Part shown: in pieces, positions 1 through 64,000 of the stretch
How positions within the stretch are numbered: position 1 is the stretch's first letter
How the letters are laid out: the number at the start of each line of letters is the position of its first letter
Assembly (NCBI GenBank): GCA_021295155.1
Contig: JAJTJC010000036.1
Span: 1,054,001 to 1,118,000 of the forward strand
DNA length: 64,000 nucleotides
DNA from: Flavobacteriaceae bacterium D16
GTDB taxonomy: Bacteria > Bacteroidota > Bacteroidia > Flavobacteriales > Flavobacteriaceae
Reading direction: 5' to 3'
Notes under the pieces: model-generated
Told to the model about the DNA's origin: nothing
Database searches by the model: none
What the model saw: the letters and a program-made list of their open reading frames with translations, nothing else
Position numbers and translations under genes: made by a program

Positions 1-242
1 TGGAAATCCTGGGGCCAGAAGGGGAAACCAAAGATATTGAACCGACGTTCCAGTACATTGAACATCAGGAATTGGTTACCACCAATCTTGACAAAAGGGG
101 CGGCAAATAAAAATAACAGCAATCCGTAACTAACCCATTTGCGGTATTTGTAAAAGCGCCCACTGGGTTTCTTAGGAAATACCCAGGCTCTTTTGCCTTC
201 TTCACTTATGGTACCTATTGAGTCCCTAAAGTTTTCATCCAT
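1..242 (-). CDS. ccoG: CcoG/RdxA cytochrome c oxidase accessory protein, N-terminal part
   Basis: The first 80 residues of a gene that runs off the left edge. The ATG is at 242 and the translation opens MDENFRDSIGTISEEGKRAW, followed by a basic stretch, a hydrophobic membrane segment and a PFVKIGGN/FNVLERRFNIFG block, which is the usual N-terminus of CcoG. CcoG is a membrane iron-sulfur protein that takes part in copper delivery or reduction during cbb3 oxidase assembly; the ferredoxin Cys motifs lie outside the window. It sits 34 bp downstream of ccoP and is probably the last gene of the ccoSNOQPG run. Confidence 0.85.
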   Translation of the reverse strand, partial: MDENFRDSIGTISEEGKRAWVFPKKPSGRFYKYRKWVSYGLLLFLFAAPFVKIGGNQFLMFNVLERRFNIFGFPFWPQDF

Positions 243-276
243 GGTCCTTCCCTTGCGGGGTGTTTAACCTGATATA

Positions 277-1233
277 CTAGTCGTTCATAGCCACTGAAGT
301 CGAATCTGTTTCCTGTTCAGGGACTGATTCTTCAGGAGCATCTCCTTCTGCGGGTGCATTTTCGTCAACCCATACTTCACCTTCTGGTGCTTTTGGGTTG
401 GCTGGTGTAGTCCCCTGAAAAGTCAAAAGATAGCTACCCACCTGTGCAATTTCAGATGGTTTTAAGCTCTGTTTCCAAGGTACCATTCCTTTTCCTGCAC
501 GCCCACCTTCTGATATGGTGTTGAATACATTTTTAATACCGCCTCCGAGGATCCAGTGTTCGTCTGTCAGGTTTGGTCCAATACCACCACCACCGTCGTT
601 CATATGGCATACGGCACAATTGGTTTCAAAAATAGCCTTACCTGCATTGAGGTCCGAAGCATCGGTAAGTAGCTCTACTGTGGAGGCATCTACCAGGTCT
701 TTTGCCGTTTTCTTGTACTCTTCTATGGCAAGCTGGGCAGCTGCTACTTCCATTTCGTACTCCAGTTCCTGGTCGTAGTCTCCCGCAATATGGAAACGGA
801 CCAGATAAACCACCCCAAAGATGATGGTGGCATAGAATAGGTATATCCACCAGGGTGGTAGCTTGTTGTCCAGTTCTTTGATGCCATCGTAATTATGGTC
901 AAGGATAATCTCTCCTTCTGCTTCAACAGGTTTAGAGCCGAGAAGTTTCAGGTACATACGTTTGCCCCATTTCCATTCCAAGGATTTTGATTTGGATTCC
1001 AAATAGCGCTCTTTGGCTTCCTCTGAAAGGGTTTGGAACATGATGTTCTCAATAGATTTCAGGATGAGCTCGATCGCAACAAGGATCAACAACACCATTA
1101 CAAGGAAAAACTGGGTGATGGGATATTCAAGGAAGGCCGGCTTTTCACCGGAATCGATGAAATATTCCATCAATCCGAATATGAGGAAAAAAACAACGGG
1201 GATTCTAATCCACCATGGTGACATATTTTTCAT
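277..1233 (-). CDS. ccoP: Cytochrome cbb3 oxidase subunit CcoP (mono-heme type)
   Basis: 318 residues. It is the membrane-anchored cytochrome c subunit that passes electrons to CcoNO. Two N-terminal membrane segments (about residues 10-28 and 38-60) are followed by a FixP-like segment with a further helix (about 128-146) and a cytochrome c domain. Only one CxxCH heme site is present (CAVCH near residue 206). Proteobacterial CcoP normally carries two. The C-terminal 40 residues are acidic and rich in Pro and Glu. It follows ccoQ by 5 bp in the same operon. The identification is firm from context and motif. Confidence 0.93.
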   Translation of the reverse strand: MKNMSPWWIRIPVVFFLIFGLMEYFIDSGEKPAFLEYPITQFFLVMVLLILVAIELILKSIENIMFQTLSEEAKERYLESKSKSLEWKWGKRMYLKLLGSKPVEAEGEIILDHNYDGIKELDNKLPPWWIYLFYATIIFGVVYLVRFHIAGDYDQELEYEMEVAAAQLAIEEYKKTAKDLVDASTVELLTDASDLNAGKAIFETNCAVCHMNDGGGGIGPNLTDEHWILGGGIKNVFNTISEGGRAGKGMVPWKQSLKPSEIAQVGSYLLTFQGTTPANPKAPEGEVWVDENAPAEGDAPEESVPEQETDSTSVAMND

Positions 1234-1238
1234 GGGTA

Positions 1239-1421
1239 TTACGGTTTAGGTTGATTATCGTCTAAAGGCAGTTCACTTAGTTCTTTGATTCGTTCTTTGG
1301 AAGTGGTAAATACCCACCAGAATAGAACGGAAAAGAAGACAAAAAAGATCACTAGGGATATAATCGGATAAGCCGCTATACCCTCTATACTTTCCATATG
1401 ATTTTTAACAAACTTGAGCAT
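1239..1421 (-). CDS. ccoQ: CcoQ-like small subunit of cbb3 oxidase
   Basis: A 60-residue protein with one membrane helix (about residues 19-38) and a short charged cytosolic tail. Its position directly between ccoNO (3 bp gap) and ccoP (5 bp gap) identifies it as the CcoQ/FixQ component, which stabilises the oxidase in other bacteria. The sequence itself is too short for a firm domain match, so the call rests mostly on synteny. Confidence 0.8.
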   Translation of the reverse strand: MLKFVKNHMESIEGIAAYPIISLVIFFVFFSVLFWWVFTTSKERIKELSELPLDDNQPKP

Positions 1422-1424
1422 AAC

Positions 1425-3626
1425 CTATTTGTTTTCGGATAATAATTGATCTGTTTCTTTTACTTTGATATCGGTTCCTAACCTTTGCAGGTAGGCTATA
1501 AGGGCTACAACCTCCCTGTTGCGCATCTCTACAAATTCTTCTCCGTTTTCCTGTGCGTACTTTTTCTCTTCTTCGTACGAACGGGCAAATTCCGGATCGG
1601 TATAGAGGTTTTGCTCAATTTGCGTTGCCTGGGCATCCATATGTGCCTGGGCATTGGCAATTTCTTCTTCGGTATAGGGTACGCCCAATTTGACCATGAC
1701 CTCCATTTTAGCCTGGACCATAGATCGGTCGTGCTCGCTGAGAACCAACCATTGATAGGCAGGCATTATGGATCCTGAGGAAGTACTTTGGGGATCGTAC
1801 ATATGGTTCAGGTGCCAGCTGTCTGAGTATTTACCTCCTACACGAAGCAGGTCAGGCCCGGTCCTTTTACTACCCCACAGGAAGGGGTGGTCGTACACAA
1901 ATTCCCCAGCCTTGGCGTATTCACCATATCGTTCAACTTCACTCCTGAAGGGTCTGATCATCTGGGAGTGACATCCCACACAGCCTTCACGGATATAAAG
2001 ATCCCTTCCTTCCAGTTCCAGAGGAGTATAGGGTTTAACACTGGTTATAGTTGGAATATTGGATTCTACCAGCAGGGTAGGAATTATTTGAACAATACCC
2101 CCGATAAGAATAGCGATAGTTGCAAATATGGTCAGCTGTATAGGTTTACGTTCCAACAGCGTATGGTAGGTTTCCCCGGCGACCCTCCTTTTGCTGACTC
2201 TTGCCAGTGCAGGAGCTTCTGCCAGTTCATCTTCTACCTTGCTTCCGGATCTTACCGTAACTACTACATTGTACAACATCACAATGAATCCTATGATATA
2301 CAATGAACCACCAATGGCTCGCATCCAGTACATGGGGATGATCTCATTCACAGTCTCCAGGAAGTTTCCGTAAACCAGGGAACCATCCGGGTTGAAATCT
2401 TTCCACATCAGGGCCTGTGTAAATCCGGCCACATACATAGGTAATGCGTATAACACGATTCCCAGTGTACCAACCCAGAAATGGAAATTGGCCATCGGAA
2501 CAGAGTGTAATCTCGTCTTGAACATTTTGGGTACGAGCCAGTAAACCATACCGAATGTCAGGAACCCGTTCCAGGCAAGTGCGCCAACGTGAACGTGGGC
2601 GATGATCCAGTCACTAAAATGGGCAATAGCATTTACATTCTTCAGGGATAGCATCGGACCTTCAAAGGTGGACATACCATAACCGGTAATTGCCACAACC
2701 ATGAATTTTAAAGTTGGATCCGTACGAACCTTGTCCCATGCACCTCTTAGCGTTAGCAGTCCGTTAATCATACCTCCCCAGGAAGGAGCGATAAGCATTA
2801 CGGAAAAAGCAACACCCAGGTTTTGTGCCCAGTCTGGTAGTGCAGAATACAACAAGTGGTGTGGCCCTGCCCAGATGTATATAAAGATCAGGGACCAGAA
2901 GTGAACTATGGACAGCCTGTAGGAGTATACGGGACGGTTGGCCGCTTTTGGGACGAAATAGTACATCAGTCCCAGGAAAGGCGTTGTCAGGAAAAATGCT
3001 ACAGCATTATGTCCGTACCACCATTGCACCAGGGCATCCTGAACACCGGCATAGGCCGAATAACTCTTTAAGGCACTTACCGGCAACTCGAGGCTATTGA
3101 ATATGTGAAGTACAGCAACAGTGACGAAGGTGGCAATATAGAACCAGATGGCTACGTAGAGGTGCCGCTGTCTTCTTTTGAGCATGGTGCCGATGAGGTT
3201 CCAGCCAAATGCCACCCAAACAAGAGCAATTGCAAGGTCAATAGGCCACTCCAGCTCGGCGTATTCTTTAGACGTGGTATATCCCAGGGGCAGGGTTATA
3301 GCTGCTGATACAATAATGGCTTGCCAGCCCCAGAAATTGAAATTGCTGAGGAAATCACTGAACATGCGCGCTTTCAATAATCTTTGTGTAGAATAATAAA
3401 CCCCCGCAAAAATGGCGTTCCCCACAAATGCAAAGATCACCGCATTGGTATGCAGTGGTCGAAGTCGGCCGAAACTCAGCCAGGAAATACCATCTGTTAT
3501 GTTGGGGAATAAAAACATAAACGCCAGCAGGAGACCTACCAGCATGCCAATAATACCCCAAAACAAGGTGGCGTAAAGGAATTTTTTTACGATTTTGTTA
3601 TCGTAATAAAACTGTTGTACTTCCAT
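1425..3626 (-). CDS. ccoN: Fused CcoN-CcoO catalytic and cytochrome c subunit of cbb3 oxidase
   Basis: 733 residues. The N-terminal ~480 residues are CcoN, a twelve-helix heme-copper oxidase core that reduces O2 with high affinity. Visible ligands include the WWYGHNAVAFF helix, the GPHHLLYSALPDW double His and the HVHVGALAW pair. A linker and a further helix lead into CcoO (about 490-733) with one heme c motif, EGCVGCHSQMIRPF. CcoN and CcoO are separate genes in Proteobacteria; the fusion is usual in Bacteroidota. It follows ccoS by 18 bp and probably shares its promoter with an FNR-type site at 3893. Confidence 0.95.
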   Translation of the reverse strand: MEVQQFYYDNKIVKKFLYATLFWGIIGMLVGLLLAFMFLFPNITDGISWLSFGRLRPLHTNAVIFAFVGNAIFAGVYYSTQRLLKARMFSDFLSNFNFWGWQAIIVSAAITLPLGYTTSKEYAELEWPIDLAIALVWVAFGWNLIGTMLKRRQRHLYVAIWFYIATFVTVAVLHIFNSLELPVSALKSYSAYAGVQDALVQWWYGHNAVAFFLTTPFLGLMYYFVPKAANRPVYSYRLSIVHFWSLIFIYIWAGPHHLLYSALPDWAQNLGVAFSVMLIAPSWGGMINGLLTLRGAWDKVRTDPTLKFMVVAITGYGMSTFEGPMLSLKNVNAIAHFSDWIIAHVHVGALAWNGFLTFGMVYWLVPKMFKTRLHSVPMANFHFWVGTLGIVLYALPMYVAGFTQALMWKDFNPDGSLVYGNFLETVNEIIPMYWMRAIGGSLYIIGFIVMLYNVVVTVRSGSKVEDELAEAPALARVSKRRVAGETYHTLLERKPIQLTIFATIAILIGGIVQIIPTLLVESNIPTITSVKPYTPLELEGRDLYIREGCVGCHSQMIRPFRSEVERYGEYAKAGEFVYDHPFLWGSKRTGPDLLRVGGKYSDSWHLNHMYDPQSTSSGSIMPAYQWLVLSEHDRSMVQAKMEVMVKLGVPYTEEEIANAQAHMDAQATQIEQNLYTDPEFARSYEEEKKYAQENGEEFVEMRNREVVALIAYLQRLGTDIKVKETDQLLSENK

Positions 3627-3644
3627 AATTACAATTTTTGACGA

Positions 3645-3842
3645 TTATTTAGTTGGGTTGATTTCTGATCCCTTTTTTTTGGAACTGCCTTCATTTTTTA
3701 CCAGTTCATCTTCAAATAGCATACGCACAGAAGGGGTGTACGAATCATCGTACTGCCCGCTCCTTACAGAGATTATAAAAGCGATAAAAAAGAATATTGC
3801 TACCGTAACACTTATGGTTAGCAATACATAAATGACACTCAT
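3645..3842 (-). CDS. ccoS: CcoS, cbb3 oxidase maturation protein
   Basis: 65 residues with one N-terminal membrane helix (about 4-24), then an SVRSGQYDD segment typical of CcoS, and a charged C-terminus. CcoS is needed for cofactor insertion into the cbb3 oxidase. It is the first gene of the ccoSNOQPG transcript. A -7-like element, TAGTTTTA on the minus strand (3869 down to 3862), lies 20 bp before the ATG, and a perfect 12-bp dyad lies upstream of it. Confidence 0.85.
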   Translation of the reverse strand: MSVIYVLLTISVTVAIFFFIAFIISVRSGQYDDSYTPSVRMLFEDELVKNEGSSKKKGSEINPTK

Positions 3843-3892
3843 ACCTACCTGAATTCTGGCGTAAAACTAAGTTGGTTACAAAAGGCAAAAAA

Positions 3893-3904
3893 TGACATAT
3901 GTCA
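3893..3904. promoter_or_regulatory. FNR-type operator upstream of ccoS
   Basis: TGACATATGTCA is a perfect 12-bp palindrome. It fits TGAY-N4-RTCA, the core and spacing of FNR sites (TTGAT-N4-ATCAA). Its centre is 29.5 bp from the first base of the -7-like octamer TAGTTTTA of the ccoS promoter, the same distance as at the ccoI and usp sites. Flanking A and T runs could alternatively form part of a ccoI terminator, but the dyad has no loop. Confidence 0.7.
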
Positions 3905-3915
3905 GTTTTTTTTAA

Positions 3916-6306
3916 TTATTTCAATCTTCTTCCTACATAGTTTGTGGCTGCTGTAGTGAATCCCACGACACTTATGGAGCTCAAGGGCATCAATATCGCC
4001 GCGATAACGGGTTCCAATTGTCCGGTTACTGCAAAATACAGACCTGCCACATTATATACAAATGAGAAAACGAAACTCCATTTAATAATACGCATGGCTT
4101 TCTGCGAGGCCTCTATATAGGAATCCAATTCTTTAAATTTTGTGGCATCCAGTATTCCATCGCATGCCGGGGAAAAAACATTTACATTTTCAGAGAGTGC
4201 AATCCCTATCTCACTTTGAGCCAGAGCTCCGGCATCATTAAGTCCATCTCCAACCATCATCACTTTTTTTCCCTGATCCTGCAGGCTTTTAACAAATTCC
4301 AGTTTTTCCTCTGGTTTTTGATTGAAGAATAGGGGAGTTAATTTTGGCAACAAGGTCTGCAATCTTAATTTTTCTCCTTCATTGTCGCCAGATAGCACCG
4401 CTACATCCATCTGTTCAGAAAGTTTCCTGAACAGCTCTGGCATACCTTCACGATATTCATTGCGGAACACAAAGCATCCCTTGTAGGTTTCATTTGTGCT
4501 AATATGCACTACCGTCTTACCTAAGTCTTCATCCTGATTTTTCCCAACAAAAGAAGCAGAGCCAATTTTAATTTGCTGGTTATCTGCCTTGGCCGATAAG
4601 CCTTTGCCCTGAATCTCTTCATACTCATCCAGGGTAATAATGTCATGGTCTGCCAAAATAGTATACAAACTGCGACTCAAAGGGTGATTGGAAGCGCGAA
4701 GGGTATTTACCAACAAGGATTTCTCCTCTTCACTCAGAACAATTCCCTCATAAGTTACCTGTTCTTTGTTCGATTTGGTGAGTGTTCCGGTCTTGTCAAA
4801 TATGGCGGTGTCTACCTTGGCAAGCTGCTCTATGGCCTCCGTATCTTTGAGATAAAATTTCCTGTTCCCAAAAATACGCAGCAGGTTACCCAGGGTAAAG
4901 GGTGCTGCCAGTGCCAGGGCACAAGGACAGGCAATGATCAATACTGCTGTAAACACATTGAGGGCCATTGAAGGTTCAGTTAAGAGCCAGAAAAGGGTTG
5001 ATACGGTAGCTATGCTGAGGACCACCAGAGTAAACTGTTTACCTATCCGGTCCGTAAGGGTTCTAAATCCGGAGGAATGGCGGTTATGGAAAGCGGCATT
5101 ACTCCATAATTGAGTAAGATAACTCTGCGATACCGGTTTAAGGACATCCATTTCTATAGCTCCTGCAATCTGTTTGCCTCCGGCAAATATTTTATCGCCT
5201 GATTTTTTGGGTACCGGGGCAGATTCTCCAGTGACAAAACTGTAATCAATATAGGTTTTGGGACTGATCAGAATGCCGTCTACCGGAATCAGTTCCTGAT
5301 TTCGTATGAGCAGTCGGTCTCCTTTTTTAATATGATATACCTGCGCATTTTCTTCTGCTCCTCCAGGCAGTAATTTAGTTACAGCAATGGGAAAATAGGA
5401 TTTATAATCGCGTTCAAAAGACAGGAAGGAATAGGTTTTTTGTTGAAAGAATTTACCTAATAATAGGAAAAAGATCAAGCCGGTCAGGCTGTCAAAAAAT
5501 CCCGGGCCAAAATCGAAGAGTATATCTGCGGTACTCCTTGTAAAAAGGGCTATGATCCCCAGGGCAATTGGCACGTCAATATTGAGCATTCTTGCTCTCA
5601 GCCCCTTGTAGGCAGATTTGAGGTAATCCTGGCCTGCATAAAAAACCACGGGTAATGCAAAGGCAAACATGAGCCAGCGAAAGAAAGTTTTGTATTCTGT
5701 AAGCCAAAAGTCGGCTGCTTGTGCCTCCTTAATATCAAAATATTCGGGAAAGGAAAGGAACATCACATTGCCAAAGGCAAAACCCGCAACACCTAATTTA
5801 TAAATCAGGCTTCGGTCCTTGGCTTTGGTTGGTTTTCCCAGATCTTCCAAAGACAGATACGGTTCATAGCCGATCCTTGACAACAGGATCACCAGATCTT
5901 TCAGGGTCAGGTAATTGCGGTTGTAAGTTATCCGAATAGTTTTTTTAGGGAAATTAACCTGGGAATTCAACACCTGGGGATTCAGTTTGTTCAGATTTTC
6001 CAGGACCCAGATACAGGAACTGCAATGTATGGTAGGAATATAGAGGTTGATTATGGCCATCTGGCCATCCTGAAATTCAATCAGTTTTTCAGCAATAGCA
6101 GGAGTATCGAGAAAATCGTACTTGCCCTCGATTTCCGCTGGAGAACTACCAGCAGCTTGCTGTAAATCATAATAATAGGATAGATCGTGATCAGAGAAAA
6201 TCTCGTATACCGTTTTACACCCATTACAACAGAAGGTTTTACTGTCAAAGACTATTTTCGTGTTACCGCAGGGATCCCCACAATGGTAACAAGATACCTT
6301 ATCCAT
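3916..6306 (-). CDS. ccoI: CcoI/FixI-type copper-transporting P1B ATPase
   Basis: 796 residues. It exports or delivers copper for cbb3 oxidase assembly. In order: an N-terminal Cys-rich metal-binding segment (CYHCGDPCG, then CCNGC), an HMA-like domain with HCSSC near residue 95, eight membrane helices including the copper-binding ACPCALALA motif, the phosphorylation loop DKTGTLT and the hinge motif MVGDGLNDAGALA. Length and layout match CcoI/FixI. It is transcribed from the region shared with the divergent FNR-type regulator; a minus-strand -7-like box GACTTTTG starts at 6340, 29.5 bp from the centre of the dyad at 6364. Confidence 0.93.
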   Translation of the reverse strand: MDKVSCYHCGDPCGNTKIVFDSKTFCCNGCKTVYEIFSDHDLSYYYDLQQAAGSSPAEIEGKYDFLDTPAIAEKLIEFQDGQMAIINLYIPTIHCSSCIWVLENLNKLNPQVLNSQVNFPKKTIRITYNRNYLTLKDLVILLSRIGYEPYLSLEDLGKPTKAKDRSLIYKLGVAGFAFGNVMFLSFPEYFDIKEAQAADFWLTEYKTFFRWLMFAFALPVVFYAGQDYLKSAYKGLRARMLNIDVPIALGIIALFTRSTADILFDFGPGFFDSLTGLIFFLLLGKFFQQKTYSFLSFERDYKSYFPIAVTKLLPGGAEENAQVYHIKKGDRLLIRNQELIPVDGILISPKTYIDYSFVTGESAPVPKKSGDKIFAGGKQIAGAIEMDVLKPVSQSYLTQLWSNAAFHNRHSSGFRTLTDRIGKQFTLVVLSIATVSTLFWLLTEPSMALNVFTAVLIIACPCALALAAPFTLGNLLRIFGNRKFYLKDTEAIEQLAKVDTAIFDKTGTLTKSNKEQVTYEGIVLSEEEKSLLVNTLRASNHPLSRSLYTILADHDIITLDEYEEIQGKGLSAKADNQQIKIGSASFVGKNQDEDLGKTVVHISTNETYKGCFVFRNEYREGMPELFRKLSEQMDVAVLSGDNEGEKLRLQTLLPKLTPLFFNQKPEEKLEFVKSLQDQGKKVMMVGDGLNDAGALAQSEIGIALSENVNVFSPACDGILDATKFKELDSYIEASQKAMRIIKWSFVFSFVYNVAGLYFAVTGQLEPVIAAILMPLSSISVVGFTTAATNYVGRRLK

Positions 6307-6363
6307 AGAAACATTTGCTAAATACCTGATGCCAAAAGTCTCGGAATTTAAACGGATTTTATA

Positions 6364-6375
6364 TGATAATTGTCA
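6364..6375. promoter_or_regulatory. FNR-type operator between ccoI and the fnr-like gene
   Basis: TGATAATTGTCA fits TGAY-N4-RTCA. It lies 58 bp upstream of the ccoI ATG and 44 bp upstream of the regulator ATG. Spacing to the ccoI -7-like box (29.5 bp from the centre) matches the ccoS and usp promoters. For the regulator gene the nearest -7-like box (TACGTTCG, 6391-6398) is closer, so autoregulation would have a different geometry. Confidence 0.6.
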
Positions 6376-6418
6376 GTTTTTCGATATTTTTACGTTCGTT
6401 TAGGTAAAGAGCAAAAGG

Positions 6419-7114
6419 ATGGATCATAAGACTCGTTGTGAAAATTGCATTGTTCGTCAATTCAACTCTCTGAGGGCAATGACCAAGGAGGAATTAAAGC
6501 GCGTTTCTGATTCCAAACTGATGAAAACAGTTAAAAAAGGAGAAGCACTTTTTGAGGAAGGTGAAAAACTCAATGGAGTATACTGTGTTCGCGATGGGGT
6601 TTCCAAACTTTCCAAGCTTAGTGCCAATGGTAAAGACCAGATCGTAAAACTGGCAACCAAAGGGGAGGTAATGGGGCAGCGTTCCGTAATAGTGGAAGAA
6701 AGCGCTAACCTGAGCGCGGTGGCTGTTAATGACATGGAGGTTTGCTTTATTCCTAAAGAAGCCATTATTAATACCTTACATTCCAATCCGGACTTTACCT
6801 ATGAAGTGCTTCGCCATATGGCGCACCACCTGAAAGAGGCAGACGATGTAATTGTCAATATGTCCCAGAAAACAGTGAAGCAGCGTATTGCAGAGGCATT
6901 CCTTTATTTAAAGCACAATTACGGAGATGATGATGAAGGATATCTGCTACTTACCCTTTCCAGGGAAGATATTGCTAATGTAGTAGGTACTGCAACAGAA
7001 TCCTGTATCCGGATTATTTCTGAATTTAAAAAGAAAGGCCTGCTGAAGAGTTCCGGTAAAAAACTCGGGATTGTCAATGAAAAAGGATTGCAGGACCTCG
7101 CTGACGGCTTCTGA
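6419..7114 (+). CDS. Crp/Fnr-family regulator, FNR-like with three of four cluster cysteines
   Basis: 231 residues: an N-terminal Cys motif (CENC, Cys7 and Cys10), a cyclic-nucleotide-binding-like beta-roll (about 25-145) and a C-terminal winged helix (about 150-225) with the LSREDIANVVG / TESCIRIISEFKKKGLL helix-turn-helix. By eye alignment, Cys7, Cys10 and Cys109 (VCFIP) fall where E. coli FNR has the 4Fe-4S ligands C20, C23 and C122 (VCEIP), while the C29 position is Asn16. The recognition helix keeps the Glu and Arg that read TGA in FNR. Its position between the cco genes and usp, with three matching dyads, points to O2- or NO-responsive control of respiration. Confidence 0.88.
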   Translation: MDHKTRCENCIVRQFNSLRAMTKEELKRVSDSKLMKTVKKGEALFEEGEKLNGVYCVRDGVSKLSKLSANGKDQIVKLATKGEVMGQRSVIVEESANLSAVAVNDMEVCFIPKEAIINTLHSNPDFTYEVLRHMAHHLKEADDVIVNMSQKTVKQRIAEAFLYLKHNYGDDDEGYLLLTLSREDIANVVGTATESCIRIISEFKKKGLLKSSGKKLGIVNEKGLQDLADGF

Positions 7115-7239
7115 TTTTCTCCTAAATGCACCTTATTTCAAACTAATTTTTAACCCTCCCTGAACGGATTTTTTTGTACGCAAAAAGGTGCTTTAAATTC
7201 TTTTTTTTCAACACCATGTTGGGAAGTCCCCGTAAAAGC

Positions 7240-7282
7240 TGACATATATCATTGTTTGCCTGACTATCGCCGGCTACTTTTA
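7240..7282 (+). promoter_or_regulatory. FNR-type operator and -7 element of the usp promoter
   Basis: TGACATATATCA at 7240-7251 fits TGAY-N4-RTCA. Its centre is 29.5 bp from the first base of TACTTTTA (7275-7282), a one-mismatch TAnnTTTG box. The spacing is the same as at ccoS and ccoI. TATCTCTG at 7281-7288 is an alternative box. Confidence 0.6.
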
Positions 7283-7307
7283 TCTCTGAATTTGAAATAC
7301 TGTGGCC

Positions 7308-8150
7308 ATGATAAAAATCTTGCTACCAACGGACTTTTCTGAAAATGCATGGAATGCCACCGAGTATGGTTTAAGGTTATTCGAAAGAGAACCCTGCACT
7401 TTTTATTTGGTAAATACATATACCCCTGCTATAGTCCACAGCCGATTTATGGCCACCACTGCAAATGGTGGCTTATTGGAAGACAACGTGCGCAATCGCT
7501 CTGTAAGCGGACTAGAGAATGTTGTGAAACAAATCAAATCCAAGGATTTTGGTAGCAAACATCAGTTTAAGACTATCTCTTCGTTTAGCCTGCTTACCGA
7601 AGAAATAAGAGAGGTAGTAGAGACGGAGAAAATTGACCTTATTATTACAGGGACAAAAGGGGCATCAGGTTTCGAAGAGGTCTTTATGGGCAGTAATTCA
7701 GTACGAATTATTAAGTCCAGCAGTAAATGCCCGGTACTTACCATTCCAAATGAGTTTGAGTACAGACTGCCTGGTACAATCGCTTTTGCAACAGATTTTA
7801 AACGAAGCTTCTCTCCCAGGATATTGGCGCCCTTAAAGCAATTGGCAGATCGCTTTGAATCGGCCATACAAATTGTGCATATACAGCAGCAAGAAGAATT
7901 GGATGCCTTCCAAAAATCCAACAGGGATATCCTCCTTGATTATTTTGCTCCTATCCGGACTACACTGAAAAGTCTTCCTTATTTTTCAAGCAAGTCGGAT
8001 GTATTGCAGCATTATCTGGTGGAGCATAATGTGGATATGTTATCCATGGTACTACACCGTCACGGCTTCCTGGAAGAATTAGTGAGAGAACCGGTCATTA
8101 AGAGGTTGGCATTTCACACGAAAATACCGCTGCTGGTGTTGCCGGAATAA
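7308..8150 (+). CDS. Tandem universal stress protein (UspA family)
   Basis: 280 residues from the ATG at 7308 (a GTG two codons earlier is less likely). It contains two UspA-like halves. The first opens MIKILLPTDFSENAW and carries the nucleotide-loop motif ITGTKGASGFEEVFMGSNS; the second (about 150-280) opens TIAFATDFKRSF and is more divergent. Tandem Usp proteins bind nucleotides and are often induced on oxygen limitation or energy stress. In enterobacteria uspE is next to fnr; here the gene follows an FNR-like regulator and has a matching dyad in its promoter, which suggests shared control. Confidence 0.85.
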   Translation: MIKILLPTDFSENAWNATEYGLRLFEREPCTFYLVNTYTPAIVHSRFMATTANGGLLEDNVRNRSVSGLENVVKQIKSKDFGSKHQFKTISSFSLLTEEIREVVETEKIDLIITGTKGASGFEEVFMGSNSVRIIKSSSKCPVLTIPNEFEYRLPGTIAFATDFKRSFSPRILAPLKQLADRFESAIQIVHIQQQEELDAFQKSNRDILLDYFAPIRTTLKSLPYFSSKSDVLQHYLVEHNVDMLSMVLHRHGFLEELVREPVIKRLAFHTKIPLLVLPE

Positions 8151-8171
8151 CCTGGACGTAAAACGGGAATG

Positions 8172-8414
8172 TCAGTAATTTTCCCGATTTAGGTACTCAC
8201 CGCGAAGTGGGGCATCTTCGTAAAAATCATCAAAGGTTTTATCTGTGGTGTAGTTATCGGTCAGTACCCTGTAAACCATATATACGATAAGGATCTGGCC
8301 CATCACTGTAGTATAAAACACCCAATTAAAAGGAAAATTCATAGTTACCATTATGGTTACCATGATCAATAGTATGGTGGTCAGTCCCACCCAAAACATA
8401 GCAGAAGTGCGCAT
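8172..8414 (-). CDS. Small two-helix membrane protein
   Basis: 80 residues, not recognised. Two membrane helices (about 7-27 and 31-51) are followed by an acidic, aromatic cytosolic tail (FDDFYEDAP). It lies convergent with usp and 21 bp from its end, and could belong to the same microaerobic neighbourhood. No functional motif is visible. Confidence 0.65.
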   Translation of the reverse strand: MRTSAMFWVGLTTILLIMVTIMVTMNFPFNWVFYTTVMGQILIVYMVYRVLTDNYTTDKTFDDFYEDAPLRGEYLNRENY

Positions 8415-8539
8415 CTTTTTTTTGGCAAGTTATTTATTATATCCCTGGATTATTGTTAAGAGATTGATAAATGCCACTGGAAATCACCAGATTAACAGGC
8501 TTATTCTATAAAAATCTATTTTAATAGCAATAGCTTTCG

Positions 8540-8547
8540 TATCTTTG
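8540..8547 (+). promoter_or_regulatory. -7 promoter element of the candidate small RNA
   Basis: TATCTTTG is a perfect match to the Bacteroidota TAnnTTTG element. It would place transcription start at about 8553-8556, directly before the first hairpin of the RNA candidate. No clear -33 TTTG is visible. Confidence 0.6.
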
Positions 8548-8554
8548 TCACGTT

Positions 8555-8657
8555 GTGTTGGGTATTAGTTATGCTAATACCAGGTTGTTACCCAAAAGGC
8601 CTGTAAAGGTTTGGGTTATACCAATGAAAGGCTTTCCAGTTTGGGAGGCTTTTTTTG
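8555..8657 (+). ncRNA. Candidate structured small RNA or leader RNA upstream of hmgA
   Basis: About 100 nt between a perfect TAnnTTTG box and a T-tract terminator. It contains three consecutive hairpins: GGTATTAG/CTAATACC (8561-8568 with 8574-8581, loop TTATG); ACCCAAA/TTTGGGT (8590-8596 with 8610-8616), capped by CCT/AGG around a GTAA loop; and a nine-pair terminator stem. It lacks the SRP RNA, tmRNA and RNase P hallmarks. It ends about 110 bp before hmgA, so it is either a free-standing small RNA or an attenuator. The 8415-8767 gap otherwise holds nothing recognisable. Confidence 0.5.
8630..8657 (+). terminator. Intrinsic terminator of the candidate small RNA
   Basis: GGCTTTCCA (8630-8638) pairs with TGGGAGGCT (8642-8650), including three G-T pairs, across a 3-nt loop, and is followed by a run of T. 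Confidence 0.65.
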
Positions 8658-8767
8658 TTTATCCTGTTCTGACGCAACATGTTGATTCAGCCCCACTTTT
8701 ACCCTAACCAGCTTCACCAAGAGGGGAAATTATCGTAATTTTACAAGGCTTAAAAACTACCAAAAAT

Positions 8768-9925
8768 ATGCCACTTTACCACAAATTGGGGAAGATCCCG
8801 CACAAGAGACATACCATTTTTAAAAAGGAAGATGGTAGTTTACATTATGAACAACTTTTTGGTACCATTGGCTTTGATGGGATGTCATCCCTGATGTATC
8901 ACCTCCATCGCCCTACTATGGTTAAGGAAGTGGGCAAAACTTTGGATTTTCAACCAAGAGCGGCCGTGGAACACAATATGAAATCCCGATTGCTCAAGGG
9001 TCTTGAGGTAAAGCCTGAGGACGACTATTTGGATAGTCGGAAAGTTATACTATTTAATTCTGATGTTCATGTTGGTTTGGCAGCACCAAAAAAGTCCATG
9101 ACCTCCTATTTCTATAAGAATGCCGATGCAGATGAGCTGCTGTTTGTCCATAAGGGTAGCGGTACTCTGAAGACTCTTTTGGGAGAAATCCCATTTGAAT
9201 ATGGAGATTATTTGCTCATTCCCCGAGGCATGATCTATCAGATCCATTTTGATACGGAAGATAACCGCCTGCTGGTTACGGAATCTTATCATCCCCTATA
9301 CACACCCAAAAGGTACCGCAATTGGTTCGGCCAGCACCTGGAGCACTCTCCATTCTGCGAGCGTGATTTTAAACTACCCCAAAACCTTCAAACGCATGAC
9401 GAGCATGGTGAATTCCTGATGAAGGTTAAGAAGCAAGGGCAATTGCACCACCTGATCTACGCTTCCCATCCTTTTGATGTGGTAGGCTGGGATGGTTATA
9501 ACTACCCATATGGATTCTCCATACATGATTTTGAACCCATTACCGGTCGCGTACACCAACCACCTCCCGTGCATCAGACTTTCGAAACAAATGCCTTTGT
9601 AGTTTGCTCTTTTTGTCCCAGACTTTACGATTATCATCCGGAAGCTATCCCGGCCCCTTACAATCATTCCAATATAGATTCAGATGAGGTTCTCTATTAT
9701 GTGGATGGTGACTTTATGAGCAGGAAGGGAATAGACCAGGGCTATATTTCATTACATCCTGCCGGGATCCCACATGGTCCGCACCCAGGCACCTACGAGG
9801 GCAGTATTGGCAAAAAGGGTACAGAAGAATTGGCTGTGATGATCGATACCTTCAAACCGCTGATGCTAACACAACAGGCTCTGGATTTAGATGATGGCAA
9901 ATACTACCAGTCCTGGCTAGATTAA
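8768..9925 (+). CDS. hmgA: Homogentisate 1,2-dioxygenase
   Basis: 385 residues. It opens the aromatic ring of homogentisate in tyrosine/phenylalanine breakdown, using Fe(II). The sequence shows the two-cupin fold of the short (~385 aa) family form: a first cupin around ELLFVHKGSGTL ... GDYLLIPRG and a second with the iron-binding region around DSDEVLYYVDGDF and HPAGIPHGPHPG near residues 305-345. Its 3' end overlaps that of the convergent hutG by 9 bp. A candidate structured RNA lies upstream. Confidence 0.9.
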   Translation: MPLYHKLGKIPHKRHTIFKKEDGSLHYEQLFGTIGFDGMSSLMYHLHRPTMVKEVGKTLDFQPRAAVEHNMKSRLLKGLEVKPEDDYLDSRKVILFNSDVHVGLAAPKKSMTSYFYKNADADELLFVHKGSGTLKTLLGEIPFEYGDYLLIPRGMIYQIHFDTEDNRLLVTESYHPLYTPKRYRNWFGQHLEHSPFCERDFKLPQNLQTHDEHGEFLMKVKKQGQLHHLIYASHPFDVVGWDGYNYPYGFSIHDFEPITGRVHQPPPVHQTFETNAFVVCSFCPRLYDYHPEAIPAPYNHSNIDSDEVLYYVDGDFMSRKGIDQGYISLHPAGIPHGPHPGTYEGSIGKKGTEELAVMIDTFKPLMLTQQALDLDDGKYYQSWLD

Positions 9926-10879
9926 TTCAGGATGCCTGAGTACATAATGTAATAGGCCGGCAGCGAGTTTTGTAGTTTGTCCGTCCCTGTCGAACCTGGG
10001 ATTGCATTCTGCCAGATCCAGGCTCATAAGCTTACCCGAATGGATGATTTCTTCCAGTGTCCAGAGGGCAATATCAGGACGAAACCCGAAGGGGGAAGCC
10101 GCACTAACCCCCGGAGCATAGGCTGATGAAAATCCATCGAGATCTATAGTAAGGTATATCCGATCTACCTGCTCGAGGAATTCTTCCAGATCTTTTTTTA
10201 AAGTAGCGGTGTTTCCAATATGAAAATCGGAGTTCAAGACATAGTTAACACCCAGTTTGTCTGCCGTATCAAAAAGTTCTGCAGAATTGGCTTCTTCTCT
10301 AATCCCCAGGCAGAAGTAATGGAAGGGTTGTCCCGCTTTTTCAAGTTCCTTTGCTATCTGATAGAACGGAGTACCGGAATTAGGACCTTGCTCGGCTGAC
10401 CGGAGATCAAAATGAGCGTCAAGATTAATTATCCCTATGGATTCTTTCGAATTCGCATAGGCTCTGAGTCCCCTGTAATGGCCGTAAGCAATATCATGAC
10501 CTCCACCTATGAGCAGCGGGAAGCATCCTAAATCAAGTAACTGTTTTACTTTGTAAGACAGTAAATCCTGGGTTGCTTCGAGGTTCTGATTACTACATGT
10601 TACCAGGCCGGCATCACATAATTGAGTATTCATACCGCGGGGGTGTGGTAGTTTTGCCAATTCCTGTATGATAGAGACGGGCCCTTCCACGGAGCCGATC
10701 CTTCCCTGGTTTCTCTTTACACCTTCCTCGCAGGCATATCCCAGAATGGTAAAGGCCGGATTTGACAGGGCTACATCAGTTTCCAAATTCAGAAAACCGA
10801 TCCTTTCGTGCAGATATTGACCTGTACCACTGCTGCGACCCTTCCATAGTTTTGGTTTGGGGGGATGATAGTTCTTCAT
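9917..10879 (-). CDS. hutG: Formimidoylglutamase (arginase/ureohydrolase family)
   Basis: 320 residues from the ATG at 10879, five bases after the hutU stop; a start at 10912 would overlap hutU by 29 bp and is less likely. It hydrolyses N-formimino-L-glutamate to glutamate and formamide, the last step of the hut pathway. The binuclear manganese motifs are visible: GGGHDIAYGH, NLDAHFDLR and DLDGFS. It is the last gene of the hutHIUG operon. Confidence 0.9.
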   Translation of the reverse strand: MKNYHPPKPKLWKGRSSGTGQYLHERIGFLNLETDVALSNPAFTILGYACEEGVKRNQGRIGSVEGPVSIIQELAKLPHPRGMNTQLCDAGLVTCSNQNLEATQDLLSYKVKQLLDLGCFPLLIGGGHDIAYGHYRGLRAYANSKESIGIINLDAHFDLRSAEQGPNSGTPFYQIAKELEKAGQPFHYFCLGIREEANSAELFDTADKLGVNYVLNSDFHIGNTATLKKDLEEFLEQVDRIYLTIDLDGFSSAYAPGVSAASPFGFRPDIALWTLEEIIHSGKLMSLDLAECNPRFDRDGQTTKLAAGLLHYVLRHPELI

Positions 10880-10883
10880 GGCA

Positions 10884-12932
10884 CTAGCTGGCGTTAGGGT
10901 TTGGTTTATCATGGAACAGTCCTTTCAGGGAATCTTCTTCTACCAGGTTAGGTAAGGTAACTTCAAGACCAGGGCTTCTTTTCATCTCCCTTTTAATGGC
11001 AAAGAGAGCTTCTTCATTCCGGGCCCATCCCCTTCGGGATATGCCATTATTCACATCGAAAAATAACATATTGCGCAAGTTGTTCAGGGCCTTTACAGAG
11101 CCATCCAGTAACAGCCCAAAACCTCCGTTGATTACTTCTCCCCATCCAACACCGCCTCCATTATGGATAGACACCCAGGTTGCGCCCCTGAAGCTGTCCC
11201 CGATAACGTTATGAATGGCCATGTCTGCCGTAAATCTGCTTCCATCATAGATGTTACTGGTTTCCCTGAATGGAGAATCCGTACCACTAACATCGTGATG
11301 ATCCCGGCCCAATACAACGGGTGCTGATATTTCACCACTTGCTATGGCTTTATTGAAGGCTTCTGCAATTCGTATCCTGCCCTCTGCATCGGCATACAGG
11401 ATCCTGGCTTGTGAACCTACTACCAGTTGGTTGTGATCGGCTTCCACAATCCATTTAATATTGTCTTTCAATTGCTGTGCTATTTCTTCTGGAGCTCTTT
11501 CATTTAGTGATTCCAGTACTTTTTGGGCCAGAAGGTCTGTTGTTTTCAGGTCTTCTGGCTTTCCTGAGGTGCAAACCCATCGAAAGGGTCCAAATCCATA
11601 GTCAAAACACATAGGGCCCAGGATATCCTGTACATAGGAGGGATACCGGAAATCAATTCCATTTTCATCATATACATCAGCGCCTGCCCGAGAAGCCTCC
11701 AGCAGAAACGCATTACCATAATCAAAGAAGTACATACCGCGGGAAGCATGCTCATTAATAGCTGCTACCTGCCTCTTCAGAGATTCTTGAACCTTTTTCC
11801 TGAACAAATCCGGATCGGACACCATGAGGGAGTTGGCTTCTTCATAAGTCAATCCTGCCGGATAATATCCACCTGCCCAGGGGTTATGCAAAGAAGTCTG
11901 ATCAGAACCTAATTGTATGGGGAGCTCTTCTTGCAGTAGCCGTTCCCAGAGATCCACCACATTACCTACATAGGCCAGGGAGATGGCTTCATTTTTATCA
12001 ATAGCCTCCCGGGTCCGTTTGACCAATCTATCCAGGTCTTCAATGAGTTCATCCACCCATCCCTGTTCATGCCTTTTTTGAGCTGCAGCAGGATTAATTT
12101 CGGCACAGATTGTAATGCATCCGACTATATTTCCCGCTTTGGGTTGTGCTCCACTCATCCCCCCAAGACCGGAGGTAACAAATACTTTTCCTTTGGTTTG
12201 ACTTCCCCTAGGCAGCACTTTTCTGAAGGCATTCATGATCGTAATCGTAGTGCCATGAACAATCCCCTGAGGCCCTATGTACATGTAGGATCCGGCGGTC
12301 ATCTGACCGTATTGGGTTACACCCAGGGCATTGTATCTTTCCCAGTCGTCTGGTTTAGAATAATTAGGGATCATCATTCCATTGGTTAACACTACACGTG
12401 GTGCATTTTTATCGGATGGGAACAGACCCATAGGATGACCGGAGTAAAGATGCAAGGTTTGCTTCTGGGACATCCTGGCCAGATATTTCATAGTAAGCAG
12501 GTACTGAGCCCAATTCTGGAACACTGCCCCGTTACCACCATAGGTGATTAATTCATCCGGGTGCTGGGCAACTGCCGGGTCCAGATTGTTCTGGATCATC
12601 AGCATAATTGCCGCAGCAGCGCTGCATTTTGCAGGGTACTCTGCTATAGGACGGGCATATATAGGATAAGCAGGCTTGAAGCGGTACATATAAATGCGCC
12701 CGTATTGCTCAAGTTCTTCGGCAAATTCCAAGGCCAGTTCCTTATGCCATTTTTTTGGAAAATAACGCAGGGCATTTCGGATAGCTAATTTCTTTTCCTC
12801 CAGGGTGAGGAGGTCTTTGCGCTTTGGAGCGTGACTCACCTTACTACTAAAAACCGCTTTAGCCGGGAGGTTCTCCGGGATGCCTTGCAAAATAGCTGCC
12901 TGAAATTCGGTTAGGTCTACAGATGTTGCCAT
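10884..12932 (-). CDS. hutU: Urocanate hydratase, long form
   Basis: 682 residues from the ATG at 12932 (MATSVDLTEF), immediately after the hutI stop; an upstream ATG at 12971 would overlap hutI by 38 bp. It converts urocanate to imidazolonepropionate using tightly bound NAD+. Characteristic segments are TYGGNGAVFQNWAQY, TSGLGGMSGAQPKAG and the region around FDYGFGPFRWVC. The ~680-residue length is that of the Bacteroidota-type enzyme; the Pseudomonas enzyme is ~555. Second reaction of histidine degradation. Confidence 0.93.
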   Translation of the reverse strand: MATSVDLTEFQAAILQGIPENLPAKAVFSSKVSHAPKRKDLLTLEEKKLAIRNALRYFPKKWHKELALEFAEELEQYGRIYMYRFKPAYPIYARPIAEYPAKCSAAAAIMLMIQNNLDPAVAQHPDELITYGGNGAVFQNWAQYLLTMKYLARMSQKQTLHLYSGHPMGLFPSDKNAPRVVLTNGMMIPNYSKPDDWERYNALGVTQYGQMTAGSYMYIGPQGIVHGTTITIMNAFRKVLPRGSQTKGKVFVTSGLGGMSGAQPKAGNIVGCITICAEINPAAAQKRHEQGWVDELIEDLDRLVKRTREAIDKNEAISLAYVGNVVDLWERLLQEELPIQLGSDQTSLHNPWAGGYYPAGLTYEEANSLMVSDPDLFRKKVQESLKRQVAAINEHASRGMYFFDYGNAFLLEASRAGADVYDENGIDFRYPSYVQDILGPMCFDYGFGPFRWVCTSGKPEDLKTTDLLAQKVLESLNERAPEEIAQQLKDNIKWIVEADHNQLVVGSQARILYADAEGRIRIAEAFNKAIASGEISAPVVLGRDHHDVSGTDSPFRETSNIYDGSRFTADMAIHNVIGDSFRGATWVSIHNGGGVGWGEVINGGFGLLLDGSVKALNNLRNMLFFDVNNGISRRGWARNEEALFAIKREMKRSPGLEVTLPNLVEEDSLKGLFHDKPNPNAS

Positions 12933-12933
12933 A

Positions 12934-14193
12934 TCATTTATTGTTATCAACAGCAAAAACCTCTTGTCCATTTTTCCATACCCTATCTGGTTTCAGGCTG
13001 CCCTGATGGTAAAGGATTTCACTAAAGTGAGGAGTATAAAAGATACTAAAATCTGCCAAAAACCCTTGCTGTAATTTGCCACGGTCCTGTAAGTCTAATG
13101 CAGCAGCAGCCCTGAATGTAATACCTGCCAGTACTTCCGCATTACTCAGCTTCTCAAATGCACCCAGGATACAGGCCTGGGTAAGTAAATCTCCCATAGG
13201 TGCAGAACCGGGATTGTGATCGCTGGCGATGGCGAGGGATCCCCCTGCATCTAGAATTTTCCTGGCCGGGGTAAATCCACAACCCAGACCTATTGAAGCC
13301 CCGGGGAGGGCCATGGAAATGACTGAACTTTCAGATAATAATTTAATTTCCTTGTCCGTACTGGCCTCCAGATGATCGGCACTAAGAGCACCGAATGCTA
13401 CTGCTACCTCGCTTCCACCTGTTGAAAACTGGTCTGCGTGTATGCTTAATTGAAACCCCATATCCTTTGCCTTTTTCAGATAGGGACGTATAGTACTTGG
13501 TTCAAAAGCCCCTTCTTCCACAAAAGCATCAACCCTTTTGGCAAGGCCTTCTTGCTTTACCAGGGGTAATAATTCGGATGTAAGGAGTTTCAGGTATTCA
13601 ACGGGCCCAGACTCAAAATCTCTGGGGGTAATATGGGCAGCGAGACAGGTGGGGATCAGGTCTACAGGAACTTTCCTGTTGGCCTGCTTTATGGCCCTGA
13701 GCATTTTGAGCTCTTCCTCAACATTCAGCCCATAGCCACTTTTGACCTCTATGGTGGTGCCCCCATTTTGTAAATGCCTGAGGGCCCTTCGGATCACACC
13801 ATTAGTCAGGGCAGTTATATCAGCTTCTCTTGTTTTTTGTACCGTATCCCAGATGCCACCTCCTTTTTTTGCTATTTCCTGATAGGTTGCGCCTGAATTG
13901 CGCAGGGCGTAATCTTTTGCCCTGCTTCCCGCGTAACAGATATGGGTATGGGCATCAATCCAACCTGGTAATACCACACAAGGCTCTTCCAATAAAATGA
14001 AAGTTGCCTTAACCTGCCGGGCCTCCTCTTCCATATTCGCATAATTACCGATAGCCATGATCTGTTTATCCCGAAGGAGCAGGCCGCAGTTTTCAAAGAG
14101 GGGTAATTCGGAATCAGCAATAGGTCCTCTTAGCGGTAAGCCGCTCATCGTTAGTAATTGGGTAATCGGGCCAATAAAGGTATATGCCGCCAT
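12934..14193 (-). CDS. hutI: Imidazolonepropionase
   Basis: 419 residues from the ATG at 14193; an in-frame TTG at 14202 overlaps hutH and is not preferred. An amidohydrolase that opens the imidazolone ring to give formiminoglutamate. The HxH metal site is in GWIDAHTHICYAGSR; further ligands are in IHADQFS and the IASDHNPGSAP segment. It lies five bases downstream of hutH and upstream of hutU in a compact operon. Confidence 0.93.
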   Translation of the reverse strand: MAAYTFIGPITQLLTMSGLPLRGPIADSELPLFENCGLLLRDKQIMAIGNYANMEEEARQVKATFILLEEPCVVLPGWIDAHTHICYAGSRAKDYALRNSGATYQEIAKKGGGIWDTVQKTREADITALTNGVIRRALRHLQNGGTTIEVKSGYGLNVEEELKMLRAIKQANRKVPVDLIPTCLAAHITPRDFESGPVEYLKLLTSELLPLVKQEGLAKRVDAFVEEGAFEPSTIRPYLKKAKDMGFQLSIHADQFSTGGSEVAVAFGALSADHLEASTDKEIKLLSESSVISMALPGASIGLGCGFTPARKILDAGGSLAIASDHNPGSAPMGDLLTQACILGAFEKLSNAEVLAGITFRAAAALDLQDRGKLQQGFLADFSIFYTPHFSEILYHQGSLKPDRVWKNGQEVFAVDNNK

Positions 14194-14198
14194 AAGGA

Positions 14199-15776
14199 TC
14201 AATAATATTCAAATTCTTCTGTAAAAGGGGTATTGACGGATATCCGGGCTTCTTCGCGTGCCTGCTCTACAATATCAACAATTACTTTGTTCCGGATCAT
14301 CAGGATCCCTTTTTCAATATCTTCACTAAAAACCCGGTCTTTTTCTGCAAATGCCACCCTTTCTCTCACTGCCTTGTGTACTTGTTCAAGCAGCCTTCCC
14401 GATTTAAGGGGTTTACGGTATTCAAAAGCCTGGGCGGCTGTTAATAGCTCTATAGCGAGAATTTTTTCCACATTTTCCAATACCTGAAGGGTCTTCCTGC
14501 CACTTATGGATCCCATACTTACATGGTCTTCCTGCCCTAATGAGGTAGGGATGCTGTCTGCACTGGCAGGAAAGCAAAGGCTTTTGTTTTCACTGGCCAA
14601 AGCTGCTGAAGTATACTGAAGTATCATATAACCCGAGTTGATCCCGGTATCTTCCATGAGGAGTTTCGGGACTCCCGGATTTCCTTTTAGGGCAAGGTAG
14701 ATCCTACGGTCCGAAATATTGCCCATTTCCGCCGAGGCTACGCAGGCATAGTCAAGGGCCATAGCCAGGGGTTGCCCGTGGAAGTTGCCGCCGCTAATAG
14801 CCTGGCCATTCTCCATGACTACCGGGTTGTCGGTTACTGAATTCAGTTCAATTTCCACCAGATCTTTAAGGTGTAACCAGGCATTTCGCGAAGCGCCATG
14901 CACCTGGGGAATACAACGGAGGCTGTAAGGATCCTGCACCCGGTCACAATCGATGTGATCTTCGAGGATTTCCGAGCCTTTCAGCAGGGCATTAATCCTT
15001 GAAGCTACATGTTGTGTGCCTTTGTAAGGCCTGAGCTGGTGTAATGCTGCATCGAAGGGTTTCAGTGATCCCTGAAGGCCTTCAATCATCATGGCTCCAA
15101 TTATATCTGCCTGTGTTAGACAGCTGTGCATTTTCGAAATCACTTTAACCGCATGAGCAGAGATAAATTGGGTGCCGTTTATCAATGCCAGACCCTCCTT
15201 GGGGCCAAGCTCAAGGGGGGTTAGCTTATATTCATCAAAAACATCCCCAGCTAGACAAATTTTACCCTTGCAATCAACCTTGCCGAGCCCAATAAGTGGA
15301 AGAAATAAATGGGCCAGTGGAGCCAGATCGCCCGAGGCACCAACCGAGCCCTGTGCAGGTACTACTGGGATTATATCATTTTCTATATGCCAGACAATAC
15401 GGTGCAATGTTTTTTCCGCTATCCCGGAGTAGCCCATGGCCAGAGCATGGACTTTCAGGATCAGCATGAGCTTTGAAATTTCTTGTTCTACAGGAGGTCC
15501 AACACCTACACTATGACTCTTTAGAATATTTTCCTGTAATAGCCTGGTGTCTGCTGCGGAAATCTTAGTGGTACACAATGGGCCAAAGCCCGTATTGATG
15601 CCATATACCGGGGTTCCTTTGGCAACAAGTAGTTGTACCCTTTCATGACTTAGTCGGATTCGCTCCAGGGTTGTTTCAGACAATATTCCAGAGTTTTCTC
15701 CTCGAGCCAGTGAAAGGGCCATTCCTGCAGTGAGTCGATCTTCCCCGTATCGGAAAACACCTTTGGATTGAGCCAT
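14199..15776 (-). CDS. hutH: Histidine ammonia-lyase
   Basis: 525 residues. It deaminates histidine to urocanate, the first step of the hut pathway. The Ala-Ser-Gly triad that cyclises to the MIO cofactor is at residues 147-149 within GSVGASGDLAPLAH. The YGINTGFGPL loop near residue 60 and the TDNPV segment are also family features. It is the first gene of hutHIUG. The order matches the pathway except that hutI precedes hutU. No hutC or other dedicated regulator is adjacent. Confidence 0.94.
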   Translation of the reverse strand: MAQSKGVFRYGEDRLTAGMALSLARGENSGILSETTLERIRLSHERVQLLVAKGTPVYGINTGFGPLCTTKISAADTRLLQENILKSHSVGVGPPVEQEISKLMLILKVHALAMGYSGIAEKTLHRIVWHIENDIIPVVPAQGSVGASGDLAPLAHLFLPLIGLGKVDCKGKICLAGDVFDEYKLTPLELGPKEGLALINGTQFISAHAVKVISKMHSCLTQADIIGAMMIEGLQGSLKPFDAALHQLRPYKGTQHVASRINALLKGSEILEDHIDCDRVQDPYSLRCIPQVHGASRNAWLHLKDLVEIELNSVTDNPVVMENGQAISGGNFHGQPLAMALDYACVASAEMGNISDRRIYLALKGNPGVPKLLMEDTGINSGYMILQYTSAALASENKSLCFPASADSIPTSLGQEDHVSMGSISGRKTLQVLENVEKILAIELLTAAQAFEYRKPLKSGRLLEQVHKAVRERVAFAEKDRVFSEDIEKGILMIRNKVIVDIVEQAREEARISVNTPFTEEFEYY

Positions 15777-15883
15777 ATGCTATTAATTGGTTCTATAAAT
15801 GTACCTATTAAGTTTCAGATTTTTTGTCCCTGATGCAGGGAAAGTTTCAGTTTGGCCTGGGTAAAATATGAAATCCGTTCTCT

Positions 15884-15891
15884 TATCTTTG
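15884..15891 (+). promoter_or_regulatory. -7 element of the nitroreductase promoter
   Basis: TATCTTTG, a perfect TAnnTTTG match, 19 bp before the ATG at 15911. Confidence 0.55.
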
Positions 15892-15910
15892 AAAAGAAAA
15901 AATTACGGTT

Positions 15911-16468
15911 ATGATATTAGATATAATTAAAAAAAGGCGTTCGGTTTTTCCAGTGCAATACAATGGAGAACCCATACCTAAAGAAGCTATAGAAACTGTG
16001 CTGGAGGCGGCTAATTGGGCTCCAACTCACAAAAAAACAGAACCCTGGCGGTTTAAAGTGGTTCGTGGTGAAGCCCTTACAAGGCTGGGGGATTTTATGG
16101 CTGAAGCATACGAACAAAACGAGGAGCGTCCCAAACGGATGAAAATAAAAAAGCTAAGGGAAAACCCGCAAAAATCGGGCGCGATCATCGTCATATGCAT
16201 GCAGCGGAATCAGAAAGATCTCTTGCCGGAATGGGAAGAGGTTGCGGCTACTGCAATGGCTGTCCAGAACATGTGGCTAAGCTGTACGGAAATGGGAATT
16301 GGCAGCTACTGGAGTTCTCCGGGGATCATTGCTCAAATGGACCGCTTTTTTGAACTGGAAACAGGGGAACGCTGCCTGGGGCTTTTCTATATGGGGTATA
16401 CAGACATGGAGCTTATGGAAGGAGTAAGGAAGCCCATAGAAGATAAGGTCTTTTGGCTGGATAAATAA
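15911..16468 (+). CDS. Nitroreductase-family oxidoreductase (YdjA-like)
   Basis: 185 residues. A single-domain FMN-dependent nitroreductase-fold protein. The FMN-contacting N-terminus (KKRRSVFPVQYNGEP) and the NWAPTHKKTEPWRF segment are typical of the YdjA group; the C-terminal GLFYMGYTDMEL segment closes the flavin site. The substrate is unknown. It is divergent from hutH and convergent with the DUF456 gene, and appears to be its own transcription unit. Confidence 0.88.
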   Translation: MILDIIKKRRSVFPVQYNGEPIPKEAIETVLEAANWAPTHKKTEPWRFKVVRGEALTRLGDFMAEAYEQNEERPKRMKIKKLRENPQKSGAIIVICMQRNQKDLLPEWEEVAATAMAVQNMWLSCTEMGIGSYWSSPGIIAQMDRFFELETGERCLGLFYMGYTDMELMEGVRKPIEDKVFWLDK

Positions 16469-16471
16469 CAC

Positions 16472-16987
16472 CTATTCGAAATAGGGAAAAAGCGCAGACC
16501 GGTATTCCCAGGCAGTGGAGATAAACAGTCCGAAGTAGATTACCGCTACTAAAAATTTCAGGAAGGTACCGGTAAGAAAACCAATAAAGGACCCAAACGC
16601 AGCTTTCAGGGCCGTCTTCTTATCGGCCTTATTGATTAGCTCTCCCGCAAGGGCACCCACAAAGGGCCAGATAACGATACCAAAAATCCCCAATACAGGA
16701 AATAGGATGGCAACCAGCAGTCCAATAGTGGTCCCGATCATTCCCGCACGGCTACCCCCAAACTTACGGGTGCCAACCGCAGGGATAATATAATCCATAG
16801 CAAACACCACCAGGGCAATTACCAGGGTTATTCCCAAAAACCACCAGTCGTTGGGCACCGCTGAGGTTAGGTACAAAACCAGAAGTCCCAGCCAACTGAA
16901 AGGCGGGCCCGGCAATACGGGAAGAAAGCTTCCGAAAATACCAGTAAGCATCAGCACAAAACCTACGACGAGTAAAAAAATATCCAC
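16472..16987 (-). CDS. DUF456 membrane protein
   Basis: 171 residues with about five membrane helices and a glycine-rich central section (FGGSRAGMIGTTIGLLVAI ... GIVIWPFVGALAGE) that is characteristic of DUF456. The function is unknown. A perfect minus-strand TATTTTTG box lies at 17084-17077, about 90 bp before the start. Confidence 0.85.
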   Translation of the reverse strand: MDIFLLVVGFVLMLTGIFGSFLPVLPGPPFSWLGLLVLYLTSAVPNDWWFLGITLVIALVVFAMDYIIPAVGTRKFGGSRAGMIGTTIGLLVAILFPVLGIFGIVIWPFVGALAGELINKADKKTALKAAFGSFIGFLTGTFLKFLVAVIYFGLFISTAWEYRSALFPYFE

Positions 16988-17114
16988 CTTGCTAGTTTTT
17001 TGTTTGACGAAGATAAGGAGGTTTTGTTACACCCTAACCTAGGTGGGAAGAAAGAAAATTGCGAGGGTAAAATCGTCAAAAATATCGTAATTTCCGTCAT
17101 TGAATATGTAAGGT

Positions 17115-17600
17115 ATGCGCGCCCTGGCTTGTTTCATTTGCCTGTTATTTATGACCTCTTGTGATTGGCTTGCCCCTGGTGATGTCAAAACAAGGAAATG
17201 GGTTGAGCTGGAAATGCAGAGTATCAATTGGGAGGAATTAGACCAATATCCCCTGTTTGAAAACTGTGATGAACTGGCTGACAAGCAGGAGCAAAAATCT
17301 TGTTTTGAACGTACTTTACTGGAACAGTTCACCCGTACGTTGAGCGATTTCGAGTTTGTCCTGGATACTACGGTGCAGGATACGCTTTATCTCGATTTTC
17401 TGGTTACCTATGAAGGCGAGTTGCAAGTACTGGATATTGAACACCATGATAAAGTGGCCGATCAAATCCCGGAGTTTGAGGGAGTTGTAGTTCAGTGCTT
17501 AAAAGTCATGCCTCATCCGCAGCCGGCATTAAAACGGGGAATCCCTGTTAGCGCAAAATTCAGGATCCCAATGATTATAGAAACCGAAGAACAGGAGTAA
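17115..17600 (+). CDS. Putative lipoprotein of unknown function
   Basis: 161 residues. A short signal sequence ends in the lipobox FMTSC, with the lipidated Cys near residue 16. The rest is a mixed alpha/beta region; the C-terminal part (VVVQCLKVMPHPQPALKRGIPVSAKFRIPMII) loosely resembles the C-terminal domain of TonB-type proteins, which is only a suggestion. It lies 2 bp upstream of ruvC, so the two are probably co-transcribed. Confidence 0.75.
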   Translation: MRALACFICLLFMTSCDWLAPGDVKTRKWVELEMQSINWEELDQYPLFENCDELADKQEQKSCFERTLLEQFTRTLSDFEFVLDTTVQDTLYLDFLVTYEGELQVLDIEHHDKVADQIPEFEGVVVQCLKVMPHPQPALKRGIPVSAKFRIPMIIETEEQE

Positions 17601-17602
17601 AA

Positions 17603-18148
17603 ATGGAGAAGATTATTTTAGGCATAGACCCGGGGACTACCATTATGGGATTCGGTATCATTAAAGTGGTGGACAAATCCATGGAGTTTGTTCAGATGAA
17701 TGAGTTAATACTCAAAAAGTATTCGGACCCTTATACCAAACTCAAGATAATATTTGAGCGAACTTTGGAGCTCATTGACACCTATCATCCGGATGAGATT
17801 GCCATTGAAGCTCCTTTTTTTGGTAAAAACGTACAGTCTATGCTCAAACTGGGCCGTGCTCAAGGGGTGGCCATGGCGGCCGGATTATCACGACAGATTC
17901 CTATCACGGAATACCTTCCTAAAAAGATTAAAATGGCCATTACGGGAAATGGAAATGCCAGCAAGGAGCAGGTGGCCAAGATGCTTCAGAGCACTTTAAA
18001 ACTAAAATCATTGCCCAAAAACCTGGACAGCACCGATGGCCTTGCCGCTGCGGTATGCCATTTTTACAATGCCGGAAGGCCTGAAATAGGCAAATCCTAT
18101 ACCGGTTGGGCAGCGTTTGTGAAGCAGAACGAAGACCGATTGAAGTAA
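17603..18148 (+). CDS. ruvC: Crossover junction endodeoxyribonuclease RuvC
   Basis: 181 residues. It resolves Holliday junctions during recombination. The RNase H-like fold is plain: the first catalytic Asp in ILGIDPGTTIMGFG, the Glu in DEIAIEAPFFGKN, and the C-terminal acidic pair in the LDSTDGLAAAVCH segment. Length is normal for the family. It is followed 2 bp later by a DUF3667 gene. Confidence 0.94.
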   Translation: MEKIILGIDPGTTIMGFGIIKVVDKSMEFVQMNELILKKYSDPYTKLKIIFERTLELIDTYHPDEIAIEAPFFGKNVQSMLKLGRAQGVAMAAGLSRQIPITEYLPKKIKMAITGNGNASKEQVAKMLQSTLKLKSLPKNLDSTDGLAAAVCHFYNAGRPEIGKSYTGWAAFVKQNEDRLK

Positions 18149-18150
18149 AC

Positions 18151-18894
18151 GTGAGTGAATTAGCCAATAATACCTGTAAAAATTGCGGAGCATTCTCTTC
18201 AGGTAAGTACTGTCCGGACTGCGGACAGCGAATGGCTGTTCATAAGGTAACTTTTGGAGAAACTTTCAGTGATCTTATAGATACTCTTTTTTCTGTAAAT
18301 GCTCCCTTATTTGTCACCCTTAGGGAATTAATAGTCAGCCCGGGGAAACTGCTCAGGAATTACCTGGGAGGTCAGCGCAAGAAATATTATAAACCTGTTG
18401 CCTTTTTTATATTAACCACAGTTCTTTATATAGTAATTCGCACAATTATTGGATTTGATCCTTTTCGGAATGATGCCTTCCAGGTACAGGATGGGGCAGA
18501 TGGGGCCACAAAATTTGAAGAAGCCAGAAATTATTTTTTACTGAATATCAATAATTTACTTTTTATTTTCGTTTTTACGCTTGCTATATTTTCCAAACTT
18601 TTTTATCATCGACGCTATTCTCTGGCTGAGTTTTTAGTAATTTCATTTTACCTGCTGGGGATATATACCTTACTATCAACTATTGATATAGTAATAATTC
18701 AATTTATTACCGATAAAGCCCAGGGTGTAAGGATCCTTGTGATGATGATTTACTTCATTTACGCGATGCTGTCTTTATTGAAAAAACCCATCTTTGTTGT
18801 TGTCCTAAAATCCATTGTAGTATATCTTTTGTCTTTCGTGTTCTATTTTGCAATGTCTTATGGACTTTCATACCTAATCGTCCTTTTTAAGTAG
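18151..18894 (+). CDS. DUF3667 zinc-ribbon membrane protein
   Basis: 247 residues from the GTG at 18151, two bases after ruvC; an ATG at 18106 in the same frame would overlap ruvC by 43 bp. An N-terminal zinc ribbon (CKNCG, then CPDCGQR, residues ~8-28) is followed by about five membrane helices, the DUF3667 arrangement. The function is unknown. Its stop codon abuts hemW. Confidence 0.8.
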   Translation: MSELANNTCKNCGAFSSGKYCPDCGQRMAVHKVTFGETFSDLIDTLFSVNAPLFVTLRELIVSPGKLLRNYLGGQRKKYYKPVAFFILTTVLYIVIRTIIGFDPFRNDAFQVQDGADGATKFEEARNYFLLNINNLLFIFVFTLAIFSKLFYHRRYSLAEFLVISFYLLGIYTLLSTIDIVIIQFITDKAQGVRILVMMIYFIYAMLSLLKKPIFVVVLKSIVVYLLSFVFYFAMSYGLSYLIVLFK

Positions 18895-18899
18895 TGGTT

Positions 18900-20027
18900 A
18901 TGGCCGGCATTTATATCCATATCCCCTTTTGCAAGCAGGCCTGCCATTATTGTGATTTTCATTTCTCTACACAGTTAAAGAAAAAAAAGCCCTTTCTGGA
19001 TGCCCTTATTTGTGAGATGGAATTGCGCCGGGATGCACTGGGGGGCACTGCTGTGGAAACCCTGTATTTTGGTGGAGGTACTCCCTCCTTGTTGGAATCC
19101 GAAGAAATTGCCGGGCTTATAGAACAGGCCAAAGCAACTTTTACTTTTATAAAAGACCCGGAAATCACACTGGAGGTTAACCCGGATGATGTTACCCAAA
19201 AGAAAGCCAGAGCATGGGCAGAGGTTGGAGTAAATCGCCTCAGCATGGGGGTGCAGTCGTTTTTTGAGGAAGATCTCAAATTTATGAACCGTGCCCACAA
19301 TGCCGAAGAAGCCCAAAAGGCTTTGGAATGGTCTAATGCACATTTTGATAATATCTCTGTAGACTTGATTTATGGCTATCCCCTGCTAACCGGGGAGAAG
19401 TGGATGAAGAATCTGGAGATTGCTTTGTCCTATAAAGTTCCGCACATTTCAGCCTATGCGCTCACTGTTGAGCCTAAAACCGCTTTAAATACATTTATCA
19501 AAAAGGGCAAGGTTGCCCCTCCAGATGAAGCGCAGGCAGCCGCCCATTTCCGAATGCTTACAGATACCATGGGAAACGAAGGTTATGTACATTATGAGAC
19601 CTCCAATTTTGGGAAGCCCGGGTATTTTTCCCGAAACAATACAGCTTACTGGACCGGGAAACCTTATTTGGGATTAGGTCCGTCCGCGCATTCGTTTTTT
19701 GGGGATAAACGTGCCTGGAACGTCGCCAATAACACAAAGTATATCAAGTCTATTCAAGAGGGGATAGTACCGGTCGAATATGAGGAATTGAGTAAGCAGG
19801 ACCGATATAACGAATATATCATGACCGGTCTGCGGACCATCTGGGGGGTTTCCCCATTGGAAATTGAACAGCGTTTCGGTGAACCTTACAAACAGTACTT
19901 CCTGTCTAAAGTTGCTGTTTATCTAAACAGTGGCGAATTAATGAAAAAAGAAGAAGTTGTAGTAGCTACTTCCTCTGGCAAATTCCTGGTGGATGGGATA
20001 GCCGCAGACCTGTTTCGTGTCGAGTAG
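18900..20027 (+). CDS. hemW: HemW, radical SAM heme chaperone
   Basis: 375 residues from the ATG at 18900 (a GTG at 18894 overlaps the previous stop). HemW binds heme and a 4Fe-4S cluster and inserts heme into respiratory proteins. The cluster motif CKQACHYCDF is at residues 12-21, then YFGGGTPS and the VNRLSMGVQSF segment, followed by the C-terminal HemN domain. It was formerly annotated as an oxygen-independent coproporphyrinogen oxidase; it has the HemW-like CxxxCxxC spacing and lacks the N-terminal extension of HemN. Confidence 0.9.
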   Translation: MAGIYIHIPFCKQACHYCDFHFSTQLKKKKPFLDALICEMELRRDALGGTAVETLYFGGGTPSLLESEEIAGLIEQAKATFTFIKDPEITLEVNPDDVTQKKARAWAEVGVNRLSMGVQSFFEEDLKFMNRAHNAEEAQKALEWSNAHFDNISVDLIYGYPLLTGEKWMKNLEIALSYKVPHISAYALTVEPKTALNTFIKKGKVAPPDEAQAAAHFRMLTDTMGNEGYVHYETSNFGKPGYFSRNNTAYWTGKPYLGLGPSAHSFFGDKRAWNVANNTKYIKSIQEGIVPVEYEELSKQDRYNEYIMTGLRTIWGVSPLEIEQRFGEPYKQYFLSKVAVYLNSGELMKKEEVVVATSSGKFLVDGIAADLFRVE

Positions 20028-20113
20028 ATCAGGACTTCATATTTCAGGAACAGCTGCCGAGAAGGTTACATTAAACTTTGTAACTTCGAACTTCAGCAGA
20101 TTAATATTAGAAA

Positions 20114-20863
20114 ATGATTGCCAGCATACAATTACGAAGTAAAATCATCAAGGTAGACCTTAGTAAACCGCTCGATATATCAATCCCCATTAGAGATGGT
20201 GAAGAGAATGTCAATGCATGGTATGTGGGACCACCCAAACTACAGCCCTTTACCGATGGCGAATTTACAGGCAGTGTACAGGAGGGTTTTGCAGTCAATT
20301 TTTATAAGTTCGAGTTCATCCCGCATTCGCATGGCACGCACACCGAATGCGTTGGTCATATCACAGAAAAAGTACATTCTGTCAATTCCCATTTAAAGCA
20401 GTATTTCCATCTGGCAGAACTCATCACAGTAGCCCCTGAAGACCTGGGAGGTGATTTTGTTATTTCTGCGAAACAGATCCGATATGCCCTGAGGAACAAA
20501 AAAAGGGAGGCCCTGATTATAAGGACGCTGCCCAATATGCTGCAAAAGCGTTCCCAACAATATTCCAATACCAATCCCCCTTATTTGCTCGAAGAAGCTG
20601 CCCAATATTTAGCGAGCAAAGGGATAAAACATTTGTTGATAGACCTGCCTTCTATAGACAGGGAGCAGGATGAAGGAGCCTTGCGAGCCCACCGTGCATT
20701 CTGGAAATTACAGGGCAAAATCAGGTATGACGCTACCATTACTGAGTTCATCTATGTAGATAACTCCATAGAAGACGGCACCTATTTGCTGGATCTTCAG
20801 CTAGCTCCATTTGAAAACGATGCCAGTCCTTCCAGGCCGGTATTATACCAACCCTTAGTATAA
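20114..20863 (+). CDS. Cyclase-family (kynurenine formamidase-like) hydrolase
   Basis: 249 residues. The metal motif HSHGTHTECVGH near residue 75 is the HxGTHxD-type signature of the cyclase/KynB superfamily, with Glu in place of the usual Asp. The C-terminal DLPSIDREQDEG segment is also family-like. It probably hydrolyses an amide or lactone. No tryptophan-degradation genes are nearby, so the substrate is not assigned. Confidence 0.82.
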   Translation: MIASIQLRSKIIKVDLSKPLDISIPIRDGEENVNAWYVGPPKLQPFTDGEFTGSVQEGFAVNFYKFEFIPHSHGTHTECVGHITEKVHSVNSHLKQYFHLAELITVAPEDLGGDFVISAKQIRYALRNKKREALIIRTLPNMLQKRSQQYSNTNPPYLLEEAAQYLASKGIKHLLIDLPSIDREQDEGALRAHRAFWKLQGKIRYDATITEFIYVDNSIEDGTYLLDLQLAPFENDASPSRPVLYQPLV

Positions 20864-20898
20864 GACACCCTCGTCTGTAATCTTATTATATTTAACTT

Positions 20899-21522
20899 AT
20901 GGAGAACAGTATTGAAATTGTATTGGGGCTGCTGCTGGGGGCCATATTCATGTTCTGGACCTATTCCTTTTTCAGGAAAAAGAAAAGCAAGGAACTAACA
21001 GAGCATCAATCCACCATATTGTTGCAGAAGATCCGCAGTGTTTGCAAATTGATGACCATTGAGGGTGATTTTGCCGAGATCTACCGGTATGAAAACACCA
21101 GACAGCATTTTATGAGTCTGTTCAGCAGCAAAAAAAAGGCTTTGATTGTAATTAATGCCAAGGCACAGATCGGGTTCGACCTCAAGAAAGTACATATGCA
21201 TGCCGACAATGAAAAGAAAAAGATTATCATGACCAACTTTCCGGAACCGGAAGTACTTTCCATTGAACCGGAACTCGAATTCTACGACATTAAAAACGGA
21301 TTGTTCAATAGTTTCAGGCCAAAAGACCTGACTACACTTAACAAAGAGGCTAAGACACATATCCGGGAAAAAATCCCGGAAAGCGGCCTAATGGATACTG
21401 CTAAACGGGAAGCCCTTGAGGCAGTCTTGCTGATCGAGCAGATTGTTGAAACCATAGGTTGGACCCTCGATTATTCAGCACTTGAAATAGATGATAAGAT
21501 TCGATCACGATTACCAGAATAG
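20899..21522 (+). CDS. DUF4230 membrane-anchored protein
   Basis: 207 residues. One N-terminal membrane helix (about 5-23) is followed by a DUF4230 domain with the ALIVINAKAQIGFDLKKV-type strand and the IIMTNFPEPEVLSIEPE segment. The function of the family is unknown. The start of the next gene follows closely. Confidence 0.82.
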   Translation: MENSIEIVLGLLLGAIFMFWTYSFFRKKKSKELTEHQSTILLQKIRSVCKLMTIEGDFAEIYRYENTRQHFMSLFSSKKKALIVINAKAQIGFDLKKVHMHADNEKKKIIMTNFPEPEVLSIEPELEFYDIKNGLFNSFRPKDLTTLNKEAKTHIREKIPESGLMDTAKREALEAVLLIEQIVETIGWTLDYSALEIDDKIRSRLPE

Positions 21523-21541
21523 TAAAACGTACCAACCACAT

Positions 21542-21943
21542 ATGAAGAACAATATTTTAACACTGATCTTTTTAGTTATGACTTTCTACGTTTCCGGACA
21601 GGAATCCAAATCTGATCCTGAATTTGATCCCGCTTTTGTACACAGCGTTTATTTCTGGTTAAACAATCCGGACAATGAAGCAGATAGGGCAGCTTTTGAA
21701 AAGGCAATACATACCCTTTTAGTCAATTCCAAGTATACCAAAACCAACTTTTTGGGCATCCCGCCAAAGTCTGAGCGAGAGGTAGTAGACGACTCTTTTA
21801 CCTACAACTTGTTTGTTACTTTCGAATCTGCAGACGCCCAGGAAGCTTACCAGGTAGAAGAGGCGCACCTGGCATTTATTGAGGAAGCGCAGTCGCTCTG
21901 GAGAAAAGTGGTTGTATACGATGCCCGGGGTAAGGTAGAGTAG
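21542..21943 (+). CDS. Exported Dabb-domain protein
   Basis: 133 residues from the ATG at 21542, which gives a proper signal peptide (NILTLIFLVMTFYVSG); an earlier in-frame ATG at 21491 lies inside the preceding gene. The mature part (FVHSVYFWLNN ... VTFESADAQEAYQ) is a stress-responsive A/B-barrel (Dabb) domain. The role is unknown; most family members act as small dimeric barrels. Confidence 0.8.
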   Translation: MKNNILTLIFLVMTFYVSGQESKSDPEFDPAFVHSVYFWLNNPDNEADRAAFEKAIHTLLVNSKYTKTNFLGIPPKSEREVVDDSFTYNLFVTFESADAQEAYQVEEAHLAFIEEAQSLWRKVVVYDARGKVE

Positions 21944-21979
21944 GCCCTTTTAAATTGAAGGTATAGCCGTTTTTCAATC

Positions 21980-22342
21980 ATGAATATCGAGAGTTTCAGA
22001 CACTATTGTCTCAGCAAAAAAGGGGTAACGGAAGAGTTCCCCTTTGATGAGGTGACCCTGGTTTTTAAGGTGATGGGTAAAATGTTTGCGCTTGCCCCTT
22101 TAGAGCGAATTCCCTCTCAGATTAACCTGAAATGTGATCCTGAGAGAGCTCAGCTCCTTCGTGAAGAATGGGACGGGATTATAATGCCGGGCTACCATAT
22201 GAGTAAGTTACACTGGAATACCTTATTTATGGAACAATTACCCAATGACCTGCTCACTGAACTTATCGATCACTCCTATGACCTGGTTGTGGCTAAATTT
22301 CCCAAAAAATTGCGAGTTGCCTGGGAAGAGCTCCCTGATTAG
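21980..22342 (+). CDS. MmcQ/YjbR family DNA-binding-like protein
   Basis: 120 residues, a complete MmcQ/YjbR domain: CLSKKGVTEEFPFDE at the N-terminus, VFKVMGKMFAL, then PGYHMSKLHWNTLF and the HSYDLVVAKFPKKLR end. YjbR folds like a double-stranded DNA-binding domain, but its role is not established. Confidence 0.87.
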   Translation: MNIESFRHYCLSKKGVTEEFPFDEVTLVFKVMGKMFALAPLERIPSQINLKCDPERAQLLREEWDGIIMPGYHMSKLHWNTLFMEQLPNDLLTELIDHSYDLVVAKFPKKLRVAWEELPD

Positions 22343-22386
22343 GGCAAAGGTCTAATCGACTTTTCGAAGCGCCAAAGGCTATTGTA

Positions 22387-22394
22387 TATCTTTG
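22387..22394 (+). promoter_or_regulatory. -7 element of the MutS-like gene promoter
   Basis: TATCTTTG, a perfect TAnnTTTG match, 24 bp before the ATG at 22419. Confidence 0.55.
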
Positions 22395-22418
22395 TATTCC
22401 TTTATATCGTAGGCACAC

Positions 22419-24191
22419 ATGCAGGATCCCAAAACGTATTATTCCCAAAGGTTAAAGACCCTTCAAGAGGACAAGGCTAAAGTTTCCAAAAAAATTCTGA
22501 CTTATAGCTTGTTGCGCTTGCTGGTGTTTGTGTTGCTGATAGCAGTGATTTATTTCCGATTTAACGACTGGGGGTTCATCGGGTTCTCAGGTTTAATTGC
22601 TCTTTTCCTATTTGTTTTTTTGGTGCTCAGGTTTAACAGGCTGCAGTATCAGAGGAATAAGTTAAAAGCCCTTATCCGACTTAATGAAACGGAATTGGAA
22701 GTATTGGATAGGAAGTTTAGCCAGTTGCCCACTGGATCCGAATATGAGCAGGAGGCTCACCATTTTGCACGGGATATTGATCTCTTCGGAGACGGTAGTT
22801 TTTTCCAGTACGCCAACCGCACCGGACTGAAGGAGGGAAGGGATATGCTAGCCAGTTGGTTATTGAGCAACCATACAGATCATATTAAACAGAAACAATT
22901 GGCCGTGCAGGAGCTGCGCGATATGCCTGAGTGGCGGCAAGATTTTACGGCCACGGCTACCCTGCTTCAGACAGAAGTCGATCCTGAAACACTTACTCAT
23001 TGGTTTAAGGGTTATAAACCGTTTCTTGGTAAACGCTTCAGGATTTTACCCCTGGCCTTTAGCCTCATCTCCATTGCCTTGATAGTGGCCTATTTCCTGG
23101 GTCAATTATCAGGCTGGAGTATCGTATTCTGGCTTTTTGCAGGCCTGGGGATTACGGGTTTCTACCTAAAAAAGATCAATAGGCTTGCAGTTTCTGCATC
23201 TCATGCGTTGAATACCTTTCAGCAATATCACAAATTGATCGCCTTGCTGGAATCCGTATCATTTCGTTCTGAACTCCTTGCCCGTAAACAAGCGATCTAT
23301 AAAAAAGAGAAGGAATCGGTTTCACAGCTGGTCCGAAAATTTGCTGATATTTTAAATGCATTTGACCAGCGTAACAATATGATTTTCGGTTTCCTGGGAA
23401 ATGGTTTTTTGTTGTGGGACTTGTACCAGTCGTATCGAATTGAAAGCTGGATTCTGGAGTATGGAGATAAGGTAGCGGTATGGTTCGATGTGCTGAGTTA
23501 TTTTGACGCCAGCATCAGCCTTGGCACTTTTGCGTTTAATCACCCTACGTATGCCTTCCCCAAAATCAGCTCGGATAACGTACTAATAGCTGCAAAGGAC
23601 GCCGGACACCCGCTTTTAGAAAGATCCCGATTGGTCACCAATGACTTTCGTATCAGTGAAGAAGAATTTCACATAATTACCGGAGCGAATATGGCTGGGA
23701 AAAGTACTTTCCTCAGAACAGTATCCCTGCTTATCGTGACGGCTAACTTAGGACTTCCCGTATGTGCTTCTGGAATGGTATACAAACCGGTCAGGCTGAT
23801 AACCAGTATGCGCACAGCCGATTCGCTGTCCCGGCATGAATCCTACTTTTTTTCAGAGCTAAAACGTCTGAAGTTTATCGTGGATGAAATTGGCGAGGAA
23901 CCTTATTTCATCATCCTGGATGAAATCCTGAAAGGGACCAACAGTACCGACAAGGCGCAGGGGTCACGTAAGTTTCTGGAACGATTGCTCACTTCGCTCT
24001 CGGCCGGACTTATTGCTACCCACGACCTCAGTCTTTGTGATGCTGCTGATGCCAACAAACAGGTAAGCAATTATTATTTCGATGCCAATATCGTAGGCGG
24101 GGAGTTGTATTTTGATTATCAATTGAAGCCGGGGATCTGTCAGAATATGAATGCTTCCTTCCTGCTAAAGAAAATGAAGATTGTTGAATAG
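22419..24191 (+). CDS. Membrane-associated MutS-family ATPase
   Basis: 590 residues. Two N-terminal membrane helices (about 27-65), a MutS core-like helical region with another hydrophobic pair (about 205-250), and a C-terminal MutS ATPase domain with Walker A GANMAGKSTFLRT near residue 425 and Walker B FIILDEILKGTNS near 500. It lacks the mismatch-recognition domain I and the MutS2 Smr domain. The family is common in Bacteroidota; its function is not known. It should not be called mutS. Confidence 0.85.
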   Translation: MQDPKTYYSQRLKTLQEDKAKVSKKILTYSLLRLLVFVLLIAVIYFRFNDWGFIGFSGLIALFLFVFLVLRFNRLQYQRNKLKALIRLNETELEVLDRKFSQLPTGSEYEQEAHHFARDIDLFGDGSFFQYANRTGLKEGRDMLASWLLSNHTDHIKQKQLAVQELRDMPEWRQDFTATATLLQTEVDPETLTHWFKGYKPFLGKRFRILPLAFSLISIALIVAYFLGQLSGWSIVFWLFAGLGITGFYLKKINRLAVSASHALNTFQQYHKLIALLESVSFRSELLARKQAIYKKEKESVSQLVRKFADILNAFDQRNNMIFGFLGNGFLLWDLYQSYRIESWILEYGDKVAVWFDVLSYFDASISLGTFAFNHPTYAFPKISSDNVLIAAKDAGHPLLERSRLVTNDFRISEEEFHIITGANMAGKSTFLRTVSLLIVTANLGLPVCASGMVYKPVRLITSMRTADSLSRHESYFFSELKRLKFIVDEIGEEPYFIILDEILKGTNSTDKAQGSRKFLERLLTSLSAGLIATHDLSLCDAADANKQVSNYYFDANIVGGELYFDYQLKPGICQNMNASFLLKKMKIVE

Positions 24192-24217
24192 ATTAGGATC
24201 TGGATGATTTCTGAAAT

Positions 24218-24252
24218 TCATTCATCTACAGTAAACTGCCATTCATCTACAG
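24218..24252 (+). promoter_or_regulatory. Tandem LytTR-type operator A, upstream of the H-NOX operon
   Basis: Two direct repeats, TCATTCATC (24218-24226) and CCATTCATC (24239-24247), each followed by TACAG, with a 21-bp period (9 + 12). This is the layout bound by LytTR-domain regulators. It lies 77-111 bp before the receiver gene at 24329. The nearest -7-like TTTG is at 24290-24293, 47 bp from the second repeat to the octamer, unlike sites B-D. Confidence 0.75.
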
Positions 24253-24328
24253 CTATTGTCGGTTTATCATCAAAGGATACACGAGATCTTTTGAAATACG
24301 GAAATTAGTAGGCTAACTTAATCGCACC

Positions 24329-24730
24329 ATGAATATTTTATTTATAGAAGACGATCTTATTGAGACCATGAAATTGCAAAGGACCATCGCCAAACTGCAA
24401 TTGAAACATAAGATCCGTGAAGCCAAAAACGGGGAAGAAGCCTTAGCCGTTTTAAAAGATGGCAGTACACTTCCTGATATTATCCTGCTGGATTTAAACA
24501 TGCCCCGCATGAATGGGCTGGAATTTCTCAAAATCCTCAAGGAGGATGAGGTGTTAAAATACCTGCCAACCATTATCCTTACCACTTCGGAAAACCAGGC
24601 TGATCTGCTTGAAGCGTATCGAATTGGAATTGCAGGGTATGTGATCAAACCTCTAAAACATGAAGACTACGAGGCCAAACTTAAAAGGGTAATGGACTAC
24701 TGGGACATCAATGAACTGGTAAAACCCTAA
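24329..24730 (+). CDS. Stand-alone response regulator receiver (CheY-like)
   Basis: 133 residues, a single receiver domain. The acidic pocket is Glu7/Asp8/Asp9, the phospho-acceptor Asp55 lies in DIILLDLNMPRMNGLEF, the switch Thr/Ser is in ILTTSEN and Lys107 is in VIKPL. There is no output domain. It is the first gene after LytTR operator A and upstream of H-NOX, and could carry phosphate from the kinase to the Hpt protein, as in split phosphorelays. Confidence 0.9.
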   Translation: MNILFIEDDLIETMKLQRTIAKLQLKHKIREAKNGEEALAVLKDGSTLPDIILLDLNMPRMNGLEFLKILKEDEVLKYLPTIILTTSENQADLLEAYRIGIAGYVIKPLKHEDYEAKLKRVMDYWDINELVKP

Positions 24731-24745
24731 CAGAAAGCTTCATTT

Positions 24746-24770
24746 CACAACAAAATTTTCCACTGTTGTG
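24746..24770. repeat. Inverted repeat between the receiver and H-NOX genes
   Basis: CACAACA (24746-24752) and TGTTGTG (24764-24770) form a seven-pair perfect dyad with an 11-nt loop. It could be a weak terminator, an mRNA processing site or an operator separating the receiver gene from H-NOX. Confidence 0.45.
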
Positions 24771-24802
24771 CTACTTTTCTTACTTTCCAATAAAATAACT
24801 AC

Positions 24803-25345
24803 ATGAAAGGCATTGTTTTTACAGAATTTCTCGAAATGGTTGAGGATCAGTTTGGGTTGGAGGTGGTAGATACCATTATAGAGAAAGCCGAATTACCATC
24901 TGAAGGTGTTTATACCGCTGTGGGTACCTATGATTTTAATGAAATGGTTAGTCTGATCAGCCAGTTAAGTGAACAGGTGAACATGCAAGTCAATGACCTG
25001 CTTTATGCATTTGGGTTGTATCTGTTCGACAGTCTGGGAAAGGTACATCCGGAGGTAATCCAAAATTACAATTCGCCACTGGCTCTCTTAAATTCCATAG
25101 AAGACCACATTCATGTGCATGTTAAGAAACTGTACCCCGATGCAGAGTTACCTCAATTCAAGGTTCTGGACAAGACAGACCATTCCCTTTCCATGATCTA
25201 TTCTTCTTCCAGGGGATTGTACAGTCTGGCTCATGGCCTAATTGAAAAGACATTTACCCATTTTAAAGGTGAGGCGGATATCAAATATACCCTCTTGTCT
25301 GAAGATGGTACAGAAGTGAAGTTTGATATTGTTCAGCATGGATAA
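24803..25345 (+). CDS. H-NOX heme nitric oxide sensor
   Basis: 180 residues, one complete HNOB domain. The proximal heme His aligns to His104 in IHVHVKKLYPDAELP, and the heme-propionate motif YxSxR is Tyr133-Ser135-Arg137. Family proteins bind NO (sometimes O2) on ferrous heme and inhibit or control a partner kinase. No methyl-accepting domain is fused. The gene overlaps the downstream histidine kinase by 8 bp, the usual H-NOX/HnoK pairing, so the kinase is the likely partner. Confidence 0.94.
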   Translation: MKGIVFTEFLEMVEDQFGLEVVDTIIEKAELPSEGVYTAVGTYDFNEMVSLISQLSEQVNMQVNDLLYAFGLYLFDSLGKVHPEVIQNYNSPLALLNSIEDHIHVHVKKLYPDAELPQFKVLDKTDHSLSMIYSSSRGLYSLAHGLIEKTFTHFKGEADIKYTLLSEDGTEVKFDIVQHG

Positions 25346-27437
25346 CAAAGAAGTTTTACTTCTTAAAAGGGCTCTGGAACGTCAAAAAAAAGCACGTTTA
25401 CAGGCAGAAAAAATCCTGGAACAAAAATCCAAGGAATTATTTGATGCCAAGCAGCATCTGGAACATGCCAATGCCCGGCTTGAAAACCTGTTGAACGAGA
25501 AGACTTCCGAACTGGATGGTGCCTTTCTGAATATTATTGATCCTTATGTAGTCATGGATCTCGACTTCAATGTGATCAATATGAACAAATCCGCAAAAGA
25601 GTTCCTGGGGTTTGATCACAGCAAGGAAACAGTAAACCTTTCAGAACTGGTACATGAAGAATACCTTCAATATACGATGGAGTCTATAGCCACCTTGAAG
25701 GAAGTTGGGACGCTTCAGAATTACAAGGCCAAGATCAGAACAAAAAGAGGAGCAGAGCGCTTCGTTCAGATAAACAGCAGTATTATTTACAATCAGACAG
25801 GGGATCCAATAGCTGCGCAGGGTATTATCAGAGATATTACCTCTGAAACCGAAATAAAGCAACTATTATCTGATCAGAAAAAACAACTGGACGTAATTGT
25901 AGATAACTCTCCTTTGGGATTTGTCCTTACGGTGGGAGGACAGATCGTAAAAGCGAACAGTACGTTCTGTAATTTCCTGGGATATTTGGAATTGGAATTG
26001 TGTAAACTAAAGGTGAGTGATATCTCATTCAAAGAAGACCTTCCCGCCTCCAAGTCCCTTATGGAGGAAATGAATGCCGGTAAAACAGACAATTTCATTA
26101 TCAACAAACGATACAAAAGAAAGGATGGATCCATTCTTTGGGCAAAAACCAATGTAAATGCCGTCAGGGATCGGAATGGGGTTATCAAATATCAACTGGC
26201 AATTGTAGAAGACATTACCGTAGAGCGGGAAAAAGAATTGATGATTGAGGTAATAAATGACGTAGCAAAGGCAATCCTGGGAAAAATGGATATTCACGAA
26301 ATAGCCTGGGAAATAACCAAAAGCATTACCCACTACCTGGGATCAGAGGATTGTATTATTTATCTGGTTGATAGGGACAAACAATTCCTGGAACAAATCG
26401 CAGCCTATGGGGATAAAGTAGGTCATCAAGGTGAAATATATAATAAAATTAAACTCCACCTCGATCAGGGAATCGTGGGGACTGTAGCACGCACCGGCAA
26501 GGCAGAACTCATTGGGGATACCAGTAGGGATAAGCGTTATGTGGTAGACGACGCTATCCGGTATTCAGAGATCACGGTACCCATTATCTCTGAAGGAGAA
26601 GTAATCGGGGTCATTGATTCCGAGCATCCGGAAAAGAACTATTATACCAAGGCACACCTGGAAACCCTAAAAAATATAGCCAGATTGGTAGCTATGCAGC
26701 TAAAGAATGCGATTAACCTGAGGGAACGTCTGCTTACGGAAGAAGAAAACAAAAAACTACTGGAAGAACTACAACGAAGCAACGAGGGGCTTAAAGAATA
26801 TGCACATATTGTATCACACGACCTTAAATCTCCCTTGCGCAGTATAAATGCCCTGGCATCCTGGCTACATGAAGACTATGCGGAACTCCTGGATGAAACC
26901 GGGGTTTATAACCTCAAAATGATACAGGAGAAGACCGAAAGTATGGACAACCTGATCAAAGGGATCTTAAAATATTCCAGTATTGAATACGACAAACTGG
27001 AATACGAAAAGGTAGATGTAAACGATGTGGTTAAACACATTCGTGAAATTATTTATGTGCCGGAACACGTAAATATTGTAATCATGAATCCACTACCCGT
27101 CATGGTTGCAGATGATACCAAAATCCATCAGTTGTTTCAAAACCTGATCAGCAATGCGGTTTCCCACATTGATAAGGAAGAGGGCCTTGTAAAGATCAGT
27201 AGTGAAGAAACGGAGACCCACTGGAAATTTCAAGTTGAAGATAATGGTGTTGGAATAGCCAAGGAATACCATGAGAAGATATTCAAGGTATTTCAATCTC
27301 TGGAAACTACTGAAAAATCTACTGGGATCGGACTTTCCATAGTCAAAAAAATCGTTGATCTTTATAAGGGTGATATCTGGCTGGAATCTGAGCCCGGTTC
27401 GGGAACCTGTTTTTACTTTACATTAATAAAGCAATAA
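25338..27437 (+). CDS. PAS-PAS-GAF sensor histidine kinase, H-NOX partner
   Basis: 699 residues from the ATG at 25338. A coiled-coil N-terminus (about 10-60), two PAS domains (about 65-170 and 185-300), a GAF domain (about 315-455), HisKA with His494 in VSHDLKSPLRS, and HATPase with LFQNLISNAVSH, VEDNGVGIA and TGIGLSIVKK. There is no membrane segment and no receiver, so it is cytosolic and simple. It overlaps H-NOX by 8 bp and the Hpt gene by 1 bp. It probably integrates H-NOX state with PAS/GAF signals and feeds a separate receiver. Confidence 0.92.
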   Translation: MDNKEVLLLKRALERQKKARLQAEKILEQKSKELFDAKQHLEHANARLENLLNEKTSELDGAFLNIIDPYVVMDLDFNVINMNKSAKEFLGFDHSKETVNLSELVHEEYLQYTMESIATLKEVGTLQNYKAKIRTKRGAERFVQINSSIIYNQTGDPIAAQGIIRDITSETEIKQLLSDQKKQLDVIVDNSPLGFVLTVGGQIVKANSTFCNFLGYLELELCKLKVSDISFKEDLPASKSLMEEMNAGKTDNFIINKRYKRKDGSILWAKTNVNAVRDRNGVIKYQLAIVEDITVEREKELMIEVINDVAKAILGKMDIHEIAWEITKSITHYLGSEDCIIYLVDRDKQFLEQIAAYGDKVGHQGEIYNKIKLHLDQGIVGTVARTGKAELIGDTSRDKRYVVDDAIRYSEITVPIISEGEVIGVIDSEHPEKNYYTKAHLETLKNIARLVAMQLKNAINLRERLLTEEENKKLLEELQRSNEGLKEYAHIVSHDLKSPLRSINALASWLHEDYAELLDETGVYNLKMIQEKTESMDNLIKGILKYSSIEYDKLEYEKVDVNDVVKHIREIIYVPEHVNIVIMNPLPVMVADDTKIHQLFQNLISNAVSHIDKEEGLVKISSEETETHWKFQVEDNGVGIAKEYHEKIFKVFQSLETTEKSTGIGLSIVKKIVDLYKGDIWLESEPGSGTCFYFTLIKQ

Positions 27438-27760
27438 TGAAGGAAGAGCAGCCTAATATGGAATATATTGATCAACTTTCAGGAAATGATGCGTCATTTA
27501 AGCAAAAATTCCTGCTTATCTTGAAGGAGGAATTTCCTTTGGAGCAAAAGGAATACCTGGAAAGCCTCAGGATGAAAGATGGGGGTCGGGCTGCCCAAAT
27601 TGTTCACAAACTGAAGCATAAATTCAATATTTTAGGACTGCATCAGGGCTACGGTTTGGCCGTGGATTATGAAGAGGCACTCAACAAGGGTGATTTTGGA
27701 TTGAACCCGGCGTTTCTGGAGGTTTTGAGCCGAATAGAGGTCTATTTAAAAACCATATAA
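27437..27760 (+). CDS. Stand-alone Hpt phosphotransfer protein
   Basis: 107 residues, mainly helical. His57 in VHKLKHKFNILGL fits the HxLK-x6-G phosphotransfer motif. It starts on the last base of the kinase gene and ends 2 bp before the LytTR regulator. Its presence implies a His-Asp-His-Asp relay: kinase, receiver, this protein, then LytTR regulator. Confidence 0.85.
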   Translation: MKEEQPNMEYIDQLSGNDASFKQKFLLILKEEFPLEQKEYLESLRMKDGGRAAQIVHKLKHKFNILGLHQGYGLAVDYEEALNKGDFGLNPAFLEVLSRIEVYLKTI

Positions 27761-27762
27761 GC

Positions 27763-28470
27763 ATGAATTGTATCATCGTAGACGACGAAGCAGCTGCCAG
27801 AGCTATTGTTGCTCAGCTATGCAGTAACGTTCCTGATCTTGAAGTGATTGAAGAATTTCCCAGTGCTATTGAGGCTATCAAATTCCTGAACGAACAACCC
27901 GTGGATGTCGTTTTCCTGGACATTCATATGCCCGGATTTACAGGGATTGATTTTATAAAAACCCTAAAGGAAGCACCGGGAATAGTCCTAACTACCTCAG
28001 ATAAGGAGTTCGCCATAGAGGCCTACGAATATGAATCCATTGTGGATTATCTGGTTAAACCGATTAGCCCGGAGCGTTTTGATAAGTGCATCCAGAAAGT
28101 AAGGAACAGCATAAACAAGGCACAGGTTTCTGACCAGCATAGGGAAAAGAGTGGGTTGGGGGAGGACCTTTATATAAATATTGATCGCCGGCTTATCAAA
28201 TTGAAATTTGATGAGATCCTGTTTATTGAAGCCAAGGGTGATTATATTGATATTAAAACAGATAAAGAGAATTATCGAGTACATACTACACTGAAAAAGA
28301 TCAAGGAAAAACTCCCAACAGAACAATTCCTTCAGATCCACCGATCGTTCATCATTAATTTTACCAAAATCATTGATATCGAGGATAATAGTGTCCTAAT
28401 TGAAAAGAATGTAATCCCCATAAGCCGGTCAAATCGCCCCGAATTGATGCGCAGGCTCAACCTGCTTTAA
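27763..28470 (+). CDS. LytTR-family response regulator
   Basis: 235 residues. Receiver domain (1-~120) with Asp7/Asp8, phospho-acceptor Asp53 in VVFLDIHMPGFTGID and Lys in YLVKPIS; LytTR DNA-binding domain (~135-235) with ILFIEAKGDYIDI, LQIHRSFIIN and IPISRS. LytTR proteins bind two nine-base direct repeats 21 bp apart. Such repeats occur at 24218, 31237, 32967 and 40271. It is the terminal output of the H-NOX operon and the likely activator of the polysaccharide genes. Confidence 0.93.
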   Translation: MNCIIVDDEAAARAIVAQLCSNVPDLEVIEEFPSAIEAIKFLNEQPVDVVFLDIHMPGFTGIDFIKTLKEAPGIVLTTSDKEFAIEAYEYESIVDYLVKPISPERFDKCIQKVRNSINKAQVSDQHREKSGLGEDLYINIDRRLIKLKFDEILFIEAKGDYIDIKTDKENYRVHTTLKKIKEKLPTEQFLQIHRSFIINFTKIIDIEDNSVLIEKNVIPISRSNRPELMRRLNLL

Positions 28471-28592
28471 TATTTCATTACAGTTCACATCTATGAGGCC
28501 CTGCTAAAGGGCATATCAGATCATCCACAGCACTGTTGTAAACCTTTACCCTTTACCTTTTATTCCTATCTTCGGAATAAGACCAGAGAATA

Positions 28593-29018
28593 ATGGAAAT
28601 AAAGGTTTTACAGGAAAAAGATATTACCCCTGAAATAGAACAGCAGATCTCCTTGTTAATGGACCAGTTGAATCCGCTGTTGAGGCCTCAGCAGTTGGTA
28701 GATGTCATCTCTGAATCAACCAGCCTCTACGTATTATGTGCGTTAGAAGGAAAGGAGATAATGGGCATTGCCAGTTTAGCCCTTTACTCGGTGCTGTCAG
28801 GTAGGAAAGGTTGGGTAGAAGATGTTGTGGTTGACCAAAAACACAGGCGAAAGGGGATAGCAAAATTACTTACTGAAGAGCTGATACGTTTGAGTAAGGA
28901 ACTGGAACTTGATCAGTTATTGCTCTATACTGGTACCCACAGGAAAGAAGCACATCGATTATATGAGTCTTGTGGCTTTAGCCTGAAAAACAGCCATCTC
29001 TATCATATGGCTTTATAA
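28593..29018 (+). CDS. GNAT-family N-acetyltransferase
   Basis: 141 residues, one GNAT domain. The acetyl-CoA loop is VEDVVVDQKHRRKGIAKLL (about 85-105), and the YESCGF motif is near the C-terminus. The substrate is unknown. A TATCTTCG box (28567-28574) lies 18 bp upstream, so it is probably separate from the H-NOX operon. Confidence 0.88.
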   Translation: MEIKVLQEKDITPEIEQQISLLMDQLNPLLRPQQLVDVISESTSLYVLCALEGKEIMGIASLALYSVLSGRKGWVEDVVVDQKHRRKGIAKLLTEELIRLSKELELDQLLLYTGTHRKEAHRLYESCGFSLKNSHLYHMAL

Positions 29019-29023
29019 AAAAA

Positions 29024-29043
29024 CCGCTGAAATTAGACAGCGG
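29024..29043 (-). terminator. Intrinsic terminator of the TPR/beta-barrel gene
   Basis: CCGCTG/CAGCGG stem (29024-29029 with 29038-29043). Read on the minus strand it is followed by a run of seven T, just downstream of the gene ending at 29073. Confidence 0.7.
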
Positions 29044-29072
29044 GGATAAAACATTCTTAAAGGTTATACCCA

Positions 29073-31127
29073 TCAAGGCTTGGTTTGAAATATTGGTGCT
29101 TTTGAAAGCGCCCATCGCAGGTTTATTCCGAGTTCGGTAAACTCAAAACCTGAGGCTACAGCCGAGGCAATATTGGAATACTTCCCATAAACGCCAAGGT
29201 CGAATCGTTTAGACAGGGAATGTTTTAAAGTAAAATCTGCCCTAAAGATCGGACTGATATCAGTATCCTCTACTTCTTGAAATCCACTGGCAACGCCAAG
29301 CGAGTATTGCAGCTTGCTGGACAGATTGCCGCGGGAATCTGCAAACAATTCATATGCCTGGAAAGATTCAGGGCTGAAGTATATCTGGGGCAGTTGCTCC
29401 GTAAAACTAATGTACTGGTAGTTGACACCTATTTTTAGGGCAGGCTTCTTCATAAGTGTGTAGTACAGCGAGCTGAATAGGAGGTTCCTGTTATTGCCAT
29501 CAGATTGACGGGTATGCATAAGTTGTGTAAACCAGCCAAGGTTGATATTGGTTCCGAGATTGTAGTTTAAGCCATAATGATTCATGACGATTTCACGTGC
29601 GATCAGATCGGCATTAAAGTTTTGTACTTCCCGGGCATACCCCAATTCAAGGTTTTGGAGTTTGTAAGGCTTCAATTGTAATTTAATTCCACTTATTGGC
29701 AGGGAATACGAAGCGTCAGCAAACTCACTTTTATTTACTCCCAGGTTTGCATTCAGAGCTATACCCGGTAGCAACTGATACTCCAGGCCAGCCGCAAACA
29801 GATTGGAGGTTGCCTCTGCTCCACTTAAGGTGTTTTCTGTTGACCGATACTGGTAGGAGAGCGTCCCAATAAGCTTTGTTGAAACGGGGATTCTTAGCGA
29901 ATTACTTTGAAGAAAGGCGGTGTTGTTGCCATTGTCAAATGTATATCCCGCCTGCTGGGATACCACGGGACGAAACTGACGATCCAGCTTCTCCAGAAAA
30001 GACGCTGCATCCTTCTGGTTGGGAAAAATCTCAAGGGTTCGGTAGACCGCCTGATAGGCTTTGTTAAAATCTCCTTTGGCATACAGAGCATTGGCCATTC
30101 CCAGATTTCCGTCAAATGAAAGGCTGTCCCTGGCTAAGAGCTCATCATAGACATGCTGACTTTTCCTGAAATCTCCGGTGTACATCCCCAGGGTTGCTTC
30201 CAATGCCAGCACCCAATTTTTAGTATTTCCCGTGACAGCTAAACTATCTAGTTGCTTCTGAACTTCTTTATATTTTCCATTCCAGATGAGTGCCTGTAGA
30301 TAACGTTCCCGGGCCTGCTGATATTCCGGTTCACCTACAAAGGGAGCAGCCATGTCTTTAGCCTGTTCAGCTGTTTGCAGTGCTGCTTTATCCTGTTCAT
30401 CAAGGTGTTCCACCAGGGCAACACCTGCTAGTGCAATAATTGAATCGCGCGTATGTGTGGCCATTTTCCAATACGATGCTTTGGCCTCTTCTAGTGCTCC
30501 AGCCTGAATGTTCAGGTTGGCAAGACTCAGTAGCACCTCCCGGTCTCCTGGAAAATCTTCAAAGATTTCCGTTAAAAGTAAAATACCTTCTGTGAATTTC
30601 TTAGCAGTAGCCAGTTGATTTGCCAACCCAAGCCTTATGTATTTCCTCGAAGTCCGGGCACTAATGTTTTTCGGCTGCAGGAGTATTGCTTTATTAATAT
30701 GGTATAGTGCATCCTTAAATTGTTTGAGGTTACTGAGGGTATTTGCGAAGCCCAGTAAGGCTGAAAAATTATTGGGATTTTGCTTTACCAATGCCTGATA
30801 ATATCCTTTGGCCTTTTCGTAATCTTCCCTCCACAGCAAAGATTCGTATAGGTTCAATTGGATTTCCAGATCCCCGGGGTATTCCTCCAGCAAGGATTCA
30901 AAAAGAAAACTGGCGTTTTCAGGTCTTCCATTAAGTCCAACAGCCCTTCCATAGCAAATAAGGGCTGTCTTGTTTTTGGGCTCTTTCTCCAGATAGGAAT
31001 CAAAAAACGCTTCGGCACTTTCAAAGTCCCCGTTTTCCAACATACTGAATCCTGGATCCATAGGACCTTGTCCAAAAGCTAACAGAGTAGCCAGGTAAAG
31101 TGGGATGAAAATTAATTTGGTATTCAT
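29073..31127 (-). CDS. TPR plus YaiO-type outer-membrane beta-barrel protein
   Basis: 684 residues: a signal peptide (residues 1-19), about ten tetratricopeptide-like helical repeats (~20-380), then a C-terminal beta-barrel (~400-684) of the YaiO family with alternating aromatic strands. The TPR-then-barrel design recalls PgaA, the PNAG exporter, although homology to PgaA cannot be shown by eye. It begins the polysaccharide locus, divergent from the STAS gene, and the leader octamer CTTAACCT abuts its ATG. It probably lets polymer cross the outer membrane or holds an export complex. Confidence 0.82.
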   Translation of the reverse strand: MNTKLIFIPLYLATLLAFGQGPMDPGFSMLENGDFESAEAFFDSYLEKEPKNKTALICYGRAVGLNGRPENASFLFESLLEEYPGDLEIQLNLYESLLWREDYEKAKGYYQALVKQNPNNFSALLGFANTLSNLKQFKDALYHINKAILLQPKNISARTSRKYIRLGLANQLATAKKFTEGILLLTEIFEDFPGDREVLLSLANLNIQAGALEEAKASYWKMATHTRDSIIALAGVALVEHLDEQDKAALQTAEQAKDMAAPFVGEPEYQQARERYLQALIWNGKYKEVQKQLDSLAVTGNTKNWVLALEATLGMYTGDFRKSQHVYDELLARDSLSFDGNLGMANALYAKGDFNKAYQAVYRTLEIFPNQKDAASFLEKLDRQFRPVVSQQAGYTFDNGNNTAFLQSNSLRIPVSTKLIGTLSYQYRSTENTLSGAEATSNLFAAGLEYQLLPGIALNANLGVNKSEFADASYSLPISGIKLQLKPYKLQNLELGYAREVQNFNADLIAREIVMNHYGLNYNLGTNINLGWFTQLMHTRQSDGNNRNLLFSSLYYTLMKKPALKIGVNYQYISFTEQLPQIYFSPESFQAYELFADSRGNLSSKLQYSLGVASGFQEVEDTDISPIFRADFTLKHSLSKRFDLGVYGKYSNIASAVASGFEFTELGINLRWALSKAPIFQTKP

Positions 31128-31236
31128 AGGTTAAGATTTAAGGAAAATCAAAGCTGTTAAACCACTGATTTTCATACTGTTTTTTTGGTAGGATAAAATT
31201 AAGACTCCTTTATCCACCCCGGAAGTGCGATATCTT

Positions 31237-31306
31237 CCATTCGTCTACAGCAAATGGCCATCCGTCTAACTCCCTGAATTTTAAGGGTCAGGTCTTTACA
31301 TATTTG
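31237..31306 (+). promoter_or_regulatory. Tandem LytTR-type operator B and -7 box, upstream of STAS-flippase
   Basis: CCATTCGTC (31237-31245) and CCATCCGTC (31258-31266) are direct repeats with a 21-bp period. CATATTTG (31299-31306), one mismatch from TAnnTTTG, starts 62 bp after the first repeat and 41 bp after the second. The 5' leader contains CTTAACCT (31327-31334), seven bases before the ATG. Confidence 0.78.
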
Positions 31307-31341
31307 CAGTCCAAAACGATATAAAACTTAACCTATCAATT

Positions 31342-31644
31342 ATGGCTTTACAAATCCTGCAAAACGAAGAAATTGTGGAAATTGTCGGGAAACTGGCAGG
31401 TTCCTCGCTGGAGTACTTACACAACTTTCTTGAAGCAATTCATAATGAAAGCGATTTTCTCACGCTGTCCCTGGAAAAGGTGACCATGCTTGACCATGTT
31501 AGTGCGAAGGAGCTTGAAAAACTCTACAAAAGCGCGGCAAAAGAGAACAAAGTACTAACCATTATAGGAGATCAGAATGCCAATATTCTTCCTTTGATGC
31601 GCAAGACCAAAACCGATTATATACTGAGTCATGACAGGGTCTAA
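31342..31644 (+). CDS. STAS-domain protein
   Basis: 100 residues with STAS/anti-sigma-antagonist-like topology: an ILQNEEIVEIVGKL strand, a TLSLEKVTMLDHVSAKELEKLY core and a VLTIIGDQNANILPLMRKT end. The usual phosphorylated Ser region (DSSG) is replaced by LDHVSA, so it may not act in a classical partner switch, although Ser in that loop could still be modified. It overlaps the flippase gene by 14 bp, which suggests translational coupling and a role in controlling export or assembly. Confidence 0.75.
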   Translation: MALQILQNEEIVEIVGKLAGSSLEYLHNFLEAIHNESDFLTLSLEKVTMLDHVSAKELEKLYKSAAKENKVLTIIGDQNANILPLMRKTKTDYILSHDRV

Positions 31645-32860
31645 ACTAATTTCTAAGCAGATTGCTCCGGAACAGTTGTTCATGGGCAGTGTAATGTTGG
31701 TAAATGCAGGAAATTATCTGTATAATTTGATATTGGGAAGGTTTCTGGGACCGGAAGTATTCGCGGAAGCTGCACTCCTGGTAACCATGTTATTGATAGT
31801 TTCCTTCGCGGGCATGACTTTTCAAATAGCAACTACCAAATTTACCGTAATATTAACTGGTCAGCACCGTAAGGCCTTTTTGGTGAAGATGATGCGGTTG
31901 GCCCTTATTCTGGGAGCTGGGGGTTCCGCTTTAATTCTGATGTTGTCAGATTTTATGCAAAGCTTTTTTAACACTTCCTCTTCCGGGATGTTTTTCATCT
32001 TTGGCTTAGGAATTCCTGTGTATTTCGCGATGTGTATTAACCGGGGATACCTGCAAGGCCGACAGCAATTTGGATCACTTTCCCTCACTTACCAGACGGA
32101 AATGTGGAGCAGGCTGCTTATTACCCTATTGTTGCTGTTCGTTTTGCCCTGGAACCCGGTAATTATCGTGGCTTTGGGAATTGTTATTTCATTCATCTTT
32201 GGGATTATTCCCTTTAAAAGCAAGGATTATAAAATCCGCGCTGGATTTCAAATAGACGCCCAAACCTGGAATAAGGCTAAAACCTTTCTTTTGCTTACCG
32301 CCGGCTACGAACTAACACAGATCCTCATCAACAATAGTGATGTGCTTCTGGTCAAGCACTTTTTTGGTTCGGAACAGGCAGGACTTTATGCTTCTATTGC
32401 CCTAATTGGAAGGGTAGTGTATTTTATAGCCTGGATGTTTGTAATGTTGCTGTTGCCGGATGTATTGCAGAAAAAGAAACAGGGTCTGGATACAAATCCT
32501 GTGCTCTTGCGAAATATCAGTTATGTTGGGATTTTATCCTTTCTTATAGTATTGTGCTGCTACCTGTTCCCGGAATTAATCATATCCCTTATGTTCGGGG
32601 AAGCCTACCTTTCCGCTGCGGATCTTCTGTGGCACTATGCCCTGGCAACTTCCTTGTTTGCCTTATCAAATATATTTGCCTACTATTTCTTGTCGTTAGA
32701 TCGCTATACACCAGTAATACTTTCCGGCCTGGTAGGGGTAGCCCAAATGGGATTTATAATTATATTCCATTCGAGCCTGGAACTAGTTGTAGGCATACAG
32801 ATCGTAGCCATGTTCTCACTGCTGGTATTTCAGGGGATATATTACCTGAGTCATAAATGA
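31631..32860 (+). CDS. Polysaccharide flippase (Wzx/MOP-like)
   Basis: 409 residues with about twelve membrane helices, an NYLYNLILGRFLGPEVFAEAALL opening typical of MOP-superfamily polysaccharide flippases, and a central LTQILINNSDVLLVKHFFGSE segment. It would move lipid-linked or glycolipid units across the inner membrane. It is shorter than many Wzx proteins (~480). It is the second gene of the operon from LytTR operator B and is followed by a strong terminator. Confidence 0.85.
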   Translation: MTGSKLISKQIAPEQLFMGSVMLVNAGNYLYNLILGRFLGPEVFAEAALLVTMLLIVSFAGMTFQIATTKFTVILTGQHRKAFLVKMMRLALILGAGGSALILMLSDFMQSFFNTSSSGMFFIFGLGIPVYFAMCINRGYLQGRQQFGSLSLTYQTEMWSRLLITLLLLFVLPWNPVIIVALGIVISFIFGIIPFKSKDYKIRAGFQIDAQTWNKAKTFLLLTAGYELTQILINNSDVLLVKHFFGSEQAGLYASIALIGRVVYFIAWMFVMLLLPDVLQKKKQGLDTNPVLLRNISYVGILSFLIVLCCYLFPELIISLMFGEAYLSAADLLWHYALATSLFALSNIFAYYFLSLDRYTPVILSGLVGVAQMGFIIIFHSSLELVVGIQIVAMFSLLVFQGIYYLSHK

Positions 32861-32883
32861 CAATTGAATTTTGAATGTTTGAT

Positions 32884-32915
32884 AACCGGGCCCTGAATAA
32901 GGCCCGGTTTTTTTG
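32884..32915 (+). terminator. Strong intrinsic terminator after the flippase gene
   Basis: AACCGGGCC (32884-32892) pairs with GGCCCGGTT (32901-32909) around an 8-nt loop and is followed by seven or more T. Confidence 0.88.
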
Positions 32916-32966
32916 TTCTTAATTGTGGCAAATAGCTGCACTTTCCCCTTTATCGTTTAGCCGCTT

Positions 32967-33035
32967 CCATTCGTCTACAGCAATTGTTGATCCATCTCAA
33001 ATACCCTGATTTTGCTGGAAAATCGAGGATATTTG
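32967..33035 (+). promoter_or_regulatory. Tandem LytTR-type operator C and -7 box, upstream of the glycosyltransferase
   Basis: CCATTCGTC (32967-32975) is followed at a 21-bp period by the weaker copy TGATCCATC (32988-32996). GATATTTG (33028-33035), one mismatch from TAnnTTTG, starts 61 bp after the first repeat. The leader has CTTAACCT (33056-33063), one base before the ATG. Confidence 0.72.
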
Positions 33036-33064
33036 CACTGTTATTAACCATAAAGCTTAACCTG

Positions 33065-34300
33065 ATGAAATTAGCAATTGTAACCGCGTATCCGCCCAGT
33101 AAGGTCACCCTTACGGAATATGGATACCATTTGGTAAAACATTTCAGATTACAAGATGAAGTCTCAGAACTCATTCTGATCACAGATCGTACTACCGGGG
33201 CAAAAGACCTCAATTTTGAAGAAGAAGGATGCAAAATAACAGTAAGAGAAAGCTGGGATTTTAACAGTTATACGAACTTCTTTCGAATTGCAAAGACCAT
33301 TGAATCAGAAAAACCCGATGCGGTTCTTTTTAACCTTCAGTTTTTGAAGTTTGGTGATAAAAAAATACCTGCCGCATTGGGCTTAATGCTACCCATGTAT
33401 TGCAGGTTGCGCGGTATTCCAACAATCTCTTTGCTTCATAATATTTTGGAGCAGGTAGACTTGGATAACGCGGGAATTACAGCTAATAAACTGATGCAGC
33501 GGATCTACAACTTTATCGGTACTACACTAACCCGTATGGTGTTGCGTTCGGATATCCTGGCGGTAACCATCAGCAAATATGTAGATGTTCTGGAAAAGAA
33601 ATACAAGACCCGGAATGTTGCTCTGGTTCCTCATGGCACTTTTGAAGCCCCGGAAGAACCTGATTACGGATTACCTGAGGGGCCCAAGCAGGTAATGGCT
33701 TTTGGGAAGTTTGGCACCTATAAAAAGGTAGAAATACTGATTGAAGCTGTAGAGCTGATTCGCAAGCGAACCGATATCGAAATGGAGATAGTTATTGCAG
33801 GAACGGACAGCCCCAATACTCCGGGATATCTGCAAAATGTAGCCAGGCAATATACCCATGTCGACGGGCTGAGGTTTACCGGTTATGTCGCAGAGGAGGA
33901 CGTTCCCGGCTTGTTTCAGGACAGTGCCGTGGCGGTATTTCCCTATACAAGTACAACAGGTAGTTCCGGGGTCTTGCACCAGGCAGGTTGTTATGGGAAG
34001 GCCGTTGTCCTACCAGACCTGGGTGATTTGAGCCACTTGATTCAAGACGAAGGATATGCCGGTGAGTTTTTTAATCCAACTGAAGTAGGTTCCCTAGCAG
34101 ATGCTATTCAAAAGGTGTTGGATAACGAGGAGCATCGTATTGAGTTGGGACGGACTAATTACCGGGCCGCCTGTGCCATCCCCATGTCTAAAATTGCTGC
34201 TACGTACCTGGAGTACTTTAAAGCAATTCAACTGACCAAAAAGACCGGATTTGATTTAAACATACCCAAGAATGAAAAAGTATTGGCTGAAGAGCAGTAA
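33065..34300 (+). CDS. Glycosyltransferase, GT4-like
   Basis: 411 residues from the ATG at 33065 (MKLAIVTAYPPSK); an in-frame ATG at 32984 lies inside the operator. Two Rossmann-type halves: the N-terminal acceptor domain, and the C-terminal donor domain with VMAFGKFGTYKKVEILIEA, LRFTGYVAEEDVPGLF and the TTGSSGVLHQAGCYGKAVV nucleotide-sugar segment typical of GT-B/GT4 enzymes. It transfers an unidentified sugar in the polysaccharide locus. A separate transcription unit controlled from operator C. Confidence 0.87.
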   Translation: MKLAIVTAYPPSKVTLTEYGYHLVKHFRLQDEVSELILITDRTTGAKDLNFEEEGCKITVRESWDFNSYTNFFRIAKTIESEKPDAVLFNLQFLKFGDKKIPAALGLMLPMYCRLRGIPTISLLHNILEQVDLDNAGITANKLMQRIYNFIGTTLTRMVLRSDILAVTISKYVDVLEKKYKTRNVALVPHGTFEAPEEPDYGLPEGPKQVMAFGKFGTYKKVEILIEAVELIRKRTDIEMEIVIAGTDSPNTPGYLQNVARQYTHVDGLRFTGYVAEEDVPGLFQDSAVAVFPYTSTTGSSGVLHQAGCYGKAVVLPDLGDLSHLIQDEGYAGEFFNPTEVGSLADAIQKVLDNEEHRIELGRTNYRAACAIPMSKIAATYLEYFKAIQLTKKTGFDLNIPKNEKVLAEEQ

Positions 34301-34325
34301 ACGTTTTTTTGGTTAGGTTAAGTGG

Positions 34326-34361
34326 AAAGGGGAGATAGTGTAATAACTACCCCCCTTTTTT
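34326..34361 (+). terminator. Bidirectional terminator between glycosyltransferase and glycoside hydrolase
   Basis: AAAGGGG then TAGT pair with ACTA then CCCCTTT, with a small internal loop, followed by T on the plus strand and preceded by A-rich sequence. It serves the two convergent genes and reaches the hydrolase stop codon. Confidence 0.6.
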
Positions 34362-35886
34362 AATTGTTGTTTAAATAGTCAAAGGCCGGTTTCTTAGAAC
34401 CATCAGAACGTATAAATCCAAAGTATTTTTGTCTGGCCTTTCTCCAGGGAAGCCTTCCAACAACCACATTGGGAATTTCCTCAAAATCATGAAGTGTCCA
34501 GAATAGTGCCGGTATTTCTTGAGCTATCAATGCGGATTTCATTTCCATAAAATATTCTTTCTGTTTTGCTTCTGAACCACTCCACATATTGGCATAGCCG
34601 CTGTAAGAAGAATACCCGAATTCTTCCAACAAAATCTCTTTATCTCCCACATTTTTTTTCAAGACCTTAATAGCGTTTGTAAAATCAGCAGGGTCATGGT
34701 AATAGTGGAATGAAATAAAATCAACCTCCTTATGTAATTCAAGGGCATCTTTTGGATTAGACCAGCCTATGGTCACCGGGTGATTAGGATCCCAGGTTTT
34801 AAGCTGTTTTATCATTTCCTTTAACCAGGCAAGTACCCGCTCTTTTCCACGACTCTCAAAATCCAGGTCAGGTTCGTTCTTAATGTCCCAGCCGAGGAGG
34901 GCGGGATGATCTCGTAAAGCCCTAACTATACCTTCTGCATGACGGTGAGTCAGGGTCCAGTCGGGCAGATCATAATTACCGTAGAAATCGAAAAGGGTGA
35001 CAAGTACCTGTAAGTTGTATTGTCCCGCAAGGTCCATAAAGTCGATCAGACGTTCCAGTTTAACTTTCGATATTTCTGCCTTTCCAAAAGAGGAAAAAGG
35101 TATGAAAACACGCAGCGTATTCTGGCCATTTGACCTTAGTAGTTCAAAATCTTCATTTAAAGCACTTTGATCCAACTCCTGATCAAATAAACACCAGGCC
35201 TGGGCACTAGGATAATAATTGGCGCCCCTAATGTCTGCTATATCTTTAAACTTTACAGCAGGTATTTCCGGTTTATTCGGATCAAGTTGATGGTCTAAGG
35301 TCATAAGGTGGCGGATACGCCAGAACCCATCCTCCAGGAGCATAATTACACGATAGGAAGTGATATCCCTGTAGCGATTCACCAGTTCTCCTGCGGTATA
35401 CACCTCATGGACTTCCGTTACCATACTGTCTGTAAAGGATACCAGTTTCCCATCGGCGCTATAAAAATCGAGATGTAGTTTATGATTTAGAGCCGTGCTA
35501 CTTATCGAAATATTATTTGCACTGTTTATTCTAATTAGGGATTTCAAGTTGTTACGCATACTTTCGGTATAGTAATCATCAAGTCCCAAGGGGTCATTAT
35601 TTTTGAGGGCAACAGACCTTACATACCAGGCCCTCAGGAAGTCGTCTTCAATATCATCCAGTGTTTGTTCTTCCATTTTACGGCCTTCATTATCCAGGGT
35701 GTCCCAACCGGTATCGGGGAGATAAACCTGTTCCAGCGCAACTCCCAGATGCAGGATGGAGGAACGTTCGGCCCCAGTATTGAGATAACCCAGTACAGCC
35801 CCAATACCCATAAGGATAAGTGCATTGACCCCTATAAAGGAGAGCAAAAGCGTGGCGCGGTAAACCTGTTTATTCCAGCGGGTCAT
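34360..35886 (-). CDS. Membrane-anchored clan GH-A glycoside hydrolase (GH5-like)
   Basis: 508 residues. One N-terminal membrane helix (about 12-33), a periplasmic NTF2-like region (about 60-195) and a TIM-barrel hydrolase (~215-505). The acid/base Glu is in WDIKNEPDLD near residue 322 and the nucleophile Glu in LLEEFGYSS. EPS loci often encode such a hydrolase (for example PslG or the PgaB hydrolase domain) to trim or release polymer. The start overlaps the lipoprotein gene by 17 bp. Final gene of a three-gene minus-strand operon. Confidence 0.85.
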   Translation of the reverse strand: MTRWNKQVYRATLLLSFIGVNALILMGIGAVLGYLNTGAERSSILHLGVALEQVYLPDTGWDTLDNEGRKMEEQTLDDIEDDFLRAWYVRSVALKNNDPLGLDDYYTESMRNNLKSLIRINSANNISISSTALNHKLHLDFYSADGKLVSFTDSMVTEVHEVYTAGELVNRYRDITSYRVIMLLEDGFWRIRHLMTLDHQLDPNKPEIPAVKFKDIADIRGANYYPSAQAWCLFDQELDQSALNEDFELLRSNGQNTLRVFIPFSSFGKAEISKVKLERLIDFMDLAGQYNLQVLVTLFDFYGNYDLPDWTLTHRHAEGIVRALRDHPALLGWDIKNEPDLDFESRGKERVLAWLKEMIKQLKTWDPNHPVTIGWSNPKDALELHKEVDFISFHYYHDPADFTNAIKVLKKNVGDKEILLEEFGYSSYSGYANMWSGSEAKQKEYFMEMKSALIAQEIPALFWTLHDFEEIPNVVVGRLPWRKARQKYFGFIRSDGSKKPAFDYLNNN

Positions 35887-37096
35887 CTGATAGTCTTACG
35901 GTTATTGTTTTTCGGATTCCTCCTACAATTGATGTTACTTCATAGTTCCCAGGAGGAAACAGACCGGAGTCCAGGATCAGCTGACCTTTGCCATGGCGTG
36001 TGGATGTAGCTGCCTTCTTGCTTGTTCCGGCTTTATCGGTAATCTCCCATACAATGCTCATGCCATCCGGGATAATCTGATCCATAAAACTTCGAATAGG
36101 TCCAATGGTTAGGACACGGTTGTTTTTCGAAAGAGTGATACTATAATCGGCAAAAGCAGGTTTAAATTCCAGGGATAGGGTATTACTTTGTGCAATGCCG
36201 GTTATGTAGGCGCTGATTTTCCAAGTATCCGGATATTCCGGATGTAAAAAAGTGGCGGTAGCCACACCCAAAATAGTGGTTGCCACGGCTTGTAATATTT
36301 GGCCTGCCGCGGTTTCTACTTCGTAGTTCACCAAAGTGCCATCACTGATCGTATTGCCATACGAATCTGTTATCCTGGAACTGGAAAGGGTAAGTAACTG
36401 ATGTCCGTCTGCATAGGGGTGTACCCGTTTAAAAGACACTTTAAAATCCACAGCATTCTCGGGCTGGACCTGTATACTCAATTCTTTGGATTGACTATTT
36501 TCAAAGGCTGCGGAGGTCAACATTACCCCGCTTTTTTCTGGACTGTAAAGGCTTGCCCATACCAGTCCGTTTTTGGTAAAAGCTGTATCGGTAATAATAT
36601 TTTCTTCTAGCTGCCGTGAGATCCCGACTGGGCTGTTATCAGCAAGCAGATTGTCGTAAATATCTGTAGGTAGAGCCACCAACATGGAGTGGTTGTTTCC
36701 CCCTGTTCGGATGGATTTAGGACCCAGGTAGGTCTCAATCATATTTTGACGTTCAGGGCTTGGATTAATTTGTATCTGACCATTGGGAAGTGGGCTATTG
36801 GTTTTCAACAACACCCAGGAGGCAATCCCTGATTTATTTGACAGGAATTCTGGTAAGAAATAATGCCACTCGTTTCCCGTTTTTTTTCCGGTTAGTACAG
36901 TGCTGCCCTGGGCATTTTTTACCAAAAGACCGGGTACTGCTTCTTCATCTGCAGGGAAAGTCAATACAATAGAATCACCTGCCTCGCGGGTCATATTTAC
37001 CGCTTCCTTCAGAGTGTAATCCCTCTGATCAGCTACCTCCCTCTGTTTGCAGCTAGACAGACAAACAATTAGTAAAATGAAAAACAGTATCCTCAT
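35870..37096 (-). CDS. Large lipoprotein with predicted Ig-like beta domains
   Basis: 408 residues, not recognised. Signal sequence with lipobox CLSSC (Cys near residue 16), then a mostly beta-strand protein. Segments such as KRVHPYADGHQLLTLSSSRI and YGNTISDGTLVNYEVETAAG resemble Ig/invasin-like bacterial repeats, which suggests stacked sandwich domains; this is a visual impression. It sits between the large membrane protein (2-bp gap) and the glycoside hydrolase (17-bp overlap), so the three probably work together at the envelope. Confidence 0.75.
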   Translation of the reverse strand: MRILFFILLIVCLSSCKQREVADQRDYTLKEAVNMTREAGDSIVLTFPADEEAVPGLLVKNAQGSTVLTGKKTGNEWHYFLPEFLSNKSGIASWVLLKTNSPLPNGQIQINPSPERQNMIETYLGPKSIRTGGNNHSMLVALPTDIYDNLLADNSPVGISRQLEENIITDTAFTKNGLVWASLYSPEKSGVMLTSAAFENSQSKELSIQVQPENAVDFKVSFKRVHPYADGHQLLTLSSSRITDSYGNTISDGTLVNYEVETAAGQILQAVATTILGVATATFLHPEYPDTWKISAYITGIAQSNTLSLEFKPAFADYSITLSKNNRVLTIGPIRSFMDQIIPDGMSIVWEITDKAGTSKKAATSTRHGKGQLILDSGLFPPGNYEVTSIVGGIRKTITVRLSDDPLE

Positions 37097-37098
37097 GG

Positions 37099-40000
37099 TT
37101 AAAAAGATTTTGCCGTATAAGGATTAAGGTCTATTCGCAGGTATTGATAACCCGGACCGGAAATTGGCTGTAGCCCTTTTTTCCAGTGCTGCAGTTTGCG
37201 ATCTGGCAGATATTTCTTGGAAATTTCATCATTCCGCATTCCATTTATAAATATCAGGTCCATTTCTTGGTTAATTACCTCCATTTGGGTTAAGTCCAGC
37301 GTGGTATAGACAAAAGGTTGCGTTCTCTGGACCCTCACTCCGTCTTGCAGGAACTTATGGTCTACCCATAACAGTTCACCCTCTTTATCTAAATAGGAAA
37401 CCAATAATTGGGGGATGGTTACTTCATGAGTTCCACGATTAAATAGCAACCCTTCCAAATATGATTCTGAAAAGGTAATTTCTTGCAGAGACAGCCCGCG
37501 ATACAGGTCCCGGGTAGCAACATTCCCGGCACATTGCAGGTTGAATCTCACAGGAGCCTCTTTGAAGGAAATCGGTGTAAATTCATTTGGATTAAAGCTA
37601 TCAGGGCTTTTTTCGTCATTCCCTGACCATGCCACTCCCTCAAAATAGATTTTGAATGGGGTAGTTTCCTTGGGCAGGAGTTTGTGTTTCATCTCATATT
37701 TTGCATTATAGCTGGCTAGTTGTTTATTGGCTTTATCGTAAAGAGTAGCATTAATAACCACATCCGCCGGAACATTATCCAGATTCTGGATTTCTCCAAT
37801 AATTGCATATTGATCCTGGAATTTTACAAGTTTGGCAGAAATTACTTCCAGCACAGGTTGCTCCAGTACGTCTTCATGATAGGTCTGTTCCGTGGTTATT
37901 CTCCGTCTGCCCTGATTGTAAAACCGCGTGCCATTTTCGGAGAATAATTGATCGGGGGGCAGGTCGTTTTCGGGAGGATTGGGAACAAGATACCAATAGC
38001 CATCACGCTTAACTACTTTATGTTGATTCACCTTCTTTATTTCCTCCAGGGGGGTGATCCACCGGGTAATTACTTCTGCCGTTACCACCTCAGGAGTTTG
38101 TTCTTTTATTTGCACAACTAGTGAATCCAGTTTCGCATAGGAACTCAATAAGCCATCGCTGACTGAGGTCTCCAGCATATACTGGGCCAGGCTTAGTTTA
38201 CTTTCAGGATCAATATAGGCGTGAGCTTCTTCGAATTCTTTAAAATCAAGCGCATCATAATAAGCCGACAGCACATTTTCCGGGGAATACTGAGCCTGAT
38301 TGTCCAAGTAAAAATGATAAATCCCATAAGAGGTAATCAACATTATTGTAATGGCCCAAAGCTGGTTGCTATGGGCAACTTTGGCTGCAAAACGGTTGTA
38401 ATTCACAGCATGGGATTCATAGACTGGTTCATGGTATTTAGCGGTCTTTAATGCTCTGTACCATATGGGCTGGATATTGATAAGAAAAGCGATAATTACT
38501 GTTAGGAGTGGAATGATTCCCCACATTAATTTTAAATAAATACCCACATCTTCTTTGGGTAGAATATTGGCCAAAGGGGGCACGTTTGCCTTCTCCCAAA
38601 CCACTATACCATTTTCCAGTTGCTGAAGACGTTGCCAACCACTGAAATACAGGATTGGGTCATAAAACTTATCGTTAGAGAAAATATATTTAAGGTTGTA
38701 TTTCTCTGGTACGGTAAGGAATTGCTGTAGGGACCCTATTCCTTCCACCCCTTTAAACTTAGAGTTCTCCAGGCGCTCAATTGCCCGACTGGTTAATTCA
38801 GGAAGCCTGCGTGCCGAATGGTAATTTCCATCTACGGTCAGGGCATTAGTCTGAGCGGCAAGCCAGGCCATCTGATCGCCAAAGCCCAGTGTTAGGTACC
38901 GCCACTGATCATGCTGGTCCTGGTTCAGAAAGTTGACCAGAGGCAGCATTTTAATTTTGGCGGGTTGTGCCGGTCGAAAATACCCAAGACTCATGGTAAA
39001 AACGACCATGAATACCAGAGAAGTCAATAAGAAACCGCCAACCATTTTAGGAAATATAGAACCATATTTCTCCTTGAGATAAGCCTTCAGGTCACCTTCA
39101 ACTAAGCGGAATACGAATTCTCCAAACAGCGGCAGCGCCATTATGGTAGCCCAAAGTGTAAACCGGTCTAATGTTAGAATATTGAAGGCATTTTCTCCAA
39201 GGATAGCTTTGGGTATCGGCGTGGTACCCCCGGTACCCAACAAGGTTAACAAGGATATAGATAGTCCGAAAAACAGGTAACGTTTACTGTAAAACCTATA
39301 GAAAATATAGGGTAACAGCAACAATAATACGCCCCAGGGAATCAGGAAGAATACCAAGCCTGAAGAGGTGACTTCAAGGAAGTTATCCCTGGAACCGTGG
39401 GGGATGGGAACCTGGGTAATGGGGTTGTTTTTGGTATTGATCCAGTAGGGTAGGATACAAGTTATAATCAGCACCAGGGAGCCAACACCAAATCCAAGGA
39501 TTCTATTGAACATGGCCTTAAAGGCAATCAGGAAAGATGTGAAGTTAACCTTTCGCAAACCGCCGGTCTGCTTAGTGGCCTTGTCCATTATCGCCATCCC
39601 GATCAATGGAAAAATAAAAAAGACCATTCCAAAAATGGGTGTAACGTGGTGGGATGTAACCGTAACTGCAATTAGGGAAAGGGAGGTAAAGAAATACCGA
39701 TACTTCCCCGTTTTTAACCAGAGGTATATTTCGGGCAGGGCATGTAATAGAACAGATAAACCTATAATACTTGGAAGCTGCCCAAACAGGTGCAAGGTTT
39801 CAATGAAAGTAGTTGAGGCTACAGCGAGTAAAGCGGCATAGCCCGCGATTCTCCTATTACCCAAAAGTAAATGACTAAAGCGGTAAACACCGGTAATAAA
39901 AAGGACTATTCCCAGGAGTGCCACCGTGTATAACCCAAATTTGAGGCCTCCAATAAAACTCAATAAGGCTATGGATTGATGCACCAGGGGTGGATAAGAC

Positions 40001-40185
40001 ATTACGGTAAATCCTGTATACCATCTATAGTCCCAGGGATCGAACCAGTTTTCTGCGTAATGATCTGCAAAAAACAAGTGAATGAGCGCATCGTAAGTTG
40101 ATTCAAGCGTAAAGAACAAGGCGGAGCCGTGAAAAACAAGGCCAACAAAAAGGGCCAAAATAAGTATGGTATTGGTGCGATTCAC
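37099..40185 (-). CDS. Large GT-C-like membrane protein (PTPS-related)
   Basis: 1028 residues, GTG start at 40185. The N-terminal ~590 residues contain about thirteen membrane helices with an early loop (TYDALIHLFFADHYAENWFD, then YPPLVHQS) like that of GT-C glycosyltransferases and the PTPS-related membrane family. A central helix (~615-640) precedes an NTF2-like domain (~650-770) and beta-rich C-terminal domains (~770-1028). It could be the lipid-linked sugar transferase or polymerase of the locus, but this is inference. First gene of the operon with the lipoprotein and hydrolase. Confidence 0.75.
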   Translation of the reverse strand: MNRTNTILILALFVGLVFHGSALFFTLESTYDALIHLFFADHYAENWFDPWDYRWYTGFTVMSYPPLVHQSIALLSFIGGLKFGLYTVALLGIVLFITGVYRFSHLLLGNRRIAGYAALLAVASTTFIETLHLFGQLPSIIGLSVLLHALPEIYLWLKTGKYRYFFTSLSLIAVTVTSHHVTPIFGMVFFIFPLIGMAIMDKATKQTGGLRKVNFTSFLIAFKAMFNRILGFGVGSLVLIITCILPYWINTKNNPITQVPIPHGSRDNFLEVTSSGLVFFLIPWGVLLLLLPYIFYRFYSKRYLFFGLSISLLTLLGTGGTTPIPKAILGENAFNILTLDRFTLWATIMALPLFGEFVFRLVEGDLKAYLKEKYGSIFPKMVGGFLLTSLVFMVVFTMSLGYFRPAQPAKIKMLPLVNFLNQDQHDQWRYLTLGFGDQMAWLAAQTNALTVDGNYHSARRLPELTSRAIERLENSKFKGVEGIGSLQQFLTVPEKYNLKYIFSNDKFYDPILYFSGWQRLQQLENGIVVWEKANVPPLANILPKEDVGIYLKLMWGIIPLLTVIIAFLINIQPIWYRALKTAKYHEPVYESHAVNYNRFAAKVAHSNQLWAITIMLITSYGIYHFYLDNQAQYSPENVLSAYYDALDFKEFEEAHAYIDPESKLSLAQYMLETSVSDGLLSSYAKLDSLVVQIKEQTPEVVTAEVITRWITPLEEIKKVNQHKVVKRDGYWYLVPNPPENDLPPDQLFSENGTRFYNQGRRRITTEQTYHEDVLEQPVLEVISAKLVKFQDQYAIIGEIQNLDNVPADVVINATLYDKANKQLASYNAKYEMKHKLLPKETTPFKIYFEGVAWSGNDEKSPDSFNPNEFTPISFKEAPVRFNLQCAGNVATRDLYRGLSLQEITFSESYLEGLLFNRGTHEVTIPQLLVSYLDKEGELLWVDHKFLQDGVRVQRTQPFVYTTLDLTQMEVINQEMDLIFINGMRNDEISKKYLPDRKLQHWKKGLQPISGPGYQYLRIDLNPYTAKSF

Positions 40186-40270
40186 TTAGGCGGTGCTGTA
40201 GGAAAATATAACAGTATAAAAGTAGATATATTGTAAAAATACTTCACAATCAACCACCTACGGAAAGCAA

Positions 40271-40340
40271 CCATTCGTCTACAGAAATAGCCTGCTAGTC
40301 AAGATCTGCTCATTACTTTCGTCTTACCCTGCTAGTTTTG
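40271..40340 (+). promoter_or_regulatory. LytTR-type operator D and -7 box, upstream of receiver-GT2
   Basis: CCATTCGTC (40271-40279, followed by TACAG) has a degenerate second copy CTGCTAGTC at a 21-bp period (40292-40300). TAGTTTTG (40333-40340) is a perfect TAnnTTTG box starting 62 bp after the first repeat. CTTAACCT (40387-40394) directly abuts the ATG. The site also lies 86 bp upstream of the divergent 37099-40185 gene and could influence it. Confidence 0.7.
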
Positions 40341-40394
40341 TTTAAAATTTCAGTGCAAATAGTGCTGGATTGATAACCAAAAAAAGCTTAACCT

Positions 40395-41669
40395 ATGAAG
40401 ATTTTAGCAATAGACGACCAGCAACTTATCTTGCTGTCATTAGAAAAAAGGCTTTCAGAATCAGGATATCAGGTTCGTACGGCCTCAGGAGGACAGCAGG
40501 GTATTGAAGCCTTTAGATCTTTTAAACCCGATTTGGTTTTACTGGATATTAATATGCCGGGAATATCCGGATTGAAAGTAATTCAGCACATACGTAACGA
40601 AAGGAATTCTGAGGTGCCAATTATGGTGATGTCTGGAAATACCCAGGACGAGATAATTGCAGAAGGTTTTAAACTTGGTATTACCGATTACCTTAAAAAG
40701 CCCATGAGCCTGGATGAGATTCAGATTAGAATACAGAAAACCATTGGCGATCCGAAAGTGCATCTGAATGCTCCTGCCTTGGCAGAAAAAAAACAAGTCT
40801 TACAAAAACATTGCGTTGGCGTAGTAATCCCATGCTACAATGAGGCCGATCGCCTTTCAGGAACCGATTTTAAAGAATTTGTCTCTAAACATCTCGGGTA
40901 TCACCTTTGTTTTGTAAACGATGGGAGTACGGATAACACCCTGGAAGTTCTTCACGATCTTAAAGAAGGAAATGAGAAGGCAATTAGCATTTATAACTGT
41001 GCAAGGAATGGGGGTAAGGCAGAGGCTGTAAGGCAGGGAATTGCTCACCTTTCCCAGGACCCTCAATTTGATTTTATTGGATATCTGGATGCTGATCTTT
41101 CAACTGATTTGAGTGATTTTGATCAACTGGTGCAGACCCTTGCCGATTCAGAATATAAAATTGTCAGTGGTTCCAGGATAGACCGTATGGGGGCGAATAT
41201 AACCAAGGAATCAGCAAGAAAGATAATTAGTAAGACCATTAACCTGATCATTCGAAGTATTCTAGGGATGAATTTTAAGGATACCCAATGCGGCGCCAAG
41301 ATTATGAGAAGGGAAATTGCTCAACAAATGTTTACCGAAAAATTTATTACGCGCTGGTTATTTGATGTGGAAATATTTATGCGGATGCGTAAATTTTACG
41401 GAAAAGAAAGGGTTCAGCAATTTATATGTGAACAGCCATTAAAACGATGGATACATGCCGATGGATCTAAATTGTCCATGAAAGATTCGATAAAGATTGT
41501 TGGACAATTGGCCAAGATCGCGTGGCATTACAGAGGGCGCAAAAATGCGGAACAGCGGAAGGCAGTTAAAAGCAATTCTTCATCTGAAAATCATTTATCG
41601 CAAGGAAATCGCTATTCACCAACAGGTAAATCGCAGCTGACTCAAAGTGCCGTAGTTCTGGGAGATTAA
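40395..41669 (+). CDS. Receiver domain fused to a family 2 glycosyltransferase
   Basis: 424 residues. The receiver (1-~120) has Asp7/Asp8, phospho-acceptor Asp51 in LVLLDINMPGISGLK, Ser80 and Lys102 in YLKKP. A GT2 catalytic domain follows (~135-385): VVIPCYNEADRL, FVNDGSTDNTLEVL, the DxD-like YLDADLSTDL, KDTQCGAKIMRRE and RWLFDVEIFMR, as in dolichyl-phosphate sugar transferases. No C-terminal membrane helices. A glycosyltransferase whose activity could be set by phosphorylation is unusual. Promoter operator D and leader CTTAACCT tie it to the polysaccharide locus. Confidence 0.9.
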   Translation: MKILAIDDQQLILLSLEKRLSESGYQVRTASGGQQGIEAFRSFKPDLVLLDINMPGISGLKVIQHIRNERNSEVPIMVMSGNTQDEIIAEGFKLGITDYLKKPMSLDEIQIRIQKTIGDPKVHLNAPALAEKKQVLQKHCVGVVIPCYNEADRLSGTDFKEFVSKHLGYHLCFVNDGSTDNTLEVLHDLKEGNEKAISIYNCARNGGKAEAVRQGIAHLSQDPQFDFIGYLDADLSTDLSDFDQLVQTLADSEYKIVSGSRIDRMGANITKESARKIISKTINLIIRSILGMNFKDTQCGAKIMRREIAQQMFTEKFITRWLFDVEIFMRMRKFYGKERVQQFICEQPLKRWIHADGSKLSMKDSIKIVGQLAKIAWHYRGRKNAEQRKAVKSNSSSENHLSQGNRYSPTGKSQLTQSAVVLGD

Positions 41670-41705
41670 TGAGGATATTTAAATCATAATTGAAAAATAA
41701 AACGC

Positions 41706-41834
41706 ATGAAATCAAATAGTTATCCAGCCAATCCTGGATTTATTAAAGTGGAAAATGCTCAGAATCTATACCAACTTTGTGAAGTAAGTATAAATCAAAA
41801 TGAGATTATCCTTAAAATTCTGGAAACTGCATAG
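41706..41834 (+). CDS. Possible 42-residue small protein
   Basis: A short reading frame (MKSNSYPANPGFIKVENAQN ...) 36 bp after the receiver-GT2 gene, on the same strand and before a shared terminator. It contains one Cys and a hydrophobic-acidic C-terminus and has no recognisable motif. The location before the terminator supports transcription; whether it is translated is unknown. Confidence 0.35.
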   Translation: MKSNSYPANPGFIKVENAQNLYQLCEVSINQNEIILKILETA

Positions 41835-41860
41835 TTCCCAAGTCTTTCTTATGAAAGAGA

Positions 41861-41892
41861 AAAAGGTTGTTCATAAATTGAACAACCTTTTT
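41861..41892. terminator. Bidirectional intrinsic terminator
   Basis: AAAAGGTTGTTCA (41861-41873) pairs with TGAACAACCTTTT (41879-41891) around a 5-nt loop; A-run on one side and T-run on the other, between the receiver-GT2 unit and the convergent DUF4407 gene. Confidence 0.88.
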
Positions 41893-41894
41893 AA

Positions 41895-42995
41895 TTAAAG
41901 GCTCTTTATCTGCAGGTCGTGAAATGCATCTGCCTGCAATCTCATTAGTGCTTCGGCTTTTTCCTTTTTGTAAGCATAAACCGCTTCTTCTTCCCTGATT
42001 TCACCATAGACCTTTTCATTCAACGCAAGATACGTAGCAAGGATATCTTTTCGTTGTTTTACTTTCTGCATCACCCAGGATTTTACAGCTGTTTCTTCAT
42101 CCTCCAATTTATAGTCATACGGACCCTTGGGGGATAGTAATTTTACCACAATAGGAGAAGTCTCAATAGCCAGGAATAAAAGGAAAATAAAGAAGGAAGG
42201 AAACCAGGGCGATTTACCCAGGGCGTTGATCCGGGCCATAAGACCGTCAAATCCATCAATAATGGGTTGTGAATTTTCCACATCCTGTCCGTATTCCTGT
42301 TGTAGCGAAGAAATTTGTGCTTCTATCGCCTCTATTTTTTGCCCGTTCTGCTCTTTGAGATCCCGAAGTTCAAGTAAGTAGGCATCGTGTTTTTCACGTT
42401 TTTCCTTGTAAACCGGCCCTTTCCCAATTAATAAAGTGCCTTCCCTGCCTTCTGCTTCAGCGATATAGGTATCGTAAAGGGCGTTAGTTTCGGCTTCCTT
42501 GGCTGCAATTTCTCCTTTGAGATTGACAATGTCCTTGTTGAGTCCTTCAATTACAGGTGTATATTGTAGGGCTATTTGTTCTTTATTGGCCAGGGTCATT
42601 GTGTTTTTTTCTTCCAGGAGTACCTGGTTGATTTCCTTTTCAAAAATCTTCATCTCCAAAGGTTTGGAAATCACCACGGCTATAATTACCGCCAGGATAA
42701 TCCTCGGTGTGGCTTGTATAAACTCACTCCAAAAGCTATCCCTTTTTCTTATTGTAGAAACAATAAAGCGATCCAGGTTAAATATCAACAGTCCCCACAC
42801 CAGCCCAAAAAACAGGGCGGCATATACATTGTCAAATACAGTGTACAAGGCATATGCACTGGCAATAAAGGCCATTACAGCGGTAAAGAATACGGTAGCA
42901 CCAATACCGGCATATTTGTTTTGTTCCCCTGAGGAACAGGTATCAAGAATGGAAACGTCAGCTCCGGAACAGAGCACGAAAAATCGGCGGATCAT
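41895..42995 (-). CDS. DUF4407 membrane protein with coiled coil
   Basis: 366 residues. Two close membrane helices near the N-terminus (about 30-75), a further helix (~93-110), a long alpha-helical coiled coil (~115-235, rich in Glu, Lys and Gln), a fourth helix (~262-280) and a helical C-terminus. This matches DUF4407. The function is unknown. Confidence 0.85.
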   Translation of the reverse strand: MIRRFFVLCSGADVSILDTCSSGEQNKYAGIGATVFFTAVMAFIASAYALYTVFDNVYAALFFGLVWGLLIFNLDRFIVSTIRKRDSFWSEFIQATPRIILAVIIAVVISKPLEMKIFEKEINQVLLEEKNTMTLANKEQIALQYTPVIEGLNKDIVNLKGEIAAKEAETNALYDTYIAEAEGREGTLLIGKGPVYKEKREKHDAYLLELRDLKEQNGQKIEAIEAQISSLQQEYGQDVENSQPIIDGFDGLMARINALGKSPWFPSFFIFLLFLAIETSPIVVKLLSPKGPYDYKLEDEETAVKSWVMQKVKQRKDILATYLALNEKVYGEIREEEAVYAYKKEKAEALMRLQADAFHDLQIKSL

Positions 42996-43084
42996 AATAG
43001 TGTTCGTTTTTGATTGTGACTATTAGAACGCCGTTAGTAATAAATTGTTACATAAAATTTACAAAAGTTTGGTTTTCACCACTT

Positions 43085-44470
43085 TTACGACATTTCAGTG
43101 TAGAATTTATAGAAATAGGGTATGGTCTCGATGCCTTTCAGAAAGTTCCAAATCCCGAAGTGTTCATTGGGGGAATGTATGGCATTACTATCCAGGCCAA
43201 ATCCCATCAGGATGGATTTGCTACCAAGTTCCTTTTCAAAAAGGGCAACAATAGGAATACTCCCGCCATTGCGTTTCGGTACCGGCACTTTCCCGAAGGT
43301 GGTTTCATAAGCTTTACTTGCAGCCTGGTAGCCTATACTATCAATAGGAGTAACATAACTTTCACCCCCGTGATGTGGATTAACTTTTACACGTACTCCA
43401 GGAGGGGCAATCTGCGCAAAATGTTTGGAAAAAAGATCGGTGATCTCATGCCAGTCCTGATCTGGAACCAATCTCATTGAGATCTTGGCAAAGGCCTTGC
43501 TGGGGATAACGGTCTTGGCACCCTCCCCTGTATATCCACCCCAAATGCCATTCACATCTAAGGTAGGCCGGATGGAATTACGCTCATTGGTACTGTAAGT
43601 TTCTTCCCCATACACCGATTCAATGTCCAGGGCATTTTTATAGGCTTCCAGATCAAACGGTGCCTTGGCCATGGCAGTTCTTTCTTCATCTGTAAGTTCT
43701 ACAACTTTATCATAGAATCCGGGGATTGTTATATGGTTATTTTCGTCATGCAGGGAAGCAATCATTTTGGCCAGGATATTAATAGGATTGGCTACAGCTC
43801 CGCCGTAAAGTCCGGAATGCAGGTCGCGGTTAGGACCGGTAACTTCCACTTCTACATAACTCAATCCCCTCAGTCCTGTGGTTATTGAAGGGATATCATT
43901 GGCAATCATTCCAGTATCCGAGATCAGGATAATATCATTAGCCAGTTTTTCGTGGTTCTCTTGCACAAAATCGGATAAGCTCTCACTTCCAACCTCCTCT
44001 TCACCCTCGATCATAAACTTCACATTACAGGGGAGTAAGTTCTTACTTACCATAAATTCCAGTGCTTTAACATGCATATAGACCTGTCCTTTGTCGTCTG
44101 AAGCGCCACGTGCGAAGATTGCTCCCTGAGGATGCAGCTCGTTGGTGCGAATGGTAGGTTCAAAAGGGGGAGTTTCCCAGAGTTCTAGGGGATCTGGTGG
44201 TTGTACATCATAATGGCCGTATACCAGAACGGTGGGTAATTCCGGATCAATGATCTTTTCTCCGTATATAATAGGATAACCTTTGGTTTCACATATTTCA
44301 ACGTGGTCACAGCCAGCTTCAGACAGCCCTTTTTTAATAGCTTCAGCTGCATTGTAAATATCCTGGGAGAAAGCCGAATCGGCACTAATTGAAGGAATTT
44401 TTAATAATTCAATGAGTTCCTGAATAAAACGCTCACGATGTTCGGCAATGTAGGCCTTTATGTCATCCAT
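43085..44470 (-). CDS. M20-family dipeptidase (CNDP-like)
   Basis: 461 residues. A two-zinc peptidase: VYGHYDVQPPDP and the GASDDKGQVYMH segment carry the first metal ligands, EGEEEVGSESL the catalytic Glu, and the insert dimerisation domain (~200-370) has the HSGLYGGAVANP motif. The final His is in the NAIHSPNEHF segment. The sequence places it with the carnosine/cytosolic nonspecific dipeptidase group. Monocistronic. Confidence 0.9.
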   Translation of the reverse strand: MDDIKAYIAEHRERFIQELIELLKIPSISADSAFSQDIYNAAEAIKKGLSEAGCDHVEICETKGYPIIYGEKIIDPELPTVLVYGHYDVQPPDPLELWETPPFEPTIRTNELHPQGAIFARGASDDKGQVYMHVKALEFMVSKNLLPCNVKFMIEGEEEVGSESLSDFVQENHEKLANDIILISDTGMIANDIPSITTGLRGLSYVEVEVTGPNRDLHSGLYGGAVANPINILAKMIASLHDENNHITIPGFYDKVVELTDEERTAMAKAPFDLEAYKNALDIESVYGEETYSTNERNSIRPTLDVNGIWGGYTGEGAKTVIPSKAFAKISMRLVPDQDWHEITDLFSKHFAQIAPPGVRVKVNPHHGGESYVTPIDSIGYQAASKAYETTFGKVPVPKRNGGSIPIVALFEKELGSKSILMGFGLDSNAIHSPNEHFGIWNFLKGIETIPYFYKFYTEMS

Positions 44471-44537
44471 TATAAAGAGTTTGTAATTCCAATAAAATTA
44501 CAAAAAGGAGTGTTATAATTTTTGAGTTAAGCCTGTT

Positions 44538-44565
44538 TTTGAAAAGAAAAATTAATTTATATTTG
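44538..44565 (+). promoter_or_regulatory. Promoter of tRNA-Leu
   Basis: TATATTTG (44558-44565) is a perfect TAnnTTTG box, with a TTTG at 44538-44541 as a possible -33 element at a slightly short spacing. It lies 24 bp upstream of the tRNA. Confidence 0.6.
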
Positions 44566-44589
44566 CAACCCCTAAGCAATTAGGAAAAT

Positions 44590-44671
44590 GCAGGCGTGGT
44601 GGAATTGGTAGACACGCTAGACTTAGGATCTAGTGCCGAAAGGTGTGAGAGTTCGAGTCTCTCCGCCTGTA
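44590..44671 (+). tRNA. tRNA-Leu (TAG)
   Basis: 82 nt with a cloverleaf including the long variable arm of tRNA-Leu. Acceptor GCAGGCG pairs with CGCCTGT (one G-T pair), discriminator A; anticodon stem CTAGA/TCTAG around loop CTTAGGA gives anticodon TAG; the T arm has GTTCGAGTC. The 3' CCA is not fully encoded. Confidence 0.95.
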
Positions 44672-44678
44672 CAGAAAA

Positions 44679-44706
44679 AAACCCCTGATCTTTCAGGGGT
44701 TTTGTA
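44679..44706 (+). terminator. Terminator after tRNA-Leu
   Basis: AACCCCTGA pairs with TCAGGGGTT around a short loop and is followed by TTTG, directly after the tRNA. Confidence 0.8.
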
Positions 44707-44726
44707 ATATATGGAGGTCTCATAAT

Positions 44727-44820
44727 GGCGGAGAGCGAGAAGTTTATCGTGAAGGCGCAGTCCTTCACGGAGTCTCTCCGCCTGTACAAAAAAAGCTTCT
44801 CAGAAACGGCAAGCTTTTTT
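44727..44820 (+). repeat. Duplicated tRNA-Leu 3' end inside a hairpin, with a second terminator
   Basis: The 19 bases ending tRNA-Leu (GAGTCTCTCCGCCTGTACA, 44655-44673) recur exactly at 44770-44788. In the second copy they pair with GGCGGAGAG (44727-44735) around an inner GTGAAGG/CCTTCAC hairpin (44749-44755 with 44762-44768). A second terminator-like hairpin AAAAAAGCTT/AAGCTTTTTT (44789-44798 with 44811-44820) follows. No anticodon arm exists, so it is not a functional tRNA; a decayed duplicate or an integration scar is possible. Confidence 0.7.
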
Positions 44821-44887
44821 GTTGGCTGCAATTGCTGAAGCGATCCTAAAGTTTATTGATGATGCCGACAAAGGATATGCAAACAAA

Positions 44888-44909
44888 AACCCTCCAAAAT
44901 TGAAGGGTT
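44888..44909 (-). terminator. Minus-strand terminator of the small membrane protein gene
   Basis: AACCCT/AGGGTT stem with a 10-nt loop; on the minus strand it is followed by TTTTTG. It lies 51 bp beyond the stop of the 43-residue gene, supporting that gene as a real unit. Confidence 0.6.
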
Positions 44910-44960
44910 GTTATTCGGTTCAAATTGCTTTTGCACTTGATTGAGTCCTGATCAGTTGTA

Positions 44961-45092
44961 TTAGTTAAAGAAGCCGAAAAGCGCTAAAATCAAACTAATG
45001 ACCACGCCGGCCAGAATTAGCACTAAAACCACAACCATCACACTAAGGAAGCCGTTCAGGAAACGTGTACCTAAAGTTAAGTGTTCTTTCAT
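44961..45092 (-). CDS. 43-residue single-helix membrane protein
   Basis: MKEHLTLGTRFLNGFL, then a long hydrophobic helix ending FGFFN. No recognised family. ATG at 45092; two AT-rich palindromes lie upstream and a terminator downstream. A small membrane protein of unknown role; its neighbour is a sugar transporter on the same strand, which ends upstream. Confidence 0.55.
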   Translation of the reverse strand: MKEHLTLGTRFLNGFLSVMVVVLVLILAGVVISLILALFGFFN

Positions 45093-45152
45093 CGTACATA
45101 TAGTTTCACACAATGTACAATTTAAAGGGTAAAGTTCAATAATCCCTCATTA

Positions 45153-45188
45153 TTAATCGATTAAAGAATCAGGTGATCCGATTAATCG
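45153..45188. promoter_or_regulatory. Paired AT-rich palindromes upstream of the small membrane protein
   Basis: TTAATCGATTAA (45153-45164) is a perfect 12-bp palindrome and CGATTAATCG (45179-45188) a perfect 10-bp one, centres 25 bp apart. Both share ATTAATCG. They lie 61-96 bp upstream of the small gene at 45092 and could be a dimer-binding operator. A further dyad TGTGAA-N5-TTCACA is at 45221-45237, close to the transporter stop. Confidence 0.4.
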
Positions 45189-45242
45189 TTAAAATTTGGC
45201 CTTAAAACTATTCTCCGGACTGTGAAATAAATTCACAAAAGA

Positions 45243-46589
45243 CTACTTGCCGGGACTCAATTTTTTTTCCAAAGCTTCGAGTGAAACTCCCTTGGTTTCC
45301 GGCATGATGAAGAGTACAAATAAGAGTTGCAGGACCATCATAAAGGCGAAAAAGAAAAATATAGGCCAGGGATTATCCCGGAATATACCGCTTTCAGCAT
45401 CCAGGAAAATCGGGGTAAGCAAGGTGATCAGCGCGGCAAATACCCAATGTGTACCCGTACCCCAGGATTGTCCGTATGCCCTCACCCTGTTTGGGAAGAT
45501 CTCGGATATGAATACCCAGATCACCGCACCCTGACCAATGGCGTGAGAAGCAATAAAGACCAGGATAAAAACCATTAGAAGGGTGGAGCTTGCCCCACTG
45601 TAGAAACACCAACCAACCATACCGAGGCTTAGTATATATCCCAGGGAGCCAATCTTCATAAGTTGCCGCCTGCCAAGTTGATCGATCAGGCGAATTCCAA
45701 TCAGTGTAAAAATAAGGTTTACAATACCTATGGAAATCGAACTGAAAAGCGATTCCTTTGCTGCAAGTCCAGCCCGCTCCAATATCTCCGGAGCGTAATA
45801 CAACACAAAGTTTATTCCGGATAATTGATTAAAAAAAGCGATTAGAAAGGCCAGCATCAGGGGTTTTTTATACGTTCGGGTAAATAGCTTTTCCTTATGC
45901 GCATCACTGGTATCTGTACTTTTGATTTCTATAAGTTTTTCCTGCGCATGTTCTTTGTTTGAAAGAAATTCCAGCGTGGCAAGGGCTGCCTTTTCATCGT
46001 GTTTTTTAAGTATCAGCCATCTGGGACTATTGGGTATTTTCACTACCATTAGCGTGTATATCAATGCTGGTATGGCTTCTATTCCCAGCATCCAACGCCA
46101 GTCATTAGCACCATCGAATCCCTTTAATAAATAGTTGGAGATAAAGGCGATAAAAATCCCAAAAACAATATTAAACTGATATAAGGCACCTAGTTTTCCC
46201 CGATTTTTAGAGGAAGCTATCTCTGAAATATATATAGGAGCAGCCACAGAAGAAGCACCAACGCCTATCCCTCCTATTAATCGAAAAACAGAAAACATAT
46301 ACGGGTCATAGGCAAAGGCCGATCCCAGGGCAGAAATGAAGTATAATACTCCGATCCAGAACAGCGTTTTCTTTCGACCAAACCGGGAACATGGGATACC
46401 TCCAAACAAGGCTCCAATTACCGTTCCCCAAAGGGCCATGGACATGATAAACATACCGTGAAACCAGGGGGAAGTATTCCATAAAGCCTTTATGGGTAAG
46501 TTGGCCCCGCTAATGACTACCGTGTCGAATCCAAAAAGAAATCCGGCCAGGGCAGCCGTTAAGGAAATCTTGAAAATTTTGCGTTCCAT
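45243..46589 (-). CDS. MFS sugar porter
   Basis: 448 residues, twelve membrane helices. Sugar-porter signatures are clear: FGFDTVVISGA in helix 1, GRKKT after helix 2, PNSPRWL after helix 6, the GINFVLYYAPEI segment in helix 7, GRRQ, and the C-terminal PETKGVSLEALE. It imports a monosaccharide, most likely with H+ or Na+. The specific sugar cannot be read from sequence. Confidence 0.9.
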   Translation of the reverse strand: MERKIFKISLTAALAGFLFGFDTVVISGANLPIKALWNTSPWFHGMFIMSMALWGTVIGALFGGIPCSRFGRKKTLFWIGVLYFISALGSAFAYDPYMFSVFRLIGGIGVGASSVAAPIYISEIASSKNRGKLGALYQFNIVFGIFIAFISNYLLKGFDGANDWRWMLGIEAIPALIYTLMVVKIPNSPRWLILKKHDEKAALATLEFLSNKEHAQEKLIEIKSTDTSDAHKEKLFTRTYKKPLMLAFLIAFFNQLSGINFVLYYAPEILERAGLAAKESLFSSISIGIVNLIFTLIGIRLIDQLGRRQLMKIGSLGYILSLGMVGWCFYSGASSTLLMVFILVFIASHAIGQGAVIWVFISEIFPNRVRAYGQSWGTGTHWVFAALITLLTPIFLDAESGIFRDNPWPIFFFFAFMMVLQLLFVLFIMPETKGVSLEALEKKLSPGK

Positions 46590-46645
46590 GGTCAGTTGGT
46601 TTGGGTAAAGCTAACAAAAAATCTACAGCTGGATACTTGCAAAGA

Positions 46646-47890
46646 TTAGGAGTTGGAACGTGTATTTTGTAAATAATCCAAAATCTTTCTGGTAGCTCCG
46701 ATATTTTGATTTATATAATTAGAATTGATGTTCCCAGTGCTATTCCTGAGTTCCTCATTATCTAATAGTGTATCCAGTGTCTTATTGAAAGCTTTAGCAC
46801 TTGCTACAGAATAAATTCCCTTTAGCGCTACCAGTTCTTCTGCCTCCCTAAAGCCTTCGTATTTTGGTCCGATTATAACGGGGATTCCGTAAACCGCAGG
46901 TTCCAGAGTGTTATGCAGACCAGTGGCAAAGCCCCCTCCTACATAGGCAACCTGTCCGAATTGGTAAATACGGGTCAACAGGCCTATGGTGTCTACAATT
47001 AGTACTGAAAAGTCGGTTTTACCGGAGGCCTGGAGCTCAGAATAAGTGGTAACGGGTTTCTGAATGCTTTTGGTCAGGCTTTGAATATGTTCCTTTTTAA
47101 TATCGTGGGGTACAAGTATGAATTTTATGGTTTTTTCAGTGTTGTTGATGTAGGGCACCAGAATTTTTTCATCCTCTGGCCAGGTACTTCCCGCAATAAC
47201 GCAGGGCCGATCCTGCACAAAATTAGCGACCTCAGGCAGGGGTTCTTTCTGCTTCAGGATTTCAGTTACCCGATCAAAACGTGTATCCCCGCTAACGGTG
47301 TAGTTCTCTACTCCAATTCCCTCCAATAATCTCCCGGATTTCTGGTCCTGAACAAAAAAGTGTTGAAACTGTTCCAGGGCCTTAAGCATGAATCCTCCAT
47401 AGGGTTTGAAGTAGATTTGTTTTTTGGTGAAAATGGCAGAAATAAGTACTGCGGGAATATTTCTTCTTTTTAGTTCCCTTAAATAGTTGGGCCAGATTTC
47501 ATATTTAATAAAAATGGCAATTTCTGGCTGTACCAGGTCCAGGAATCGCTTGCAATTTGATTGGGTATCCAGGGGTAGATAAGTTAACAGATCTACCTCC
47601 TTGCTGCCTTTTTTTACCTCGTAACCGGAAGGTGAAAAAAAAGTAACTACTATTTGATAATTGGGATAGGCTGATTTGAGTGTTTTTATCACAGGCAATC
47701 CCTGTTCGTATTCCCCCAGGGAAGCAGCGTGAACCCATATCCTGGGATGATCTGATAACAGCTGCTTTTCAAGTGAAGCAAATACAGTGCGTCTTCCCGT
47801 ATGGAAAAGCCTGAGCTTCCTGTTGAAAAAGCTGGCTGGAATAAGCAAAATACCAACCAGGGATACCAAGAGGTTGTAGAAAAAATACAC
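46646..47890 (-). CDS. waaA: 3-deoxy-D-manno-octulosonic acid transferase
   Basis: 414 residues. A GT30 enzyme that adds Kdo to lipid A. N-terminal membrane anchor, the IWVHAASLGEYEQGLPVIK loop with the catalytic Glu, and the C-terminal donor domain with YVGGGFATGLHNTLEPAVYGIPVIIGP. Divergent from the degT aminotransferase. Confidence 0.92.
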   Translation of the reverse strand: MYFFYNLLVSLVGILLIPASFFNRKLRLFHTGRRTVFASLEKQLLSDHPRIWVHAASLGEYEQGLPVIKTLKSAYPNYQIVVTFFSPSGYEVKKGSKEVDLLTYLPLDTQSNCKRFLDLVQPEIAIFIKYEIWPNYLRELKRRNIPAVLISAIFTKKQIYFKPYGGFMLKALEQFQHFFVQDQKSGRLLEGIGVENYTVSGDTRFDRVTEILKQKEPLPEVANFVQDRPCVIAGSTWPEDEKILVPYINNTEKTIKFILVPHDIKKEHIQSLTKSIQKPVTTYSELQASGKTDFSVLIVDTIGLLTRIYQFGQVAYVGGGFATGLHNTLEPAVYGIPVIIGPKYEGFREAEELVALKGIYSVASAKAFNKTLDTLLDNEELRNSTGNINSNYINQNIGATRKILDYLQNTRSNS

Positions 47891-47949
47891 GTCCTAGTGT
47901 TTCGCGCTAAAATACACCACTTTTTCCCAATACATCGATCCCGCTTCCT

Positions 47950-47957
47950 TAATTTTG
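47950..47957 (+). promoter_or_regulatory. -7 element of the degT-galE promoter
   Basis: TAATTTTG, a perfect TAnnTTTG match, 26 bp before the ATG at 47984. Confidence 0.5.
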
Positions 47958-47983
47958 TAATATTGTAATCACAAACACCATCT

Positions 47984-49138
47984 ATGAAAAAGATACAGAT
48001 GGTTGACCTTATCGGCCAGTACCAGACAATTAAAGATGAGGTCAACGAAGCCATAACCCAAATCCTGGATTCAGCAGCTTTTATTAACGGTCCCAAGGTC
48101 CATGAATTTCAAGCTTCTTTGGAGTCCTATCTGGGAGTTAAAAATGTTATTCCCTGTGCCAATGGTACGGATGCCCTTCAGATTGCCATGATGGGACTGG
48201 GGCTAAAACCGGGGGATGAGGTAATTACTGCTGATTTCACCTTTGCCGCAACGGTTGAAGTAATTGGTTTGCTCCAACTTACACCCGTATTGGTGGATGT
48301 AGACCCATATACCTTCAATATAGACCCTGCTGCGGTGGAAAAGGCGATAACCCCAAAAACAAAAGCCATTGTTCCTGTGCACCTGTTTGGGCAGTGTGCG
48401 GATATGGATGCTATTATGGAGATAGCAAAAAGGCACAAGCTCTACGTGATAGAGGATAATGCGCAGGCTATCGGGGCCGATCACCAGTTTCAGGATGGCA
48501 GTAAGCAAAAAGCGGGAAGCATTGGACATGTGGGTGCCACTTCATTTTTCCCTTCTAAAAACCTGGGCTGCTATGGAGATGGAGGCGCTATTTTCACTAA
48601 TGATGATGAGCTGGCTCATACCCTAAGAGGTATTGTTAACCATGGGATGTACGAGCGATACCACCATGACGTAATTGGGGTGAATTCACGTCTGGATTCT
48701 ATTCAGGCTGCAGTACTCAATGCTAAACTTCCGCATTTGGATGCCTATTGCGACAGGCGCCGGGATGCGGCCAGAAAATACTCCAGGGCCTTTCAAGGAC
48801 AGGAACATATTACAGTGCCAAAAACAGTACGAGGATGTGAAGGCATTTGCGATACCTGTGATTGCCATGTTTTCCACCAGTATACGCTGAAGATTACTAA
48901 CGGAAAACGCGATAAGGTTGCAGAACATCTACAGCAGCAGGGAATACCTTTTGGGATATACTATCCCATACCCCTGCATAGGCAGAAGGCTTATGCAGAT
49001 GAGCGCTACAGGGAAGAAGATTTCCCTGTAACCAATCAATTGGTAAAAGAGGTCATTTCACTGCCCATGCATACCGAACTGGACGATGAACAGATCTCCT
49101 TAATTACCAAGACGGTTATAGAAGCAGTTAACACCTGA
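47984..49138 (+). CDS. DegT/DnrJ/EryC1/StrS aminotransferase
   Basis: 384 residues. A PLP-dependent sugar aminotransferase fold (PLP Lys in SFFPSKNLGCYGDGGA near residue 194). It probably makes an amino sugar for LPS or a surface polymer. An unusual CEGICDTCDC cluster (four Cys) lies near residue 285, before FHQYTLKI. It is 26 bp upstream of galE and probably co-transcribed. The reaction product is not assignable. Confidence 0.88.
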   Translation: MKKIQMVDLIGQYQTIKDEVNEAITQILDSAAFINGPKVHEFQASLESYLGVKNVIPCANGTDALQIAMMGLGLKPGDEVITADFTFAATVEVIGLLQLTPVLVDVDPYTFNIDPAAVEKAITPKTKAIVPVHLFGQCADMDAIMEIAKRHKLYVIEDNAQAIGADHQFQDGSKQKAGSIGHVGATSFFPSKNLGCYGDGGAIFTNDDELAHTLRGIVNHGMYERYHHDVIGVNSRLDSIQAAVLNAKLPHLDAYCDRRRDAARKYSRAFQGQEHITVPKTVRGCEGICDTCDCHVFHQYTLKITNGKRDKVAEHLQQQGIPFGIYYPIPLHRQKAYADERYREEDFPVTNQLVKEVISLPMHTELDDEQISLITKTVIEAVNT

Positions 49139-49164
49139 TCAACCTACCTAACACCAATTATTAC

Positions 49165-50190
49165 ATGAAAATACTAGTAACTGGAGGTCTTGGATTTATA
49201 GGATCTCATACGGTTGTAGAACTACAGCAGGAAGGCTTTGAAGTGGTCATTATTGATGATTGTTCTAATGCCTCAGAAAATGTGCTGGACGGAATAACTG
49301 CTATTAGCGGTGTTCGTCCGCAGTTTGAGAAATTGGATCTTAGGATTAAGGAGGATGTGCTGGACTTTTTTAAAAGACATGCCGATCTTGGAGGTGTCAT
49401 TCACTTTGCGGCTTCTAAAGCCGTGGGGGAAAGTGTTGATAATCCTCTGCTGTATTATGAAAACAATCTCAATACCCTGATCTATCTTTTGCAATGCCTC
49501 AGCAAAAAGGAAAAAGCCCCTTTTATATTTAGTTCTTCCTGTACGGTTTACGGCCAGGCAGATGAAATGCCAATTACTGAAGATGCTCCGGTTAAACCCG
49601 CAGAATCTCCTTATGGGAATACCAAGCAAATAGGGGAGGAGATCCTTAAAGATAGTTGCAGGGTAAGCCCGCAGTTACAGGTTCTAGCCCTTCGGTATTT
49701 TAATCCTATTGGCGCCCACCCCAGTGCTGATATTGGCGAGCTGCCTATCGGCGTGCCTCAGAATCTTGTGCCCTTTATTACACAGACTGCCGCAGGACTC
49801 CGGGAAAAACTATCTGTATTCGGTAACGATTATCCTACTCCGGACGGTACCTGTATCCGGGATTATATCCATGTGGTAGACCTTGCTAAGGCCCATGTGG
49901 TAGCCCTGCAACGAATCCTGAATGAAAAGCAACAGGAGAATTATGAAGTATTCAATATTGGCACCGGAAAAGGAAGTTCTGTATTGGAGGTGATCGAAAG
50001 TTTTGAACGTGTTTCCGGACATTCGCTCAATTATGCCATAGCAGAGAGACGCGCAGGGGATATCGTCAGCGCTTATGCCGATACCTCTAAAGCCAATGAA
50101 GAGCTTGGCTGGAAGGCAGTTTCTACCCTGGACGATGCCATGAGATCTGCATGGGACTGGGAAAAGAAGATTCGCGATATAAAGGGTTAA
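49165..50190 (+). CDS. galE: UDP-glucose 4-epimerase
   Basis: 341 residues, extended SDR. NAD motif TGGLGFIGSHT at the N-terminus, catalytic Tyr-Lys in SPYGNTKQIGEE with the upstream SSSCTVYG, and the RRAGDIVSAYAD region late in the protein. It interconverts UDP-glucose and UDP-galactose (or the N-acetyl forms). Confidence 0.9.
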   Translation: MKILVTGGLGFIGSHTVVELQQEGFEVVIIDDCSNASENVLDGITAISGVRPQFEKLDLRIKEDVLDFFKRHADLGGVIHFAASKAVGESVDNPLLYYENNLNTLIYLLQCLSKKEKAPFIFSSSCTVYGQADEMPITEDAPVKPAESPYGNTKQIGEEILKDSCRVSPQLQVLALRYFNPIGAHPSADIGELPIGVPQNLVPFITQTAAGLREKLSVFGNDYPTPDGTCIRDYIHVVDLAKAHVVALQRILNEKQQENYEVFNIGTGKGSSVLEVIESFERVSGHSLNYAIAERRAGDIVSAYADTSKANEELGWKAVSTLDDAMRSAWDWEKKIRDIKG

Positions 50191-50209
50191 GCTTTAATAC
50201 GCGGTTTTT

Positions 50210-50584
50210 ATGTCAGATTCAAAAGAAAAGGTTCCGCAATTCGAAAACAGCCTTAGCCTTTTGCAGGGGGCTTCCGCAAAAACACTTTATAAGGCACTGG
50301 TGAATCAACTGTCCAAAGATTTTGCCAGGGCCAATATACCAGGCTCATTTCGGGAGGAGATACCACCGGAGGAGCTATTATCTGCTTTGAAGGAGAAACT
50401 CTATGTACTCTTATTGGAAAACTTTGCAGATTATCTCAATCTCATGTATATCATAGATGTTCCTGAAAGGGCATTTAAGGACCTGGAACTTACAGACGCA
50501 GTGGAGGTGGCAGAGCAACTTACCTTTCTTGTTTTGAGGAGAGAATGGCAAAAAGTATGGCTTAAAGCCTATTACCGTTCCTGA
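50210..50584 (+). CDS. Conserved hypothetical protein, helical
   Basis: 124 residues, no family recognised. Mostly alpha-helical and charged, with FREEIPPEELLSALKEKLYVLLLENFADYLNLMYIIDV in the centre. Twenty bases downstream of galE and followed by the sucA promoter. It looks like a small cytosolic protein conserved in relatives, but that cannot be tested here. Confidence 0.7.
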   Translation: MSDSKEKVPQFENSLSLLQGASAKTLYKALVNQLSKDFARANIPGSFREEIPPEELLSALKEKLYVLLLENFADYLNLMYIIDVPERAFKDLELTDAVEVAEQLTFLVLRREWQKVWLKAYYRS

Positions 50585-50633
50585 GTCTATCGATTTTGTA
50601 TGTTCAGGCATCCTGCTGAACTATTTATTGTTG

Positions 50634-50641
50634 TATTTTTG
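50634..50641 (+). promoter_or_regulatory. -7 element of the sucA promoter
   Basis: TATTTTTG, a perfect TAnnTTTG match, 35 bp before the ATG at 50677. Confidence 0.55.
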
Positions 50642-50676
50642 AAATTAAATTTGAATCTACGAAAGCAGCCCGTGCT

Positions 50677-53496
50677 ATGGACAAATATTCCTTTCTGAAT
50701 ACAGCCCACACCTCATTTTTTGCAGAACTATACGATCAATATTTAATCAACCCGGATAGTGTTGAACCCAGCTGGCGGGCATTTTTCCAGGGATTTGATT
50801 TTGGTACGGAAAGCGCTTTGGACGAGGCAGGTATTTCCACCGGGGAAACAACCGTTACCCTGCCTTCGGGGGAAAAGATAGAAGTTCCGGAATCCTTCCA
50901 TAAAGAGTTTCAGGTAGTCCGCTTAATTGATGGCTACCGGAGTCGGGGGCATTTGTTTACTAAGACCAACCCGGTAAGGGAACGAAGAAAATATACCCCT
51001 ACCCTTGCTATCGAAAATTTTGGCCTCTCCGAAGCAGATTTGGATACTGTTTTCAATGCGGGGGAGGTTATCGACATCGGAGCTACCAGTCTGCGGAACA
51101 TTATTCTGCACTTGCAAAAGATTTATTGCAATGCCATAGGTGTGGAATACATGTATATACGCCATCCGGAACGGGTACAATGGATACAGGAAAAGTTGAA
51201 TGTAAACAGCAACCAGCCTGATTACAATCCTGAACAAAAAAAACACATACTAAAAAAACTCAATCAGGCCGTATCCTTTGAATCCTTTTTACACACCAAG
51301 TATGTGGGGCAGAAGCGTTTTTCACTGGAAGGGAATGAATCACTTATTCCAGGCCTGGACGCCATAGTCGAGCGTGCTGCAAACATGGGGGTAAAACAGT
51401 TTGTAATGGGTATGGCACACCGCGGAAGGTTGAATGTGCTAACCAATATTTTTGGGAAATCGGCCAAGGATATCTTCAGTGAATTTGATGGCAAGGATTA
51501 CGAACAGGAAATTTTTGACGGCGACGTAAAATACCACCTTGGGTGGACTTCCTTGCGCGAAACCGATAACGGGAACAAGATCAACATGAACATCGCTCCC
51601 AACCCTTCGCATTTGGAGACAGTGGGTGCTGTTGTTGAAGGGATTTCCAGAGCCAAACAGGATATGCATTATCCGGATGATTTCTCCAAGGTATTGCCGA
51701 TTGTAGTCCATGGCGATGCAGCCATTGCTGGACAGGGAATTGCCTATGAAGTGGTACAGATGGCATTTTTGGACGGTTACCGAACCAATGGAACCATTCA
51801 CATTGTGGTGAACAACCAGATTGGGTTTACCACCAACTACCTGGATGGACGCTCGTCTACATACTGTACCGATGTGGGTAAAGTAACGTTAAGCCCGGTG
51901 CTGCACGTAAATGCCGACGATGTTGAAGCTGTTGTACACGCTTCGCTTTTTGCACTGGAATACCGGATGCGATTTAAACGGGATGTTTTCCTGGATTTAC
52001 TCGGATATCGGAAGTATGGCCACAATGAAGGTGATGAGCCCAGGTTTACGCAGCCAAAACTATACAAGATAATTGCAAAACATGCCAATCCGAGGGATAT
52101 CTATGCGCAAAAACTCATGGCAGAAGGGATTATAGATGAGACCTATGTCAAGTCCCTGGAAAAACAATTCAAGGCCAGCCTGGAGGAAGAACTGGAAGAT
52201 TCCAGGAAAGAAGACAAGACGGTAATTACTCCCTTTATGGAAGATGAATGGAGTGGTTTCAGAAGGGTAAGGGAATGGGAAATGATGAATGATGAGGATA
52301 CTTCTTTTGACCGTGAACACCTGTCGGCTATTGCCCGCGCTATAACGGAATTGCCAAAGGATAAAAAATTCCTGCGCAAGGTAGAGCGTCTTGTGAATGA
52401 TCGGAAGAAAATGTTCTTCGAGACCGACAAGTTAGATTGGGCCATGGGAGAATTATTGGCTTACGGGACACTTTTGGAAGAAGGGTATGGAGTCAGGATG
52501 TCTGGCCAGGACGTGGAACGAGGCACTTTTTCCCACCGCCATGCAGTAATGAAGGTGGAGGAAAGCGAAGAGGAGGTAATGTTGCTCAATCATATTTCCG
52601 ATAATCAGGGCAGGTTTCAGATCTATAATTCCCTGTTGTCCGAATACGGGGTGGTAGGATTCGATTACGGTTATGCCATGGCCAGTCCCAATACACTGAC
52701 TATATGGGAAGCCCAGTTTGGAGATTTTAGCAATGGGGCCCAGATCATGATCGATCAATATATTTCTGCAGCAGAAGATAAATGGAAGCTTCAGAACGGC
52801 TTGGTAATGCTATTGCCTCATGGCTATGAGGGTCAGGGGGCCGAGCACTCTTCCGCCCGGATGGAGCGGTATTTGCAGCTATGCGCGAGGGACAATATGT
52901 ATGTGGCCGATTGTACCACTCCGGCCAACATGTTCCACCTGTTGCGGAGACAAATGAAAGTCAGTTTCAGGAAGCCGCTTATCATATTTACACCAAAGAG
53001 TTTGCTGAGGCATCCAAAGGCGGTTTCTTCGGTTGATGAATTTGTCAATGGTACCTTTCAAAAGGTGATTGACGATCCGGAAGCCGATCCTAAAAAGGTA
53101 AAATCACTGGTATTCTGTACGGGTAAGTTTTATTATGATTTACTTGCCGTAAAGGAAGACACAGCTCGTGATGACGTCGCCCTGGTGCGCCTGGAACTCC
53201 TTTTCCCACTGCCGGTGGAAGATATCAAGCGGCTATTGAAAAAATACAGCAAGGCAGATGACTGGGTGTGGGCCCAGGAAGAGCCGCGTAACATGGGTGC
53301 ATGGACCCATTTATTCACTCATCTTGATGAAGCTCGGGATTTCAGGGTAGCCTCAAGAAGATTCTATGCCTCCCCTGCAGCGGGAAGTGCGGTAAGATCG
53401 AGGATGAGACACCAGCAGGTAATCGACTATGTATTCGATAAAACTGCGGATAATATGACGAGAAGGGTTACCCAAAGTGAATACAAGAAGAAGTGA
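50677..53496 (+). CDS. sucA: 2-oxoglutarate dehydrogenase E1 component
   Basis: 939 residues. The thiamine-diphosphate E1 enzyme of the TCA-cycle 2-oxoglutarate dehydrogenase. The N-terminus (NTAHTSFFAELYDQYLINPDSVEPSWRAFF) is characteristic, then FVMGMAHRGRLNVLTN, VHGDAAIAGQG and VNNQIGFTTN, and the C-terminal transketolase-like pyrimidine domain with LLPHGYEGQGAEHSSARMERYLQLCA. It overlaps the next gene by 4 bp. Confidence 0.95.
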   Translation: MDKYSFLNTAHTSFFAELYDQYLINPDSVEPSWRAFFQGFDFGTESALDEAGISTGETTVTLPSGEKIEVPESFHKEFQVVRLIDGYRSRGHLFTKTNPVRERRKYTPTLAIENFGLSEADLDTVFNAGEVIDIGATSLRNIILHLQKIYCNAIGVEYMYIRHPERVQWIQEKLNVNSNQPDYNPEQKKHILKKLNQAVSFESFLHTKYVGQKRFSLEGNESLIPGLDAIVERAANMGVKQFVMGMAHRGRLNVLTNIFGKSAKDIFSEFDGKDYEQEIFDGDVKYHLGWTSLRETDNGNKINMNIAPNPSHLETVGAVVEGISRAKQDMHYPDDFSKVLPIVVHGDAAIAGQGIAYEVVQMAFLDGYRTNGTIHIVVNNQIGFTTNYLDGRSSTYCTDVGKVTLSPVLHVNADDVEAVVHASLFALEYRMRFKRDVFLDLLGYRKYGHNEGDEPRFTQPKLYKIIAKHANPRDIYAQKLMAEGIIDETYVKSLEKQFKASLEEELEDSRKEDKTVITPFMEDEWSGFRRVREWEMMNDEDTSFDREHLSAIARAITELPKDKKFLRKVERLVNDRKKMFFETDKLDWAMGELLAYGTLLEEGYGVRMSGQDVERGTFSHRHAVMKVEESEEEVMLLNHISDNQGRFQIYNSLLSEYGVVGFDYGYAMASPNTLTIWEAQFGDFSNGAQIMIDQYISAAEDKWKLQNGLVMLLPHGYEGQGAEHSSARMERYLQLCARDNMYVADCTTPANMFHLLRRQMKVSFRKPLIIFTPKSLLRHPKAVSSVDEFVNGTFQKVIDDPEADPKKVKSLVFCTGKFYYDLLAVKEDTARDDVALVRLELLFPLPVEDIKRLLKKYSKADDWVWAQEEPRNMGAWTHLFTHLDEARDFRVASRRFYASPAAGSAVRSRMRHQQVIDYVFDKTADNMTRRVTQSEYKKK

Positions 53497-54458
53497 AATA
53501 TTTGTATTTCATATTGATGTTTTGGGTATGCCTTCCGATTCAGGCACAGGAAGAGCAGCCAAATTATGCCCGTATGGCTGAGGTGTTTTCAGAAATGTAC
53601 AACAGTGCCAATTATGATGGTATCTACGAGCTATACGATATTAGAATGAAAAAGGCTTTTACTCTTATGGAAACGCGAAATTTCTACGGGGAAAATGTCA
53701 AAAGGCTAACCGGAGCTATTAAATCCATGAATTTTGTAGGCTTGCGCGACGGGGCCCATGTGTATCGGGTAGAATTTGACCGGTCTGTGGCAGATTTAGT
53801 TTTATCACTTAACGGACAGAACAGGATAAGCGGATTGTTTATTTCTCCCCCTAAACCCCTTGGAACGGCAATCCTGGAGCGAAATAGCACTCCCATGATG
53901 CTTCCCTTTGAAGACGAATGGTTTGTGTACTGGGGAGGAGTAACAGAGGCGCAAAACTATCATGTACGGGAAATGAGCCAGCAGTTTGCCTATGATATAT
54001 TGAAGGTTAAAGACGGATCTTCATTCGAGGGCGATCCCAAAGACAATGAGAGTTATTACGCTTTTGGAAAAGATATTATTGCCCCCTGTAATGCGCGAAT
54101 TGTACAAGTAATAGATGGGGTGCCGGATAATATACCCGGAGAAGTGAATACACAGGATCTAACCGGAAATACCCTAGTTTTACAAACTGATGCCGGTGAA
54201 TATATTTTATTTGCACACCTTCAGGAGGGTTCAATCATCGTGGAAGAGGGTCAGGAAGTAGTTCAGGGTGAGCTCATGGCAAAATGCGGTAACTCTGGGA
54301 ATTCAACAGAACCTCATTTGCACCTGAGTTTGCAAAACACCCTGGAAATGGAAGATGCTATCGGAGGAAAATTGTTTTTCGAACGTCTCCTGGTCAATGG
54401 AGAACTTCAGGTAGATTACCTGCCTGTGAAGGAACAGTTTATAAGAAATACGAATTAA
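53493..54458 (+). CDS. Exported M23-like peptidase with DUF3887-like N-terminus
   Basis: 321 residues, GTG start inside the sucA stop (GTGA overlap). Signal peptide (FILMFWVCLPIQAQ), an N-terminal alpha/beta region (~20-120) like DUF3887, and a LytM/M23 domain (~190-310) with the metal-site motifs NYHVREM...YAFGKD, LFAHLQEG and EPHLHLSL. The usual NxHxGxD is altered, so catalysis is plausible but not certain. The position between sucA and sucB is odd and may be only operon read-through. Confidence 0.82.
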   Translation: MKYLYFILMFWVCLPIQAQEEQPNYARMAEVFSEMYNSANYDGIYELYDIRMKKAFTLMETRNFYGENVKRLTGAIKSMNFVGLRDGAHVYRVEFDRSVADLVLSLNGQNRISGLFISPPKPLGTAILERNSTPMMLPFEDEWFVYWGGVTEAQNYHVREMSQQFAYDILKVKDGSSFEGDPKDNESYYAFGKDIIAPCNARIVQVIDGVPDNIPGEVNTQDLTGNTLVLQTDAGEYILFAHLQEGSIIVEEGQEVVQGELMAKCGNSGNSTEPHLHLSLQNTLEMEDAIGGKLFFERLLVNGELQVDYLPVKEQFIRNTN

Positions 54459-54484
54459 CTTAATTAATGATAAAAGGATAACTC

Positions 54485-55720
54485 ATGATCTTAGAAATGA
54501 AGGTTCCCTCTCCAGGGGAATCCATAACTGAAGTAGAAATAGCCGAATGGTTGGTGAGTGACGGTGACTATGTAGAAAAAGACCAGGCTATTGCTGAAGT
54601 AGATTCGGATAAAGCCACGCTCGAACTTCCTGCGGAACAAAGTGGGATCATCACCCTGAAGGCAGAAGAAGGAGATGCGGTTGAAGTAGGGCAGGTAGTC
54701 TGCCTGATTGATACCAGTGCCAAAAAGCCTGAAGGAGCTTCCGCAGCTAGTGCTAATGGTGAGGAAACTAAGGTAGAGGCACCAAAGGAAGTAGCACAAG
54801 AGCAGTCAGCCCCTGAAGCAAAAAAAGAAGCCGCAGCAACCTATGCTACCGGAACGGCTTCTCCTGCCGCTAAAAAGATTCTGGATGAGAAAGGAATAGA
54901 TCCTGCTACGGTTCAGGGTACCGGCAGGGATGGCCGAATAATTAAAGAAGACGCCATGAAAGCTGTACCTGCTATGGGAACACCAACAGGAGGCAGTCGG
55001 GGAGAAACCCGAACCAAACTATCTATGCTTCGGAGAAAGGTGGCGGAAAGGCTGGTAGCCGCTAAAAACGAGACGGCAATGCTGACTACCTTCAATGAGG
55101 TAGACATGTCTGCCATTTTTGAACTCCGTAAAGAATACAAGGAAACTTTTAAGGAAAAACATGGGGTTAGCCTCGGATTCATGTCGTTTTTTACCAAAGC
55201 TGTGATCCGGGCCTTGAAAGAATTTCCTGCAGTAAATTCCATGATAGATGGAAAAGAAATGATCACCTACGATTTCTGTGATATTAGTATTGCGGTTTCC
55301 GGACCAAAAGGATTAATGGTACCCGTGATCCGAAACGCAGAAAACCTCACCTTCCGAGGTGTAGAATCAGAGGTTAAAAGGCTGGCAATACGAGCAAGGG
55401 ACGGACAGATCACTGTAGATGAGATGACCGGGGGAACCTTTACCATTTCCAACGGTGGAGTATTCGGCTCCATGCTTTCCACCCCAATTATCAACCCGCC
55501 TCAAAGCGGTATACTCGGGATGCATAATATTGTAGAGCGACCCATAGCGAAAGAGGGTGCTGTTGTAATTGCACCAATCATGTATGTAGCTCTTTCCTAT
55601 GACCACCGTATTATTGATGGCAGGGAGTCGGTAGGGTTTTTGGTAGCTGTTAAGGAGGCCCTGGAAAATCCTGTGCAAATTCTAATGGAAGGCAATGTTA
55701 AAAAGGCCCTGGAACTATAA
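54485..55720 (+). CDS. sucB: Dihydrolipoyllysine succinyltransferase (2-oxoglutarate dehydrogenase E2)
   Basis: 411 residues. Lipoyl domain (1-80) with lipoyl-Lys in VDSDKATLELPAE, an Ala/Glu-rich linker, an E1/E3-binding domain (~125-160, ATGTASPAAKKILDEKGID) and the catalytic domain ending with ALSYDHRIIDGRESV. Paired with sucA across the inserted M23 gene. The terminator at 55744 follows. Confidence 0.95.
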   Translation: MILEMKVPSPGESITEVEIAEWLVSDGDYVEKDQAIAEVDSDKATLELPAEQSGIITLKAEEGDAVEVGQVVCLIDTSAKKPEGASAASANGEETKVEAPKEVAQEQSAPEAKKEAAATYATGTASPAAKKILDEKGIDPATVQGTGRDGRIIKEDAMKAVPAMGTPTGGSRGETRTKLSMLRRKVAERLVAAKNETAMLTTFNEVDMSAIFELRKEYKETFKEKHGVSLGFMSFFTKAVIRALKEFPAVNSMIDGKEMITYDFCDISIAVSGPKGLMVPVIRNAENLTFRGVESEVKRLAIRARDGQITVDEMTGGTFTISNGGVFGSMLSTPIINPPQSGILGMHNIVERPIAKEGAVVIAPIMYVALSYDHRIIDGRESVGFLVAVKEALENPVQILMEGNVKKALEL

Positions 55721-55743
55721 ATAAAACAGAACAATCTGAGGGT

Positions 55744-55770
55744 GTCCTCCGAGACTAGGTTTCGGGGGAC
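55744..55770 (+). terminator. Terminator of the sucA-sucB operon
   Basis: GTCCTCCGA (55744-55752) pairs with TCGGGGGAC (55762-55770) and is followed by a T-rich stretch (ATTTCTTTTTC). It overlaps the 3' end of the convergent gene. Confidence 0.75.
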
Positions 55771-56225
55771 ATTTCTTTTTCAGGCTTTAGTCTGAGGTAG
55801 AGGCATTTTTTATCATAATCAATGATCGCCTTGCCCTTTTTAAGAATATCAGCCCCAATAATCCCGTCAACGGGCAGCGCTTTATGTGCCTGAAGAGCTT
55901 CATTCACATGAACCAGGTCAAAAAGGACAAGCTTGTGTTTGTTTTTTTTCCAGTCACCAATCTCCAGTTTATTTTTGGAAGAGACTAGTGTGGCCATGTT
56001 GGTAGCCCCGGCTCCGGCCGCTTTTACCTTAGATTCCCTGGTGGTGAGATTGAAATACGCAATTTTATCAAAACTAACACAGGTATTGGAAGCACCGGTA
56101 TCAACAATGAACCTGCCAGCTTGCCCATTTATCTTGGCTCTAATTTCAAAATGATTGGTGGAGGTAAATACCAGGGGTACCCTTACGTAATTTTTCTTTT
56201 CCAGAAACTTCTTGAGACTGGCCAT
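55755..56225 (-). CDS. Retropepsin-like aspartic protease
   Basis: 156 residues from the ATG at 56225 (MASLKKFLEKK), supported by a perfect minus-strand -7 box 16 bp upstream; an upstream ATG at 56291 would overlap tatD. The active-site motif is FIVDTGASNT, with the second strand of the fold in VDGIIGADILKKGKAIIDY. A soluble single-lobe aspartyl protease, presumably dimeric. No signal peptide. Target unknown. Confidence 0.85.
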   Translation of the reverse strand: MASLKKFLEKKNYVRVPLVFTSTNHFEIRAKINGQAGRFIVDTGASNTCVSFDKIAYFNLTTRESKVKAAGAGATNMATLVSSKNKLEIGDWKKNKHKLVLFDLVHVNEALQAHKALPVDGIIGADILKKGKAIIDYDKKCLYLRLKPEKEMSPET

Positions 56226-56240
56226 GAAAAGCTGTTTTGA

Positions 56241-56248
56241 CAAAGATA
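56241..56248 (-). promoter_or_regulatory. -7 element of the retropepsin promoter
   Basis: CAAAGATA on the plus strand is TATCTTTG on the minus strand, a perfect TAnnTTTG match 16 bp upstream of the start at 56225. This favours that start over 56291. Confidence 0.55.
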
Positions 56249-56264
56249 ATTCTATTTTTGTTCC

Positions 56265-57032
56265 ATGGTTATTACAGATACACATTGTCACCTCTACGTG
56301 GAAGCTTTTGAGGAGGACCTGGATTCCGTTATTTCCCGGGCCATAGCACTAGGGGTTTCACGTTTTTTTATCCCCGCTATTGATTCAGGATACACGCAGT
56401 CAATGCTCCACTTAAAGAAAAACTACCCTGATCAGGTTTTTCTCATGGCGGGCTTGCATCCCACTCATGTGAAAGAAAATTATAAGGAGGAACTCGAACA
56501 CGTAAAAGCCTTGTTAGCCAAAGGCGATTATTGTGCTGTTGGAGAGATTGGGATTGACCTGTATTGGGATAAATCTTTTTTCCGAGAGCAACAGGAGGCA
56601 TTCCGAACACAGATCCGGTGGGCAAAGAAAAATAGTTTGCCGATTGTTATCCATTGTAGGGAGTCTTTTGACGAAATCTTTGAGATCTTAGAGGAGGAAA
56701 AAGGGGAGGACCTGCGGGGCATCTTCCATTGTTTTACAGGCACTTTGGAACAGGCACACAGGGCTATTGGCTATAATATGAAATTAGGTATTGGCGGTGT
56801 GGTTACCTTTAAGAATGGAAAGATTGATCAATTTCTGGGGCAAATAGACTTAAAACATATTGTACTGGAAACCGATTCGCCCTACCTGGCACCCGTACCG
56901 TATCGGGGGAAAAGAAACGAAAGTAGTTACCTGCGGGAAATCCTTGAAAAAATCTCTATTATTTATAATAAGCCGATAGAGGAGATTGCCCGGATAACTA
57001 CTGAAAATTCCAAAGTGGTTTTTGGAATATGA
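56265..57032 (+). CDS. tatD: TatD-family DNase/metal hydrolase
   Basis: 255 residues, a TIM-barrel with all TatD metal motifs: DTHCHLY, AVGEIGIDLYWD, VIHCRES, GIFHCFTG and ETDSPYLAP. Family members are exonucleases or quality-control nucleases. It is divergent from the retropepsin gene and about 40 bp upstream of ansA. Confidence 0.92.
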   Translation: MVITDTHCHLYVEAFEEDLDSVISRAIALGVSRFFIPAIDSGYTQSMLHLKKNYPDQVFLMAGLHPTHVKENYKEELEHVKALLAKGDYCAVGEIGIDLYWDKSFFREQQEAFRTQIRWAKKNSLPIVIHCRESFDEIFEILEEEKGEDLRGIFHCFTGTLEQAHRAIGYNMKLGIGGVVTFKNGKIDQFLGQIDLKHIVLETDSPYLAPVPYRGKRNESSYLREILEKISIIYNKPIEEIARITTENSKVVFGI

Positions 57033-57074
57033 AGGAGGAAAGCATAAATGGACTTACCTTAACCCATTTAATTC

Positions 57075-58103
57075 ATGAATGAAAAGGTTAACATACTGAT
57101 TATCTATACCGGGGGTACCATTGGAATGGTAAAGGAGTATAAATCCGGTGTTCTTAAGGCTTTTGATTTTGGGAAGGTAGTGGAACAGATCCCGGAACTG
57201 CGACAGCTGGGTTGCCACATAGACAGTGTTTCTTTCAAAAGGCCGGTGGACTCTTCCGAAATGAACCCGGGCCATTGGACGGCTATTGCCACCCTTATAG
57301 AAAAACATTATGATCAATACGACGGCTTTGTTATACTTCACGGTAGCGATACCATGAGTTACACGGCTTCTGCAATGAGTTTCATGTTGGAAAACCTGAG
57401 TAAGCCAGTAATTTTTACCGGCTCCCAGTTACCCATAGGTGATTTACGCACGGACGCCAAGGAGAATCTTATTACAGCCATACAACTGGCGTCCCTTCAG
57501 GACAAACAAAAGCCCGTTATTAGGGAAGTAGGCCTTTATTTTGAATACAAGCTTTACAGGGCCAACCGGACTACCAAATTAAATTCAGAGCATTTTGAGG
57601 CTTTTGGTTCCCCGAATTTTCCAGCTTTGGCTGAATCAGGGGTGCATCTGAGGATTAACAGGGAAAATCTATTGCAGACCAGTACCCGGAAGAAGTTTAA
57701 GGTGCATAAAGATCTGGATGCCAATGTGGCCATTCTCAAGCTTTTTCCGGGCATGAGCAAAAATTTATTGGAAGGAATATTAAACATTTCAGGATTAAAA
57801 GCCCTGATACTCGAGACCTATGGGGCAGGTAATGCACCAACTGAGTCCTGGATGCTAAATGCACTAAAGTGTGCCCTGGAAAAAGGCCTGCATGTGGTAA
57901 ATGTTACCCAATGTCCAGGAGGCAGCGTAATGATGGGGCGTTACAAGACTAGTCTGGCGCTCAGGGAAATGCAAATAATTGACGGAGGAGACATTACTAC
58001 AGAAGCAGCGGTAACCAAGCTTATGTATTTGCTTGGGAGCAAGGTTTCCCGTAAAGCATTTAAAACCATATTTGAAACCCCACTACGCGGCGAAATGTCC
58101 TAA
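57075..58103 (+). CDS. ansA: Type I L-asparaginase
   Basis: 342 residues. Catalytic Thr in the first motif IYTGGTIGM, second Thr in VILHGSDTMSYTASAMSF near residue 93, C-terminal VVNVTQCPGGSVMMG. The lack of a signal peptide places it with the cytosolic type I enzymes. Probably co-transcribed with tatD. Confidence 0.9.
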   Translation: MNEKVNILIIYTGGTIGMVKEYKSGVLKAFDFGKVVEQIPELRQLGCHIDSVSFKRPVDSSEMNPGHWTAIATLIEKHYDQYDGFVILHGSDTMSYTASAMSFMLENLSKPVIFTGSQLPIGDLRTDAKENLITAIQLASLQDKQKPVIREVGLYFEYKLYRANRTTKLNSEHFEAFGSPNFPALAESGVHLRINRENLLQTSTRKKFKVHKDLDANVAILKLFPGMSKNLLEGILNISGLKALILETYGAGNAPTESWMLNALKCALEKGLHVVNVTQCPGGSVMMGRYKTSLALREMQIIDGGDITTEAAVTKLMYLLGSKVSRKAFKTIFETPLRGEMS

Positions 58104-58172
58104 AATTAACGCGGGAAAATTTTATTTAGTAATAATTTTTTTGTTTCTTGGATGCCCTATTTATCAAGGAAT

Positions 58173-58260
58173 AGAGAGGTGGCCGAGTGGTCGAAGGCGC
58201 ACGCCTGGAAAGTGTGTATACACCAAAAGTGTATCGAGGGTTCGAATCCCTTCCTCTCTG
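58173..58260 (+). tRNA. tRNA-Ser (GGA)
   Basis: 88 nt with a long variable arm. Acceptor AGAGAGG pairs with CCTCTCT, discriminator G; anticodon stem CACGC/GTGTG around loop CTGGAAA gives anticodon GGA; T arm GGGTTCGAATCCC. CCA is not encoded. Confidence 0.95.
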
Positions 58261-58416
58261 CAACAAAATTCCTTGGCGGCACCGCTCAGAACAGCCGATT
58301 TTTATTGGACAAATCAAGATTTGAGCCTGCTTTTCTGCCTCCAAGTTTTAATTTTTTAATTGTATTTTTTATTTTATCTTTAACCCTATTAACTAACTAA
58401 ATTTAAGTTTGAAAAA

Positions 58417-59202
58417 ATGAAAAGATTATTCTCGATCCTGGCCATGGCCGGGTTATTTGTCCTAAGTACAAATACAGTGAGCGCAAAGGCAACAGCTGCA
58501 ATGTCTAACTTGTCAGCTACAGTCAACACAGCAATGGTGATGTTACAGGACGAAGCCGGAGCAGAAGAAGCTAAGGGATTTACACAAGTCTTGAAAGAAC
58601 AATTCATTCAAGGGGGTGCAGGTTTCATGGGCATTGTACTGCTTTGTTTAATTCTGGGTCTGGCCGTTGCGATTGAAAGAATTATTTATCTGAACCTGGC
58701 AAGCACTAACTCTGCTAAGCTTAAGCAACAAGTAGAAGATGCATTGTCTTCAGGAGGAATTGAAGCTGCCAAGGAAATCTGCAGGAACACAAAGGGGCCC
58801 GTTGCTTCTATTTACTACCAGGGTCTTGACCGTGCAGGTGAAAGTGTAGAATCCGCTGAAAAAGCAGTTGTTGCTTATGGTGGGGTTCAAATGGGTCAGC
58901 TTGAGAAAAACGTTTCCTGGCTATCACTCTTTATCGCTATTGCTCCCATGCTTGGTTTCATGGGTACGGTAATTGGTATGATCCAGGCCTTCCAGAAAAT
59001 TAGCGCTGTTGGTAACCTGAGTGCTTCCCTGATTGCAGGTGACATCCAGGTAGCTCTTTTGACTACAGTATTTGGTCTTATCACAGCAATCATCCTGCAA
59101 ATCTTCTATAACTATATCATTGCTAAAATCGATAGTATCGTTAACGATATGGAAGACTCTTCGATCACTTTGATCGATATGCTGGTAGACCACAAGAAAT
59201 AA
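58417..59202 (+). CDS. exbB: ExbB/MotA/TolQ proton channel family protein
   Basis: 261 residues. A signal-like N-terminus (1-23), then three membrane helices (~70-92, ~165-185, ~205-228) and the MLGFMGTVIGMIQAFQKI segment that lines the proton path in ExbB/TolQ. It pairs with the ExbD genes downstream to drive TonB at the inner membrane. A TATCTTTA -7-like box is at 58375-58382. Confidence 0.92.
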   Translation: MKRLFSILAMAGLFVLSTNTVSAKATAAMSNLSATVNTAMVMLQDEAGAEEAKGFTQVLKEQFIQGGAGFMGIVLLCLILGLAVAIERIIYLNLASTNSAKLKQQVEDALSSGGIEAAKEICRNTKGPVASIYYQGLDRAGESVESAEKAVVAYGGVQMGQLEKNVSWLSLFIAIAPMLGFMGTVIGMIQAFQKISAVGNLSASLIAGDIQVALLTTVFGLITAIILQIFYNYIIAKIDSIVNDMEDSSITLIDMLVDHKK

Positions 59203-59226
59203 GTTGAACTCTTAAAAGAACATATT

Positions 59227-59670
59227 ATGAACAAAATTGTAAAAATAGTTCTTGCCGTAATAGGAGTTGTGGCTGCGATTCTGTGGTATAATTTGCCCGG
59301 TAGAGATGTGCCTGTATCAGAGGCTATCGATAATGGCGCAATGAATGCTATGTTTATGCTGATGTACCTCTTATTGGGTATTGCAGTGGCTGCAAGTGTG
59401 CTATTTGCCATTCGCGCCTATTTTTCTAACCCGAAAAGCCTTAAAAAGACTTTAATGCTTATTGTAGGATTTGCGGTTGTAGTAGTTATAGCCTACGCCC
59501 TTTCCGATGGAGACGACGGAACTGTTGAAGCTATGTCCAGCAGGGGTGTGGAAACCACCACTGATGTTGTAAGGAACATCGGTACCGGATTGAATGTGTT
59601 TTTCTTCCTGGTAATTATCGCTGTTGGATCAATGGCATGGGGAGGATTGAAGAAAGTAATTAGTAAATAA
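59227..59670 (+). CDS. ExbB-associated membrane protein
   Basis: 147 residues with about four membrane helices and a short acidic periplasmic loop (LSDGDDGTVEAMSSRGVE). Not a named family here; its constant position between exbB and exbD in this cluster suggests an accessory of the TonB motor. Confidence 0.75.
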   Translation: MNKIVKIVLAVIGVVAAILWYNLPGRDVPVSEAIDNGAMNAMFMLMYLLLGIAVAASVLFAIRAYFSNPKSLKKTLMLIVGFAVVVVIAYALSDGDDGTVEAMSSRGVETTTDVVRNIGTGLNVFFFLVIIAVGSMAWGGLKKVISK

Positions 59671-59682
59671 AAAGGAACAGTT

Positions 59683-60291
59683 ATGCCTAGAAGAGGAGGA
59701 CCACCGGAAGTAAACGCAGGCTCAATGGCAGATATCGCGTTCCTCTTGCTGATCTTTTTCCTGGTGACTACCACCATCGAAACAGACGCAGGATTGGATC
59801 GTATGCTGCCCCCAATTGAACCGCCAGATCAGGATGTGGTGATTAAACAGAAGAATATATTCACTGTAAACATTAACAAAAACGGCCAGCTTCTCGTAGA
59901 AGAGGAACTTCTGGATCTTCGAGATCTCAGGAACAGAGCTGTGGCGTTCCTGGATAATGGTGGTGACGGATCTTGTAATTATTGCAAGGGTGGCAAAGAT
60001 GGCAGTTCTTCGGATAATCCCACAAAGGCAATCATCTCGCTAAAGAATGACCGGGAAACCAAGTATGCTACCTACATTACGGTTCAGAATGAACTGGTTG
60101 GGGCATATAATGAATTGCGGAACCGGGAAGCTCAACGGCTATACGGGAGGAACTTTACGGAAATGGAGGCAGAATTCCTCAATCCGGAAACACCAGCCAG
60201 TATTCGAGACGATTTGAAGGACAAGGTGAAGACCGTTCAGGATTTATTTCCACAAAAGCTGTCTGAAGCCGAAACAGCTGCGAGTAACTAA
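59683..60291 (+). CDS. exbD: ExbD/TolR biopolymer transport protein (first copy)
   Basis: 202 residues. A cytosolic RRGG start, one membrane helix with the proton-relay Asp in ADIAFLLLIFFLV, and a periplasmic domain with a CNYCKGG insert near residue 105. Longer than classical ExbD (~140). Confidence 0.9.
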   Translation: MPRRGGPPEVNAGSMADIAFLLLIFFLVTTTIETDAGLDRMLPPIEPPDQDVVIKQKNIFTVNINKNGQLLVEEELLDLRDLRNRAVAFLDNGGDGSCNYCKGGKDGSSSDNPTKAIISLKNDRETKYATYITVQNELVGAYNELRNREAQRLYGRNFTEMEAEFLNPETPASIRDDLKDKVKTVQDLFPQKLSEAETAASN

Positions 60292-60307
60292 CAAAAGCTA
60301 AGTAATC

Positions 60308-60790
60308 ATGGGTAAATTTAATAAGAAAAAGGATGGGGATGTCCCCGCAGTATCTACGGCGTCTTTGCCAGATATTGTATTTATGCTTTTGTTCTTCTTT
60401 ATGACCGTAACCACTATGAAAGATAGTTCTCTCATGGTTCAAAATACCTTGCCAAATGCAACGGAGGTTAAGAAACTGGAGAAGAAAGACCGGGTCCTGT
60501 ATATCTATGTAGGAAAACCAACCCGGGAGTATCAGAAAGTATTCGGTACAGAACCTAAAATACAATTGAACGATAAGTTCGCTGATGTTTCTGAGGTCGG
60601 TGATTTCATTCTAATGGAACGCGCCAAGAAACCTCAGGAGCTCCAAAACGTGCTTACTACGGCTCTTAAAGTCGATAAGCAAGCCAATATGGGACTTATC
60701 TCGGATATTAAACAGCAACTGAGAAAGGTAAATGCCCTAAAGGTTAATTACACAACCTACGAAGGGGATGCCTTCCGAAATCTCCAGTAA
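60308..60790 (+). CDS. exbD: ExbD/TolR biopolymer transport protein (second copy)
   Basis: 160 residues. A charged start, the membrane helix with Asp in LPDIVFMLLFFFMTV, and a periplasmic domain. Bacteroidota often carry two ExbD paralogues after one ExbB; one may form the hetero-oligomeric stator with the first. A terminator follows. Confidence 0.9.
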   Translation: MGKFNKKKDGDVPAVSTASLPDIVFMLLFFFMTVTTMKDSSLMVQNTLPNATEVKKLEKKDRVLYIYVGKPTREYQKVFGTEPKIQLNDKFADVSEVGDFILMERAKKPQELQNVLTTALKVDKQANMGLISDIKQQLRKVNALKVNYTTYEGDAFRNLQ

Positions 60791-60826
60791 AGGGAGAAGT
60801 ATAGTAAAACTTAAACCAAGGTTAGT

Positions 60827-60860
60827 AACGCTCCAAATGCAATATTTGGAGCGTTTTTTT
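60827..60860 (+). terminator. Strong terminator of the exbB-exbD operon
   Basis: AACGCTCCAAAT (60827-60838) pairs with ATTTGGAGCGTT (60844-60855) around a 5-nt loop, followed by T. Confidence 0.9.
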
Positions 60861-60896
60861 GTGGGAAGCTCCGGGAAATAAGTACCTTTATTAACC

Positions 60897-61583
60897 ATGT
60901 TCAGGACAGTTCAGTTTATCTTCACTCTCTTTCTATCTACTGCGCTTTTTGCTCAGGACTCCCTGTCTGTAGAACAGAATGCGTATCTGGAAGATCAATT
61001 TTATATTGGTTTTACGTATAACCTGCTGTTGAATAAACCTGAGACTGTTACACAACAGAATTTATCCTATGGGTTTCAGGCCGGATTTATTAAGGATATC
61101 CCACTGAATAAAGAGCGTAATTTTGGTATCGGTATTGGACTGGGCTATGCTGTGAATTCGTATTATACGAACATTCAGGCAGTCCAAACGGCTGATGGGA
61201 TCACTTACAGGGTGTTTGATGAAGATTTTGCCTATAAGAGGAATAAAATAGAAACACACCTGGTGGAAATGCCGCTAGAGATTCGATGGAGAAATTCTAC
61301 AGCTACAGAATACAGGTTTTGGCGTATCTACACCGGATTCAAACTGGGCTACGTCGTGGGTTCACGTTCCAAGCTGGTTGCAGACAATTTCAAGGATTCA
61401 TTTTACAACCGGGATACGGAAAATTTTCGTTACGGAGTTGTACTCAATGTAGGGTATAATACTTTTAACATCCACCTGTATTATTCTCTAAATGACTTTT
61501 TCGAAGACAATACCACCCTGGATACAGGCGAAGCTCTTGCCCTAACCCCTATGAGTATAGGGATTATCTTTTATATTCTCTAG
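60897..61583 (+). CDS. PorT-like outer-membrane beta-barrel protein
   Basis: 228 residues. A signal peptide (FIFTLFLSTALFAQ) and an eight-strand-like barrel with aromatic strand ends, as in PorT-family proteins (PorT is needed for type IX secretion in Bacteroidota). It lies between the exb operon and a convergent membrane gene. The family assignment is by layout and should be confirmed. Confidence 0.75.
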   Translation: MFRTVQFIFTLFLSTALFAQDSLSVEQNAYLEDQFYIGFTYNLLLNKPETVTQQNLSYGFQAGFIKDIPLNKERNFGIGIGLGYAVNSYYTNIQAVQTADGITYRVFDEDFAYKRNKIETHLVEMPLEIRWRNSTATEYRFWRIYTGFKLGYVVGSRSKLVADNFKDSFYNRDTENFRYGVVLNVGYNTFNIHLYYSLNDFFEDNTTLDTGEALALTPMSIGIIFYIL

Positions 61584-61602
61584 TTTCTCTCCTTGCTATG
61601 CT

Positions 61603-62211
61603 TTAGAGCCAGAATTTAAAGGTCAGCAATTGGGAGGTCATCCCTAAGAGAAAACCAATTAGCAGTTCGGAACGGCTATGGGCCTGGAAGTAGAGCCGCG
61701 CTGTAGCGATAAGGCCGGCAGCCAGGGTAAATGCACTTATGGCTATAGTAATATTTATTTCGAAATGAATACTTAACCCAATCAGGAACATAAGCAGGGT
61801 GCCCATGCCCATCATATGTAAGCTGCTTTTAAAATTTAGTAAAAGTAAAAACAAACTGGAAGCCGTGGCTGCGATCAATCCGATAAAAAAGTAATAGAGT
61901 TCTACCGTGTAGTTATTGGGAATTACCTTAATCACAATCATAAGTAAGAGTCCAAGGCTAATCATCAAGGGGTATTTCCTTTCACCAACCCCGGGGAGGA
62001 AAATATTACTCACCACGCTCAGGTTCCTCAAAATAAAGTAGATAATAATGGGGATAATTACGGTGAGAATAAAAATGGGCAGGATGTTACCATACTGCAT
62101 TTCCTTCGGACTGTATTTCGGTGTGATCACAAAATAAGATAGCGTACCCATTAGTGGGATAAACAGCGGATGGAATAAATAAGACAGTACTTTGAGGAAT
62201 ACTTTCATCAA
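61603..62211 (-). CDS. Membrane protein with PAP2-like motifs
   Basis: 202 residues, about six membrane helices. A SSLHMMGMG segment and RLYFQAHSRSE (R-x5-H-x3-E) recall motifs 2 and 3 of PAP2 phosphatases, but motif 1 and the PSGH core are not intact, so activity is doubtful. It overlaps the 3' end of rpoN by 4 bp and is probably co-transcribed with it. Confidence 0.65.
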   Translation of the reverse strand: MMKVFLKVLSYLFHPLFIPLMGTLSYFVITPKYSPKEMQYGNILPIFILTVIIPIIIYFILRNLSVVSNIFLPGVGERKYPLMISLGLLLMIVIKVIPNNYTVELYYFFIGLIAATASSLFLLLLNFKSSLHMMGMGTLLMFLIGLSIHFEINITIAISAFTLAAGLIATARLYFQAHSRSELLIGFLLGMTSQLLTFKFWL

Positions 62212-63662
62212 ATCTGTTTTCTAAGACGAGCTACAGGAATCCCCAGCTGTTCCCGGTATTTGGCAACGGTACGTCTGGCAATGGGATACCCTTTTTCCTT
62301 AAGCAACCTGGCTAGTTTGTCATCAGTTAATGGTTTTTTCTTGTTTTCTTCACCGATAACACTTTCCAGAATAGTCTTGATTTCCCGTGTAGACACGTCT
62401 TCCCCTTCAATGTTCTTCATGGATTCCGAGAAATACTCCTTAATCAATTTTGTGCCGTAAGGGGTGTCTACATATTTACTGTTGGCTACCCGAGATACCG
62501 TAGAAACATCCATTTGAATGGTGTCTGCAATGTCTTTCAGGATCATGGGTTTGAGTTTTCGCTCGTCCCCGCTAAGGAAGTATTCACTCTGATAGTCCAT
62601 AATGGCCTTCATGGTTACATACAAGGTTTGTTGCCGCTGCCTAATGGCATCGATAAACCATTTTGCTGCGTCTAGTTTCTGCTTGATAAAAAGCACGGCA
62701 TCCTTTTGAGCTTTGGTCCGCTCTTTGGATTTTTTATAGCCTTGTAGCATATTATTGTACTCTTTTGACACATGCAGGTCCGGAGCATTTCTTGAATTCA
62801 GGCTAAGCTCGAGTTCTCCATCTACGATTTTTATGGAAAAATCAGGTACAATGTGTTCAATGATCTTATTTCCCCCAGAGTAGGACCCTCCTGGTTTGGG
62901 ATTGAGTTTTTCTATTTCGGAGATAGCCGCCTTCAACTCTTCCTCCCCAACACCGTGTTTTTGCAGCAGTTTTTTGTAGTGCTTTTTCGTAAAATGTTCA
63001 AAGGATTTATTCAGGATATCCAGTGCAAGTTCTATCTCGGATGTGGGGCTTTTACGTTTTAATTGTATAATGAGGCATTCATCTAGCGATCTGGCACCCA
63101 CTCCTGGAGGATCAAGGTTTTGCACAACATTCAGCACGCTTTCAATAGCAGCTTCATCTACATATACGTTTTGTGTGAAAGCAAGATCATCCATGATATC
63201 GGGAATTGTTCTTCGGATATATCCACTTTCGTCTATACTCCCTACCAGGAATTCAGCAATAGCCCACTCCTCATCATTGAGGTAGATGGTGTTAAGCTGA
63301 TTCATAAGGTATTGAGTAAAGGAAACCCCTGCAGCAAATGGAATACTTTTTTCGTCCTCGTCGGGGCTGTAATTGCTGGTTTGAGTACGGTAATCCGGAA
63401 TTTCATCATCACTGAGGTAATCATCAATATTGATGTCTTCCGTATCAATGGTCTCATTATCCATATCCCCATCCAGAGACTCGCTGTACTCGTCTTCATT
63501 ATCCAGGCTTTCCTTGCCACTTTCGAGTGCAGGATTTTCTTCCAATTCCTGTTTGAGCCGCTGTTCAAATGCCTGTGTTGGCAATTGAATGAGCTTCATT
63601 AACTGGATCTGTTGGGGACTTAGCTTTTGCGCAAGTTTAAACTGTAAGTATTGTTTCAGCAT
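62208..63662 (-). CDS. rpoN: RNA polymerase sigma-54 factor
   Basis: 484 residues. Region I is glutamine- and leucine-rich (LSPQQIQLMKLIQLPTQAFE), region II is acidic (~50-100), the core-binding domain runs ~110-350, and the C-terminus has the RpoN box ARRTVAKYREQLGIPVARL. It directs transcription from -24/-12 promoters with an activator ATPase; none is in this window. Confidence 0.95.
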   Translation of the reverse strand: MLKQYLQFKLAQKLSPQQIQLMKLIQLPTQAFEQRLKQELEENPALESGKESLDNEDEYSESLDGDMDNETIDTEDINIDDYLSDDEIPDYRTQTSNYSPDEDEKSIPFAAGVSFTQYLMNQLNTIYLNDEEWAIAEFLVGSIDESGYIRRTIPDIMDDLAFTQNVYVDEAAIESVLNVVQNLDPPGVGARSLDECLIIQLKRKSPTSEIELALDILNKSFEHFTKKHYKKLLQKHGVGEEELKAAISEIEKLNPKPGGSYSGGNKIIEHIVPDFSIKIVDGELELSLNSRNAPDLHVSKEYNNMLQGYKKSKERTKAQKDAVLFIKQKLDAAKWFIDAIRQRQQTLYVTMKAIMDYQSEYFLSGDERKLKPMILKDIADTIQMDVSTVSRVANSKYVDTPYGTKLIKEYFSESMKNIEGEDVSTREIKTILESVIGEENKKKPLTDDKLARLLKEKGYPIARRTVAKYREQLGIPVARLRKQI

Positions 63663-63705
63663 TTGAGTAACAGATCAACCTTCCTCATAAAGTTACATAT
63701 AAGTA

Positions 63706-64000
63706 TTAAAACTCTGCATTCTGCGGAGTTCTTGGGAATGGAATTACATCACGAATGTTACCCATGCCTGTAGCAAATTGCACCAGTCTTTCAAATCCTA
63801 GTCCGAATCCGCTGTGTACGGCACTTCCAAATTTTCGAAGATCCAGGTACCACCATAGTTCTTTTTCATCAATACCCATTTCACCAATGCGTTTTTGAAG
63901 TACATCCAGACGCTCCTCACGCTGCGAACCACCAACAATCTCCCCAATACCCGGGAAGAGGATGTCCATGGCTCCAACCGTCTTACCATCGTCATTGAGA
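63706..64000 (-). CDS. asnS: Asparaginyl-tRNA synthetase, C-terminal part
   Basis: The last ~98 residues of a class II synthetase running off the right edge: [21 protein letters not shown], then the [26 protein letters not shown] motif 3 and the end [13 protein letters not shown]. It would charge tRNA-Asn; the Bacteroidota-type sequence agrees with the rest of the window. Confidence 0.92.

Follow-up and report, generated by a model that had tools for sequence, protein, structure and literature searches.

What is the short, structured stretch of DNA that lies upstream of hmgA in Flavobacteriaceae bacterium D16, and does it act on that gene or elsewhere in the genome? The window analysed here is a stretch of 64,000 nt of this genome (contig JAJTJC010000036.1, positions 1,054,001 to 1,118,000, forward strand), and a preliminary description made from the sequence alone had proposed at this site a small RNA, about 100 nt long and equipped with a promoter and a terminator of its own, which might act free or control hmgA. 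The parts of the locus, in window coordinates, are as follows.

8534 to 8537, + strand: CTTT, within a conserved A-run-N-CTTT element that precedes the -10 box of own-promoter copies (positions -23 to -15 in a logo built from 44 distinct upstream regions)
8540 to 8547, + strand: -10 box TATCTTTG, Bacteroidetes type (TAnnTTTG), read from the window sequence; 45 of the 149 family members have one
8552 to 8656, + strand: sRNA gene, about 105 nt, ends predicted; covariance-model match in its own genome at E 1.2e-13, and covariation
8552 to 8560, + strand: segment A, GUUGUGUUG, near-invariant predicted 5' end; complementary to CAACACAAC in the pnp leader
8561 to 8581, + strand: hairpin 1 (8561-8568 with 8574-8581), structure kept and sequence free; double changes in 8 of 8 modelled pairs
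8583 to 8622, + strand: hairpin 2, closed by GGU:ACC, from the predicted fold; double changes in 4 of 4 inner modelled pairs
8621 to 8633, + strand: segment B, CCAAUGAAAGGCU, near-invariant; complementary to (A/G)GUUUUUCAUUGG in the pnp leader
8626 to 8656, + strand: intrinsic terminator, stem 8626-8654 followed by a T run, from the fold and the covariation model; its 5' arm overlaps segment B

Most of the architecture that had been read by eye holds. The promoter box is a perfect TAnnTTTG, which we take to be the Bacteroidetes -10 consensus and from which its type is assigned; the first hairpin has the eight perfect pairs described, to which the predicted fold adds a ninth, T-G, and the terminator stem that had been proposed is followed by the end of a T run. 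The second hairpin is present, but its pairs, described as seven plus a capped three, number 3+6+4 in the fold. The 118 nt originally delimited fold at -39.9 kcal/mol (z = -3.82), a value as good as which was reached by none of 200 shuffles. Among the open reading frames of the window, none of 60 aa or more overlaps the sRNA, in line with the earlier statement that there is no reading frame here. A coding reading from the ATG in AATGAAAGG was dropped by eye, as the frame in the window meets no stop before the transcript ends; the ATG is also lost in two variants (G125 and G401). A search with Rfam 15 at gathering score returned two tRNAs alone in the whole window and nothing on the sRNA, and no SRP RNA, tmRNA, RNase P or 6S covariance model matched the window at that score. 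The search that had been suggested as a check thus assigns no family to the sRNA. Extending it at gathering score to the window plus ten homologous loci gave no family besides tRNA, and with a relaxed E the window copy and a Flavobacterium aquidurense copy yielded matches all far below threshold.

A first DNA search, run on 99 genomes, found matches in 30, many of these matches being bare terminators, and at E 0.01 a first covariance model matched 284 of 395 genomes from the window's family, false weak matches included; one of these, in G308, proved to be a terminator with no sRNA and was discarded. The second covariance model, built from 97 aligned matches, was run on a sample of the order, where it matched 68 of 246 genomes at E 0.001: all 53 Flavobacteriaceae, together with 15 weak matches in other families (best E 1.2e-5). 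Three of these 15 were inspected (G480, G510 and G098) and rejected, being terminator-like and without GTTGTGTTG. The genome of D16 itself holds a single convincing copy (E 1.2e-13; next best 0.004). A pattern scan of named genomes gave at least 119 stretches; where a title gives a genus, it mostly belongs to the Flavobacteriaceae, the matches listed including Flavobacterium, Zobellia, Maribacter, Aquimarina, Kordia, Capnocytophaga and others; it is by these titles that we identify the family grouping in our genome samples as Flavobacteriaceae. Among the matches listed, a few metagenome-assembled genomes are titled Rhizobium, Nitrotoga or Chryseobacterium, which we take for mislabels, and some bear only Bacteroidetes or Flavobacteriales. 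Tandem copies also occur, four of them spaced about 484 nt apart in one genome (G398:C1:293715-295262) and two each at loci L067 and L083, beside repeated tRNA-Asp genes.

The structure is conserved more strongly than chance would allow. Across 96 distinct rows of an alignment fitted to the covariance model, 96.1% of pair cells keep their pairing, a share that falls to 77.5% on shuffling, and double-change cells number 389 against 102, a count reached in none of 500 shuffles; covariation, the lack of which would have spoken against the RNA as first described, is thus found. The number of pairs with any double change shows no excess (14, against 13.5 in shuffles). Double changes were seen in all eight modelled pairs of hairpin 1 and all four inner modelled pairs of hairpin 2, and the terminator hardly varies in the alignment. 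In a check that involved no fitting, a stem of at least 6 bp starting no more than 6 nt from GUUGUGUUG was found in 114 of 136 distinct inserts (84%), compared with 21% of mononucleotide-shuffled inserts, and the distinct inserts carry 77 different 5' arms of hairpin 1. Therefore, hairpin 1 conserves its shape and not its sequence. Some relatives have a short form that lacks this hairpin. Conservation of sequence is concentrated instead in GUUGUGUUG and in segment B, whose family consensus is CCAAUGAAARGCU. Since homologues occur throughout the family and compensatory changes in all eight pairs of hairpin 1, the signal goes beyond chance, and the homologues, the covariation and the conserved promoter together fit the small RNA as proposed, promoter and terminator included. 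A conserved -10 box and a terminator are seen in the sequence, and the short transcript that they would delimit is predicted.

The neighbourhood of the gene was compared in 149 distinct copies (167 before removal of duplicates), parsed with a pattern that requires GTTGTGTTG and C[AG]ATGA; many of these loci are short or end at contig ends, and absences of neighbours are uncertain. A tRNA-Asp gene lies within 600 nt upstream on the same strand in 85 of the 149, the spacer being 8-132 nt in 84 copies and 334 nt in one, and hmgA lies downstream on the same strand in 26. A TAnnTTTG box precedes 45 copies, only one of which also has the tRNA-Asp. Twenty boxed copies have neither hmgA nor tRNA-Asp, and 14 of these are followed, on the opposite strand and 93-918 nt away, by an arginase-family gene, an assignment checked with Pfam at two of the 14 loci. 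In the window this gene follows hmgA (9917-10912), and it marks the sRNA locus also where hmgA is absent; therefore, the RNA stays in position whether hmgA is present or not. A cis-acting element of hmgA, such as a riboswitch or attenuator, would suit the window, where 216 nt separate the start of segment A from that of hmgA (Pfam HgmA_N, from 8768), and the 26 copies with hmgA downstream. However, the context weighs heavily against an RNA that belongs to hmgA: most copies follow tRNA-Asp, and the 14 own-promoter copies have the arginase-family gene without hmgA in the DNA compared; the RNA also ends in a conserved terminator. Control of hmgA, as first suggested, is not supported by this comparison, and we regard it as hardly credible. 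Two other features of these surroundings are recorded here. Upstream of the sRNA, window 8172-8414 (minus strand) encodes an 80-aa protein with no Pfam match that is conserved at loci L002 and L003, and next to hmgA, window 9917-12971 holds the genes of the arginase-family protein and a urocanase, a probable histidine-use cluster.

How the sRNA is made appears to differ within the family. Own-promoter copies that could be named belong to Maribacter, Zobellia, Ulvibacterium, Croceivirga, Allomuricauda and Zeaxanthinibacter, which we take to be one clade. In the logo of the regions upstream of own-promoter copies (44 distinct regions, window 8525-8551), the A-run-N-CTTT at -23 to -15 exceeds a plain -10 box and is perhaps a regulator site. 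The tRNA-linked copies have an A/U-rich stretch directly before GUUGUGUUG, and no TAnnTTTG box appears at this place. Of the 85 spacers that separate tRNA-Asp from sRNA, 74 contain a T run of six or more, in many cases behind a terminator-like hairpin, and four spacers measure only 8-11 nt, too short for a promoter. We infer that the tRNA-linked copies are co-transcribed with tRNA-Asp and processed. The window's clade probably transcribes the sRNA from a promoter of its own, and most of the family together with tRNA-Asp. In D16 itself the tRNA-Asp gene lies about 36.7 kb from the sRNA, and the stretch behind it holds no sRNA copy. In the genus Flavobacterium, hairpin 2 (GGTTTAGTAGTTAGACC) resembles by eye the 5' end (GGTTTGGTAGTTCAG) of the tRNA-Asp next to it and also that tRNA's 3' acceptor strand (CCAGACC), as at L082 (minus strand, 5651-5860) and in further tRNA-linked copies, a likeness that may be the remnant of a tandem tRNA copy or chance.

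The two near-invariant segments direct attention to a gene elsewhere in the genome. The complement of segment A, CAACACAAC, occurs at 19 sites in D16, one of them the sRNA gene, a count for which the pattern, being palindromic by letters, allows no usable reversed control. Two overlapping sites lie 85 nt before the pnp start in the gap between rpsO and pnp, and the same gap holds TTTTTCATTGG, the complement of segment B; the flanking genes were identified by Pfam as those of S15 and PNPase. The sRNA (G000:C11:1062552) and pnp (1354236-1354535) are about 292 kb apart on one contig. On its own, the segment B complement TTYTCATYGG is not enriched in this genome (56 sites, 60 in the control). The two-part pattern CATTGGN{0,15}CAACACAAC was found in 75 of 149 family genomes, against 13 of 149 for the reversed control, and 19 of the 30 two-part loci that were fetched are the rpsO-pnp gap, on the sense strand. 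The other 11 comprise one sRNA gene (L226) and ten sites that overlap open reading frames, and TTTTT precedes CATTGG in none of them. Two places among the reading-frame sites recur three times each, one at a fixed position within an ORF of 286-288 aa (L227, L231 and L246) and one antisense in an ORF of 351-360 aa (L228, L250 and L251), and are probably conserved coding sequence.

Pairing was then scored in a test set of 80 genomes, nearly all picked for their sRNA matches and none for the target. All of them except G059 yielded a PNPase (79 genomes), and dropping G308, which has no sRNA, and three genomes of other families left 75 pairs of sRNA and leader. In 71 of the 75, the 13-nt and 9-nt segments pair fully with the pnp leader (22 of 22 positions, G-U allowed), so that conserved complementarity to an mRNA encoded elsewhere, expected of a trans-acting sRNA, is present. 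The four incomplete pairs score 21, 21, 19 and 18, owing to a mismatch in G125, one unpaired base in G043, three in G262 and four in G057, where the 9-nt match is apparently shifted. The best score among 1,500 shuffled leaders was 20, attained by 15 of them, and the three genomes of other families score 17-18. The element lies 59-133 nt upstream of the pnp start codon. On both strands of 0.95 Mb of family DNA there is no complete two-part site outside sRNA genes, and the 13-nt part alone has one site there; before masking the scan gave 60 two-part matches, of which the ten listed are sRNA genes read on the reverse strand, and after masking none. With a gap of 3-33, the element pattern was found in 28 of 53 family genomes and in one of 193 other genomes of the order, and part of the family's misses arise because several leaders like those of the genus Flavobacterium have longer gaps. 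Two double changes keep the pairing, C:G to U:A in G401 and A:U to G:C in G262; segments A and B are nearly invariant and the genomes are related, and therefore support by covariation comes from these two clear cases only. At the level of sequence, conservation, structure, two-part complementarity, specificity for pnp and restriction to the family are established, and pairing of the sRNA with the pnp leader is strongly supported; further targets may exist. Of the two modes of action first offered, this conserved complementarity at a distance favours that of an RNA that may act free.

The target bases are themselves predicted to lie in structure. According to predicted folds and alignments, a hairpin of many leaders, AAAAAGCU...AGUUUUU, overlaps them with its 3' strand, and AAAAA[GA][CT] occurs no more than 35 nt upstream of the site in 58 of 75 leaders, a count without control; in the leader of D16 itself this first hairpin is absent from the predicted fold. 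A second helix overlaps the target bases with its 5' strand; it reads GGUC...GACC or, in the genus Flavobacterium, GGGUUUUAG...CUAAAACCC, and in predicted folds encloses a C/A-rich loop holding CAACACAAC. A 5-bp partner for this helix is present in 61 of 75 leaders, compared with 37% when the downstream sequence is shuffled. Given these overlaps, sRNA pairing must therefore refold the leader, and since segment B lies partly inside the terminator stem, part of the sRNA terminator must open. The pair from D16 cofolds at -86.3 kcal/mol, against -39.9 and -31.9 apart. With full-length sRNAs, the mean gain on cofolding over 74 pairs is -13.0 kcal/mol and drops to -7.2 when the leader is shuffled; a cognate leader is better than all ten of its shuffles in only 53 of 74. 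The effect is stronger when the 3' arm of the terminator is removed, the gain being -18.6 against -9.3 and the cognate leader the best in 67 of 75.

We therefore think it likely that this is a trans-acting base-pairing sRNA of the Flavobacteriaceae, a large family that lives in sea and soil, with the pnp leader as its conserved target, which would set PNPase synthesis by refolding that leader. Its 5' end, GUUGUGUUG, would pair with CAACACAAC in the C/A-rich, mostly single-stranded loop and segment B with (A/G)GUUUUUCAUUGG upstream of it, the variable hairpins 1 and 2 being looped out between the two paired segments. Such pairing would open the leader hairpin and the second helix and leave the pnp leader refolded. 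As the outcome, the pnp mRNA would decay, perhaps once RNase III has cut the duplex, and PNPase synthesis would fall. As the site lies 59-133 nt from the start codon, a direct block of the ribosome is not evident, and this distance, together with the analogy of RNase III in E. coli, leads us to favour an effect on mRNA decay. We infer transcription of the sRNA, an encounter of the two RNAs in the cell and the fall in PNPase synthesis. The sign of regulation is a guess that leans to repression and gives activation a lesser chance.

If the pairing is right but its sign opposite, the sRNA would activate or stabilise the pnp mRNA by opening the leader helices, building up when PNPase is short and so raising PNPase. 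The location of target bases within leader helices, which binding would unfold, and a site away from the start codon would suit this reading; the start codon, however, is not visibly covered by helices in most of the ten folds inspected, and in E. coli RNase III acts negatively on pnp, as parts of PMC9032294 describe it, which makes activation of this kind rather unlikely. A further reading turns the relation around, making the leader a decoy that unzips the sRNA terminator and exposes the sRNA to decay, with other mRNAs as the true targets. Segment B does overlap the 5' arm of the terminator, and protease mRNAs would be such targets if the RNA were Rfp18 (PMC9723704). This reading leaves the overlap of the leader helices with the site unexplained, and no second conserved leader with a full two-part site appeared among the 11 fetched sites outside pnp, in a search by exact patterns that weaker targets could escape; we hold it to be improbable. 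Very improbable, in our judgement, is a structural RNA that binds protein and for which complementarity to pnp is secondary. Hairpin 1 keeps its structure and not its sequence, as such an RNA might, yet the near-invariant segments are those complementary to pnp. Repression through a refolded pnp leader remains the reading that we prefer.

To our knowledge, few sRNAs of Bacteroidota have a convincing target. The nearest functional analogue is SraG of E. coli, an sRNA reportedly linked to the amount of PNPase by Fontaine et al. and, as we understand it, involving the pnp leader region. SraG is encoded at the pnp-rpsO locus, whereas the flavobacterial RNA lies elsewhere, after tRNA-Asp or upstream of hmgA or the arginase-family gene. 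Both SraG and the Flavo-1 RNA motif presumably have a place in Rfam. No match to SraG was found in the window, the ten loci or the F. aquidurense copy. The pnp gene of E. coli is said to be autoregulated by RNase III and PNPase (work of Jarrige, 2001, and Carzaniga, 2009); in contrast, the second strand of the duplex proposed here would be supplied in trans by an sRNA. In that bacterium, cleavage by RNase III in the pnp 5' UTR starts decay of the mRNA, according to parts of PMC9032294. Among structured flavobacterial RNAs, parts of PMC9723704 name the Flavo-1 motif. Our RNA shares with Flavo-1 its structured nature and wide occurrence in Flavobacteriaceae, but at gathering score the window and the ten loci match no Rfam family except tRNA. 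In the same source, the sRNA Rfp18 of Flavobacterium psychrophilum appears as genus-conserved and strongly structured, with at least three stem-loops of which the third is predicted to pair with mRNAs; the targets reported are metalloprotease mRNAs, and pnp goes unmentioned in the parts of its main text considered here (PMC9723704). As structured flavobacterial sRNAs with stem-loops the two RNAs are alike, and Rfp18 could be a member of the present family. In the open-licence literature, outside which most subscription papers lie, we found no report of the pair of sRNA and pnp in Flavobacteriaceae.

To conclude, we present here an RNA family and a target site that are co-conserved across a bacterial family, with a pairing that is directly testable by two pairs of point mutants. 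More tentatively, and with rather less confidence than in the pairing, we envisage a homeostasis circuit throughout the family, in which an sRNA mostly made with tRNA-Asp refolds the PNPase leader by two-part toehold exchange and so ties PNPase synthesis to tRNA transcription or processing, having moved to its own promoter in the Maribacter/Zobellia clade. If the regulation by pairing proposed here is real, Flavobacteriaceae and enteric bacteria would both control PNPase through an RNA duplex at the pnp leader, by different means, and an sRNA gene would be able to shift from a tRNA transcript to an independent promoter with its target retained.
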